The position numbers were made by a program, and so were the translations under genes. A stretch of 47,164 bases of DNA from Aquimarina litoralis (lineage in GTDB: Bacteria > Bacteroidota > Bacteroidia > Flavobacteriales > Flavobacteriaceae). Below, one piece after another: positions 1-47,164 of this stretch. The notes under the pieces are model-generated. The model was not told where the DNA came from. It worked only from the letters and a program-made list of their open reading frames with translations, and did not search any database. Every line of letters begins with the position of its first letter. Position 1 is the stretch's first letter. The stretch lies in contig NZ_WEKL01000001.1 in the NCBI RefSeq assembly GCF_019295435.1, positions 99,286-146,449 on the forward strand. The letters are read 5' to 3'.

Positions 1-806
1 CGGTTGTTTTGTTTAGTAGAGGTAATATTGATGTAAAGAATAAAAAAATAATAAGTATCGTAGGAACAAGAAAAGTAACAAGTTATGGAGTACGATTTTG
101 TGAAGAATTAATTGAAACAATCGTTCCATTAAATCCTGTTATTGTATCAGGTTTCGCATACGGCGTGGATATTACGGCTCAAAAAGCTGCGGTAAAACAT
201 GGTTTACAAACCGTAGGTTGCTTGGCACATGGATTAGATCAAATATATCCGAAAGCCCATAAAAAGTATATGTCACAAATTGAAGAAAATGGAGGGTTTT
301 TTACAGATTTTTGGAGTACAGATACCTTTGATAGAAAGAATTTTCTAGGACGTAATCGTATTATTGCAGGATTGAGTGAAGCTACTATTGTTATCGAAAG
401 CGCTAATAAAGGAGGTTCATTAGTAACCGCTGAAATTGCAAATTCCTATAATCGTGATGTGTTCGCCGTGCCTGGCAGAGTAGGTGATGCTCTAAGTGAA
501 GGATGCAATACATTAATTAAAACTCAAAGAGCACATATGTTAACCAGTGCAGCAGATCTGATTTATATGTTGAATTGGGAATTGGAGGAGAAAGTACAAC
601 CTACAGTACAAAAACAACTTTTTGTAGAATTAGAAGGTGATGAGAAAAAGATATACAACCTCCTTAGAAAAAATGGAAAGGAATTATTAGATGTGATTGC
701 ATTGCAATGTGAGATTCCAACATTTAAAGTAGCCTCTACCTTGCTAAACATGGAATTGAAAGGTGTCATCAGACCATTACCTGGTAAATTGTTTGAAGCG
801 ATATGA
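1..806 (+). CDS. dprA: DNA-processing protein DprA, 5' end cut by window edge
   Basis: DprA binds incoming single-stranded DNA and loads RecA during natural transformation in the cytoplasm. The reading frame is open to the first base of the window, so the N-terminal part (roughly a quarter of a usual ~365-residue DprA) lies outside. The visible part begins inside the Rossmann-like DprA core: LFSRGN, then SIVGTRKVTSYG, the phosphate-binding VSGFAYGVD segment, GGFFTDF, the conserved FLGRNRIIAGLS, ESANKGGSLVTAE and VFAVPG. The last ~60 residues form the small winged-helix (DprA_WH) domain, with GKELLDVIALQCEIP. Family assignment is very secure. The TTG at position 9 is not a credible start because conserved sequence runs upstream of it. 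Confidence 0.96.
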   Translation, partial: VVLFSRGNIDVKNKKIISIVGTRKVTSYGVRFCEELIETIVPLNPVIVSGFAYGVDITAQKAAVKHGLQTVGCLAHGLDQIYPKAHKKYMSQIEENGGFFTDFWSTDTFDRKNFLGRNRIIAGLSEATIVIESANKGGSLVTAEIANSYNRDVFAVPGRVGDALSEGCNTLIKTQRAHMLTSAADLIYMLNWELEEKVQPTVQKQLFVELEGDEKKIYNLLRKNGKELLDVIALQCEIPTFKVASTLLNMELKGVIRPLPGKLFEAI

Positions 807-927
807 TAAATAGTTCAATTTTTTTAGGATAGCTACTTAAAGGGTTTCGTAGATAATCAACTTTTCTCTAGTGAGTAATTTGTTTAAAACTATATTTTTA
901 GCAGTAATAATAAAAAAATAGTTGATA

Positions 928-2394
928 ATGATGTTTTCTTATGCTGCAGAGTCCAGAGATCTTACTATAAAGAATAACCTAATGCTGCTTATTAGTTTAT
1001 TTTTTTATTCTCACTTTATAAACGGACAATTTTATCCAGGTAATGATCAAAAATTACTTTTTGTAGGGCAGGATTTAGCCTCTGTTTCTAATTATAGAAC
1101 TAATTGTACGGGTTGTCATAATGGACATGGAGAAATTGCGTATTTGTCTTTTTATACTTTAGAGGAATCTTCGATTTTTATTGATGTCAATAGATCTATA
1201 TACTATGGAGGTATGGGTATGGATAATAATGGTAATCGAGATACAAATAATACAAATTGGGGAGCAGGAATTCTAAACTTGTGGACGGCAGCAGAACGTT
1301 CTCCTTTGGTAGCTATTGGACTTAGTATTGTAGAAGATGCCTTTAACGGTTTAGATGGTTTGCAGAATATTATTGATGGAAATCACGATAGTAAAATTGT
1401 GAAAATGGCTACTTTTTTCAACCAATTTCCATCCAATATTTTTTATTTGAGAATAGGCTACGAATTTGACGGGAACTGGAACGCCTATGATCAGACTAAA
1501 TATATAGGCGCGTATCAACGAATTGTAGATGTATTGAGAACAAATCTATCTCAGGATAATGTAGTTTATGTTTGGCAGTCATCCACTTCGCCTATTGATG
1601 ATATACTAGATGGTGGTCAAGAAAATATTAATGCCTATTATCCAGGAGATGATTATGTAGATTGGATGGGGTTATCTTGGTTCTTACTTCCTAATGAAAA
1701 CCCTACCGTAGGATCATTTACTCCAGCTACACAATTAGCTTTGGCTAATGAATTAGTAAGTTTTGCTCAATCCAAAGGGAAACCTGTTATGATTGCAGAG
1801 GCCTCTCCTCAAGGATATGATCTAGATGCCAAAACCAATTGTAATATTAGTCCTGTGTATGATGGAACTGCCAATCAAGGGTGCACAAATAAAACTGCTA
1901 CCCAAATTTATCAGGAATGGTTTGATGAATTATTTAATTTCGTAAAAAACAATGATGATGTAAGAGCGTTATGTTATATTAATACGGATTGGGATAGCGA
2001 ATTTATATGGAGTGCTGCGAATAATAATTATGCCTCTGGATATTGGGGAGATAGCAGAGTAGAAATAGATGCTGATATTAGAAATAGTTGGATCGCTTCC
2101 ATTGAAGATCCGGCAAATAACTTTCTACAAACTGAAGACTCTTCAACGATAATTAATGTATTATCTATAGAGGATATTATAGTGCCTACTCAAGGTGTTT
2201 TTGTATATCCTAATCCAGGTATCGATATTATTAATCTACAAGGAGTAAGTAGTGATTTTTCATATGATCTATATACTACTTCAGGAAGAAAAGTAGCAGA
2301 AGGAGTAGGTGATAAAGTAGATGTGAGCCACTTGTCAAGAGGAATTTATTTATTAAAATCAGAAGGGTTCATAACAAGAATTATAAAACAATAA
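928..2394 (+). CDS. Secreted GH26-like glycoside hydrolase with T9SS sorting domain
   Basis: Probable endo-acting beta-glycanase of the GH26 / mannanase-like clan, exported through the Sec and type IX systems. Numbering from ATG 928: hydrophobic signal segment ~19-34 ending before Gln, catalytic domain ~45-405, C-terminal sorting domain ~420-488 (starts VFVYPNPG, ends with a basic RIIKQ tail). YLRIGYEFDGNWNAYD carries the likely acid/base Glu179, and KPVMIAEASPQG the likely nucleophile Glu291; both fit GH26 topology. A CTGCH sequence at 60-64 is unusual for the family. Start choice is uncertain: TTG 922, ATG 928, ATG 931 and ATG 982 are all in frame, and 982 would leave a short but plausible signal peptide. 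Substrate cannot be read from the sequence. It is a lone plus-strand gene after dprA. Confidence 0.8.
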   Translation: MMFSYAAESRDLTIKNNLMLLISLFFYSHFINGQFYPGNDQKLLFVGQDLASVSNYRTNCTGCHNGHGEIAYLSFYTLEESSIFIDVNRSIYYGGMGMDNNGNRDTNNTNWGAGILNLWTAAERSPLVAIGLSIVEDAFNGLDGLQNIIDGNHDSKIVKMATFFNQFPSNIFYLRIGYEFDGNWNAYDQTKYIGAYQRIVDVLRTNLSQDNVVYVWQSSTSPIDDILDGGQENINAYYPGDDYVDWMGLSWFLLPNENPTVGSFTPATQLALANELVSFAQSKGKPVMIAEASPQGYDLDAKTNCNISPVYDGTANQGCTNKTATQIYQEWFDELFNFVKNNDDVRALCYINTDWDSEFIWSAANNNYASGYWGDSRVEIDADIRNSWIASIEDPANNFLQTEDSSTIINVLSIEDIIVPTQGVFVYPNPGIDIINLQGVSSDFSYDLYTTSGRKVAEGVGDKVDVSHLSRGIYLLKSEGFITRIIKQ

Positions 2395-2495
2395 CAATAT
2401 ATGCTAACATAAAATATCTTGGACAAAACCGAATAACTTCGTAAGGCTTTGAGTTCGGCTTATGATCACACACTTTGTTTAAAGTAAATTAATGG

Positions 2496-3209
2496 TTATT
2501 CCAAAATTTCCTTTACAACTGGAAGTATAGCTTCTACCCATAAGCTATATTGGTTCGCACTTGGATGTAAATTGTCGGTAGCTAAAGCTCCTTCAGAATT
2601 ACCAAGATTTCTTGAAATTGATGTTACATCAATAAATGGTATTGATTGTGCTTCACATTGCTGTTTGATATATGCATTATACATATCAATTTCAGAAGCA
2701 ATAACTTCACTATTATTAGATCCAAATGGCGTTACTCCATAATCTGGTATGGATACCACAAAAACACGATTTTTATTATTACCAGCTAAGGATATGGCTT
2801 TGTCCAATAAAAAATTGAATTCTGATTGAAAAATGGTAAAATCTGCCCCTTGAAACTGATTATTTACACCAATAAGTAATGAAACGATATCATAATTTTC
2901 GGGGTTTTGAGTATCTATTGCCGAAATTAAATTACCAGTGGTCCATCCAGTTTGTGCAATAACTTTTACAGTTTCAATTTTTTGAGTATTTGATGCAAAA
3001 GCATTTTGTAATTGAAAGGGCCAACTTTCGCTTTCTGTCACTCCTTGCCCTATGGTATAAGAATCCCCTAATGCTAAAAAAGAAAATTTCTGGATTTCTT
3101 CTATTTGATCTTCCTCTTGCTGAACAGGGTTTTGTATACTCTCATCAGAGGAACAACCAAAAACCAATATGAATAGTAGAAGTATACTGGAATAGATATT
3201 TTTATTCAT
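2496..3209 (-). CDS. SGNH/GDSL-hydrolase lipoprotein
   Basis: Esterase/lipase-type hydrolase of the SGNH fold, likely anchored in the outer membrane or periplasm. Numbering from ATG 3209: lipoprotein signal peptide 1-18 with lipobox VFGC and lipidated Cys19, an acidic linker 21-40, then the catalytic domain. Block I is LALGDSYTIGQG with nucleophile Ser50, block III is GVNNQ with Asn117, and block V is DNLHPS with Asp212 and His215. All four signature blocks are therefore present. An upstream in-frame start at 3251 would add 14 residues ahead of the signal peptide and is less likely. Substrate unknown; members act on acyl groups of sugars, lipids or peptidoglycan. Convergent with the GH26-like gene and divergent from the phosphoesterase fusion. 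Confidence 0.88.
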   Translation of the reverse strand: MNKNIYSSILLLFILVFGCSSDESIQNPVQQEEDQIEEIQKFSFLALGDSYTIGQGVTESESWPFQLQNAFASNTQKIETVKVIAQTGWTTGNLISAIDTQNPENYDIVSLLIGVNNQFQGADFTIFQSEFNFLLDKAISLAGNNKNRVFVVSIPDYGVTPFGSNNSEVIASEIDMYNAYIKQQCEAQSIPFIDVTSISRNLGNSEGALATDNLHPSANQYSLWVEAILPVVKEILE

Positions 3210-3434
3210 TAGAAGCTTTCTTTTTATTAAAGTTACCATTTTGAAAATCATTTTGCTGCCCCAATCACACTTTTATTTGTTTTTGATTTTAAACCTTGCT
3301 TTTGCATTTGAAAGATTTTTAGTGATCTAGTGTATATTTTTACTAAAAATAAAAATGTATACCTTTAACCTTCACACACTTCTTATAATTACAAAGCCTT
3401 TTCTCTATAAAGAGCTGGGTAAACTAAAATTATT

Positions 3435-6400
3435 ATGGCTAAAAACGTATACTCCGTAGGTATAGCATTAATAACATTATTAATTCTTAACGGATGTGCC
3501 ACATTTAAAGCACAATATGAAAATTCTGGTGTTAATGACACTAAATCAAATTCTGAAATTGAACATTCTTTCTATTTGATTGGTAACACAGGTAATTTAC
3601 CAATCGACAAACCTTCTGAGACTTTAGTGTCCTTTAAAAAAGAACTTAACAAAGCTTCAGAGAATAGTACAGCGATTTTTTTGGGAGATAATATTTATGA
3701 GAATGGAATGCCCGAAAATGATCATCCAAATAGACGTTTTGCTGAAGGTCAGCTAAATTTTCAAACTGATGTAGTTGAGGGTTTTAAAGGAAAAACTGTT
3801 TTTATTCCTGGTAATCGTGATTGGAATAATGATGGTCTTGAAGGATTGAAACGACAAGAAAAATATATCAATGAAAAAGTGGGTAAACATACATTTTTAC
3901 CTAAAAACGGGTGTCCAATAGAGAATATTCATATTTCTGATGATATTGAACTTATCCTTATAGATAGTTATTGGTATATCACTAATTGGGATAAGTATCC
4001 AACACTAAATGATGATTGTGACATCAAAACAAGAACTAATTTTTTTGATGAATATATGAGTCTTATTAAAAAGTCTAGAGGTAAAACTACTATTGTAGCA
4101 CTACATCATCCTATGTATTCTAACGGATCTCATGGAGGACAGTATACTTTTGGAAGTCATATGATTCCTTTTCCAATATTGGGAACACTAAAAAATGTGA
4201 TTAGAAGAACAAGTGGAGTAGCCAATGTTGATTTGCAAAACAAACGCTATAATGAATTTAAAAGACGATTGGTTACTATTTCTCAAGAAAATAAAAAGGT
4301 GGTTTTTGTATCTGGTCATGAACATAATCTACAGTATATAGTAGAAGACAATCTTCATCAAATAATAAGTGGTAGTGGTTCTGGTGATAAAATATCAGCA
4401 ACTCGAAATATTGGGGGAGCGCAGTTCTCTTATGGAACTTATGGATATGCAAAATTGGACATTTATAAAGACGGTTCATCTTATGTTCAATTTTACACAA
4501 CTGAAAATGAAAAAATAGTATTTAACACTCGATTGTTTTCACCCAATCCTCAAAAGAAAGTAGTTGATTATCCAAATAATTTCCCAAAAGAAAAAATGGC
4601 TTCTATATATACTAAAAAAGAAACTGATAAATCAGGATTTTATAGATTTTTATGGGGTGATCGTTATAGAAGATATTATAGTACAGAAGTTTCTGCACCT
4701 ACAGTAAATTTAGACACTTTATACGGAGGGCTAACAGTGGTGAAAAAAGGAGGAGGGAATCAATCCAAATCACTACGTCTTCAAGATAAAAATGGTGCAC
4801 AATATGTAATGCGTGCGCTTCGCAAAAATGCCGTACAATATTTACAAGCTGTAATGTTTAAAGATCAATATATCGAAGGGCAATTTGATCATACGGGTAC
4901 AGAAAACTTAATAATGGATGTGTTTGCAGGATCATACCCTTATGCTCCTTTTGCTATTGGAACTTTATCAGATGCAGTAGGCGTGTATCATACCAATCCG
5001 ATCTTATACTATATTCCAAAACAAAATGCTTTAGGTGAGTTTAATAAAGAATTTGGTGATGAATTATATATGATTGAAGAACATGCATCTGCTGGACATG
5101 GTAATTTGGAAAGTTTTGGATTTCAGGATAAAATAATAAGCACAAGAGATGTAATGAAAAAAATCCATAAAGATGAGGATATTGTTATTGATGAGGCCTC
5201 TTATATTCGAGCTCGACTGTTTGATATGCTTATTGGTGATTGGGATCGTCATCAGGATCAATGGAGATGGATAGAATTTAATAAAGACGGGAAGATAGTA
5301 TATCGTCCCTTGCCTAGAGATAGAGATCAAGCATTTTCCATTATGTCAGATGGTTTTTTATTAGGTGCTGCAGTCACATTAGTACCTACTACTAGAGCGC
5401 TTAGAAAATATGATGATGATCTTAAAGATGTAAAAGGAGTCAATGTAGCACCTTATCCCTTGGATATGGAGTTTATTGAATTATCAGATAAAGATGTTTG
5501 GGATAAACAGGTAAAAATGATTCAGGAAGGTATTACTGATGCTATTATTGACAAAGCCTTTTTGTCTTTTCCAAAAGAAGTACAAGATGAGACGGTAGAT
5601 GAAATTAAAAAGAAACTTAAAGCTAGACGCGCTAATCTTCAAGCTATTTCTAATAGATATTATACATTACTTAATAGGTTCTCTGTAATCAAAGGAACAA
5701 ATAAGGATGATTATTTTACAATTGATTGTTTTCCAGATGGAAAGGTTAAAATCTTAGGACAAAGGATCAAGGAGGGAAAAAAAGCAGACGTATTTCATGA
5801 ACGTCTTTATAGTAAAGAATTTACGAAAGAAATATGGATCTATGGTTTAGATGATGACGATGTATTCGAAGTTAAAGGAAAAAGTAAAAAGATTAAGATA
5901 AGATTAATAGGAGGACAAAACAATGATACCTACCTAATTCCAGATGGTAACAAAATAGTAGTCTATGACCATAAGAGTAAGCCTAATGATATTACCAAAG
6001 CGAAAACCGCCAAAATAAGATTAAGAGATGATTATGAAACGAATACATATGATTACAAAAAATTAAAAAACAATATCAATCAATTAATTCCTACTTTGGG
6101 ATCCAATCCTGATGATGGCTTTAAAATTGGGGTAAGTAATACATATACTCCATATGGTTTTGAACGGAATCCCTTTACCTCTAATCATACGGTATCAGCA
6201 TCATATTATTTTGCCACGCAAGGATTTGATCTGAATTATAATGGAGAGTTTGCTAATGTTATTGGAAATCTAAACATTGGAATAGATGCTCATTTTAACA
6301 GCCCAAATTTTGCAGTAAATTTTTTCGGATTTGGAAATAGCACTCCAAATTTTGAAGCAAATGACAGTGATGGAATTGATGTAGATTTGGATTATAATCG

Positions 6401-7178
6401 AGTAAAAATTCGAACGTTGAGTGCAATGCCTTCTATCATTTGGAGAGGAGAATTAGGAGGACATTTAAAGATAGGTGCTTTTTATGAATCTAACGAGGTA
6501 GAAAGGACAAATGGACGTTTTTTGGATGATGTTACCGATGTAAATACAACTGCAAATTTAACACCAATTAATAATGATGTTTTTGATAAACAAGATTTTT
6601 ATGGTATAGATGCTGCATACTATTTTGAAAATAAAGATAACCCAGCATTTCCAACACTAGGTATGCAAATAGGTTTACAATTAGGATATAAAAATAATGT
6701 ATCGACGGGTAAAGGCTTTGGGTATATTATGCCAGAACTAGGATTTGATTATAAACTCATTCCAAGTGGTCAGTTGGTTTTAGCTACCGATTTAAGAGCG
6801 CATATTAATATTGGTGACGATTTTGAGTTTTATCAAGGAGCAAGCTTAGGGGCTAACAATGGTTTACGAGGATATAGAAATCAACGTTTTACTGGGAAAA
6901 GTGCTTTTGTACAATCCACAGATATTCGATGGAATTTTTTGAGCCTTAAAACAGCATTATTACCAATAAGTTTAGGTATTTATGCGGGCGCAGATTATGG
7001 AAGAGTATGGATAGATGATGAGTTAGCGTTTGATCAATCCTTTAACGAGAATGATTTGAATACTTCTTTTGGTGGTGGTGCATTTGTAAGCCTAGCCAAT
7101 ATGTTGACGGCTAATATATCAACGTTTAAAAGTGATGACGGACTACGATTTGCTTTTCAATTGGGATTTGGTTTTTGA
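3435..7178 (+). CDS. Metallophosphoesterase / kinase-like / outer-membrane barrel fusion lipoprotein
   Basis: Large 1247-residue envelope protein. Seen: signal peptide with lipobox LNGC (Cys21). A calcineurin-like phosphoesterase at ~45-340 has metal-site motifs GDN (Asp85), GNRD (126-129), HHP (224-226) and GHEHN (His295, His297). The middle region, ~425-790, contains a Gly-rich KKGGGNQSKSLRL, YVMRALRK, and later GDWDRHQDQWRW (602-613) followed by PRDRDQAF (627-634). The last ~380 residues alternate aromatic and polar residues like an Omp85/BamA surface-antigen barrel, with the typical GLRGYR at 1143-1148 and a C-terminal Phe. The middle motifs resemble DRHxxN and DFG-like motifs of CotH/HipA/Fam20-type kinases; that part is inference. 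Homologues are usually annotated only as metallophosphatase. Isolated gene with its own upstream region. Confidence 0.82.
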   Translation: MAKNVYSVGIALITLLILNGCATFKAQYENSGVNDTKSNSEIEHSFYLIGNTGNLPIDKPSETLVSFKKELNKASENSTAIFLGDNIYENGMPENDHPNRRFAEGQLNFQTDVVEGFKGKTVFIPGNRDWNNDGLEGLKRQEKYINEKVGKHTFLPKNGCPIENIHISDDIELILIDSYWYITNWDKYPTLNDDCDIKTRTNFFDEYMSLIKKSRGKTTIVALHHPMYSNGSHGGQYTFGSHMIPFPILGTLKNVIRRTSGVANVDLQNKRYNEFKRRLVTISQENKKVVFVSGHEHNLQYIVEDNLHQIISGSGSGDKISATRNIGGAQFSYGTYGYAKLDIYKDGSSYVQFYTTENEKIVFNTRLFSPNPQKKVVDYPNNFPKEKMASIYTKKETDKSGFYRFLWGDRYRRYYSTEVSAPTVNLDTLYGGLTVVKKGGGNQSKSLRLQDKNGAQYVMRALRKNAVQYLQAVMFKDQYIEGQFDHTGTENLIMDVFAGSYPYAPFAIGTLSDAVGVYHTNPILYYIPKQNALGEFNKEFGDELYMIEEHASAGHGNLESFGFQDKIISTRDVMKKIHKDEDIVIDEASYIRARLFDMLIGDWDRHQDQWRWIEFNKDGKIVYRPLPRDRDQAFSIMSDGFLLGAAVTLVPTTRALRKYDDDLKDVKGVNVAPYPLDMEFIELSDKDVWDKQVKMIQEGITDAIIDKAFLSFPKEVQDETVDEIKKKLKARRANLQAISNRYYTLLNRFSVIKGTNKDDYFTIDCFPDGKVKILGQRIKEGKKADVFHERLYSKEFTKEIWIYGLDDDDVFEVKGKSKKIKIRLIGGQNNDTYLIPDGNKIVVYDHKSKPNDITKAKTAKIRLRDDYETNTYDYKKLKNNINQLIPTLGSNPDDGFKIGVSNTYTPYGFERNPFTSNHTVSASYYFATQGFDLNYNGEFANVIGNLNIGIDAHFNSPNFAVNFFGFGNSTPNFEANDSDGIDVDLDYNRVKIRTLSAMPSIIWRGELGGHLKIGAFYESNEVERTNGRFLDDVTDVNTTANLTPINNDVFDKQDFYGIDAAYYFENKDNPAFPTLGMQIGLQLGYKNNVSTGKGFGYIMPELGFDYKLIPSGQLVLATDLRAHINIGDDFEFYQGASLGANNGLRGYRNQRFTGKSAFVQSTDIRWNFLSLKTALLPISLGIYAGADYGRVWIDDELAFDQSFNENDLNTSFGGGAFVSLANMLTANISTFKSDDGLRFAFQLGFGF

Positions 7179-7214
7179 TTTAAAAAACGGTATTTCATTA
7201 TATAGGTTTGTTGA

Positions 7215-7919
7215 TCATTTGGTTATGAAAACAATAATAAAGGGGATCGTATAAAATAACAAATATGAAAAAAACACTGAAAAAAATGCAGCAACCGCTA
7301 TTTCGAATCGATCTCCTTTTTTCTGAAAAATCATGAAATTGAGTATGATAATATAGAGAAATACAAAAGGATCATAAACTACCGGTAATCTGAAAGGAAT
7401 AAAGGTCAGTATTCCTAGAATAGTTGCATGACCATGTATAAAGCAATTCATAGCTAAATGTTCCAGAAAACTAAACTTCTTAAAAAATAATCTGGAAAAT
7501 ACACTTAAAAATAAGATGTTAAGAAGCCAAAAGAACTTTGTGTATGTACCTATAATTTTGCCTGCTTCATAACTATTATCATAAATTTCCCCTTTATACT
7601 TCTCAAGATTTGTTGTATTTATCCAATTCAATTCGAATTGAGAACTTATTAATAAGTATAGCGAAGTAGCTATTAAGGCATAACTAACAGGATTGAGTAC
7701 ATTTTTCCTTTTGCCTAGTAAGTAATTAAAAATTGTTTTTTGAGGATATAAAGTAAGATGTTTAATATTAAACAATATTCCTTTATCGATATCCATAAAT
7801 CTGGAAAGAAAATCATTAACCAAAAAAGACAATGTAATCTTGTCTACAGTACCTTTTTGTCCACATTCGGGACAAAAATTTCCTTTATATTCGGTTCCAC
7901 AATTTAGGCACTTTCTCAA
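7215..7919 (-). CDS. DUF3667 domain membrane protein
   Basis: 234 residues. The N-terminus is a zinc-ribbon with Cys4, Cys7, Cys16 and Cys19 (MRKCLNCGTEYKGNFCPECG). The DUF3667 segment follows, including FLVNDFLSRFMDIDKGILFNIKHL and LLGKRKNVLNPVSYALIATSLYLL. At least four hydrophobic segments make it an inner-membrane protein. The family is common in Bacteroidota and has no established function. It is convergent with the phosphoesterase fusion (36-bp gap) and its own upstream region holds the GH3-tail fossil. A single-gene transcript looks likely. Confidence 0.85.
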   Translation of the reverse strand: MRKCLNCGTEYKGNFCPECGQKGTVDKITLSFLVNDFLSRFMDIDKGILFNIKHLTLYPQKTIFNYLLGKRKNVLNPVSYALIATSLYLLISSQFELNWINTTNLEKYKGEIYDNSYEAGKIIGTYTKFFWLLNILFLSVFSRLFFKKFSFLEHLAMNCFIHGHATILGILTFIPFRLPVVYDPFVFLYIIILNFMIFQKKGDRFEIAVAAFFSVFFSYLLFYTIPFIIVFITK

Positions 7920-7957
7920 ATTCGTTTTTTTAGTACAAAAAATATTTTTAAATCAAC

Positions 7958-8027
7958 CCAGCACAAATTTTCAAGCGTAATATCTTTTTTACAGATTGTA
8001 CTACTTGTTTTTTTTATAATTCGGATC
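7958..8027 (-). pseudogene. Fossil copy of the 3' end of the GH3 gene
   Basis: This 70-bp stretch matches 10681-10748 at every aligned base, except that a run of T is 8 long here and 6 long in the parent. On the minus strand it encodes the parent residues DPNY to KICAG (343-365) with a frameshift at the T run. Beyond the identical core the resemblance continues weakly: the parent ends CAGVI-stop, this copy CAGLI-stop, and the parent MKKDP corresponds to LKRDP here. It lies in the gap between the DUF3667 gene and the hybrid kinase and has no start. Read as a decayed partial copy. Confidence 0.75.
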
Positions 8028-8097
8028 CCTTTTAAGTGTTCCATATAAGTTCGATTATCGAACATTAATAAAGAATGTATGTTACTGGATAAAAATA

Positions 8098-10347
8098 CTA
8101 AGTTTTACCATTAGCAATATGTTGGGTTAGTGTTTCTAGTAAATCCTCAGTTTTGTATGGTTTTATAATAAAATCATTGATACCATAATCTTTCAGGTTT
8201 CTATTTTCATTAACATAATCGGTAGCGGTAAGTGCTATGATAGGGATGGTTTTATTAAAAGTACGTATCTGTGTACTAGATTCCATCCCATTCATAATAG
8301 GCATATTGATATCCATTAAAATAGCATCAAAATAATCTTCCTCGACCAAAGTAACCGCTTCTAGACCATTTGAAGCAATTTGGTGCTTCATATCATATTG
8401 TTCAAGGATTTTACGTGTTACTACCTGATTAATTTTATTGTCATCTACAATTAAAATATGTTTGTTTTTAAGTTTTTCAAATCCTAATAGCTCCTCTTTC
8501 TCTGCGGTAATATGGTTTCCAGCTTCTAGCCATACATCAAAAAAGAACTCAGAACCTTTGTGCAAAGTACTTTTCAAATTTAATTTACTGTTTAGGGTCA
8601 GTAAAATTTTATTCACGATTGCTAGTCCTAGTCCGGTTCCTTCTAAATCCTGATGATTCTGCACTTGAGCAAATTCATTGAATATATTGGTTTGTTCTTC
8701 TTCTGGAATACCTTTGCCGGTATCTTTTACTGTAAATTTAAGAAGATATTGCTCATTTTTATATTCCAAAAATTCAACACTTACATTGATTTTTCCATCT
8801 TCAGTAAATTTACAGGCATTGCTAATCAGGTTCAACAAAACCTGTGATATTTTCATTTTATCCGTATATAATATCTCAGGTACTTTCTCACTTATCGTTA
8901 GGTTGATTGAATTGTTATTTTTTCGATTTAGAAATTCAAAATTTTGTGCAATATTCGATATAAGTTGCCCAATCTTGAAATTACTTTTATGTATTTGCCT
9001 ACCTTCAACAGAGGAAAATTTATTAAGATTCAAAACGTCATTTACTAAGGACAAGAGATAATCTGCTGAAAATTTTAAAGAACTCAGGTCATCAGAATGT
9101 TCATCAAATTTGGGGTCTTTTAAAAATACCGAAGAAAGGCCAACAATACCATAAAGAGGAGTCCTTAATTCATGGCTTATGGTAGAAAGAAACTGCGTGT
9201 TTTTATTAGCAAGTTTTTCTGATTGTTCCTTTGCTTCAAGATATTGTTGATTTTTGAGTTTTAAATTCTCTAGTAATAAATTTCGCTTGTATCGGGTATA
9301 AAAAAGAATTCCTAAAATGGCAATTAGTATAAAAGAGGACGCATAAAATATTTTTAGTAAGAGGTCACTTTTGGCTTGTTTTTGTAACGAAATTTCGTTT
9401 TCTAATTGAGATTGAAGTAATTTTTGCTTGTATTGGTCTAATTTAAATTTTGAAGAGGCAATATTTTGTTGCTTTATCTTTTCTGACTTGTATTGAGCGG
9501 TGATTAATGAATCATAGATATGCCTTATTTCGGTTACATTTTTGTATTGCTCAATGTTTTCATAAGCCATCATAAGATTTTCATAATTTTTTATGTGATA
9601 TCGTTGATCAAACTTACCATACCCTAATTCTAATGATTTTTTTATGGTTTCAATAGCTCTTTTATATTTTTTTTGTTTTAAAAAAATCGCTCCTTGAATA
9701 TGTAGAGTAACAGCTTCAAATTCCATTTTCCGATCTGGCAATGAATGCATATCGAGTAATTCCCAATTAATGTCGAGATGTTTTTGAGCAATCTCTAGTG
9801 TATCCACCCTCTCGTATAATTCGGCTAGGTTAGAATTAACTACAAATTGTGCTCTAGGGTGTTTGACTCTTTGTACTAACGGTGCAGCAGGTTTTAAATA
9901 GGATATCGCTTTTAATGGTTCATTTTCAAAATAACAATTGCTAAGGTCGACATAACTACTTATGATAGCAATAGTGTCTTTTTTTAGTTTTGCTCTTTCA
10001 AGACCTTCATTAATGAGGTCTTCTGCACCTTCAAATTCATCAAGTTGAATAAATGTATTTGTAATAAGGCTTCTTAATGCACGTTCTTCTCTGAAGAAAT
10101 TTGTTTTTTCTACATGATCTAATAAGGGAGTGCCAAAATCAATAATTTTATGATAATCTCCTTTATAGAAGCTCTTTCTTAATGCAGCGGTTATTGAGTC
10201 TATATCCTGAGCAGTATATTCTTTATCTGCAAAAGGAGGTGTATCGCTCATCAATGTTTGCGCTTGACTACTGATTAAAAAAATAAAATTAATCAAAAAA
10301 AAATGAGATAATATGTTTTTTTTGTTTTTGATGAAAAGCATACCCAA
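8098..10347 (-). CDS. TPR-containing hybrid histidine kinase / response regulator
   Basis: 749 residues. Signal peptide or N-terminal membrane segment ~9-29; sensor region ~45-300 built of TPR-like helices (for example QGAIFLKQKKYKRAIETIKKSLE), presumably periplasmic; coiled coil ~300-325; one membrane segment ~331-350; coiled linker; HisKA with phospho-acceptor His392 in FLSTISHELRTPLYG; HATPase_c with N box Asn510, DTGKG (542-546) and GTGLGL (570-575); receiver domain ~629-745 with Asp635/Asp636, phospho-acceptor Asp679 and Lys729. All catalytic residues are present. Members with TPR sensors are frequent in Flavobacteria; the signal is unknown and no output regulator is adjacent. Long untranslated gaps lie on both sides, and 68-70 bp direct repeats bracket the gene. 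Confidence 0.92.
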   Translation of the reverse strand: MGMLFIKNKKNILSHFFLINFIFLISSQAQTLMSDTPPFADKEYTAQDIDSITAALRKSFYKGDYHKIIDFGTPLLDHVEKTNFFREERALRSLITNTFIQLDEFEGAEDLINEGLERAKLKKDTIAIISSYVDLSNCYFENEPLKAISYLKPAAPLVQRVKHPRAQFVVNSNLAELYERVDTLEIAQKHLDINWELLDMHSLPDRKMEFEAVTLHIQGAIFLKQKKYKRAIETIKKSLELGYGKFDQRYHIKNYENLMMAYENIEQYKNVTEIRHIYDSLITAQYKSEKIKQQNIASSKFKLDQYKQKLLQSQLENEISLQKQAKSDLLLKIFYASSFILIAILGILFYTRYKRNLLLENLKLKNQQYLEAKEQSEKLANKNTQFLSTISHELRTPLYGIVGLSSVFLKDPKFDEHSDDLSSLKFSADYLLSLVNDVLNLNKFSSVEGRQIHKSNFKIGQLISNIAQNFEFLNRKNNNSINLTISEKVPEILYTDKMKISQVLLNLISNACKFTEDGKINVSVEFLEYKNEQYLLKFTVKDTGKGIPEEEQTNIFNEFAQVQNHQDLEGTGLGLAIVNKILLTLNSKLNLKSTLHKGSEFFFDVWLEAGNHITAEKEELLGFEKLKNKHILIVDDNKINQVVTRKILEQYDMKHQIASNGLEAVTLVEEDYFDAILMDINMPIMNGMESSTQIRTFNKTIPIIALTATDYVNENRNLKDYGINDFIIKPYKTEDLLETLTQHIANGKT

Positions 10348-10670
10348 TTGCTAATATAATCATTATGAGACAAATAAATGATTACTATTGATAGGAACGG
10401 ATAATTTGATGAGCGAAATAGATGATTTCAATATTATTCTGAAATATCTGTAGAATATGATGTGTACATTGCCAGAATGTTATTTTAATTAGTAATTAAG
10501 GGTTCTGATTATTCGTGTGAACAAAGAATAATTTTGCGCATTATAGAGTTGGACAAACCAATTTTAATAGATGTTTATAGTCGTAAAAGTACCAATACAA
10601 TTAGGTTTAATGACTTGCTGCATTCTTTTTTGATTCGTATTTTGATACAAATTTCGGTACTATAGAGGTA
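10348..10670. other. 323-bp intergenic gap upstream of the hybrid kinase
   Basis: No credible coding frame. It lies downstream of the GH3 gene and upstream of the kinase start. It holds an AT-rich perfect palindrome TTAATTA-g-TAATTAA at 10485-10499 and an inverted repeat ATTATTC/GAATAAT (10508-10514 and 10526-10532, 11-nt loop) with no following T-run on the minus strand. I could not find a convincing TTG...TAnnTTTG promoter for the kinase here. Confidence 0.6.
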
Positions 10671-11774
10671 TTAGATAACGCCAGCACAAATTTTCAAGCG
10701 TAATATCTTTTTTACAGATTGTACTACTTGTTTTTTATAATTCGGATCTTTTTTCATTTCAGCGATAATAGCATTTATAGTTGCGTTTTCATTTTGAGGC
10801 ATTAAGATTAAATCACAACCTGCCTTTGAAGCCAGTAAAGGAGCATTATCAAGAATCGTAACAGCTTTCATAATATTCAATGCATCAGAAATAATAATTC
10901 CTTTAAAACCCATTTCTTCTTTGAGTAATCCAGTAATGATTTTTCGAGAACAGCTGGACGGTAAACCATTAGTACCATACTTTTCATTATTTTGAATAGT
11001 GATATGTGCTATCATGATTGATAAAACACCATCTTCAATAATTTTCTTGTAATTAGCTACTTCTTGTAGTGGCCCATCGATATAAACGCTTTGTTTATGG
11101 GTGTCACCTTTTACCAAACCATGACCCGGAAAATGCTTTGCGGTAGCAATTATTCCACCTTCTTGTGTGCACTTAATAAATTGATTGGCCAAGCTGATTA
11201 CAGAATCTTTGTTGCTTCCATAACTTCGAGATTTTATAGCTTCGTTTTTAGCACTAATATCTAAAACAGGAGCGTAATTATGATGTACGCCAATAGCTCT
11301 TAATTCAGTATTTATGGTGTTTACAACAGCATCTGACTGAGCTTCGGTTTTAATATCTATGGTTTTTCCAACATCTTTTGCTCCTTTAATACGACTAGCA
11401 AATAAGCTGGGTTCAGCATCCATACTAAACAACAAGGGAAGAGACTTATTTTTAGATGAAATTTCATTTAAAGAATTGATGCTTTCTGTATGTGTTTTTT
11501 TACTTCCTTTTAAGAAAACTACACCACCAATAGAATTACTTTCGGTCAGTTTTTTTACTGTTGCCATTGGTTTTCCCAATTCTCCTGCGGATGAAATAAT
11601 CATTTGTGCCACCTGTTGTCGTTCTGACAGTGAACGGTATATCGAATCTACTTTGTATTCCAGTTCGGAATCATAAGAATAAAAATCTTGTAAACTGAAT
11701 CTAGTAGATTGAGCAGAGACTTGAGTATGAAGGAGAAAGGAAAATAGGAATAAGATAAAATATCGCATAGACAT
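10671..11774 (-). CDS. GH3 beta-N-acetylhexosaminidase (NagZ-like), exported
   Basis: Hydrolyses terminal beta-N-acetylglucosamine residues, probably from peptidoglycan fragments. 367 residues, the length of a single-domain NagZ. Signal peptide ~1-22 ending VSAQS, so it acts outside the cytoplasm, unlike E. coli NagZ. Signature segment KHFPGHG (213-219), Asp224-Thr-His226 corresponding to the NagZ Asp-His acid/base dyad, and SDAL with catalytic nucleophile Asp297. There is no C-terminal beta-sandwich domain. It is last in a minus-strand run gpsA - NTF2-like - sulfurtransferase - this gene (gap of 20 bp upstream). Residues 343-365 are duplicated as a fossil at 7958-8027. Confidence 0.9.
   Translation of the reverse strand: MSMRYFILFLFSFLLHTQVSAQSTRFSLQDFYSYDSELEYKVDSIYRSLSERQQVAQMIISSAGELGKPMATVKKLTESNSIGGVVFLKGSKKTHTESINSLNEISSKNKSLPLLFSMDAEPSLFASRIKGAKDVGKTIDIKTEAQSDAVVNTINTELRAIGVHHNYAPVLDISAKNEAIKSRSYGSNKDSVISLANQFIKCTQEGGIIATAKHFPGHGLVKGDTHKQSVYIDGPLQEVANYKKIIEDGVLSIMIAHITIQNNEKYGTNGLPSSCSRKIITGLLKEEMGFKGIIISDALNIMKAVTILDNAPLLASKAGCDLILMPQNENATINAIIAEMKKDPNYKKQVVQSVKKILRLKICAGVI
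10681..10748 (-). repeat. Parent copy of the 68/70-bp direct repeat (GH3 3' end)
   Basis: Same sequence and orientation as 7958-8027, differing only by two T in a homopolymer. The two copies bracket the hybrid histidine kinase gene, about 2.65 kb apart. Confidence 0.9.
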
Positions 11775-11794
11775 AGATTAGGGTTGTCGTAAAA

Positions 11795-12643
11795 TTAAAA
11801 TTCAATAGGCACATCGGTTAACTGACCCCATTCTGTCCATGAACCATCATAAATCCAGAGGTTAGTATATCCTGCTAATTGTGCTGCTAATAAAATTATA
11901 CACGCTGTGATACCAGAACCGCAACTAAAGATTAATTTTTTATTAGCAATATCAAGATCATCAAAGATGTTTTGCAGTTTTTCTTTTGGCAACATTTTGC
12001 CTTCTTCTAGAACAGTGGCGTACGGTAAATTTATGGAATGTGGAATGTGTCCACCTTTGAGGTCTGATCTAGGTTCCGGTTCAATTCCTTTATACCTTCC
12101 TGAAGACCGTGCATCAAGAATCAAAGTGTTTGGATCGTTCATTTCAAATAAAATTTCCTTTGCAGTTACCGTACATTTGGAACGATCGTTTATTTGAAAG
12201 TTTCCTGTGTCAAAAATAGCTGTAAGTCCTTTAATTTCAGTCGGTAGCTGTTTTTTATTCCATTCCAGAAACCCACCATCCAAAACCGCAACATTGGTAT
12301 GTCCCATTCTAGAAAACATCCACCAAGCTCTTGGACTTGAGTACATGCCTATGGTGTCGTAAACCACAATTTTAGAATTAGCATTTATACCAAGCTCTTT
12401 ACAGTTTTTTTCAAAATCTTCTGCAGAAGGTAGCATATTTGGTAAGTAAGAATTTTGATCTGAAAAAGACTTTTTGATATCAAAAAATCTTGTTCCAGGA
12501 ATTTGCACGTCATTATCCAAGGATGCTTGAGCTGAAGTAACTTTTTTAATACTAGCATCTAGAATTATTAACTCTGGATGATCTAAATGTTGGTGCAACC
12601 ATTCTACAGATACTAGTAAACCCGGAAGTTGTAATGTTTCCAT
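11795..12643 (-). CDS. sseA: Sulfurtransferase (3-mercaptopyruvate sulfurtransferase type)
   Basis: Tandem-rhodanese enzyme that moves sulfane sulfur from 3-mercaptopyruvate or thiosulfate to thiol or cyanide acceptors in the cytoplasm. 282 residues. Inactive N-terminal rhodanese domain ~8-135 with VVYDTIGMYSSPRAWWMF and VLDGGFLEW; C-terminal catalytic domain ~155-282 with LDARSSGRYKG, GGHIPHSINLP and the active-site loop CGSGIT containing Cys241, followed by YDGSWTEWG. CG[ST]G[IV][ST] loops are typical of mercaptopyruvate enzymes, while classical rhodaneses have CRKGVT; that supports the MST call. Four bases separate it from the NTF2-like gene upstream, so they are cotranscribed. Confidence 0.88.
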   Translation of the reverse strand: METLQLPGLLVSVEWLHQHLDHPELIILDASIKKVTSAQASLDNDVQIPGTRFFDIKKSFSDQNSYLPNMLPSAEDFEKNCKELGINANSKIVVYDTIGMYSSPRAWWMFSRMGHTNVAVLDGGFLEWNKKQLPTEIKGLTAIFDTGNFQINDRSKCTVTAKEILFEMNDPNTLILDARSSGRYKGIEPEPRSDLKGGHIPHSINLPYATVLEEGKMLPKEKLQNIFDDLDIANKKLIFSCGSGITACIILLAAQLAGYTNLWIYDGSWTEWGQLTDVPIEF

Positions 12644-12647
12644 GTGA

Positions 12648-13109
12648 TTAAGGTTGAAACTTATCTAATAATCGATTAGTTTGTTGGTGTAATTTTTTCT
12701 TAAAGAAATTGGTGCCACCTAATAATTTCCCTTTCCATCCAATTGCCTGAGAGGCCCATCGATGTAAATTAAAATCGTCAGTATGTTTTATGATCTTTCC
12801 ATCTTTGAATTCGAATTTAGCATCAATACGGTTATGAACTTTTCTACCTGTTTGACTAAAGGTATACCAAGCTTCCCAATGAGCAGAACCTGTTTCATTA
12901 GAAACATTTATGTCAGAGAATTCCACTTTAAGGTCTTTGCCATTTTTACAAAGCATCTGCCACATTTTTTTAGCTCTATCACCTTGTAGTTGCCCAAAAC
13001 CAGGATCTTCAAAAACAATATCTTTATGATAACAAGATATCATCATATCTGCATTTTGTTGACTTAAACCAGTATAAAATGTTTCGATAAGTTTTTTATG
13101 ATCACTCAT
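12648..13109 (-). CDS. NTF2-like / SnoaL-type small protein
   Basis: 153 residues with the NTF2-like cone fold pattern: N-terminal helix KKLIETFYTGLSQQNADMMISCYHKDIVFEDPGFGQLQG, then alternating strands EFSDINVSNETGSAHWEAWYTF and AKFEFKDGKIIKHTDDFN. Such proteins can be small enzymes or ligand-binding proteins, and the substrate cannot be inferred. There is no signal peptide, so it is cytoplasmic. It sits 17 bp after gpsA and 4 bp before the sulfurtransferase in one operon; neither neighbour reveals its role. Confidence 0.78.
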   Translation of the reverse strand: MSDHKKLIETFYTGLSQQNADMMISCYHKDIVFEDPGFGQLQGDRAKKMWQMLCKNGKDLKVEFSDINVSNETGSAHWEAWYTFSQTGRKVHNRIDAKFEFKDGKIIKHTDDFNLHRWASQAIGWKGKLLGGTNFFKKKLHQQTNRLLDKFQP

Positions 13110-13126
13110 GATTTGTGTTGATTTAA

Positions 13127-14122
13127 TTAATCCAGCTTTTCTGCTAATTTTTTAAATACCTTTTTTGGGTTTTTATTTTCATACAAAATACCGTGAACTG
13201 CATCGATAATTGGCGTACGTGTGTTTTTATTAGCGTCTAATTCATAAGCGGTTTTTGCGGCATAGTAGCCTTCAGCAACCATATTCATTTCCATTTGGGC
13301 ACTTTTAACAGTATATCCCTTACCAATCATATTCCCAAACATTCGATTTCTAGAGAAAACAGAATACCCGGTCACCAATAAATCACCTAAATAAGCAGAA
13401 TTATTAATATTACGTTTCATTTTATGAACTTTCTTAATAAAACGTTTCATTTCTCGGATGGCATTACTCATTAAAACACTTTGAAAATTATCTCCATATC
13501 CTAATCCATGAGCAATTCCTGCGGCAACTGAATATATATTTTTAAGTACTGCTGCATATTCGGTTCCAATAATATCATCACTTACTTTGCATTTGATGTA
13601 TTCACTACTCAGTTTTTTCGCTACAATTTTTGCCTTTTCTTCATCATTAGATGCTATTGTCAGATAGGAAAGTCTTTCTAGAGCAACTTCTTCAGCATGA
13701 CAAGGACCAGTAATGACTCCAATATCATTAAATGGGATATTGTATTTATCGTGAAAATGTTCTCCTACAATTAATCCGGTTTCCGGAACAATTCCTTTAA
13801 TTGCGGAAAAAATTACCTTGCCTTCTAAAGAAGTAGTTAACTTCTGTAATTCCGTATGTAAAAATGCAGAAGGAATTGCAAAAATTAGATAATCAGCGTA
13901 TTCAATTGCCTCATTAATATCATTGGTAAGCTTAAGCTGATTTAATTTAAATTCTACTGAACTTAAATAATTAGGGTTGTGTTGTTGTCGCTTAAGGTGT
14001 TCTAAAGCATATACACTTCGCATATACCATCCTACTTCATTTAAGTTTTCAGTAAGCATTTTTACGATCGCAGTAGCCCAACTACCACCACCAATCACAG
14101 CAAATTTTAAATCTTTATCCAT
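13127..14122 (-). CDS. gpsA: Glycerol-3-phosphate dehydrogenase [NAD(P)+]
   Basis: Reduces dihydroxyacetone phosphate to sn-glycerol-3-phosphate, the backbone precursor for phospholipids; cytoplasmic. 331 residues from ATG 14122, near the family norm. Rossmann motif FAVIGGGSWATAIVKML at the N-terminus, then IFAIPSAFL, FSAIKGIVPETG, VITGPCHAEEVA and the catalytic-Lys helix EYAAVLKNIYSVAAGIAHGLGYGDN. An in-frame upstream ATG at 14143 would add MNSQSFY and is less natural. First gene of the run with the NTF2-like, sulfurtransferase and GH3 genes; divergent from the lipoprotein at 14338. Confidence 0.95.
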   Translation of the reverse strand: MDKDLKFAVIGGGSWATAIVKMLTENLNEVGWYMRSVYALEHLKRQQHNPNYLSSVEFKLNQLKLTNDINEAIEYADYLIFAIPSAFLHTELQKLTTSLEGKVIFSAIKGIVPETGLIVGEHFHDKYNIPFNDIGVITGPCHAEEVALERLSYLTIASNDEEKAKIVAKKLSSEYIKCKVSDDIIGTEYAAVLKNIYSVAAGIAHGLGYGDNFQSVLMSNAIREMKRFIKKVHKMKRNINNSAYLGDLLVTGYSVFSRNRMFGNMIGKGYTVKSAQMEMNMVAEGYYAAKTAYELDANKNTRTPIIDAVHGILYENKNPKKVFKKLAEKLD

Positions 14123-14197
14123 GTAAAATGATTGTGAGTTCAAAAATAAGGAAAATAGAAGTCAAAATAAACATCTGATAATCAATTATATATGTTT

Positions 14198-14213
14198 TTG
14201 GCACACGTTTTGG
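14198..14213 (+). promoter_or_regulatory. Sigma-54-like promoter candidate
   Basis: TTGGCACACGTTTTGG matches the RpoN -24 element (TGGCAC) exactly and the -12 element (TTGC) with one change, with correct spacing of 10 bases between the GG and the -12 dinucleotide. It points to the lipoprotein gene at 14338 and would give a leader of about 110 nt. Confidence 0.45.
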
Positions 14214-14232
14214 TTTCTCATAAATGAAATGA

Positions 14233-14273
14233 GCCATTAGAATATGTTTACACAAAACTAAATGTCTAATGGC
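14233..14273. repeat. Perfect 9-bp inverted repeat in the leader of the 14338 lipoprotein
   Basis: GCCATTAGA at 14233-14241 and TCTAATGGC at 14265-14273 with a 23-nt loop. It lies just downstream of the sigma-54-like site, so it could form an RNA hairpin in the 5' leader or be an operator. There is no T-run after it, so it is not a terminator. Confidence 0.5.
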
Positions 14274-14337
14274 GAATTCTATCTGATAAATAAAAAATAA
14301 TAAAAAGAGCAGATCAAATTAAAAAAACTTATAGCTT

Positions 14338-15261
14338 ATGAAGACTTTAAAATTACTTTCGGCTTTTATCTTAGGCTCAATACTATTTACTTCTTGTGTT
14401 GCTGAAGTAGTGGTAGAAGAAGATGTTTTTATTGAAGAACCAACAATCTCATTAGATCAATTACTAAATTCATATGAAATATGGTATGTAGATATAGAAC
14501 GCACGCAAGGTAATGGTGAAATTCCGTTTCTTCAGAAAGCATTTACGGTATCCTTCAGAAATGGGACGTTTTTTGCCAATAATAATCTAGTAGGTATTGG
14601 AAGCAATGGTAATGGTTTCGGATTAGATGTAGGTTTTTATAATACATTCGGAATGGAGGTTGATATTAGTCATGATATCGATGGAACATATAGTATTGAT
14701 GTAATTCAATTAGCGAACAATGAAATACGACTATATGATGGAGTTACTAATACAAGTTATTATTTAATTGGATATCAGAGAAACACATTTGATTATGATA
14801 AGGTGTTTTATGACAACATTCATTACTTTTTACATGAATATACAGCTTGGGAAAAAGTATATACTAGCGATTTTGGTGCATTGAATGAGTTTGATAACGA
14901 GAATTATTTACAGTTTTTGTATTACGGATCAGGAGATAATTTTAGAAGCTCACAAGATGTTAATGTGTCTAATATCAACGATATATACTACGATTATACG
15001 GGATATTATGCTGTTCAAGATGTACCTAATAATTTCTATATGAAAAATTTAACACTTGATTACGACTATTTGGGCAATGAATATTTCGAATTAACCGTTA
15101 TCAATGATAGTAGAATAGAATTATTACACCCTGCATCTGGTACAATTTATGAATTTGAAGGTAGAGGATACCTACAATTTAAATCTTCTAAAGATGGGAA
15201 ACCGTCTCAGAATGATAAGAAAAGAATTAAAAAAGCGGATTTTATGAAGCTTACAAAATAG
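14338..15261 (+). CDS. Hypothetical lipoprotein
   Basis: 307 residues, not recognised beyond its export. Signal peptide 1-19 with lipobox LFTSC and lipidated Cys20, then an acidic linker VEEDVFIEEP typical of surface-directed lipoproteins of this phylum. The rest is rich in Tyr, Asn and Asp with predicted beta strands. Two segments look alike: one at ~45-160 ending RLYDGVTNTSYYLIGYQR, and one at ~185-285 ending ELLHPASGTIYEFEGRGYLQF, suggesting two related beta-domains. The C-terminus is strongly basic. Preceded by a sigma-54-like promoter and hairpin, followed by a strong terminator, so it is probably monocistronic. Confidence 0.7.
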   Translation: MKTLKLLSAFILGSILFTSCVAEVVVEEDVFIEEPTISLDQLLNSYEIWYVDIERTQGNGEIPFLQKAFTVSFRNGTFFANNNLVGIGSNGNGFGLDVGFYNTFGMEVDISHDIDGTYSIDVIQLANNEIRLYDGVTNTSYYLIGYQRNTFDYDKVFYDNIHYFLHEYTAWEKVYTSDFGALNEFDNENYLQFLYYGSGDNFRSSQDVNVSNINDIYYDYTGYYAVQDVPNNFYMKNLTLDYDYLGNEYFELTVINDSRIELLHPASGTIYEFEGRGYLQFKSSKDGKPSQNDKKRIKKADFMKLTK

Positions 15262-15310
15262 AAAAAGTCGCACTAGACGATATAAATTTTTTTGGTTGGT
15301 TATTTAGTTG

Positions 15311-15355
15311 GAAATCGCTCTACAAGAGAAATCTTGTCTGGGCGATTTCTTTTTT
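15311..15355 (+). terminator. Rho-independent terminator after the 14338 lipoprotein
   Basis: Outer stem GAAATCGC/GCGATTTC, inner stem ACAAGA/TCTTGT closed by a GAAA tetraloop, followed by six T. Confidence 0.85.
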
Positions 15356-15522
15356 AGGGTTTTCGGAAAATTCCCCAACTTTGTTTTTTTATTTATATTT
15401 TGTAATTAACTGAAAATAAGGGCGCAATTTGAATAAAATGCGGTTGTATTTTGGTTTTTTATGATCGTATTCATCATAATGTTTTTTAACTTTAATAACA
15501 TAACAAATTAAATTATTTAGGT

Positions 15523-15735
15523 ATGCTTAAGAAGATTTTAAACATTGATGAAAGCAAAAAACTTAGTAAAACCGAACAACAATCTATTCATGGAGGAAGC
15601 TTTCCCTTTTTTGATGAGTGTTGTGCTTGTGTTTTTAGACCGGCAAATAGACCATTTCCTATTTTGATTACACAATCATGTTCTGATCCTTGCCCAGTAG
15701 ATGGAAGTACGGAATATGAAGATACAGGATGTTAA
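15523..15735 (+). CDS. Cys-rich peptide with double-glycine-type leader (putative RiPP/bacteriocin-like precursor)
   Basis: 70 residues. The leader MLKKILNIDESKKLSKTEQQ-SIHGG has the shape of Bacteroidota double-glycine leaders: Leu/Ile-rich N-terminus, then LSKxEQxSIxGG, with cleavage expected after Gly25-Gly26 or close to it. The remaining ~44 residues carry six Cys (ECCAC, QSC, DPC and terminal GC), three Pro-rich turns and an acidic tail. Known GG-leader peptides are exported and cut by C39-peptidase ABC transporters; none is in this window. It stands alone between two terminators. Function is inferred only from leader shape and could be something other than a bacteriocin. Confidence 0.65.
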   Translation: MLKKILNIDESKKLSKTEQQSIHGGSFPFFDECCACVFRPANRPFPILITQSCSDPCPVDGSTEYEDTGC

Positions 15736-15743
15736 AATTTACA

Positions 15744-15769
15744 AAAGCGAACTTAGGTTCGCTTTTTTT
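15744..15769 (+). terminator. Terminator directly after the Cys-rich peptide gene
   Basis: Stem AAGCGAAC/GTTCGCTT, loop TTAG, then a T-run. It starts 9 bp after the stop codon, so the peptide gene ends its own transcript. Confidence 0.85.
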
Positions 15770-15840
15770 ATACATTGATTTTAGGTTTTAGAAAAGATAT
15801 GCGGTCATTTGCTTAATTTTATAACAAAATATATACAAGT

Positions 15841-16377
15841 ATGGCAATTCAAAAACCTTTTAATCTTACTAAATGGATAGAAGAGAATCGTGACACGCTA
15901 AAACCACCTGTTGGGAATAAAAATTTATATAAAGAAGCTGGAGATTACATCGTAATGATTGTTGCAGGTCCAAATGCTAGAAAAGATTATCATTACAACG
16001 AAACCGAAGAATTGTTTTATCAGTTAGAAGGTGAGATAGAAGTTCATATACAAGAAGAAGGAGAAAAAAAGACAATGAAATTAGGACCAGGCGATATGTA
16101 TTTGCATCCTGCCAAGGTTCCGCACTCTCCTGTTAGACATAAAGACTCAATTGGACTTGTGATTGAAAGGAAAAGAGTAGATTTAGAAGCAGAAGATGGA
16201 TTATTATGGTTTTGTGATAACTGTAACAATAAGTTACACGAAGTATATTTTAAATTAAATGATATTGAAAAAGATTTCTTAAAGCACTTCAAAGATTTTT
16301 ATGGAGATAAATCATTAAGAACCTGCAATAGATGTGGAACAGAGATGGCAGTCGATAAACGATTTGTATCGGAATAG
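15841..16377 (+). CDS. nbaC: 3-hydroxyanthranilate 3,4-dioxygenase
   Basis: Opens the ring of 3-hydroxyanthranilate with O2 to 2-amino-3-carboxymuconate semialdehyde, in the kynurenine branch of tryptophan breakdown or quinolinate/NAD synthesis. 178 residues, the bacterial length. Cupin iron ligands fall at His51, Glu57 and His95, the positions known for the Ralstonia enzyme, and substrate-binding Arg47 and Arg99 also match. A rubredoxin-like metal site is formed by CDNC (Cys125, Cys128) and CNRC (Cys162, Cys165). Cytoplasmic. It is followed 162 bp later by an ALDH7-type dehydrogenase; no other kynurenine gene is in the window. The alternative symbol haaO is also used. Confidence 0.94.
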   Translation: MAIQKPFNLTKWIEENRDTLKPPVGNKNLYKEAGDYIVMIVAGPNARKDYHYNETEELFYQLEGEIEVHIQEEGEKKTMKLGPGDMYLHPAKVPHSPVRHKDSIGLVIERKRVDLEAEDGLLWFCDNCNNKLHEVYFKLNDIEKDFLKHFKDFYGDKSLRTCNRCGTEMAVDKRFVSE

Positions 16378-16398
16378 AAAAGACCAATTTAATTTGAA

Positions 16399-16430
16399 AA
16401 AATCAATAAAAATGTGATTTTGGTTTTTTT
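16399..16430 (+). terminator. Weak terminator after the dioxygenase gene
   Basis: AT-rich stem AAAATCA/TGATTTT with a 9-nt loop, followed by GG and seven T. Weak because of the AT-only stem. Confidence 0.35.
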
Positions 16431-16539
16431 GAAAGCTTTTTTTGGACCATTTGTTTAAAATCAACAATATATCAGGTCAAAATTTAATATATCTTCAAAA
16501 CACAGTATCTTTACAACTCAAAAATTTAATTCGAAAAAC

Positions 16540-18093
16540 ATGGCAACTATAGCAGTAGATTTTGGAATAGAAGAAGCGCTAAGACAACTAGGTGTTTCTG
16601 ATCTAAATAAAGGAACTTCAACTGGAACCGATTGGTTTTCAAATGGTGAAGAAATCTCATCTTTCTCTCCGGTAGATGGTGATTTGATTGGAAAGGTTAC
16701 CACCACAACGAAAGAAGATTACGAAAAAGTAATAGCGGCGGCTCAATCTGCTTTTAAGTCATGGAAACTAATGCCTGCTCCACAGCGAGGTGAAATAGTA
16801 AGGCAGTTTGGAGAAGAGTTAAGGAGACTAAAAGAACCACTTGGTAAATTGGTTTCTTACGAAATGGGTAAATCATATCAAGAAGGTTTAGGAGAGGTTC
16901 AGGAGATGATAGATATTTGCGATTTTGCAGTAGGGTTATCTAGACAATTACATGGGCTTACAATGCATTCTGAAAGACCTGGTCATAGAATGTATGAACA
17001 ATATCATCCTCTAGGAATTGTTGGAATAATTTCAGCGTTTAACTTTCCAGTTGCTGTTTGGTCATGGAATACCGCTTTGGCATGGATTTGTGGAGATGTA
17101 TGTGTATGGAAGCCAAGTGAAAAAACACCACTTTGTGGAGTAGCTTGCCAGAATATTATCGCAAAGGTTTTAAAAGATAATAACCTTCCAGAAGGAATTT
17201 CTTGTTTGATCAATGGAGATTACCAGGTCGGAGAGTTAATGACTACCGACAAACGTATTCCATTAATTTCTGCTACAGGATCTACCAGAATGGGTAAAAT
17301 TGTGGGAGCAACAGTTGGACAACGTTTAGGAAAATCACTATTAGAACTTGGAGGTAACAATGCAATTATTGTAACACCAGATGCAGATATTAAAATGACA
17401 GTCATTGGTGCTGTTTTTGGAGCGGTAGGAACTGCAGGACAACGTTGTACTTCTACAAGAAGGTTGATCATTCATGAATCAATCTATGATAAAGTAAAGA
17501 ATGCTGTTGTAGATGCGTATAAACAATTAAGAATTGGAAATCCACTGGATGAAAATAATCATGTCGGACCTCTTATCGATACTGATGCGGTAAAAGGGTA
17601 TCAAAATGCACTTGAAAAAGTTGTTGAAGAAGGAGGTAATATCGTGGTAGAAGGAGGTGTACTTTCTGGAGAAGGATATGAAAGTGGATGTTATGTAAAA
17701 CCAGCAATTGCAGAAGCTAATAACTCTTTTGAGATTGTACAACATGAAACATTTGCACCTGTTTTATACTTACTGAAGTATGATGGAGATATTGAAAATG
17801 CTATTGAAGTACAAAATGGAGTAGCTCAAGGATTATCTTCAGCAATAATGACAAATAACCTTAGAGAAGCTGAAAGGTTTTTATCACATGCTGGTTCTGA
17901 TTGTGGTATTGCAAATGTAAACATTGGAACTTCTGGAGCAGAGATTGGTGGAGCTTTTGGTGGTGAAAAAGAAACAGGAGGAGGAAGAGAATCTGGTTCT
18001 GATGCCTGGAAAGTGTATATGAGAAGGCAAACTAATACTATAAATTACACTACTGAATTACCTCTTGCTCAGGGAATTAAATTTGATTTATAA
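16540..18093 (+). CDS. Aldehyde dehydrogenase, ALDH7 type (alpha-aminoadipate semialdehyde dehydrogenase-like)
   Basis: Oxidises an aldehyde to the acid with NAD(P)+; ALDH7 enzymes typically take 2-aminoadipate-6-semialdehyde from lysine breakdown. 517 residues. Catalytic features: Asn168 in SAFNFPVAVWSWN, Lys191 in WKPSEKTPL, general base Glu269 in LLELGGNNAIIV and nucleophile Cys303 in GTAGQRCTSTRR. The GGNNAI sequence and C-terminal GGEKETGGGRESGSDAWK are ALDH7-like. Cytoplasmic. A -7-like TATCTTTA lies at 16506-16513 and a strong terminator follows, so it is a single transcription unit. Because it follows the hydroxyanthranilate dioxygenase, action on a muconate semialdehyde cannot be excluded, but the sequence favours the ALDH7 group. 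Confidence 0.88.
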   Translation: MATIAVDFGIEEALRQLGVSDLNKGTSTGTDWFSNGEEISSFSPVDGDLIGKVTTTTKEDYEKVIAAAQSAFKSWKLMPAPQRGEIVRQFGEELRRLKEPLGKLVSYEMGKSYQEGLGEVQEMIDICDFAVGLSRQLHGLTMHSERPGHRMYEQYHPLGIVGIISAFNFPVAVWSWNTALAWICGDVCVWKPSEKTPLCGVACQNIIAKVLKDNNLPEGISCLINGDYQVGELMTTDKRIPLISATGSTRMGKIVGATVGQRLGKSLLELGGNNAIIVTPDADIKMTVIGAVFGAVGTAGQRCTSTRRLIIHESIYDKVKNAVVDAYKQLRIGNPLDENNHVGPLIDTDAVKGYQNALEKVVEEGGNIVVEGGVLSGEGYESGCYVKPAIAEANNSFEIVQHETFAPVLYLLKYDGDIENAIEVQNGVAQGLSSAIMTNNLREAERFLSHAGSDCGIANVNIGTSGAEIGGAFGGEKETGGGRESGSDAWKVYMRRQTNTINYTTELPLAQGIKFDL

Positions 18094-18110
18094 TAATAAA
18101 ACATTTTTAG

Positions 18111-18142
18111 AAAGCACCTATTGAAAGATAGGTGCTTTTTTT
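18111..18142 (+). terminator. Strong terminator after the ALDH gene
   Basis: Eleven-bp perfect stem AAAGCACCTAT/ATAGGTGCTTT with a 6-nt loop and a T tail. Confidence 0.92.
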
Positions 18143-18263
18143 GTTTTAACGGGGAATATTCACCCTTTTCGAAAGATTAAATGGATAAGAGTGCAAGAGA
18201 ATACATATCTTCGCAGAATTAAAGACGCAACCTAATATGTAAAAATGCATCTTTATAACAAAT

Positions 18264-18650
18264 ATGAAAAGGATTATGAAGAAATTAGCACTTATACTTT
18301 TAACTATTTGTTGTGCTTGTAACCTTGACGAACAAGATACCCAAGATCCTGTTTTTTGTACAGATGAACTTAGACCAGGATTAGAGATTACTGTTTTGGA
18401 TTCCTTAGATAATACGGTTATTACTTCAGGAATTATGGTAATCGCTAAAGATGGTGATTATACAGAAACACTTGTAAATTTTGAAGGTACAACCACTTTT
18501 GTCGGAGCTTTTGAGAGAACAGGTACGTATTCAATCAGTATTGGTAGTGAAGTTTATGAGAACTTCTCTTCTACAGAATCAATTATGGTGGATAAGGATA
18601 TTTGTCATGTAATTACAGAAAGCAGAGAAATTATTCTTCAATCAAATTAA
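18264..18650 (+). CDS. Small hypothetical lipoprotein
   Basis: 128 residues. Signal peptide with lipobox-like ICCAC ahead of NLDEQDTQD (a second in-frame ATG at 18276 gives the same mature protein). The mature part looks like one small beta-sandwich of about 95 residues: ITVLDSLDNTVITSGIMVIAKDGDYTETL, then GTYSISIGSEVYENFSS, resembling carboxypeptidase-regulatory-like or Ig-like folds. Two Cys (in VFCTDEL and DICHV) could pair. A TATCTTCG -7-like sequence lies at 18206-18213. Role unknown. Confidence 0.65.
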   Translation: MKRIMKKLALILLTICCACNLDEQDTQDPVFCTDELRPGLEITVLDSLDNTVITSGIMVIAKDGDYTETLVNFEGTTTFVGAFERTGTYSISIGSEVYENFSSTESIMVDKDICHVITESREIILQSN

Positions 18651-18737
18651 CAAGATAGTACCATAATTTGATAATATTTTAACAAATGTTTTGTTTTCAA
18701 TGAGTTAGATTTGGAATTCACACAAATTAACTTAAAT

Positions 18738-21700
18738 ATGAATTCAACTCTACAAAACCTCAAACGAGGCTTCTTCGTTTGTGGGGTAATGTTATCTACA
18801 CTTACGATAACAGCGCAAACACAAAAGCTTAAAACTACAGCAGATCAAAAACCCGCTAAAGGTCATCAATTGTACAAGCAAACTAAAATGTTTGATAGCA
18901 AAAAAGGATCTACTGATGCAACAACTCCAATTCAAAGACAGGCAGATAATGCAATTGAAAGATCAAAGTTTGATTTATTGAGATTGCAGGATCCGTCTAC
19001 CCGTAAAATACCACAAGGTATTAGAAAAGCAGAGCTAAAATACTCGGGTAAAATTAGTATTAGTGATGATTCACAGAAATCATTACAAGCAGCTCCTAAA
19101 TCAGGGAGGTTTTCTTTTTGGAAAAATAGAGGTCCTTTTAACGTAGGAGGAAGAACACGAGCCTTGGCTATCGACAGAAGAAATGAAAATGTAATTCTAG
19201 CCGGTGGAGTTTCTGGTGGACTATGGAGGACTGAAAATGGTGGAGAAAGCTGGAGAAAAATTACAAGATCTTTCCAAAGTCCTAGCATTACAGGAATTAT
19301 ACAAGATCCAAGACCTCGACACAGCTTTACATGGTATTACATTTCAGGAGAACGTTGGGGAAATTCTGCAAGTGCTGGAGGAGCATTTTATCAAGGTAGT
19401 GGAGTGTATAAATCCAGAGATGGAGGACGCACTTTCGAATTACTTACAGCTACGGTAAATCCTAATGTTGGTATATTTAATACTAACGAACCTTTTGATC
19501 TAATTAATTCCATAGCGATAGATCCTAGAAATGGTGATATTTATTTAGGAACAATTACAGGAATCCAAAGATCTCAAGATGGTGGAAATTCTTTTACAGA
19601 AGTATTATCTGGTGGTTTTGATTCTAAGGGAGAAGTTGCAATATCTTCAACTGGTCAAATATATGCCACTATAGATTCTGATAATGATCCTACTGCAGGT
19701 TTCTTTACATCTACGGATGGTGAAACATGGACAAATATTACACCAGAAGGTTTCGTGCCTGCCTACGGTAGAACTGTAATGGGAATTGATCCTTCCAACG
19801 AGAATACTGTATACTTCTTTACTCAGAATAATAGTGGAGGTATCCCTGCATTATTAAATAGATATGATGTTACAACAAACTCTTGGACTGATTTGAGTGC
19901 TAATTTGCCTTTTGGAATAGGTGGTCCAGTAGGAAATCTAAACTTGCAAGGAGAATATAATATGGTAGTTAAAGTACACCCTACAAACAGTAATATGGTA
20001 TTTGTTGGTGGTACAAATGTCTATAGATCAATGGACGGATTTACAACACCAACAGGGCAAGAAAGTTGGATAGCTGGGTATTCTCCACTAAATAATGTTA
20101 GTTTATACACAAATCAACATCCAGATCAGCATGTATTAACATTCTTTCCATCAAATCCTAATAAAGCCTTATCAGGAAATGACGGTGGAGTTTATGTAAC
20201 AGAGGATATTACTGCTACCAATGATGGTATAGAACCAGTTGCTTGGACTTCTTTGAATAACGGATATATCACTACACAACCATATCATGTTGCTTTTGAT
20301 CCTGAACCAAATACCGATGATTTGGTAGCAGGATTCCAGGATAATGGAACTTGGTTTACTAACTCTACTGATTCTGATGCTATTTGGGAATCAGATTTTG
20401 GAGGAGATGGTGCATATAGTGCAATTGCAGATAATGGAAGAACTCGATACGTTTCTTCTCAAAGAGGAAATGTATTCCGATTTAATTTTGATGAAGAAGG
20501 AGAATTTGAATCGTTCTCAGCAGTTGAACCAGCTGGTGCTTCAGGTTTCGCATTTGTAAACCCTTTTATTTTGGACCCTAACAATGATAATATCATGTAC
20601 ATGCCAGCAGGAAGTACAATTTGGAGAAATAATGACCTTGATGGATTGCCATTATTTACCAATACAAATGCAACGGAAAACTGGGTTAATTTAACTAATA
20701 CTTCAACACCAGATGGATCAACTATATCAGCTTTAGCAACTTCGCGATTCCCTGTAGCAAACAGATTATATTATGGAACTAGTTCTGGAATAATTTTCAG
20801 AATGGACAATGCAAACATCGATAATCAAGAAGTTGTAGACATTTCTACAGGAAAAGGACTTCCAGCAGGTTTTGTGAACGATGTAAATATCGATCCATCA
20901 AATGCTGATCGTGTAATTGTGACATTTTCGAACTACGGAATACCAAGTGTATTTATTACAGAAGATGGAGGAGATACATGGACAAATGTTAGTGGTAATT
21001 TAGAAGAAAATGCAGATGGAACAGGAAATGGACCTTCAGTAAGAAGTACCGCATTCTTAGGAAGTAGTACAGGAAGATTTGGAGCACGTCTTCAAAGAGT
21101 TTTTGCAGCGACAAGTACAGGTTTGTATTCCACAAGAAGATTAAATGGTCAGAATACGGTTTGGAGAAAAGAAAACTTTGCCATAGGTAATTCAGTTGCT
21201 GATGAAGTAGTTACCAGAAAAGATGGGTTTATTGCAGTAGCTGCTCATGGAAGTGGTTTGTTTAGTGCTCGTTTCCCTATTACTGCAAATCCGTTGCCAG
21301 AAGCTTCATTAACTACGGCCTTTTTATTAGAAGATTTTAGTGTTAGTGAAAATAGTGAAGATAGCACAATTGACATCACAGGTTTATTCGTGCAATCTGA
21401 AGGATTGCCAATTGATATTGAATTAACCAATTCTAATCCAGAATTAGTAACTGCAGTATTAACTGGAAATACTTTGACACTATCTTATGCTCCAGATAGT
21501 ATTGGTGCTGCAGCTATTGGTTTGATTGCAACTTCAGGTGAAGAGCAAGTAGCAGAAGGGTTTACAGTTACCGTTGCTGAACCAACTATTTATGAGCAAA
21601 CAAATGCTCAAGTATCGGTATTACCATCACAAAATTTCTTAGATTTTAATGGTTTAGCGCAATCTGCAGATGATTTTACAGTTCCTGCTGGTAACACTTG

Positions 21701-22424
21701 GAGCATAGACAGAATAGTTGCTTTTGGAGCGGTAAATGGAAGCCCTGCTTTAAATAATGTTAGCATTGTGATATATGAAAATGAAGGAGGTATTCCTGGT
21801 GCTGAGGTTTATAATAGTGGAGAGATAGTTCCTATTTCAGAACCTAATATTTCGAATCTGAATATCGGTCTACCAGAACCTGTGATTTTAGAAAGTGGAG
21901 AGTACTGGATTTCAGTATATACGAATCTTGCATTTAATGGAGGAAATCAGTGGTTCTGGGCATCTCAAGATAATGTTGTAGGTGAAGTAAGTCAGTTTAG
22001 AGATCCTGTAAACCTTTTCGGAACAGGAGCTATTGATTGGACTGCAACTACCGATGCATTAGGAAGAAATCCGTTAGATCAAATTTTCCAAATTTACGGA
22101 GATATCATTACTTCTGGTGATGAACCAGTTGCGCCAGAAACGGAAGCTCCATTAGCTACGTTGGATTTAGTAAATGAGATTGCCGTGTATCCTAACCCTT
22201 CTAATAATATTTTCTTCTTTAATTTAGGAGATACTATTTCTAAATCAAGCAATAGTGTAGATATTAATATATTTAACAGTACAGGTAATCTGGTACATTC
22301 TATATCTGATGTAAATTCTAATGCCAGTGTAAACTGGGATGCTTCACGTTTATCATCAGGTTTGTATTATGCGAAGGTTTCAGGAACAGGAACAAATAAA
22401 GTTATTAAGTTATTAAAGAAATAA
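18738..22424 (+). CDS. Giant secreted Vps10/BNR-repeat protein with T9SS sorting domain
   Basis: 1228 residues from ATG 18738 (a TTG at 18711 would add nine residues before the signal peptide). Signal peptide ends at TITAQ. Then a conserved opening FWKNRGPFNVGGRTRALAID and many BNR/sortilin-type blades with Asp-box forms such as SGGLWRTENGGESWRKI, SQDGGNSFTEVL and TEDGGDTWTNVSGNL, forming one or two beta-propellers over ~120-830. A beta-rich region ~880-1110 follows. The last ~80 residues are a type A sorting domain with IAVYPNPSNN and SSGLYYAKV, so it should be cell-surface or secreted. Homologous over the propeller to the minus-strand gene at 37366-40473, which lacks the sorting domain. Often annotated as glycosyl hydrolase, but no catalytic residues are recognisable. 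Confidence 0.87.
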   Translation: MNSTLQNLKRGFFVCGVMLSTLTITAQTQKLKTTADQKPAKGHQLYKQTKMFDSKKGSTDATTPIQRQADNAIERSKFDLLRLQDPSTRKIPQGIRKAELKYSGKISISDDSQKSLQAAPKSGRFSFWKNRGPFNVGGRTRALAIDRRNENVILAGGVSGGLWRTENGGESWRKITRSFQSPSITGIIQDPRPRHSFTWYYISGERWGNSASAGGAFYQGSGVYKSRDGGRTFELLTATVNPNVGIFNTNEPFDLINSIAIDPRNGDIYLGTITGIQRSQDGGNSFTEVLSGGFDSKGEVAISSTGQIYATIDSDNDPTAGFFTSTDGETWTNITPEGFVPAYGRTVMGIDPSNENTVYFFTQNNSGGIPALLNRYDVTTNSWTDLSANLPFGIGGPVGNLNLQGEYNMVVKVHPTNSNMVFVGGTNVYRSMDGFTTPTGQESWIAGYSPLNNVSLYTNQHPDQHVLTFFPSNPNKALSGNDGGVYVTEDITATNDGIEPVAWTSLNNGYITTQPYHVAFDPEPNTDDLVAGFQDNGTWFTNSTDSDAIWESDFGGDGAYSAIADNGRTRYVSSQRGNVFRFNFDEEGEFESFSAVEPAGASGFAFVNPFILDPNNDNIMYMPAGSTIWRNNDLDGLPLFTNTNATENWVNLTNTSTPDGSTISALATSRFPVANRLYYGTSSGIIFRMDNANIDNQEVVDISTGKGLPAGFVNDVNIDPSNADRVIVTFSNYGIPSVFITEDGGDTWTNVSGNLEENADGTGNGPSVRSTAFLGSSTGRFGARLQRVFAATSTGLYSTRRLNGQNTVWRKENFAIGNSVADEVVTRKDGFIAVAAHGSGLFSARFPITANPLPEASLTTAFLLEDFSVSENSEDSTIDITGLFVQSEGLPIDIELTNSNPELVTAVLTGNTLTLSYAPDSIGAAAIGLIATSGEEQVAEGFTVTVAEPTIYEQTNAQVSVLPSQNFLDFNGLAQSADDFTVPAGNTWSIDRIVAFGAVNGSPALNNVSIVIYENEGGIPGAEVYNSGEIVPISEPNISNLNIGLPEPVILESGEYWISVYTNLAFNGGNQWFWASQDNVVGEVSQFRDPVNLFGTGAIDWTATTDALGRNPLDQIFQIYGDIITSGDEPVAPETEAPLATLDLVNEIAVYPNPSNNIFFFNLGDTISKSSNSVDINIFNSTGNLVHSISDVNSNASVNWDASRLSSGLYYAKVSGTGTNKVIKLLKK

Positions 22425-22460
22425 ATCTTTAGAATTTAATAACAATTAATTATGACTAAA

Positions 22461-22488
22461 GGAGTTGATATCATCGGCTCCTTTTTTT
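22461..22488 (+). terminator. Terminator after the giant Vps10/BNR gene
   Basis: GGAGTTGAT/ATCGGCTCC stem (nine pairs, two of them G-U) with loop ATC and seven T. Confidence 0.88.
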
Positions 22489-22500
22489 ATCTTAAAAGTT

Positions 22501-22992
22501 ATGAATAAGATAGTATATATTGGATTATTGGCAGTTTTGTTTTCTTGTAAATCAAATAGTATAGCTCAAGAAAAAAGAGGAAACACTAGTGATAAGATAA
22601 AGAAAGAAAAGGTGGAAACACCAAAGTTTGGAGATCTTAATAGTGATGTGATCCGATCAAATTCGATTCTTCAAAATCAAATGGCTCCAAACACAATATA
22701 TCTTACAGTGATTGTTTTGGAAGTTTTAGAAAATAGAAACATTTGTACTAAAAACTATCCGAATGTAGGTAGAGTAAAAGTGAAAAGTGTTAAAGGTTCT
22801 GGTTCTGGAATTGTGAATATGATTTCACAAAATCAGGAAATCATGGTAGCATTGCGAAAAGGAATTTCTAAAGATGTAAGTGATTTAAAAAGCAAAATAC
22901 ATCAAGAAATTTCCATAGTAGTACGAGAAAAACCATGTTCAGACTTTAATCATACCATGTACGAAATTGTAAGTATTTCAGGTGCAAGTTAA
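22501..22992 (+). CDS. Small hypothetical lipoprotein
   Basis: 163 residues from ATG 22501. Lipoprotein signal MNKIVYIGLLAVLFSC with Cys16, followed by a Lys-rich linker ~20-45. The mature region holds TIYLTVIVLEVL, then RVKVKSVKGSGSGIVNMISQNQEIMVAL and EISIVVREKPC, suggesting a small OB-like or beta-barrel domain with two Cys (NICTKN, KPCSDF). I do not recognise a family. An upstream start at 22465 would lie inside the preceding terminator and is rejected. Ends 2 bp before the convergent zinc-ribbon gene. Confidence 0.65.
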   Translation: MNKIVYIGLLAVLFSCKSNSIAQEKRGNTSDKIKKEKVETPKFGDLNSDVIRSNSILQNQMAPNTIYLTVIVLEVLENRNICTKNYPNVGRVKVKSVKGSGSGIVNMISQNQEIMVALRKGISKDVSDLKSKIHQEISIVVREKPCSDFNHTMYEIVSISGAS

Positions 22993-22994
22993 TA

Positions 22995-24113
22995 TTATTG
23001 TTGATTGCCATAAGTATCTAATAGCCAAATAACCAAAGCTATGATAGCGATACTGAATAGTACAGTAAAAAATATTTTCCAAAATGAATAAGGTCTTTGA
23101 CCTGATATACGACCTGTTTGACCATTTACGAAAAAATTATATTTTTTGTTATTGTATTTATATGCACTTATATATACAGGCAGCAGAATATGTTTAAAAG
23201 TTTCTTCAGACAAACTCATGTTTATCGAATGGACACGTTGAGTATCACCACCAATATCATGTCGGGACCAAGAACGAGCAATCTTTTCAGCTTCTTTTGT
23301 AGATGATAAATGACCGTCTTTTAATGGGATTGTATACTTTTCAGTAACAAAACCGGCTAAATAACCTGTATTGAAAGGTTCTAAAGCCTTAAGATTCCAA
23401 TGGGCAATCTTATTAGGAATCGAATTATTACGTTGATGTGAAGCTTTTATAAGAGTGTCATCAACAAAACCACTTACACTTCCACTAGCTGGCGTCCATC
23501 GCGTTCTTCTTTCTTGTCGTGTTCTCTGAACAGTTTTACCGTTTACAGTTGTTGTATAAGGTACACTAACATAATAATAATCTCCTCTCTGACCAGTATA
23601 TGTAGCATACAATTGTGCATCAAATGTCCAGTATGGTAAATATAGACCTTTTGTGTTTTGAGGGTCTAAAGCTGCTTTTTTTAGTTTATTGGGTGCAAAC
23701 CACAATCCTTGTACCCATTTTGAAAATATTTGATGAGATTTTTTTTGATCAAATTGAAAAGGAAGAACCGCACCAGGAAGAATCCAGTCCTCTTTATAAG
23801 CATCTTCAATGATTAGTGGTGTTGTGCAATACACACAATGCAATGATTTGTAATTCTCTTCTACATGTTGATTAGCACCACAATTTTTGCATTGTAACAT
23901 TAAAATCTCTTCAGAATGGGAAAGCGAGCCCATTTCTTCTAAATATGGTTTTAATTCTAACTCTTTAAAACCATCTTCATTTGGAACAATAGTTTCTTCA
24001 TGACCACAATAATCACATTTAATTGATGTAGTTCCTGGTTTATAGGTTAGTTCTGCACCACAGTTTACACAAGACTTTTTTTGTTCGGAAAATGCTTTTT
24101 TTTCTTCTTCCAT
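22995..24113 (-). CDS. Double zinc-ribbon, single-pass membrane protein (SPFH partner)
   Basis: 372 residues. Two TFIIB-like zinc ribbons: Cys15, Cys18, Cys33, Cys36, and Cys75, Cys78, Cys93, Cys96. Then a conserved middle domain with WILPGAVLPFQFDQ, FAPNKLKKAAL, GLYLPYWTFDAQLYATYTGQRGDYYYV and LEPFNTGYLAGF, and one membrane segment near the C-terminus (FFTVLFSIAIIALVIWLL, ~347-364), leaving almost the whole protein on one side. Genes of this type are commonly found next to SPFH proteins annotated virion core protein, as here, with the SPFH gene 90 bp upstream in the same orientation. A joint membrane-associated complex is inferred; no activity is known to me. Confidence 0.8.
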   Translation of the reverse strand: MEEEKKAFSEQKKSCVNCGAELTYKPGTTSIKCDYCGHEETIVPNEDGFKELELKPYLEEMGSLSHSEEILMLQCKNCGANQHVEENYKSLHCVYCTTPLIIEDAYKEDWILPGAVLPFQFDQKKSHQIFSKWVQGLWFAPNKLKKAALDPQNTKGLYLPYWTFDAQLYATYTGQRGDYYYVSVPYTTTVNGKTVQRTRQERRTRWTPASGSVSGFVDDTLIKASHQRNNSIPNKIAHWNLKALEPFNTGYLAGFVTEKYTIPLKDGHLSSTKEAEKIARSWSRHDIGGDTQRVHSINMSLSEETFKHILLPVYISAYKYNNKKYNFFVNGQTGRISGQRPYSFWKIFFTVLFSIAIIALVIWLLDTYGNQQ

Positions 24114-24151
24114 TGAGAAGTTTTACTACTAAAGGTTTTACAAAATAATTT

Positions 24152-24180
24152 CCTTCTTCTGCCAAAGAAACAGAAGAAGG
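24152..24180. repeat. Perfect 10-bp stem-loop between SPFH and zinc-ribbon genes
   Basis: CCTTCTTCTG and CAGAAGAAGG with a 9-nt loop. On the minus-strand transcript it lies between the two genes. The bases after it (AAATTATTTTG) are not a good U-tract, so attenuation or mRNA processing is as likely as termination. Confidence 0.6.
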
Positions 24181-24203
24181 ATAAAATCTATATTATAATT
24201 GGT

Positions 24204-25340
24204 TTATGCGCCAGGTAATGGTGGAGGAGTACTTCCGCCTAAAAATGGTTTTAATTCTTCAACATCTTTTATGGCTGCCCAGTTCGCCATTCCCTGCTTC
24301 CATACTAGAGAGTCCTTATTCACCGTTCTATTGGCAAATAATGCTTTAAGTTGGTCAAAAGATACAGGTCCCGCTTGCTGTCCATTGATGGCATAGAAAT
24401 ATTGTACTTGAACAGGCATTGGCGGAGGTGCTACCGGAGATGTTTGTTGAGGTTGTGCTTGTTGTTGATTTGTCATTGGATTCATTATACCTCCCATTTG
24501 TTGGGCAAGAACAAATCCCATTCCCATTCCCATTCCAGCACCTGCTGTTCCGCCTTCATTTGCAGCAGCTGCTTCAATAGCTTTAGCAGATTTGAATTTT
24601 GCTAGTTTATCTAAATCTAGTTTATCAATCCTGCTATACTCAAAAATTTCCTTTTTAAGATCCTCAGGCATGGAAACATTCTCGATATAGAATTTTTCCA
24701 AAGAAATACCTACAGAGTTAAATTCAAGTTGCATTACTTCCTTACACGTTTCAGATAATTCTGTGGTATTTGCCGCATATAATTCTATAGGAAAATTGGC
24801 TTCACCAACAGTATCAGTAAAACGTGTAGAAATTAAACTTTTAAGATGTTCATTAATTTCAAAACTGGTAAAGTTAGCGTCGGTACCAACAATATCAACA
24901 ATAAATTTCCCTGGATCATTTATTTTAAAAGCATAGGTACCAAAAGCTCGTATTTCTACCAATCCAAAACGATCGTCGTTTAAAGTAATAGGGTTTTTAG
25001 TTCCCCATTTTTCATTCGTAAAAAGTCGTGTATTTACAAAATACACTTCAGCCTTAAACGGACTATTGAATCCATATTTCCAACCTTTTAAAGTAGTTAG
25101 AATAGGAAGATTTTGGGTGTTTAAAGTGTAGGTTCCTGGCTCAAATACATCTGCCAGTTGACCTTCATTCACAAATACTGCTGTCTGCCCTTCTCTTACA
25201 ATAAGTTGAGCACCATTTTTTATTTCGTTTTGATAACGTTCGAATCTATGAACAATAGTGTCTTGCGTATTGTCTAACCATTCTACGATATCTATAAATT
25301 CATTACTAAGCTTTTTCTTTATTTCGTCAAAAATTCCCAT
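24204..25340 (-). CDS. SPFH-domain protein with C-terminal GYF_2 domain
   Basis: 378 residues. The N-terminal amphipathic part is MGIFDEIKKKLSNEFIDIVEW; the SPFH/Band-7 domain ~40-250 has LIVREGQTAVFVNEGQLADVFEPGTYTL and VEIRAFGTYAFKINDPGKFI; ~255-310 is a low-complexity Ala/Gly/Met then Gln/Pro linker; ~314-367 is a GYF_2 domain (YFYAINGQQAGPVSFDQLKALF and WKQGMANWAAIKDVEEL). The C-terminus is Pro-rich, PPPLPGA. Resembles the YdjL/virion core protein group, whose SPFH parts assemble on membranes. GYF_2 domains often bind Pro-rich peptides, and this protein carries such tracts itself. Probably cotranscribed with the downstream zinc-ribbon membrane protein. Confidence 0.88.
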   Translation of the reverse strand: MGIFDEIKKKLSNEFIDIVEWLDNTQDTIVHRFERYQNEIKNGAQLIVREGQTAVFVNEGQLADVFEPGTYTLNTQNLPILTTLKGWKYGFNSPFKAEVYFVNTRLFTNEKWGTKNPITLNDDRFGLVEIRAFGTYAFKINDPGKFIVDIVGTDANFTSFEINEHLKSLISTRFTDTVGEANFPIELYAANTTELSETCKEVMQLEFNSVGISLEKFYIENVSMPEDLKKEIFEYSRIDKLDLDKLAKFKSAKAIEAAAANEGGTAGAGMGMGMGFVLAQQMGGIMNPMTNQQQAQPQQTSPVAPPPMPVQVQYFYAINGQQAGPVSFDQLKALFANRTVNKDSLVWKQGMANWAAIKDVEELKPFLGGSTPPPLPGA

Positions 25341-25426
25341 CGGTAAGTTGATTTAAAATTCGTGTTCTAAAGCTACAAAATACGATGGTTGTGTAAAAAT
25401 TAATTTTAATTTAATTACAAAAGGAC

Positions 25427-25457
25427 AAACCTCAATATGATTCACATATTAAGGTTT
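25427..25457 (-). terminator. Hairpin downstream of the collagen-like gene
   Basis: AAACCT-c-AATATG / CATATT-a-AGGTTT with a 5-nt loop (12 pairs and one mismatch), followed on the minus strand by GTCCTTTT. Probable terminator of the 25483-26115 gene, with an imperfect U-tract. Confidence 0.5.
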
Positions 25458-25482
25458 TGAAGTACAAATAAGGGTAGACAGA

Positions 25483-26115
25483 TTAATCCTTAATGTTATA
25501 TGCTTTTTTAACTGATTCGTAATCATTATAATCGATGGATGATCTACCTACGGGAACATTTGGAGGTATGATTACGTATCTGTATCTATTTCCTCGATCA
25601 GGACTTATCTGAAATTCATTAAGATCTCCACTTAGAGCTTGTGCTCTGATAATGATATCTTCAACATTAATACTACCACTCCCAAATCCAGCTGTGAATT
25701 GAGCTCCTCTAAAGTTTAGTACAGGTAACAGATATACGTTTCCATCTCCAAAACCAGTAAAATAAACTAAAATGATATGAGTGTTTTTGATACTAAAGGC
25801 TGAAGGTAATTCTGGAGGGAAATCTATATTCATAAATTTAACTGAAGAAGAACTTCCGGTAAAATTTGAAGGGATCCAATCACTATACATAACCTCTGCG
25901 TTTCCATCTTCTCCATCCTCACCATCTTGCCCATCAGCTCCATCTTGTCCGTCAACTCCGTCTTGTCCGTCAACCCCATCTTGCCCAGCTGGTCCTTGTT
26001 CTCCTTGTGGACCTTCAGCTCCATCCATTCCATCTTCACCATCACATGAAATGCTAGTGGCGATCGTTATAAATGCTATCATAAAATAGCTTAAAAATTT
26101 TAGTGTAGTTTTCAT
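25483..26115 (-). CDS. Collagen-like lipoprotein
   Basis: 210 residues. Lipoprotein signal peptide with SISC and lipidated Cys24, followed at once by 16 uninterrupted Gly-X-Y triplets (26-73), mostly GQD, GVD and GED, so highly acidic, with two Pro-containing triplets (GPQ, GPA). A C-terminal domain of ~135 residues follows, with IILVYFTGFGDGNVYLLPVL and RYRYVIIPPNVP, probably a beta-rich head. A short trimeric stalk holding a globular head outside the outer membrane is inferred from the layout. The triplet-coding DNA is itself repetitive and likely prone to slippage. Preceded on the same strand by another small lipoprotein gene. Confidence 0.82.
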   Translation of the reverse strand: MKTTLKFLSYFMIAFITIATSISCDGEDGMDGAEGPQGEQGPAGQDGVDGQDGVDGQDGADGQDGEDGEDGNAEVMYSDWIPSNFTGSSSSVKFMNIDFPPELPSAFSIKNTHIILVYFTGFGDGNVYLLPVLNFRGAQFTAGFGSGSINVEDIIIRAQALSGDLNEFQISPDRGNRYRYVIIPPNVPVGRSSIDYNDYESVKKAYNIKD

Positions 26116-26205
26116 TTCTTACGATTTAATGTTTGTGTATTAGTGTGATTTTTAAAAAGAGGTAAACATTTAGATAAAAACTATCTAAGTATTCTTAAAC
26201 AAGAA

Positions 26206-26751
26206 CTATAGGAGGATTACTTCTGTGTTTTGATCATCGATATAAATGTTCATTGATTTGGTAATAGTATTAGATGTACCGTCTAATCCTCCAAAATCTC
26301 TAACTAAAAAAGTAAATGATATGCTTACAGAATCACCATTGGTTACTAGTTTCCCTGCTAATATATTTCCGGTTGTCGGGTTCGCTTCGTTTCCGTCCCA
26401 ATAAACTAGACTACTAAGAAATGTAACAGATGTAGTTTCCCAAGGTGCTAGTATTTCTGTAGAGAATTCTATGTAATCATGTGGATATAGCCGGGGAGTT
26501 CTTTCTTCACCGCCACTGTCTGCACCAGAAAAGATAAAATCATATGTGGTGTCTGTACGTAAATTTAACTGTAAGCTTGTAAAATCATCATCCTGAGTAA
26601 AAGTTCTATTAAAACCATCTCCAGAAATATTAAATGAAAAACTAGGAATCGTTGTATCTGTTTCTGGGATGTCAGTTTCACATGATATAAAAAGGATAAC
26701 AACAGATGCTAGAGCTATTTTTCTGATGCTTTTAAAAATTTCTGTTTTCAT
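26206..26751 (-). CDS. Hypothetical lipoprotein
   Basis: 181 residues. Signal peptide 1-23 with lipobox LFISC (Cys24), then a Thr/Asp linker ETDIPETDTTIP. The mature part is Ser/Thr/Asp-rich beta: FSFNISGDGFNRTFTQDDDF, LRTDTTYDFIFSGADSGG and LVTNGDSVSISFTFLVRDFGG, in keeping with a single beta-sandwich domain. No family recognised. Same strand as, and 90 bp upstream of, the collagen-like lipoprotein gene, so the two may share a transcript. Confidence 0.65.
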   Translation of the reverse strand: MKTEIFKSIRKIALASVVILFISCETDIPETDTTIPSFSFNISGDGFNRTFTQDDDFTSLQLNLRTDTTYDFIFSGADSGGEERTPRLYPHDYIEFSTEILAPWETTSVTFLSSLVYWDGNEANPTTGNILAGKLVTNGDSVSISFTFLVRDFGGLDGTSNTITKSMNIYIDDQNTEVILL

Positions 26752-26867
26752 CGTCTAAAGTTTTGTTGTTTAAAACTTAGTATAGATGAAAGCATTTAGG
26801 TAAACATATCCTATAGAAAATCAATTTTTAATGAATTCAGAATATTAAGAGATATGATAGTAAGAAA

Positions 26868-28556
26868 CTAAATTCCTTTAGGAATGGCATCGATAAGCTT
26901 TTTGGTATATGCTTTTTGAGGGTTTTCATAAATAAGATCAGCGTCTCCTTTTTCTTCGATCTTTCCTTTATTCATAACCAGTAGTTGATCTGACATGTAT
27001 TTCACAACCGCAAGGTCATGCGAAATAAAAATGTAAGTAAATCCAAAGTTTTCTTTTAACTCATTCAGTAAATTTAATACCTGTGCCTGTACAGAAATGT
27101 CCAAAGCGCTTACTGATTCATCACAGATAATTAATTTTGGTTGAAGCGCAATAGTTCTAGCAATTCCAATTCTCTGACGTTGTCCTCCACTAAATTCATG
27201 AGGGTATCTGTTAAAATAGGAAGGATCCAACCCTACACGTTCTAAAAGACTAATTACTTTTTCTTTTCGTTCTTTATCATCAGCATATAAATTATGAGCT
27301 TTCATGGGTTCCATAATAGCTTTGCCGATTGGCAACCTTGGATTTAACGAAGCAAATGGATCTTGAAATATCAACTGTATTTCTTTTCGGAGACTTCGTA
27401 TTTGAGAAGATGAGATTTTAGTAATATCCTGACCTCGATATAAAATTTCTCCTTGATTGGCTTTGTCTAATTGTAAAATAGTATTCCCTAAAGTAGATTT
27501 ACCACAACCAGATTCCCCAACAAGTCCTAAAGTTTCTCCTTCGAACAATTGGAAACTAACTTTATCAACTGCCTTGAATTCCTTTTTGCCAAATAATCCA
27601 GCTTTTGTAAAAAAAGATTTTTCTACATTTTTTACTTCAAGTAAGGGAGGTTTGCTATATATTTCTTTATGATGTTCCTTTCGATCTTCTTTACTGATCA
27701 ATTGTATTTCGTCATTTTGGGCATTTAGAAAATCCGATATGGTAGGTAACTTCTTTAATCGCACATCTAATGATGGTCTGGCTGAAATCAGTGCTTTGGT
27801 ATATTCTTTTTGGGGATTGGTAAATATTTCTTGAGTAGAATTGTATTCGACCATTTTTCCCTGATAAACAACTAATACATTGTCCGCTATTTCGGATACT
27901 AAAGAGAGATCATGAGAAATAAAAAGAATGCTCATTTCAAATTCCTTCTGTAACTCTTTTAATAATGCGATAATTTCTTTTTGAACTGTTACATCTAATG
28001 CTGTTGTAGGTTCATCGGCAATCAATAACTTGGGTTTGCAAGCAATAGCCATCGCTATCATAATACGTTGTTTCTGACCTCCGCTTAGTTCATGGGGATA
28101 AGAATTATAGGCTCTGGAAACATCAGGAAGTTTTACCTTTTCGAATAAAGATAATACCTCTTTTTTTGCATCTAATTTGGAAATTTTGGTATGCTGTAGT
28201 AGAATTTCAATTACCTGTTTTCCACATTTCATAGAAGGATTTAAAGAACTCATAGGTTCCTGAAAAATCATTGCGATCTCATTGCCACGAATGGAACGTA
28301 ATTTTTTCTTATCAAGATCAAGTAATGCTTGATTATCGTAAAAAATTTTGCCTGAAACTTCTGCATTTTTTGAAGGAAGTAACCCCATAATTGCCAAAGA
28401 AGTAACTGATTTTCCACTTCCAGATTCACCTACTACCCCTAAAATCTCATTAGAATTTATGTCGAACGAAATGTCAAACAATACTTGTGTTTCTTTTCTT
28501 TGAGAAGAAAAAGAAACATTAAGATTTTTAACAGAGAGTAGAGGAGAAGTATCCAT
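26868..28556 (-). CDS. Peptide ABC transporter, fused double ATP-binding protein (DppD-DppF type)
   Basis: 562-residue cytoplasmic protein containing two complete nucleotide-binding domains that would power import of oligopeptides or dipeptides. Domain 1: Walker A GESGSGKS (43-50), signature LSGGQ (157-161), Walker B LLIADEP (177-183). Domain 2: Walker A GESGCGKS (347-354), signature FSGGQ (455-459), Walker B LIICDES (475-481), where Ser follows Glu as in OppF-like halves. Each domain has the oligopeptide C-terminal extension (YTKALISARPS and YTKKLIDAIPKGI). All ATPase motifs are intact. Fused forms of this kind (YejF/GsiA-like) are standard in Bacteroidota. Permease and binding-protein genes are not in the window. 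Confidence 0.93.
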   Translation of the reverse strand: MDTSPLLSVKNLNVSFSSQRKETQVLFDISFDINSNEILGVVGESGSGKSVTSLAIMGLLPSKNAEVSGKIFYDNQALLDLDKKKLRSIRGNEIAMIFQEPMSSLNPSMKCGKQVIEILLQHTKISKLDAKKEVLSLFEKVKLPDVSRAYNSYPHELSGGQKQRIMIAMAIACKPKLLIADEPTTALDVTVQKEIIALLKELQKEFEMSILFISHDLSLVSEIADNVLVVYQGKMVEYNSTQEIFTNPQKEYTKALISARPSLDVRLKKLPTISDFLNAQNDEIQLISKEDRKEHHKEIYSKPPLLEVKNVEKSFFTKAGLFGKKEFKAVDKVSFQLFEGETLGLVGESGCGKSTLGNTILQLDKANQGEILYRGQDITKISSSQIRSLRKEIQLIFQDPFASLNPRLPIGKAIMEPMKAHNLYADDKERKEKVISLLERVGLDPSYFNRYPHEFSGGQRQRIGIARTIALQPKLIICDESVSALDISVQAQVLNLLNELKENFGFTYIFISHDLAVVKYMSDQLLVMNKGKIEEKGDADLIYENPQKAYTKKLIDAIPKGI

Positions 28557-28672
28557 AGATTCAAATCTAAGTAAATTTAATTAATTCCTAGAAATAAAAC
28601 AGTGATACCTCTTGACTTGGATAAAGTCCATTTTGGTGTGATATTTGCTATCTTTACGTTTCAAAGAATACT

Positions 28673-30145
28673 ATGAAGCTTACCAAACTATCCCTTAGAA
28701 CAAGGATTTTTATTTCTATGACAGTATTAGTTCTGTTGGCTTCAGTTTTGGTTGCTGCCATTACAGTTTATCAATATAAAGAAGAGGCCGAAGAATATCA
28801 CCGAGAACGTTTAGAAAGAAAAGAAGAACGAATTAAAATTGCCATAGATAACGCTTTGCGCAGCACAACATATCCGGTTACAGAAGAAAATGTATTATTA
28901 ATCTTTAGAGAAAAAAATAGAATTCATCAGATTTCTCAAGAGCATACTTTACCAGTAAACATTTATAGTTTATCGGGAAAATTATTGATAAAATCCGAAG
29001 AAACCTTTGTAAATGATACTGTCGATAGAATTTTGAACAACCATATTATCGATACATTAGGAAGTGGATATGAAAAGAGATATTTAGGTGTTTCTGAAAA
29101 GAATGGAGAACATTTTCTATCATCTTACACCTATATAAAAGATGATAAAGCGAAACCACTTGCAATACTTAACTTACCTTATTTAGAAGATGATAACTTT
29201 TTCTCTCGAGAATTATGGGAATCTCTGAAAAGACTTGGGCAAGTATATTTATTGATGCTTTTGATCGCAATAATTTTAGCATACTTCCTTTCAAAGTATA
29301 TAACTCGTTCACTCAAGACCATTTCTGATACGATTGATCAAACTCGTTTGGACAAGAGAAATAAAAGAATTCGTATTGGCGATTCCAGTGATGAGATCTA
29401 TTCACTCGTAAATGCCTATAATAGTATGATTGATGAATTGGAAGAAAGTGCTGCAATGTTAGCAAAAAGTGAACGTGAAGCAGCGTGGCGAGAGATGGCT
29501 AAGCAAGTTGCTCATGAAATTAAAAACCCGCTAACTCCGATGCGTTTAACAGTACAGAGTTTTGAACGAAAATTTAACCCACAGGATCCTAATATAGAAC
29601 AAAAAGTAAAGGAGTATAGTGATACGTTAATACAACAGATTGATACAATGAGTTCTATAGCTTCTGCATTCTCTAATTTTGCGCAAATGCCTGCGCAAAA
29701 AAGTGAGACATTGAATGTTGTGAAAATTGTAGGACTTGCATTGGATATATTTAATGAAGGATATATTGTTTTTCCTTCAGAGAAGGAAGAAGAGATCATA
29801 GCAAAATTTGATAGAACACAATTAATTAGAGTAGTTACGAATCTTGTTAAAAATGCTATCCAAGCAATATCTGAGGATGAAACCCCAAAGATTATAGTGA
29901 ATGTTTTTACAGAAAAAGAGGATGTAGTTATCACTGTAGCTGATAATGGTGTGGGTATTTCTGAAGAAAATAAGAAGAAAATCTTTGAACCAAAATTCAC
30001 CACCAAAACCAGTGGTATGGGACTAGGACTCGGAATGGTGAAAAATATTGTGGAAACCTATAAAGGAAGTATTACCTTTACCTCACAGGAAGGAAAGGGA
30101 ACTGTTTTTAAGGTAAAATTTCCAAAAATGAAGTCTGATCAATAA
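28673..30145 (+). CDS. NtrY-like sensor histidine kinase
   Basis: 490 residues. Membrane segment ~11-33, extracytoplasmic sensor ~35-185, second membrane segment ~188-208, HAMP ~206-258 and a short coiled linker. HisKA has phospho-acceptor His281 in REMAKQVAHEIKNPLTPMRL, which is the NtrY-type H box; HATPase_c has N box Asn394, DNGVG (424-428) and the ATP-lid GMGLGLGM (448-455). There is no receiver domain, and no response regulator gene is adjacent. TATCTTTA at 28649-28656 is a possible -7 element, with no TTG at proper spacing. Followed after 3 bp by a DUF4177 gene and then a crotonase gene. Confidence 0.93.
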   Translation: MKLTKLSLRTRIFISMTVLVLLASVLVAAITVYQYKEEAEEYHRERLERKEERIKIAIDNALRSTTYPVTEENVLLIFREKNRIHQISQEHTLPVNIYSLSGKLLIKSEETFVNDTVDRILNNHIIDTLGSGYEKRYLGVSEKNGEHFLSSYTYIKDDKAKPLAILNLPYLEDDNFFSRELWESLKRLGQVYLLMLLIAIILAYFLSKYITRSLKTISDTIDQTRLDKRNKRIRIGDSSDEIYSLVNAYNSMIDELEESAAMLAKSEREAAWREMAKQVAHEIKNPLTPMRLTVQSFERKFNPQDPNIEQKVKEYSDTLIQQIDTMSSIASAFSNFAQMPAQKSETLNVVKIVGLALDIFNEGYIVFPSEKEEEIIAKFDRTQLIRVVTNLVKNAIQAISEDETPKIIVNVFTEKEDVVITVADNGVGISEENKKKIFEPKFTTKTSGMGLGLGMVKNIVETYKGSITFTSQEGKGTVFKVKFPKMKSDQ

Positions 30146-30148
30146 AAA

Positions 30149-30364
30149 ATGAAATCTGTGAAAGAGTACAAGCTAGAATCTTTGATTTACTATTCTAAAC
30201 TAACATTGGATAAGGAACATATTTTAAAAGCATCTTCAAAAGATATTCAGGAGAAATTAGATGAGTATTCTAAAGACGGCTGGAGATTGGTGTCTACGGA
30301 TGTAGAAGATTTCGGTATAGGAATGTATTTCTATTTATACTTTGAAAGAGATCGCAAATACTAA
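30149..30364 (+). CDS. DUF4177-like small protein
   Basis: 71 residues, cytoplasmic, no signal peptide. The pattern EYKLESLIYY...LDEYSKDGWRLVSTDVED...FYLYFERDRKY matches the DUF4177 shape: a strand, a helix ending in a GWRLVS turn, and a terminal aromatic strand. Function unknown in the family. Its start is 3 bp after the kinase stop and the crotonase starts 18 bp after its own stop, so it is the middle gene of a three-gene operon. Confidence 0.75.
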   Translation: MKSVKEYKLESLIYYSKLTLDKEHILKASSKDIQEKLDEYSKDGWRLVSTDVEDFGIGMYFYLYFERDRKY

Positions 30365-30382
30365 CAAACAATATATATAATA

Positions 30383-31162
30383 ATGTATACTAACATTCTC
30401 ACATCTCATAATGAGGGTATTACAACGATTACAATTAATCGACCATCAAAGCTAAATGCTTTAAATAAGGAAACTATACAGGAATTGCACGAAGCTTTTG
30501 ACACAGCAAATAAAGATGCTAAAACTAAGGTTATTATCGTTACCGGAAGTGGAGAAAAGGCATTTGTAGCAGGAGCGGATATTAGTGAATTTGCAAATTT
30601 TTCTGTAGAGCAAGGAGGCCAATTAGCTGCTAAAGGACAAGAATTACTTTTTGATTTTGTAGCAAATCTTGGAACACCTGTAATTGCAGCGGTTAATGGA
30701 TTCGCTTTAGGTGGTGGACTAGAATTAGCAATGGCTGCTCATTTTAGAATTGCAAGTGATAATGCTAAAATGGGATTACCAGAAGTATCCCTTGGTGTAA
30801 TACCAGGATACGGAGGGACACAACGATTACCGCAATTAGTAGGAAAAGGAAGAGCCATGGAAATGATCATGACTGCAGGAATGATTGATGCGAATCAAGC
30901 TTTGAATTATGGTTTGGTAAATCATGTAGTGTCGCAGGAAGAATTGTTGCCACTTGCCGAAAAACTAGCGAGTAAAATAATGCGAAATTCCTCTGTAGCT
31001 ATAGCATCAGCAATTAATGCAGTAAATGCAGCTTATGAAGATGGTGTAAATGGATTCAAAGCGGAAATTAAGGAGTTTGGTAATTGCTTCGGAACTTTAG
31101 ATTTTAAAGAGGGAACTACCGCCTTCCTTGAAAAAAGAAAAGCTGATTTTCCAGGAAAATAA
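30383..31162 (+). CDS. Enoyl-CoA hydratase/isomerase family (crotonase)
   Basis: 259 residues, usual length. Adds water to trans-2-enoyl-CoA in beta-oxidation or a related short-chain pathway; cytoplasmic. Oxyanion-hole region AFVAGADISEFANF and GFALGGGLELAMAAHFRIAS; catalytic Glu114 and Glu134 are both present at the spacing of classical hydratases; the signature PEVSLGVIPGYGGTQRLPQLVG follows. The two Glu argue for a true hydratase rather than an isomerase or hydrolase of the same fold. Substrate chain length cannot be read. Third gene after the NtrY-like kinase and DUF4177 protein, ending at a terminator. Confidence 0.93.
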   Translation: MYTNILTSHNEGITTITINRPSKLNALNKETIQELHEAFDTANKDAKTKVIIVTGSGEKAFVAGADISEFANFSVEQGGQLAAKGQELLFDFVANLGTPVIAAVNGFALGGGLELAMAAHFRIASDNAKMGLPEVSLGVIPGYGGTQRLPQLVGKGRAMEMIMTAGMIDANQALNYGLVNHVVSQEELLPLAEKLASKIMRNSSVAIASAINAVNAAYEDGVNGFKAEIKEFGNCFGTLDFKEGTTAFLEKRKADFPGK

Positions 31163-31201
31163 ACAATATTTGTCGTGTGGCATTATTAATACGAGATTTA
31201 A

Positions 31202-31229
31202 GCAGAGCCATTTCGGCTCTGTTTGTTTT
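31202..31229 (+). terminator. Terminator after the crotonase gene
   Basis: CAGAGCC/GGCTCTG stem with loop ATTTC followed by TTTGTTTT. Confidence 0.88.
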
Positions 31230-31384
31230 ATAAAAGAATTGTATAAGTTTCTTTTGATAAATACTATCCTTTAAAAGTAAAAATTCATCCACAGGTAGAT
31301 TAAAATAAAGAATTATGTAGTAACATTTCTACTTTATATGACACTTACATATAAATTAATACAGAAACCTTATTTAAAATAATA

Positions 31385-32587
31385 ATGAGAAACCTTATTT
31401 TTTGTTCCATTGCACTATTATTGAATTCTATAATGTATTCACAAATCAAATTCGAGAAAGGGTATATTGTCAATAATACAAATGAAAAGATTACTTGCTG
31501 GATTAAAAACGTTGATTGGGGCAATAATCCATCGGAATTTCAATATAAATTAACTGAGAATTCTAATATTGAACAAGGTGGATTAAATCAAATTAAGGAA
31601 TTTGCTGTAGGTACTACCAAGTTTGTAAGGGCGATTGTAAATATTGATAAATCCAGCACTAATTTGAATAATTTAGATGCCTTTGAAGAACCAGTATTTG
31701 AAGAACAAAAAGTATTTCTTAAGGTATTAGTTGAGGGAGAAGCTACATTATATAGTTATCAGAAATTTGGTTTGTCTAGATATTTTTATAAAACTACCAG
31801 TCTGCCAATAACACAATTGGTCTATAAAGTATATAGAGGAAAAGGCGGTGTAATTAAATATAATATGAGATTTAGATCTCAACTTTGGGAAAGTTTTAAT
31901 TCTGAAAAATATAAAGCCAATTACTTTAGATCAATAGATTATAAAAGAAGAGATTTAGTTCGTTTTTTTGAAAATTATAATTCAAAGGATGGCGTAACGA
32001 ATACTGAAGTTAAAAGCAAGCAAAAAAGAAAGGATATTTTTAATATTAACTTACGAGTAGGTATCAACTCATCTTCGTTTGAAATAGAGGAATTAGCTGC
32101 TCAACAAAGAAACTTTGAATTTGGTCAAAAAATAGGACCAAGAATAGGAATAGAAGCAGAGTTTATTCTTCCATTTAATAAAGAAAAATGGTCTTTACTT
32201 TTGGAACCATCTTATCAATCATACTCATCTTCTAAAACCTTTACATTTTCACCAGGAAATACGCAAACCACCGAGGTTACGTATAATTCTATAGAGTTTC
32301 CTTTGGGAGTAAGGTATTATTCCTTTTTATCTCCTTCATCAAAACTGTTTGCAAATGTATCTTATGTTTTTGCAACAGATCTTAGTTCATCAATAGATTT
32401 TGAATTGAGTGATGATATCGAAATTAATTCTAGTAATAATCTCGCATTTGGGGTTGGGTTTAAGTTTAAAAACACCTATAGTATTGAAGCAAGATATGTC
32501 TTAAAAAGAGATTTATTAAACGAACTAACCTTGTTTGATTCTGATTTTGAGACATTTTCGTTAATTCTAGGGTATAAAATTTTATAA
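31385..32587 (+). CDS. Outer-membrane beta-barrel protein with N-terminal globular domain
   Basis: 400 residues. Signal peptide 1-19 ending MYSQ. An N-terminal domain of ~200 residues (FEKGYIVNNTNEKITCWIKNVDWGNNP; EEPVFEEQKVFLKVLVEGEATLYSY; then a basic segment) is a recurring Flavobacteria architecture without known function. The last ~185 residues look like an eight-stranded barrel: INLRVGINSSSFEIEEL, WSLLLEPSYQSYSSS, EFPLGVRYYSFLS, KLFANVSYVFATDLSS, NLAFGVGFKFKNTYSIEARYVLK, ending in a hydrophobic LILGYKIL strand, in keeping with outer-membrane insertion. Monocistronic, followed by a hairpin terminator. Confidence 0.75.
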   Translation: MRNLIFCSIALLLNSIMYSQIKFEKGYIVNNTNEKITCWIKNVDWGNNPSEFQYKLTENSNIEQGGLNQIKEFAVGTTKFVRAIVNIDKSSTNLNNLDAFEEPVFEEQKVFLKVLVEGEATLYSYQKFGLSRYFYKTTSLPITQLVYKVYRGKGGVIKYNMRFRSQLWESFNSEKYKANYFRSIDYKRRDLVRFFENYNSKDGVTNTEVKSKQKRKDIFNINLRVGINSSSFEIEELAAQQRNFEFGQKIGPRIGIEAEFILPFNKEKWSLLLEPSYQSYSSSKTFTFSPGNTQTTEVTYNSIEFPLGVRYYSFLSPSSKLFANVSYVFATDLSSSIDFELSDDIEINSSNNLAFGVGFKFKNTYSIEARYVLKRDLLNELTLFDSDFETFSLILGYKIL

Positions 32588-32599
32588 TTTGGATGTTAT

Positions 32600-32625
32600 A
32601 AAGTATATGGCGATTTATACTTTTT
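32600..32625 (+). terminator. Terminator after the outer-membrane barrel gene
   Basis: AAAGTATA/TATACTTT stem with an 8-nt loop followed by T residues; AT-rich but placed 13 bp after the stop. It lies between convergent genes and might serve both. Confidence 0.6.
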
Positions 32626-32658
32626 CAGAACTACGAACTATAAATTAGAGTTTTTACA

Positions 32659-33243
32659 TTACTTATAAAAATTCATTTCATCGATATATTCCCATACTTC
32701 TTTAGGAAGTAGAGGTATTATGTTTTTACCTTCAGGAATTGCTTTACGTATAAAAGTAGAGGATATTTCCATTATCGGAGCGTCAACCTTATTGATTCTT
32801 GGATGATCCTTAAATTGATGCTCAATTATACCATTAGATATTCTAGGATATACATATAGGTTATGATTCTCTAAAATGATGTCATAGTTTTTCCATTTGT
32901 GAAAACTTTTAAGATTATCTTCTCCCATAATCAGGTGGAATTCGGCATCAGGATATTTTTCTTGAAGATGTGCTAAGGTATGAACAGTATAGTTAGGTTG
33001 AGGTAGTTTAAATTCAATGTCGCTAGGACGCAGTTTAGGATAAGATTCTGTAGCTCGATATACCATTTCCAGACGATGATTGTTATCCAAAAGAGAGTTT
33101 TTCTTTTTAAATGGATTGTGAGGAGTTACTACCATCCATATTTCGTCTAAATCCGAATATTCGGCCATGTGATTAGCAATTGCTAAATGACCAATATGAA
33201 TTGGGTTAAATGTGCCAAAGTATAAACCTATTTGCTTCTTCAT
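32659..33243 (-). CDS. nadD: Nicotinate-nucleotide adenylyltransferase
   Basis: Joins nicotinate mononucleotide and ATP to deamido-NAD in NAD synthesis; cytoplasmic. 194 residues, usual length. Nucleotidyltransferase motif GLYFGTFNPIHIGHL with His16 and His19, then WMVVTPHNPFKKK, FHLIMGEDNLKSFHKW and the C-terminal ISSTFIRKAI motif. The gene ends the unit yicC - gmk - nadD, 15 bp after gmk, a linkage common in Bacteroidota. Confidence 0.96.
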   Translation of the reverse strand: MKKQIGLYFGTFNPIHIGHLAIANHMAEYSDLDEIWMVVTPHNPFKKKNSLLDNNHRLEMVYRATESYPKLRPSDIEFKLPQPNYTVHTLAHLQEKYPDAEFHLIMGEDNLKSFHKWKNYDIILENHNLYVYPRISNGIIEHQFKDHPRINKVDAPIMEISSTFIRKAIPEGKNIIPLLPKEVWEYIDEMNFYK

Positions 33244-33258
33244 TCGAAAGGAATTTAC

Positions 33259-33831
33259 TTATTCTAAAATAAATTTCTTCACTAATTGTAATACTTCCTC
33301 CTTAGCTTTTTCTAAATCATCATTGGTTACGATAGCGTCAAATTGAGGCGCTGTTGCTAATTCTGTAGAAGCTTTAGCTACTCGCATATTGATTTTATCT
33401 TCAGATTCCGTTTTTCGTTTTTTTAACCGAATCTTCAACTCTTCTATGCTTGGAGGTTTTACAAATATGGCAAGCGTTCTATCTGGATAGATTCTTTTGA
33501 TGTCTAATCCTCCAACAACATCGATATCAAAAATGACATGTTTCCCTTTATCCCAGATTCGTTGAACTTCTGTTTTTAGTGTACCATAAAAATTATCTCG
33601 ATATACTTCTTCCCACTCTAAAAACTCATCAGCCTTAATTTTGTCTTTAAATTCTCGTAATGACAGAAAATAATAATCTTTTCCATGTATTTCGCCTCCA
33701 CGTGGTTCTCTGGAAGCAGCAGATATAGAAAAATCAAGATTTAATTCTTCTTTATGAAGTAAATATTTAACTAATGTAGTTTTACCACTACCAGATGGAG
33801 CAGATAGTACGATAAGTTTTCCTTGTTTCAT
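33259..33831 (-). CDS. gmk: Guanylate kinase
   Basis: Phosphorylates GMP to GDP. 190 residues. P-loop APSGSGKTTL at 11-20; GMP-binding segment with SISAASREPRGGEIHGKDYYFLS and FLEWEEVYRDNFYGTL; then VIFDIDVVGGLDIKRIYPDRTLAIFVKPPS and the lid RLKKRKTESEDKINMRVAKA. All expected motifs are present. Located between yicC and nadD on the minus strand. Confidence 0.97.
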   Translation of the reverse strand: MKQGKLIVLSAPSGSGKTTLVKYLLHKEELNLDFSISAASREPRGGEIHGKDYYFLSLREFKDKIKADEFLEWEEVYRDNFYGTLKTEVQRIWDKGKHVIFDIDVVGGLDIKRIYPDRTLAIFVKPPSIEELKIRLKKRKTESEDKINMRVAKASTELATAPQFDAIVTNDDLEKAKEEVLQLVKKFILE

Positions 33832-33905
33832 TTATATAAGTTTTCCCAATAGGGTAAAGGATTGTTTTTTAATACGCTAACATTTTAGAAATAGCTAATG
33901 TGTTA

Positions 33906-34766
33906 TTATAAGATATTAAGCAATTGTTCTTTGATTTTTTCTAATTCATCTTTCATCTGTACCACCAATTGTTGCATTGGAGCATAATTGGATTTACTAC
34001 CGATAGTATTAATCTCTCTTCCGATTTCTTGCGTAATGAAACCTAGTTTCTTACCATTAGAGTCTTTTGTGTTTAAAGTAGTATTAAAATATTCTAGATG
34101 ATTTGCTAGTCGAACTTTTTCTTCAGTAATATCAAACTTTTCTAAATAATATACCAGCTCTTGCTCAAAACGATTTTCATCGACTTGTTCTTTTAATTCA
34201 GACACAGCTTTATGTAATCGTTCTCTAACAGATTCCATCCGTTCTGGATCAATTTTTATTACTTTTTGCAATAGATCTCCAATATTTTCGATTCTAATAT
34301 TGAAATCTTTTTCTAATGCTTTTCCTTCATCATTTCGATAGCTTTCAATAGCATCTAAAGCATCGTTTAATCCTTTTGTTATAGCAACAAATTCTTTTTC
34401 ATCAATTTCGGCACGTTCAGTTTTTAGGGCATCAGGCATACGAACAGCCATCTTTATGATTTCTAGTCTATCACCTGGATTATGAATGGATTCTAACTGC
34501 TTAACGTAATCCATTAAAATATCTTTATTGATTTTAGTGGAGTTTTCTTCACCAGTTACTTCAACATATAAGCTAAAATCTACTTTTCCTCTTACCAATG
34601 TTTTGGCAATGGTTTTACGCATTTCTAACTCTTTTTCTCGGTACTGAGAAGGAATCCTAGCGTTTAAATCTAGGTTTTTGCTATTCAGAGATTTTACTTC
34701 TATTGTGATTTTCTTTGTTGGAAGTTGAAGGATTGACTTCCCAAAACCTGTCATGGATTTAATCAT
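33906..34766 (-). CDS. yicC: YicC/YloC-family endoribonuclease
   Basis: 286 residues, full length. N-terminal signature MIKSMTGFGKS with VKSLNSKNLDLNARIP; long helical middle; C-terminal DUF1732 with HLEYFNTTLNTKDSNGKKLGFITQEIGREINTIGSKSN. E. coli YicC is reported to be an RNase acting in sRNA turnover, so a role in RNA decay is likely; cytoplasmic. First gene of yicC - gmk - nadD (74-bp gap to gmk). Codons for residues around QLPTKKITIEVKS are partly duplicated in the gap at 36157-36197. Confidence 0.95.
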   Translation of the reverse strand: MIKSMTGFGKSILQLPTKKITIEVKSLNSKNLDLNARIPSQYREKELEMRKTIAKTLVRGKVDFSLYVEVTGEENSTKINKDILMDYVKQLESIHNPGDRLEIIKMAVRMPDALKTERAEIDEKEFVAITKGLNDALDAIESYRNDEGKALEKDFNIRIENIGDLLQKVIKIDPERMESVRERLHKAVSELKEQVDENRFEQELVYYLEKFDITEEKVRLANHLEYFNTTLNTKDSNGKKLGFITQEIGREINTIGSKSNYAPMQQLVVQMKDELEKIKEQLLNIL

Positions 34767-34986
34767 ATGCGTATATCAGTACTCGGTTAAAAAATTACAC
34801 GAAGATACAAAGTAATTACGAAGTCGGAATTAAGAATGTAAAAAGATCAGGATAAATGCAATAAATCATGTTCTTTAAGGAGGTTTATGATGTTATTATT
34901 CTATAATTAAAGTTTTTGCATACTTTTCTTGTTCAGTTCTCCCGATATTATGTGCTAATCTGTAAGTCTACAAGGAAGAAAGGAAT

Positions 34987-36051
34987 TTAATTCTTTTTTT
35001 TCTTAATAATATACACTCCTTTACTCCGATCGAAGTTCATATTACTTAAATAACTATATCGTAGAAATAATACATTAGATTTTTTTTCATAATCTATCGG
35101 TAATGCGTATTGATCTATATATCGTATCCAATTACCAAGAATACCTTTTATAGCAGATTCCTTAAACTTGAGAGTTTCTCCATCAATTGTGAGATTATAA
35201 TATTCAATGGCGTCAAAGCCAAATGGCGCGGTTTCTAATTGTCCAGTTTTCCAATAGGACATAACAGAAATGTTGTCTTTTTCTCGATATTTTTGATTGT
35301 AATAACTAAGATTTTTTCGGCCTTCATCAAAATCATCGATACTCCAATCATTAGAATATTTGTTGTTTTTTATGTCTTTTAGAAGCACCAAAGGTGTGAA
35401 CTTTGCTGGTAATATATCTCTATCTTTATGAACATGACCACCTCTGATATAGTGTTTTTTATTTTTTGGAGAATACAATTTGATCCAACTTCCATTTATT
35501 TTACAATATATAAGAAATCCGGATTGAGGATGAGGTAGCGACTCTCCGTAAAGTACTTCGGATGAATCCTTATAAAGTTTGGTGTACACCTGTTGCCACT
35601 TATCTAATGACAATTCCTGATTTTTATTAATTACTTCCTTGAAATATTCGGGTTCTACTATATCTTGTGTAAAATCATATACTTCGTTTTGAGTAAATAG
35701 AAAAGAAGAATATTCTGGGAACTCCATACCAGGTAGAAGCGGAGTTGAGAAAATTTCTTCTCCCTCAGCATTAATTTTTAGTACTTTATCATGATAATTG
35801 TAGACAAGAAAAAAGTTTTTTTCAGTATTATATACTATGGTTGGTAATCGATTATTGCTAAAAGACATACGTTTCATAATATAATTTTTTGATGATGTTC
35901 CTTCTTCCATGAATGGATATTCTTCAAATTCAGAACTTTTAAACAATTTTGCAGTTGTGATATTATAAAAAGTAAATGACTGCAGTAAGAAAATGATGAG
36001 TGCTACAAAGAAAACTAGCACTCCCAGAATCACAAAAACCCTAAGTTTCAT
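34987..36051 (-). CDS. Membrane-anchored hypothetical protein
   Basis: 354 residues from ATG 36051. Basic start MKLR, then one hydrophobic segment (VFVILGVLVFFVALIIFLLQSF, ~5-26), so it is anchored in the inner membrane with the bulk outside the cytoplasm. The exposed part has aromatic-rich strands such as TIVYNTEKNFFLVYNYHDKVLKINAEGEEIFSTPLLPG, which look like blades of a propeller, and a highly basic end (YIIKKKKN). I do not recognise a family. An upstream in-frame ATG at 36093 would put 14 residues before the basic start. Separate transcription unit downstream of the yicC fossil. Confidence 0.65.
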   Translation of the reverse strand: MKLRVFVILGVLVFFVALIIFLLQSFTFYNITTAKLFKSSEFEEYPFMEEGTSSKNYIMKRMSFSNNRLPTIVYNTEKNFFLVYNYHDKVLKINAEGEEIFSTPLLPGMEFPEYSSFLFTQNEVYDFTQDIVEPEYFKEVINKNQELSLDKWQQVYTKLYKDSSEVLYGESLPHPQSGFLIYCKINGSWIKLYSPKNKKHYIRGGHVHKDRDILPAKFTPLVLLKDIKNNKYSNDWSIDDFDEGRKNLSYYNQKYREKDNISVMSYWKTGQLETAPFGFDAIEYYNLTIDGETLKFKESAIKGILGNWIRYIDQYALPIDYEKKSNVLFLRYSYLSNMNFDRSKGVYIIKKKKN

Positions 36052-36156
36052 CTTTTTTTTGATAAAACTAGAAATTAAATATTCTGTAGTCATCCCTGAA
36101 AATGGGGAAATTCATATTTAAATAACCGTAAATTTAAATGAGTTTTGTTGTGTAGT

Positions 36157-36197
36157 GATTTTACTTCTATAGTGATTTTCTTTGTTAGAAGTTGAGG
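36157..36197 (-). pseudogene. Fossil fragment of a yicC-like gene
   Basis: Matches yicC bases 34690-34730 at 38 of 41 positions, same strand. The minus-strand frame reads PQLLTKKITIEVKSL against LQLPTKKITIEVKSL in the intact protein. Past the DNA match the frame continues HNKTHLNLRL against NSKNLDLNARI (one codon shorter), so protein-level resemblance extends further. No start codon or MTGFGK segment precedes it. Confidence 0.7.
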
Positions 36198-36246
36198 TGT
36201 TATGAATTTACATTTGTGTAAGTATATAAGGTAAAGGTTATGTAGT

Positions 36247-36810
36247 TCAGGATGTTGAGTTTTTTGAAACGTCCTTATTCATTATAATTTTATCAATGTA
36301 TCTTCCTTTTTCAAGGAAAAAATTTGGAATTCGTCCCACTTGTTGAAATCCCATTTTATGATACAAAGCAATTCCAGAAGTGTTGGAAGCATATACTTCT
36401 AGCCAGGCTATATGTACAATTGGGTTTTCTTTTGCCCAATCCAAAGTATTTTGAAGTAGTAGCGTTCCTATACCTTGATTTTGCCATTTTGTATGAACTC
36501 CCATACCAATCATTGCCGTGTGTTCCATTTTCTTTCTCCAGCTACCTGTAAGATCAATATTACCAACCATAATATTTTCGATTGATGCTACGAGAATAAT
36601 ACTGTTCTTTTCAGATTGATATCGTTCGATCATTTCTCTTTCCTGATCAGTATCATTAGGATATTCAAAATCGAATAATGGTATGGTCTGAGTATTTTTT
36701 AAGTATTGTAGTTTTAGTTCTCGTAATTCTTGGGCATCATCGGGCACGGCATGTCTAATGGTGATAATTTGATTGTTTTTTGACTTGTATGTCTTTGAAG
36801 TGAAACTCAA
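36247..36810 (-). CDS. GNAT-family N-acetyltransferase
   Basis: Transfers an acetyl group from acetyl-CoA to an amine; substrate unknown. 187 residues. GNAT motifs: ITIRHAVPDDAQELRELK at the N-terminus, IILVASIENIMVGNIDL, the acetyl-CoA pyrophosphate loop in MGVHTKWQNQGIGTLLLQNTLDWAKE (Q/R-x-x-G-x-G variant), and LEVYASNTSGIALYHKMGFQQVGRIPNFF. The start is TTG at 36810, immediately after the hemJ stop codon, which points to translational coupling; no ATG is available before the first conserved strand. Last gene of the Vps10 - hemJ - GNAT unit. Confidence 0.85.
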   Translation of the reverse strand: MSFTSKTYKSKNNQIITIRHAVPDDAQELRELKLQYLKNTQTIPLFDFEYPNDTDQEREMIERYQSEKNSIILVASIENIMVGNIDLTGSWRKKMEHTAMIGMGVHTKWQNQGIGTLLLQNTLDWAKENPIVHIAWLEVYASNTSGIALYHKMGFQQVGRIPNFFLEKGRYIDKIIMNKDVSKNSTS

Positions 36811-37362
36811 TTAAGCATTCTGGTTTTTATCTCTCACTCTTTTGTAAAATTTGATTCCTAGCATTAAAAGAACAGCCAATAATAAGATTCCGATAACACC
36901 ATAAATCCAATTAACCGCATCTCTTACAATAACCAAAAATATCACAGCAAAAAGAATAATAGTAGCACCTTCATTCCATAATCTCATTTGATTGGAAGTC
37001 CATTTTACGATTCCATTTTGTAGTTGATTAAAAATCTGATGACTTTTTAGGTGGTATAACCAAAGTAAAACAACGAATCCTAGTTTTACGTGCATCCAAC
37101 CATTATGTAAAATTCCAGGTCGTAATAATAGTAACCAGATGGCAAAAATAGTTGCTAAAATAGCTGAAGGCCACGTAATAATGAACCAAAGACGTTTGGC
37201 CATTAATTTTAATTGACTTCCTAATATTTCTTTATCTGGAGAAGGTTTTTCGGAAGCTTCTATTTGATAAATAAATAATCTAGGGATATAAAAGAGCCCT
37301 GCAAACCAGGTGATCACAAAGATCAGGTGCAGGGCTTTTATGTAATCATAATATTCTTGCAT
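36811..37362 (-). CDS. hemJ: Protoporphyrinogen oxidase HemJ (CopD-like membrane protein)
   Basis: Oxidises protoporphyrinogen IX to protoporphyrin IX, the step before ferrochelatase. 183 residues with four to five membrane segments. Typical HemJ features: LHLIFVITWFAGLFYIPRLFIY with His12, RLWFIITWPSAI, GWMHVKLGFVVLLWLYH with His91 and Lys93 (equivalent to the essential His and Lys of HemJ), and MRLWNEGATIILFAVIFLVIVRD. Inner membrane. Lies 3 bp after the Vps10 gene and directly abuts the GNAT gene. hemH is 4.6 kb away on the same strand, in keeping with a haem role. Confidence 0.88.
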   Translation of the reverse strand: MQEYYDYIKALHLIFVITWFAGLFYIPRLFIYQIEASEKPSPDKEILGSQLKLMAKRLWFIITWPSAILATIFAIWLLLLRPGILHNGWMHVKLGFVVLLWLYHLKSHQIFNQLQNGIVKWTSNQMRLWNEGATIILFAVIFLVIVRDAVNWIYGVIGILLLAVLLMLGIKFYKRVRDKNQNA

Positions 37363-37365
37363 GCG

Positions 37366-40300
37366 TTATTCTACAAAAAGGTAATTGAGCTGCAAGGTAT
37401 TGAATTCTGAATTAAAGCTTTTTATTTCTTCTGAAATTAATTTGTCAAATAGATTTAATTGTGTCTCTATTTGCTTAGTCAATTCGTTCTTCACGGCAAT
37501 ATCCTGAGCTGTTGGACCGAAATCACCCATTCCTACCAAAGAATTTAAATGACCAAGTTTATTGGTTAGTTTTATTGGGAAATTTAATGGATCTTGACCG
37601 CTTCTATTTTTAGTTTGATATAGTGCTTTTTCAATTTCTCCAAATTGTTTTTGTAGATCTTTAGCTTTGGTTACTAAATCCTTTGTTTTTTCATCATCTT
37701 TATATTGTTTGGAGAACGATTTTAGTTGCGTATTGATTTTTCTGATCTTTTTAATCGACTGGTGTGCTTTATCCACTGTTTTATTTACATCAGTAATAAA
37801 ATCAAACTGCTGTTGCATTTGCTGAGGCGTAGCTTCTGCTCTTGGATCTGCTAAAATGGTGAAGGGTTGAGAAACTTCTTTTCCATTAACGTTTAAGCTT
37901 ACTTTATAAGTTCCTGGAACCGCTTTTGGTCCATCAAGACTTGCCCACCACAAGATCATTCCTTTTAATTTTTCGGCTCCTTCACCACGCATATTCCAAT
38001 TAAATTGATTTGCTCCTTCTTCTAGATCTTTTAATTGATGTTTTTTCTCCTTTGCGCTAGTGCTAAAAGAAGCAATAGTGTCTCCTTTGGTATTAAAATA
38101 TGTCAGAGCAACCGTATCTTTTTTCTTATCAAACTTTTTAAGATTAAAATATGTAATTACGCCACTTGGATGATTTGTTCCAGCAGTTTTAGAATCTTTG
38201 AAACTACCACCACGCATTCTATATGTGTCTTTTGGTTTAAAAAGAGTATAGTTTTGAGTAGCTATTGTATTGTTTAATTGATGAAGAACTGTTAGATCAT
38301 CAATGATCCAAAGGCTTCTTCCTTGCGTAGCAACCACTAAATTATTGTCTTTTAGTGCTAAATCAGTGATAGGAACTATGGGTAAATTTAACTGGAAAGG
38401 TTTCCAATTTGAGCCATCATCAAATGAAATGTACATTCCAGTCTCTGTGCCTGCGTATAATAACCCTTTTCGTTTAGGATCTGCTCGAAGTACTCTGGTA
38501 AAGTGTTCACTTGGAATTCCTGTGGTTATTTTTGTCCAAGACTGTCCATAATTAGTAGTCTTGTATAGATACGGTGCGAAATCACCAGATTTATATCGAG
38601 TTCCGGCAATATAGCAAGTACCTTCATTAAAAGGACTTGGTTCTATACTATTGATCATCATCCATTCTGGCATTCCCTTTGGAGTTACATTACTCCAATT
38701 TTTTCCACCATCTTTACTTACATGAACTAATCCATCATCACTACCCGTCCATAAAAGCCCTTCTTTGAGAGGACTTTCTGCAGCTGCAAAAATGGTACAG
38801 TAATATTCTACGGATGTATTATCCTGAGTGATAGGACCTCCAGAAGATTTTAGTTTACTAGGATCGTTTCTTGTAAGATCTGGGCTGATTACTTCCCAGC
38901 TTTGTCCTTCATTTTCTGTTACATGAACTTGATTAGAGAATGTATATAATCTATTAGGGTTATGTTTTGAAAACATAATTGGGAAATTCCATTGAAAACG
39001 ATACTTCATGTCTTCAGCTCCATGTCCCATCGGGTTGTCCGGCCAAACACTAATTGATCTAACGGTCTCAGTTTTGTGGTTTACTCTGGTAAGAAAACCA
39101 TCATAACTACCTCCGTATACAATATCATTATTTTTTGGGTCTACAGCAATATGTGCGGATTCTCCTCCTGCAGTAGATTCCCAATCGTCTTCAGAAATTG
39201 ACCATCCAGTACTTCTATGATTAATTCTTATAGTAGAATTATCTTGTTGAGCAGCATAAATTCTATATGGAAAACTATTATCCGTAGTCACTCTATAGAA
39301 TTGCGATGTTGGTTGATTATGATAGGTGCTCCAAGTTTCACCGCCATCATAAGTAATTTGTGCACCACCATCATCACCTATTACCATTCTTTTTGGGTTC
39401 TCCGGAGCTATCCAAAGATCGTGATGATCTCCATGTGGAGCTCTGAAGCTACTAAAGTTTTTTCCACCATCTTTACTTTTATGGTATGAAACATTCACAA
39501 CATATACTACATCTTTATCCTTAGGATCTGCATAAATTCTCGTGTAATACCAAGCGCGTTGGCGAAGACTACGATCACTATTTAAAAGATTCCAAGTTTC
39601 GCCACCATCTTCACTACGATAAACCCCACCTTTTTCTTTATTTTCTACGATAGCCCAAATTCTTTCACTATTCACTGGTGAAACGGTAACACCTATGATC
39701 CCCAACGTATCCTTGGCAAAGCCTTTATTTTTTGAAATTTCCTTCCATGTTTTTCCGCTATCAGTACTTTTCCATAAAGCGGAACCATCTCCACCAGAAC
39801 TTAAACTATATGGTGTTCTTCTGGCATTCCAGGTAGATGCGTATATTATTCTAGGATTGTTTGGATCTAAAGTAAGATCGACTGCACCAGCATCTTGATT
39901 TGCGAAAAGTACTTTGTTCCATGTTTTTCCACCATCAGTACTTTTATAAACACCTCTGTTTTGAGTTGGCTTATAGATGTTTCCTAAAACACCTGCGTAT
40001 ACAATATCCGGATTGGTTGGATGAATAGCTATTCTTGGAATATGTCTACTTTTAGGTAAACCTGATTGTGTCCATGTTTTTCCAGCATCGACACTTTTCC
40101 AAACACCATAACCGGAGGATACGTTTCCTCTAAGCGTCTTTTCACCACCACCAACATAGATCACATTAGGATCACTTTTGGATACTGAAATGGAACCAAC
40201 GGAACCCCCAAAAAAACCATCTGATATGTTTTCCCAAGTTCTTCCTCCATCCGTAGTTTTCCAGACACCACCACCTGTAGCACCGAAATAAAACAAATTT

Positions 40301-40473
40301 GGTTTTCCTGGAACACCTGTAACGGCAGCACTTCGTCCACCCCTAAAAGGTCCTACTAGTCTATATTCTAAGGCGTCATAAAGTTCTTCCTTATACGTTT
40401 GTGCATTTACTGATGAAAAATTGCCTATTACGAGAAATGCAATAAGCGTAAGTTTGATGATTCTTGAGTACAT
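37366..40473 (-). CDS. Secreted Vps10/BNR-repeat beta-propeller protein
   Basis: 1035 residues. Signal peptide 1-24 ending VNAQ. Opening YRLVGPFRGGRSAAVTGVPG, then many Asp-box blades: GGGVWKTTDGGRTWENIS, KSVDAGKTWTQSGL, YKSTDGGKTWNKVLF, WKSTDSGKTWKEIS and RSEDGGETWNLL, giving two seven-bladed propellers over ~30-750. Then a beta domain ~790-880, and a helical C-terminal ~150 residues rich in Lys/Gln/Glu. It ends LQLNYLFVE with no T9SS sorting domain, so it is likely periplasmic or membrane-bound by other means. Members are annotated as sortilin-like or glycosyl hydrolase; no catalytic site is visible. First gene of the unit with hemJ and GNAT. Confidence 0.87.
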   Translation of the reverse strand: MYSRIIKLTLIAFLVIGNFSSVNAQTYKEELYDALEYRLVGPFRGGRSAAVTGVPGKPNLFYFGATGGGVWKTTDGGRTWENISDGFFGGSVGSISVSKSDPNVIYVGGGEKTLRGNVSSGYGVWKSVDAGKTWTQSGLPKSRHIPRIAIHPTNPDIVYAGVLGNIYKPTQNRGVYKSTDGGKTWNKVLFANQDAGAVDLTLDPNNPRIIYASTWNARRTPYSLSSGGDGSALWKSTDSGKTWKEISKNKGFAKDTLGIIGVTVSPVNSERIWAIVENKEKGGVYRSEDGGETWNLLNSDRSLRQRAWYYTRIYADPKDKDVVYVVNVSYHKSKDGGKNFSSFRAPHGDHHDLWIAPENPKRMVIGDDGGAQITYDGGETWSTYHNQPTSQFYRVTTDNSFPYRIYAAQQDNSTIRINHRSTGWSISEDDWESTAGGESAHIAVDPKNNDIVYGGSYDGFLTRVNHKTETVRSISVWPDNPMGHGAEDMKYRFQWNFPIMFSKHNPNRLYTFSNQVHVTENEGQSWEVISPDLTRNDPSKLKSSGGPITQDNTSVEYYCTIFAAAESPLKEGLLWTGSDDGLVHVSKDGGKNWSNVTPKGMPEWMMINSIEPSPFNEGTCYIAGTRYKSGDFAPYLYKTTNYGQSWTKITTGIPSEHFTRVLRADPKRKGLLYAGTETGMYISFDDGSNWKPFQLNLPIVPITDLALKDNNLVVATQGRSLWIIDDLTVLHQLNNTIATQNYTLFKPKDTYRMRGGSFKDSKTAGTNHPSGVITYFNLKKFDKKKDTVALTYFNTKGDTIASFSTSAKEKKHQLKDLEEGANQFNWNMRGEGAEKLKGMILWWASLDGPKAVPGTYKVSLNVNGKEVSQPFTILADPRAEATPQQMQQQFDFITDVNKTVDKAHQSIKKIRKINTQLKSFSKQYKDDEKTKDLVTKAKDLQKQFGEIEKALYQTKNRSGQDPLNFPIKLTNKLGHLNSLVGMGDFGPTAQDIAVKNELTKQIETQLNLFDKLISEEIKSFNSEFNTLQLNYLFVE

Positions 40474-40585
40474 TTAGTTGAGTTTATAGTTTATACCTAA
40501 TAAGATAGATTAATGTTTGTGTAGATTTGACGGTCTACTAAAATCTGGAATAAATGCTTATTGAAAAAGATTTTCACGTAATTTT

Positions 40586-40608
40586 AACCTTAGCTTGCAG
40601 TTAAGGTT
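40586..40608. repeat. Inverted repeat downstream of the MATE gene
   Basis: AACCTTA/TAAGGTT with a 9-nt loop, 27 bp past the MATE stop on the minus strand. There is no clear U-tract, so it is only a weak terminator candidate. Confidence 0.4.
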
Positions 40609-40634
40609 TGATCATGTTACAAGAAATATCTTGA

Positions 40635-42023
40635 TTAAGTAACTTTTGGAAGTGCTAATGTTTTTCTAACCTCTCTATTTAAATAATAGCCTGTTACTAT
40701 TGTAGAAAGTACATCAGCAATAGGAAAAGCTATCCAAACACCAAGAACGCCAAGAAAAGGAGGGAGCATTATAATAAGAGGGATCAAAAAGAATCCTTGT
40801 TTTGTTAAGCTTAAAAGTAAGGCAGGAATCACCTTTCCAATGGATTGGAAATAAGCTGAACCGATAAGCTGTACTATAATTACTGGAGTAGCTAAAAACA
40901 CAATTCTAAGGGCTGAGGGTGTTCTTTGAAGAATTTCTTTATTGTTGGCAAGAGTTTCTGGATCAAGAGATTCTTTGGTACTTACGAAAATAGAAATAAA
41001 CTGATGAGGAAAAACCATTATTATCAGGAATATAAGAATTGCTAATATTCCTCCATACGTAATGGATGTATTAATAGATTCTCTAACTCTTTGAAATTTT
41101 TTGGCTCCATAATTATATCCTGCAATAGGCATAAAACCTTGATTGACTCCAATCACAGGAAAAAGAGAGAACATTAAGACTGTTCTTATAATACCATACG
41201 AAGCAATATCCAATTCATCACCATAATTTCCTAGAACGTTATTTAGTAAAATCCCTAATACTGCAATTGTGCCTTGTCTGGCAAGAGTAACAAAACTAAG
41301 TCCGCTAATTTCATTTACAATAGACTTTTTTAGTTTGATAGATTCAGCGTTAAGAGGCAATTCGCTTTTAACAATAAAAAACCACAATATAAAGCCAAAG
41401 CAAATCGCATAACTTATAAAAGTAGCCCATGCGGCACCTTCCATTCCGTAGCCTAGTACATTAATCAGGATATAATCTAGAAAAATATTACCAATTGCAG
41501 GTAATATCATTGCTACCATTGCAAATGTTGGTTTTCCTTCTGCACGGATTACATTGTTGCCCATCATAGACATAGAAAGCATAACAATGCCGTAGAGTAC
41601 TATTCTATAATAAATAAGTGCATACTCTTTAAAAGATTCTTCAGCTCCTAGAAAACCTATAAAAAAATCTTGAAAAATCAGTCCTATTAAAGCCAGAGAT
41701 CCTGATATTAAAAAAGTTAAGGTGGTTTGATTACCAAAAACTCGTAATGCTTTTTCCTGATCTCCAGAACCCAAGGCTCTGGATAATACCGAACTTCCTC
41801 CAATTCCTATAGCTAATCCAATCGCACCAATAAAAAAAGTAAAAGGAATGACCACTTGAACTGCAGAAATTGCAAGACCACCTATCCAGTTTCCTAGGAA
41901 GGCAGTATCTACAATCATATTTAGAGACATGACCAATATTCCAATAGAGGCTGGTACTGCCTGCTGAATAAGTAGTTTTCCGATGGGTTTAGTTCCTAAA
42001 GCTTCTGAGCTTGCTTTTGCCAT
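40635..42023 (-). CDS. MATE-family efflux transporter
   Basis: 462 residues with twelve hydrophobic segments in two similar halves; expels cationic drugs or metabolites using Na+ or H+ gradients; inner membrane. Family segments: LLIQQAVPASIGILVMSLNMIVDTAFLGNW, GGSSVLSRALGSGDQEKA, RAEGKPTFAMVAMILPAIGNIFLDYI and GVNQGFMPIAGYNYGAKKFQRVRESI. The start codon overlaps the hemH stop by one base, so the two are translationally coupled. Substrate is not predictable; the coupling to hemH makes a porphyrin or haem-related substrate thinkable but unproven. Confidence 0.92.
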   Translation of the reverse strand: MAKASSEALGTKPIGKLLIQQAVPASIGILVMSLNMIVDTAFLGNWIGGLAISAVQVVIPFTFFIGAIGLAIGIGGSSVLSRALGSGDQEKALRVFGNQTTLTFLISGSLALIGLIFQDFFIGFLGAEESFKEYALIYYRIVLYGIVMLSMSMMGNNVIRAEGKPTFAMVAMILPAIGNIFLDYILINVLGYGMEGAAWATFISYAICFGFILWFFIVKSELPLNAESIKLKKSIVNEISGLSFVTLARQGTIAVLGILLNNVLGNYGDELDIASYGIIRTVLMFSLFPVIGVNQGFMPIAGYNYGAKKFQRVRESINTSITYGGILAILIFLIIMVFPHQFISIFVSTKESLDPETLANNKEILQRTPSALRIVFLATPVIIVQLIGSAYFQSIGKVIPALLLSLTKQGFFLIPLIIMLPPFLGVLGVWIAFPIADVLSTIVTGYYLNREVRKTLALPKVT

Positions 42024-43060
42024 TATTGCACTGGAATTTTTTCTTCAACCCATTCATTTACCCAGTTTCCAAGTACATCCGCCCAGTCATCGCGATCATT
42101 CAAACAAGGAATTGTTGTAAATTCTTTTCCACCAACTTCATGGAAAATTTCTTCACCTTCCATAGCGATTTCTTCTAAGGTTTCTAAGCAGTCAGATACA
42201 AAGGCTGGAGTAACGATGGCCATTTTTTGAAGACCTTCTTTCCCCATTCTTTCTATAGTTCTATCTGTATAAGGTTGTAACCAGGGATCAAAACCTAATC
42301 TGGATTGGAACGAAGTAGAATAAGTTCCATTTTTGAGTCCTAATTTTTTAGCTACCTGAACTGTGGTCATTTCGCATTGATGACGATAGCAGAATTCATG
42401 TTGTACTGAACCTTTCTTAAAACAGCATTTTCCATCCATTTTACAGTTTCCATTGCTGACATCACTTTTTCTAATATGTCTCTCAGGAACACCGTGGTAA
42501 CTAAATAAAAGATGATCATATTCAACACCTCCTAAGTGTTCGGAAATGCTAGTAGCTAATACGTCGATATATTCCTTTTTGTTATAAAATGCAGGAATAT
42601 CGGAGATTTTCATATGAGGAAAATGTTCTTTTCTCAATTCTTCAGCAAGTACTAAAATAGTTTCAGTAGTAGCCATTGCGAATTGAGGATATAAAGGAAC
42701 AATCAGCACTTCATCGACCCCTTTTTCATGCAATTCTTGTAATCCTTTTAGAATGCTCATAGAACCGTATCGCATCGCTAGTCCGACAGGAATTGTAGTA
42801 CGCTCAGCAACTTTTTTTTGCAATCTTTCAGAAAGAACAATTAAAGGAGAACCTTCATCCCACCATATTTTTTTATAGGCAGCTGCAGATTTTTTTGGAC
42901 GGGTATTTAGAATTATTCCTTTTACCAATAATGTTCTGGCCCATAAAGGAACATCTATGACTCTTGGATCCATTAAAAACTCACCAAGATATTTCTTTAC
43001 GTCCTTTGGATTCGTACTATCAGGAGATCCCAAGTTAACAAGAAGTACACCTTTACTCAT
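42023..43060 (-). CDS. hemH: Ferrochelatase
   Basis: Inserts Fe2+ into protoporphyrin IX to make protohaem. 345 residues. Family segments: VLLVNLGSPDS, FLMDPRVIDVP, GSPLIVLSERL, LYPQFAMATTE, SYHGVPERH with catalytic His189, SFQSRLGFDPWLQPYTD, and PAFVSDCLETLEEIAMEG with the acidic proton-channel residues. Between His189 and SFQSR there is a Cys-rich stretch with Cys206, Cys212, Cys213, Cys224 and Cys229 that E. coli and Bacillus enzymes lack. First of a coupled pair with the MATE gene. The protoporphyrinogen oxidase gene hemJ is 4.6 kb downstream on the same strand. Confidence 0.95.
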   Translation of the reverse strand: MSKGVLLVNLGSPDSTNPKDVKKYLGEFLMDPRVIDVPLWARTLLVKGIILNTRPKKSAAAYKKIWWDEGSPLIVLSERLQKKVAERTTIPVGLAMRYGSMSILKGLQELHEKGVDEVLIVPLYPQFAMATTETILVLAEELRKEHFPHMKISDIPAFYNKKEYIDVLATSISEHLGGVEYDHLLFSYHGVPERHIRKSDVSNGNCKMDGKCCFKKGSVQHEFCYRHQCEMTTVQVAKKLGLKNGTYSTSFQSRLGFDPWLQPYTDRTIERMGKEGLQKMAIVTPAFVSDCLETLEEIAMEGEEIFHEVGGKEFTTIPCLNDRDDWADVLGNWVNEWVEEKIPVQ

Positions 43061-43104
43061 AGTTTTTCTTTTTCGAGAGGTAAAAATACAAACTATTCTA
43101 TGGA

Positions 43105-43139
43105 TAGATCATAAAATTATAATAAGACTTAATGATCTA
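43105..43139. promoter_or_regulatory. Inverted repeat upstream of hemH
   Basis: TAGATCAT (43105-43112) and ATGATCTA (43132-43139), a perfect 8-bp inverted repeat with 19-nt spacer, 45 bp upstream of the hemH start. A second, AT-only inverted repeat AATTAC/GTAATT lies at 43142-43158. Possible operator; binder unknown. Confidence 0.4.
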
Positions 43140-43287
43140 GGAATTACTAATTGTAATTGTTAATTGGGGCGTACAAATCTTATTTTAACAATCATTACTG
43201 AAATTATTGAGCACACGTTAAAATGTAATAAACAGAAGAGTCTCAGATAATATTTTCTTATTTTTATAAGATCAAAAAAGCATTGAC

Positions 43288-43461
43288 ATGAAACGTATTA
43301 TTGTAGACGTAGAAAAAGATAAACTACCATTTATCTTAGAATTGTTAGAACATTTTGAGTTTGTTTCTGTTTTGGCAGATCCAGATGTTGACGATAGAGG
43401 AATGTATGATTCCATAGTTTCTTTACAAAAGGGAGAAGGTATTCCTGTAAAAGAATCGTAG
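43288..43461 (+). CDS. Small hypothetical protein (57 residues)
   Basis: An open frame of 57 codons from ATG 43288 to TAG 43461. Sequence begins MKRIIVDVEKDKLPFILELL and ends KGEGIPVKES. Predicted strand - helix - strand (IIVDVEKDKLPFILELLEHFEFVSVLADPD), acidic overall, no signal peptide. The shape recalls small antitoxin-like proteins with an N-terminal strand and helix, but no toxin gene is next to it, so no function is claimed. Codon use is like its neighbours and third positions look coding. It converges with the AraC gene (8-bp gap) and diverges from hemH. Confidence 0.6.
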   Translation: MKRIIVDVEKDKLPFILELLEHFEFVSVLADPDVDDRGMYDSIVSLQKGEGIPVKES

Positions 43462-43469
43462 AGACAATG

Positions 43470-44360
43470 TTAACTCAGGTTCATCACATACTTTTTTGGA
43501 GTGGTGCCAAATTTCTTTTTAAAAGCTGCTATAAAATGGCTGGCGGTGCTATATCCTACCTTTAAGCCAACTTCATTTACATTGTGACTTCCAGAGGCTA
43601 ATAATTGGCGTGCTACTTCCATTTTATAGTCAAAAAGAAATGCAAATACAGGTTCTCCATAGATTTGCTTAAATCCATCTTTCAGTTTTCCTAGAGGTAA
43701 TCCTATTTCTTTCGATAACTCCTGAAGAGTTGGAGGCTCAGCCATTCTAGAAATGATAATTTCTTTAGCCTGTTTTATTTTAAGAACATTTTCTTCATCT
43801 ACAAGAAATGGACATTGATCTATATCTGCATCTTCAGGTTTATTAAAATATAAACTAAGTAATTCGTATGACTTCCCTTTGAAATATAGAAGTTTAATTG
43901 ACTTATGTAAGTTGTAATTTAAAATTTGATTTAAAACTACAGTCATAGAAGGAGAAATGTCGGCATCCGTGTAATATTTTTTATCGCGGTTACCCTCTCC
44001 TAAAAATGGAATGTAATCAGCTTCTTTAGAAAATAGAGAATGAAATTTTTTAATAGAAATAATCAAAGAAATCAGACACGAATCTTTTTCCATTTCTAAA
44101 TTCATAGGAAGATCTCTTTGTGGATTATACAATAAAAGCGATTTTTTAGCCGGTAACGGTATCGAATAGCTTCCATTGTTAAAATTAAACTTCGTATTTC
44201 CTTTTACACAAAAATGAAATTGAATGTAACTGCTATTGATATCTCTTATAATTCGTTGAATATCATTAGTTTCGTTTTGAAACTTTAGAATAAAGAATCC
44301 ATCCTCTATCATGGTTTCTTCCAATATGCCTGGAGCGTTATTTTTTAACTGTATTTCCAT
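43470..44360 (-). CDS. AraC-family transcriptional regulator
   Basis: 296 residues. The N-terminal ~190 residues form a ligand-sensing domain of the PchR-like type (QFHFCVKGNTKFNFNNGSYSIPLPAKKSLLLYNPQ). The C-terminal ~100 residues contain two helix-turn-helix units: PTLQELSKEIGLPLGKLKDGFKQIYG and NVNEVGLKVGYSTASHFIAAFKKKFGTTPKKY, the usual AraC signature. DNA-binding, cytoplasmic. It is divergent from hemA with 199 bp between the starts, and hemH lies beyond its 3' end, so control of haem synthesis in response to iron or porphyrin is the natural inference, not shown by sequence. An inverted repeat near its own start may be an autoregulatory site. Confidence 0.92.
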   Translation of the reverse strand: MEIQLKNNAPGILEETMIEDGFFILKFQNETNDIQRIIRDINSSYIQFHFCVKGNTKFNFNNGSYSIPLPAKKSLLLYNPQRDLPMNLEMEKDSCLISLIISIKKFHSLFSKEADYIPFLGEGNRDKKYYTDADISPSMTVVLNQILNYNLHKSIKLLYFKGKSYELLSLYFNKPEDADIDQCPFLVDEENVLKIKQAKEIIISRMAEPPTLQELSKEIGLPLGKLKDGFKQIYGEPVFAFLFDYKMEVARQLLASGSHNVNEVGLKVGYSTASHFIAAFKKKFGTTPKKYVMNLS

Positions 44361-44376
44361 ATTCCATATGATATTT

Positions 44377-44395
44377 ATTTAGAATAAATCTAAAT
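44377..44395. promoter_or_regulatory. Inverted repeat near the AraC gene start
   Basis: ATTTAGA-ATAAA-TCTAAAT, a perfect 7-bp inverted repeat with 5-nt spacer, 17 bp upstream of the AraC start codon and downstream of its candidate -7 element; positioned to block the gene if bound. Confidence 0.4.
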
Positions 44396-44424
44396 TATTT
44401 GTTTTGTAATCTTTGGGATCTATA

Positions 44425-44432
44425 CAAAAATA
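44425..44432 (-). promoter_or_regulatory. Candidate -7 element for the AraC gene
   Basis: On the minus strand TATTTTTG fits the Bacteroidota -7 consensus TAnnTTTG exactly. No TTG -33 element at 17-23 bp was found, so activation by a factor may be needed. Confidence 0.35.
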
Positions 44433-44527
44433 GGTGTTTTTACCCGATTTGCCTTATTTCTGGAAATAAACAACCCATTTCGATACTTAAAAACCTTTAA
44501 GCGTTATTTTTTACACTAGATGTAGGA

Positions 44528-44535
44528 TATTTTTG
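44528..44535 (+). promoter_or_regulatory. Candidate -7 element for hemA-hemC-hemD
   Basis: TATTTTTG fits TAnnTTTG exactly, 24 bp before the hemA start; GTTA at 44503-44506 sits at about the right distance for an imperfect -33 (TTA for TTG, 21-bp spacer). Confidence 0.45.
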
Positions 44536-44559
44536 CTACGGAAAAATTGAGACAGCCCG

Positions 44560-45810
44560 ATGGAACCTCACCTACGTACGAAAGGAACACATTTTTATGC
44601 TATTGGTCTCAGCTACAAAAAGGCTGATGCTGAAGTGCGTGGTCATTTTAGTCTTACCGAAGATGCTAAAAGCCTAGTTCTAGAAGAAGCTAAAGAAGAT
44701 GGAATAGAAGGTCTTTTAGTAATGTCCACTTGCAATCGTACTGAATTATACGGTTTTGCTCAGCATCCATTTCAATTAATAAAACTTTTGTGCAAACATA
44801 CTGTTGGAACAGTAGAAGAGTTTGAAAAAGTTGCCTACGTTCATAAAAATAGTAAGGCAGTAAATCATCTCTTTAGAGTAGGTACTGGTTTGGATAGTCA
44901 GATTTTAGGAGATTTTGAAATTATTGGTCAAATAAAGGCAGGATTCAGAGTTTCGAAGAAAATACAAATGATCAATCCTTTTCTGGAACGCTTAACGAAT
45001 GCAGTGATTCAAGCTAGTAAAAGGATTAAGAATGAAACTGAAATATCTAGTGGAGCAACTTCTGTAAGTTTTGCTGCTGTCCAATACATTTTGGCTAGAG
45101 TACCATACGTTTCGGATAAAAATATATTACTTTTTGGTACTGGAAAAATCGGTAGAAATACGTGCGAAAATTTGGTAAAGCACACCAAGAATGATCACAT
45201 TGTTCTAATCAATAGAACTAGAGACAAAGCTGAAAAGGTTGCTGGAAAGTTCAATCTTATTGTGAAAGACTTTGAAAATCTTAAAGAAGAGGTAAATCAA
45301 TCTGATGTGTTAATCGTATCTACCGGAGCACAAAACCCTACAATTACAAAAGAAAGTATCAATACAGATAAACCACTATTAATTTTAGATTTATCGGTTC
45401 CAAAGAATGTGGATTCTAATGTAAAGGATTTACCTAACGTTACTTTGGTGCATATGGATGATTTGTCTAAAATTACTGATGATACTTTACAGCGAAGAAA
45501 AGTACATATACCAAAGGCAGAAGCTATAATTGAAGAAGTAAAATCAGAATTTGATAGTTGGTTAGAAACTAGAAAGTTTGCTCCAACGATTAAAGCACTA
45601 AAAAATAAGTTGACTTCTTTTAAAGATGCAGAAATCAATTTGCAACGCAAAAAGATAGCGGATTTTAACGAAGAACAGGCTACTATTATTAGTGATCGAA
45701 TTATACAAAAAATAACCAATCATTTCGCTAGTCATCTCAAGGATGAAAATACAGCTTCTGACGAAAGTATTGAGTTGATTCAGAAAGTATTCCAAATACA
45801 AGACAAATAG
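44560..45810 (+). CDS. hemA: Glutamyl-tRNA reductase
   Basis: Reduces glutamyl-tRNA(Glu) with NADPH to glutamate-1-semialdehyde, the first committed step of C5 tetrapyrrole synthesis; cytoplasmic. 416 residues. Catalytic domain with MSTCNRTELYGF and nucleophile Cys58, the GLDSQILGDFEIIGQIK signature, NADPH-binding LLFGTGKIGRNTCENL and INRTRDKAEKVA, and a C-terminal helical dimerisation region. Its stop overlaps the hemC start by one base. Divergent from the AraC regulator, with a -7 element at 44528. Confidence 0.96.
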   Translation: MEPHLRTKGTHFYAIGLSYKKADAEVRGHFSLTEDAKSLVLEEAKEDGIEGLLVMSTCNRTELYGFAQHPFQLIKLLCKHTVGTVEEFEKVAYVHKNSKAVNHLFRVGTGLDSQILGDFEIIGQIKAGFRVSKKIQMINPFLERLTNAVIQASKRIKNETEISSGATSVSFAAVQYILARVPYVSDKNILLFGTGKIGRNTCENLVKHTKNDHIVLINRTRDKAEKVAGKFNLIVKDFENLKEEVNQSDVLIVSTGAQNPTITKESINTDKPLLILDLSVPKNVDSNVKDLPNVTLVHMDDLSKITDDTLQRRKVHIPKAEAIIEEVKSEFDSWLETRKFAPTIKALKNKLTSFKDAEINLQRKKIADFNEEQATIISDRIIQKITNHFASHLKDENTASDESIELIQKVFQIQDK

Positions 45811-46724
45811 TGACAAACAAAACAATCCGAATTGGTACAAGAGATAGCGAATTGGCACTGTGGCAAGCTCGTACAGTACAGGAAAAATTAGAAAACCTTG
45901 GATATAAAACCGTCCTTGTTCCTGTTAAATCTACTGGTGATATTATTTTAGATAAGCCTTTGTACGAATTAGGAATCACTGGTATTTTTACTAAAACACT
46001 GGATGTTGCTATGATCAATGATGATATAGATATTGCTGTGCATTCTATGAAGGATGTTCCAACAGCATTGCCAAAAGGTATTGTAGAAGCTGCAGTTTTA
46101 GAAAGGGCAAATGTTCAGGACATTCTTTTGCATAAAGGACTTGAATTTTTAGAAGAAAAAGGAACAATTGCAACTGGAAGTTTACGAAGGAAAGCTCAGT
46201 GGCTACATAAATACCCAACTCATGATGTTGAGGACCTTAGAGGTAATGTGAATACCAGGATGCAAAAGTTAAAAGATGGTGATTGGAATGGAGCGATTTT
46301 TGCTGCCGCTGGATTAGAAAGAATTAACTTAAAACCAAAGGAATATTTAGATCTTGATTGGATGGTTCCAGCTCCAGCTCAAGGAGCTATGTTGGTAGTG
46401 GCTAAAGAAAACGATTCCTATTGCCTAGAAGCACTTTCAGAACTAAATCATCTAGAGTCCAAAATTTGTGTACACATAGAACGAGAATTTTTGAGGAAGT
46501 TAGAAGGTGGTTGTACTGCACCTATTGGTGCTTTGGCAAAAATCAATGAGGATCAAATTCATTTTGTAGGAGCTCTGTTTAGTTTAGATGGAAAGGAAAA
46601 GATTGAAATAGAGAAAACAACCTCAATTAAGAATAAGAAGGATTTTGGTGTATTGTGCGCTGAAGAGATTTTAAATAATGGAGGTAAAGAATTAATGCAG
46701 AACATCAAAGCAGAGTTAAAATAA
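45810..46724 (+). CDS. hemC: Hydroxymethylbilane synthase (porphobilinogen deaminase)
   Basis: Joins four porphobilinogen units into hydroxymethylbilane; cytoplasmic. 304 residues. IRIGTRDSELALWQA, catalytic Asp82 in VHSMKDVPTALP, TGSLRRKAQ and RGNVNTRMQKL for substrate binding, VPAPAQGAMLV, and Cys235 in LEGGCTAPIGA, which carries the dipyrromethane cofactor. Start is GTG at 45810 sharing its first base with the hemA stop (TAGTG), so translation is coupled. hemD begins 2 bp after its stop. Confidence 0.97.
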   Translation: MTNKTIRIGTRDSELALWQARTVQEKLENLGYKTVLVPVKSTGDIILDKPLYELGITGIFTKTLDVAMINDDIDIAVHSMKDVPTALPKGIVEAAVLERANVQDILLHKGLEFLEEKGTIATGSLRRKAQWLHKYPTHDVEDLRGNVNTRMQKLKDGDWNGAIFAAAGLERINLKPKEYLDLDWMVPAPAQGAMLVVAKENDSYCLEALSELNHLESKICVHIEREFLRKLEGGCTAPIGALAKINEDQIHFVGALFSLDGKEKIEIEKTTSIKNKKDFGVLCAEEILNNGGKELMQNIKAELK

Positions 46725-46725
46725 T

Positions 46726-47164
46726 TTGGAAACCAATTCTACCATATTATCCACTAAAACACTCTCTTATTCGCAAAAAGAATTGCTTTTAAATTCTGGA
46801 ATTGGATTTGTAGCGTATAATGCGATTGAGATTGAATTTGTAAGTTTTGATATAAAAGATGTTATACAGAATGCGATATTTACAAGTAAGAATGCGGTAA
46901 AGGCAATTGTAAATTCTGAGGTTAGTATCAAAAGGTGTTTTTGTGTAGGAGATAATACCAAGAAATTATTAGAACAAGAGGGATTTGAAGTCTACGAAAC
47001 GGCACAGAATGCAAAAGACCTTGCTGAAATTATTGTAAAGCACTATCAGAAAGAGCAATTTCAATTTTTTTGTGGTAATCTGAGAAGAAATGAATTACCA
47101 TCTATTCTTTCCCAAAATAATATAAGTTTAGAAGAGATCATCGTTTATAATACTTATAGAGCAT
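46726..47164 (+). CDS. hemD: Uroporphyrinogen-III synthase, 3' end cut by window edge
   Basis: Closes and inverts ring D of hydroxymethylbilane to give uroporphyrinogen III. 146 codons are visible and the frame is open to the end. The start is TTG 46726, one base after the hemC stop region, reading METNSTILSTKTLS; there is no ATG in frame before conserved sequence. HemD-like segments: AIFTSKNAVKAI, CFCVGDNTKKLLEQEGFEVYE, and FFCGNLRRNELPSIL followed by IIVYNTYRA, the typical end of the second domain. Third gene of hemA-hemC-hemD. Confidence 0.88.
   Translation, partial: METNSTILSTKTLSYSQKELLLNSGIGFVAYNAIEIEFVSFDIKDVIQNAIFTSKNAVKAIVNSEVSIKRCFCVGDNTKKLLEQEGFEVYETAQNAKDLAEIIVKHYQKEQFQFFCGNLRRNELPSILSQNNISLEEIIVYNTYRA

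What the first reader, a model, noticed from the sequence alone, without database searches (positions are those of the whole stretch)
15523..15735. Orphan Cys-rich peptide with a double-glycine leader
LSKTEQQSIHGG looks like the leader used by C39-peptidase exporters, followed by a 44-residue core with six Cys. It sits alone between strong terminators with no maturation enzyme, immunity gene or exporter in 47 kb. It may use a transporter elsewhere and be a bacteriocin, signal or modified peptide.
Basis: partly seen in the sequence, partly recalled or inferred. Interest (0 to 1): 0.55.

Follow-up and report, generated by a model that had tools for sequence, protein, structure and literature searches.

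The report
Secreted cysteine-rich peptide of Aquimarina
A marine bacterium carries a small gene for a probably secreted, disulfide-linked peptide, one of a few dozen scattered over its genome that seem to share one exporter and a set of unusual membrane enzymes that probably make their disulfide bonds.

Summary
In detail: the 70-codon ORF at 15523-15735 has a double-glycine leader far above chance and a 45-residue, six-Cys core. The genome belongs with Aquimarina. Such leaders occur at 27 places in the genome at E<=0.01; 21 of the 27 lie more than 10 kb from exporter and fusion enzyme, so standing alone is the norm. The missed partner is a fusion of a C39-like domain without the catalytic Cys, a VKOR and a thioredoxin (here 'CVT'). 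It co-occurs with leaders and exporter over 299 Flavobacteriaceae and 66 congeners and holds the only four VKOR domains found in the genome, where no DsbB was found. Of 40 strong matches to this peptide's own family, 13 lie within 2 kb of a CVT. Best reading: exported in trans, three disulfides made by CVT. Cleavage, disulfides and activity (bacteriocin or signal) are untested.

The parts
15523..15735 (+). precursor peptide gene, 70 codons plus stop
15523..15597 (+). double-glycine leader, 25 residues, ends in GG
   Evidence: 38.0 bits in leave-one-out profile; GG invariant in 8 of 8
15598..15732 (+). core, 45 residues, Cys 33, 34, 36, 53, 57, 70 (numbers in the precursor)
   Evidence: all six Cys invariant in 8 of 8; omega 0.02-0.23 against 5 orthologues
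15743..15766 (.). inverted repeat followed by T run, probable terminator of the peptide gene
   Evidence: listed on the minus strand; conserved in window plus 6 Aquimarina loci
15311..15355 (+). inverted repeat with T run, probable terminator of the gene upstream
   Evidence: read; conserved in window plus 6 Aquimarina loci; not listed by the scan
14338..15261 (+). 307-aa putative lipoprotein, constant upstream neighbour in Aquimarina; not shown to belong to the system
   Evidence: 6 of 6 named Aquimarina loci; no Pfam match over its cut-off, none in NCBIfam

Best explanation
The ORF encodes a double-glycine precursor. The exporter on contig C51 (C39 peptidase-ABC protein, with an HlyD-family protein nearby) recognises the leader, cuts after Gly25 and exports the 45-residue core. 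The six Cys are closed into three disulfides, one of them probably Cys33-Cys70, by the CVT enzymes (C39-like domain without catalytic Cys, VKOR, thioredoxin), which would pass electrons to quinone. Exporter and CVTs work in trans for the few dozen precursors scattered over the genome. Outside the cell the peptide acts most likely as a bacteriocin-like effector on related bacteria (about 0.5), otherwise as a signal or other conserved secreted factor. Shown by computation: gene, leader, conservation, exporter, CVTs and their association with such peptides. Inferred: cleavage, export, disulfides, role of CVT, activity.
For: Leader. Conservation of leader and core. Complete C39-ABC with Cys, His and Asp in place plus HlyD in the genome. 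Leaders at 27 places at E<=0.01. 29 distinct peptides read in own-genome loci all have Cys in the core, 25 of 29 an even number; 13.2% of core residues are Cys against 0.65% in 35 large window ORFs. Leader genomes have CVT in 27 of 31 and exporter in 27 of 31 of those found in 299 Flavobacteriaceae; in 66 congeners CVT in 51 of 51 leader-positive against 3 of 15 negative, exporter orthologue 49 of 51 against 1 of 15. All 4 VKOR domains found in the genome are the CVTs and no DsbB was found. Each of the 4 own CVTs has a Cys-containing leader peptide 64-334 bases away. 13 of 40 strong matches to this peptide's family lie 48-1431 bp from a CVT. Outer Cys pair kept or lost together in 33 of 34 family rows.
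Against: No measured product. The window peptide itself is not beside exporter or CVT; the 13 CVT-linked family members are all of the 4-Cys branch. Co-occurrence counts are not corrected for shared descent, and the Cys covariation rests on about two changes on a tree that includes those columns. Leaders without CVT: 4 of 31 genomes; without exporter: 4 of 31; CVT or exporter in leader-negative congeners: 3 and 1 of 15. The Pfam C39 match of the CVT fusion is over the cut-off in only 3 of 9 rows scanned as proteins and absent at E<=0.01 in 4 of 9. CVT topology is unsettled: hydropathy gives 4 to 7 hydrophobic stretches per row, and a C39-like domain on the periplasmic side would not meet an uncut leader. 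The conserved core argues against a fast-evolving toxin. AlphaFold2 gave no usable model (mean pLDDT 52).
Confidence: 0.62

Rival explanations
1. Same export and disulfide route, but the peptide is a signal or another conserved secreted factor, not a weapon.
For: Core under purifying selection, omega 0.02-0.23; same place in the genome in 6 of 6 named Aquimarina loci; LytTR-type regulator and kinase genes, so named by eye, beside the C59 CVT and in L052.
Against: Dozens of unlike cores in one genome look more like an arsenal than one signal; bacteroidetocins, the nearest studied system, are toxins without an immunity gene.
Confidence: 0.3
2. The core is a RiPP with other modifications (for example lanthionines), and CVT has nothing to do with it.
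For: The core has Ser and Thr; a family member in genome G148 lies within 12 kb of genes that look by eye like LanB and LanC (L049).
Against: Even Cys numbers and joint loss of the outer Cys pair fit Cys-Cys links; 13 of 40 family members are beside CVT.
Confidence: 0.1
3. CVT forms disulfides in general periplasmic proteins and its link to these peptides is incidental.
For: It is the only VKOR-type protein found and no DsbB was found, so it might serve all secreted proteins; 3 of 15 leader-negative congeners have it.
Against: 12 of 15 leader-negative congeners lack it; four copies sit beside Cys-rich leader peptides in one genome.
Confidence: 0.15
4. The ORF is a chance frame, a decayed gene or a cytoplasmic metal-binding peptide.
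For: No exporter nearby; NCBIfam leader model NF047798 scores 16.0 bits, below its cut-off of 23.5.
Against: Leader score, purifying selection, invariant GG and Cys in 8 of 8.
Confidence: 0.04

Closest known systems
Bacteroidetocins (Coyne et al. 2019, PMC6671954; I saw search passages and section 7)
   Same: Bacteroidota; GG leader; Cys-containing core of similar size (42 residues); C39-type ABC exporter; a thiol oxidoreductase needed for full activity; no immunity gene.
   Different: There one four-gene locus with a 15-residue leader and four Cys; here a 25-residue leader, six Cys, dispersed precursors, and an oxidase that is a C39-like-VKOR-thioredoxin fusion. Core similarity was not tested.
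NCBIfam NF047798 leader_Chryseo, 'bacteriocin-like protein'
   Same: Leader pattern; 7 of 8 aligned orthologues match at E<=1, best 0.0022.
   Different: Window peptide is below the curated cut-off (16.0 against 23.5 bits).
VKOR-thioredoxin fusion proteins of bacteria (recalled; cyanobacterial VKOR is the known example)
   Same: VKOR match over the cut-off in 9 of 9 CVT rows; six redox Cys invariant.
   Different: An added N-terminal C39-like domain; genes next to GG-leader peptides.
C39-like domains without peptidase activity in type I secretion ABC proteins such as HlyB (recalled)
   Same: C39 fold suggested, catalytic Cys absent.
   Different: Here fused to an oxidoreductase, not to an ABC transporter.

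Membership tests
double-glycine peptides exported by C39-ABC transporters | N-terminal leader of the conserved kind ending in GG | tested here: met
   38.0 bits in leave-one-out profile against 6.1 for the best of 2000 shuffles
double-glycine peptides exported by C39-ABC transporters | GG kept in homologues | tested here: met
   invariant in 8 of 8 orthologues
double-glycine peptides exported by C39-ABC transporters | C39-ABC exporter in the genome | tested here: met
   734-aa protein on C51, C39 and ABC domains over cut-offs
double-glycine peptides exported by C39-ABC transporters | cleavage after GG and export | not testable with these tools
   needs peptidomics
NCBIfam NF047798 leader_Chryseo | score over the curated cut-off | tested here: not met
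   16.0 against 23.5 bits
bacteroidetocins | peptide gene beside a thiol oxidoreductase and a C39-ABC gene | tested here: not met
   no C39 or VKOR match of the genome in the window; family members in 13 other genomes do have CVT within 2 kb
bacteroidetocins | core similar to bacteroidetocin A or B | not tested
   their sequences were not fetched
class IIa bacteriocins | YGNGVxC motif in the core | tested here: not met
   absent from the translation
bacteriocins in general | growth inhibition of other bacteria | not testable with these tools
   bench test needed
lanthipeptides | lanthionine synthetase serving the peptide | not tested
   no genome search for LanM, LanB or LanC was run

The most novel reading that the evidence does not exclude
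A dedicated oxidative folding line for exported peptides: a C39-like domain that has lost its catalytic Cys, fused to a quinone-linked VKOR and a thioredoxin, recognises the same GG leader as the C39-ABC exporter (or docks on that exporter), so that the only VKOR- or DsbB-type disulfide source found in the cell is aimed at a genome-wide set of Cys-rich peptides, most of them encoded far from it.
Probability: 0.4. Interest if true: 0.72.

Novelty: new variant of a known kind. Interest (0 to 1): 0.5.

Why it matters
Gene finders that look for a peptide beside its exporter would miss most of these: 21 of 27 own leaders at E<=0.01 lie more than 10 kb from exporter and CVT, and congeners hold up to 45 such leaders. 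The CVT fusion offers a testable answer to how a flavobacterium in which no DsbB was found makes disulfide-rich secreted peptides, and a marker for finding them. In the held open-access library, searches pairing VKOR or vitamin K epoxide reductase with C39, bacteriocin or Bacteroidetes terms listed no paper on such a fusion; the lists were capped at 20, one search found 0 papers, and most subscription papers are not held.

Tried and rejected
PDB sequence search with A4: one chance-level hit, E 0.12. Chance ORF rejected. Sigma-70 scan: 2 sites against 3.2 expected; no clear conserved promoter was read in the alignment. The 307-aa lipoprotein as immunity protein: constant neighbour (6 of 6) but separated by a conserved terminator-like repeat; left open.

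Limits: searches scored at most 4 and 3 candidates per genome, so copy numbers there are lower bounds. In one search I used the 40 rows with E<=3.8e-17; one search did not list all its matches. The chance figure printed treats related genomes as independent and is not used. Family rows were picked by a motif that includes GG or GA and the four inner Cys, so only the outer Cys are informative; L100 broke the pattern, is counted there, and was left out of the tree (33 of 34 rows). Leader alignment A1 leaves out one of the 15 peptides (L041:5927), whose leader is less alike. The peptides were picked by a leader motif and cover the loci fetched, not the whole genome.

Full report
OBSERVATION. The ORF at 15523-15735 reads as the finding says: a 25-residue leader ending in GG and a 45-residue core with six Cys. 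A profile made of 13 other leaders of the same genome scores it at 38.0 bits; the best of 2000 shuffles of the peptide reaches 6.1 and the best of the 268 other window ORFs 4.9.

ORGANISM AND CONSERVATION. The window is G000:C10:99286-146449 of a 6.3 Mb draft genome. A scan of named genomes with the peptide found 8 loci: uncultured Aquimarina, A. latercula, A. amphilecti, A. spongiae, A. acroporae, A. mytili, a Dokdonia MAG, and in Psychroserpens a match to residues 1-31 only. In these six the gene follows the 307-aa putative lipoprotein and precedes an aldehyde dehydrogenase; the 3-hydroxyanthranilate dioxygenase between them was matched in 4 of 6. Against 5 orthologues omega is 0.02-0.23 for the core and 0.05-0.12 for the whole ORF; for the leader 0.06-0.20 in the 4 of 5 where dS could be computed. 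Repeats like terminators on both sides are conserved in window and six loci.

EXPORTER. PF03412 gives 7 places in the genome at E<=10, 4 over the cut-off, none in the window. The one on C51 is a C39-ABC protein of 734 aa, with Cys, His and Asp of the C39 triad in place; an HlyD-family protein starts 438 bases downstream with a 121-aa ORF between.

MANY LEADERS. The leader profile finds 41 places at E<=10 and 27 at E<=0.01 in the genome, the window's own included. The 29 distinct peptides picked by leader motif from the fetched own-genome loci all have Cys in the core, 25 of 29 an even number (binomial p 5e-5); Cys makes 13.2% of core residues but 0.65% in 35 large window ORFs. Only 6 of the 27 leaders lie within 10 kb of exporter or CVT.

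THE FUSION ENZYME, 'CVT'. The C39 hits on C59, C60, C1 and C85 are proteins of about 540 aa. Among 9 rows aligned (4 own, 5 from relatives), VKOR is over the Pfam cut-off in 9, thioredoxin_4 over it in 6, below in 2, absent in 1, and C39 over it in 3, below in 2 and absent at E<=0.01 in 4; in those 4 the C39-like part rests on the alignment. Six Cys, two in the VKOR loop, two in the VKOR CxxC and two in the thioredoxin CxxC, are invariant in 9 of 9 (the assignment to these sites is from knowledge of the families). At the C39 triad columns Cys is absent in 9 of 9, His in 8 of 9, Asp in 7 of 9. Each own CVT has a Cys-containing leader peptide 64-334 bases away; the C60 copy has one with GG upstream and one without GG downstream. 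PF07884 finds exactly these four VKOR domains in the genome and PF02600 (DsbB) none, while these searches ring in 3 and 7 of 14 control genomes.

ASSOCIATION. In 299 Flavobacteriaceae genomes leaders (E<=0.01) occur in 31, CVT (E<=1e-20) in 40, the exporter (E<=1e-150) in 63. CVT is in 27 of the 31 leader genomes (Fisher 1.6e-24), the exporter in 27 of 31 (4.7e-17), and 38 of 40 CVT genomes have the exporter (8e-29). Of 58 CVT places 34 have an exporter and 25 a leader within 10 kb. In 66 congeners CVT is in 51 of 51 leader-positive and 3 of 15 leader-negative genomes; the exporter orthologue (83% identity or more) is in 49 of 51 and 1 of 15, the two misses being 55% and 78% complete. With genomes at least 90% complete: CVT 48 of 48 against 3 of 10, exporter 48 of 48 against 1 of 10. 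Shared descent is not corrected for.

THE PEPTIDE'S OWN FAMILY. 51 of 66 congeners match the family profile at E<=0.01, many over the leader only; I took the 40 rows with E<=3.8e-17, in 30 genomes. Of these 40, 13 in 13 genomes lie 48-1431 bp from a CVT; in G304, G306, G322, G343, G346 and G348 the peptide gene directly follows CVT. All 13 are 4-Cys forms, and 4 of those genomes (G322, G343, G346, G348) also carry the 6-Cys orthologue elsewhere. Outside the genus, a 6-Cys member in G148 lies about 8 kb from CVT and 10 kb from the exporter, and a 4-Cys member in G288 is 0.6 kb from CVT. In 34 family rows the first and last Cys are both present in 20, both absent in 13, discordant in 1; on the tree 6-Cys and 4-Cys need two changes. 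This suggests a Cys33-Cys70 disulfide, with modest weight.

READING. Together this supports an exported, disulfide-rich peptide served in trans. That CVT makes the disulfides is an inference from its domains, its neighbours and the lack of another VKOR or DsbB match. That its C39-like domain brings precursor or exporter to it is a further inference; CVT topology is unsettled and could speak against it. Weapon or signal is open; I lean to bacteriocin-like because of the many unlike cores and the bacteroidetocin precedent, while the conserved core leans the other way.

KNOWN SYSTEMS. Nearest is the bacteroidetocin system, where GG leader, C39-type exporter and a thiol oxidoreductase make a Cys-containing toxin without an immunity gene (PMC6671954; passages and section 7). 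A 2023 survey of RiPP clusters in Bacteroidales (PMC10352776; passages only) holds no occurrence of VKOR, vitamin K, thioredoxin or disulfide. What differs here is the dispersed set of precursors and the C39-like-VKOR-thioredoxin fusion.

VERDICT. The peptide is a new member of the double-glycine peptides; the system around it is a new variant of a known kind.

Noticed in passing
L039:9774-13136 (own contig C59) and L052:10731-14389 (G012): Beside CVT, in the same order in both genomes, lie a small putative lipoprotein, a gene that looks by eye like a LytTR response regulator and one like a TPR histidine kinase; possible regulation of the system.
   Followed up: no
L044:5857-7224 (own contig C3): Five tandem Cys-containing leader peptides, four of them ending the leader in GA or GS instead of GG, upstream of a gene that looks by eye like acetate kinase.
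   Followed up: no
L049:526-8267 (G148): A member of the window peptide's family lies near genes that look by eye like LanB and LanC and near two other GG leaders of another kind.
   Followed up: no
L050:7788-8327 (G177) and L085:496-1110 (own contig C104): Two alike putative lipoproteins near leader peptides; they could be immunity or receptor proteins.
   Followed up: no
window 16540-18093: Aldehyde dehydrogenase scoring over the NCBIfam cut-off for L-piperidine-6-carboxylate dehydrogenase (835.1 against 730 bits), next to 3-hydroxyanthranilate 3,4-dioxygenase.
   Followed up: no
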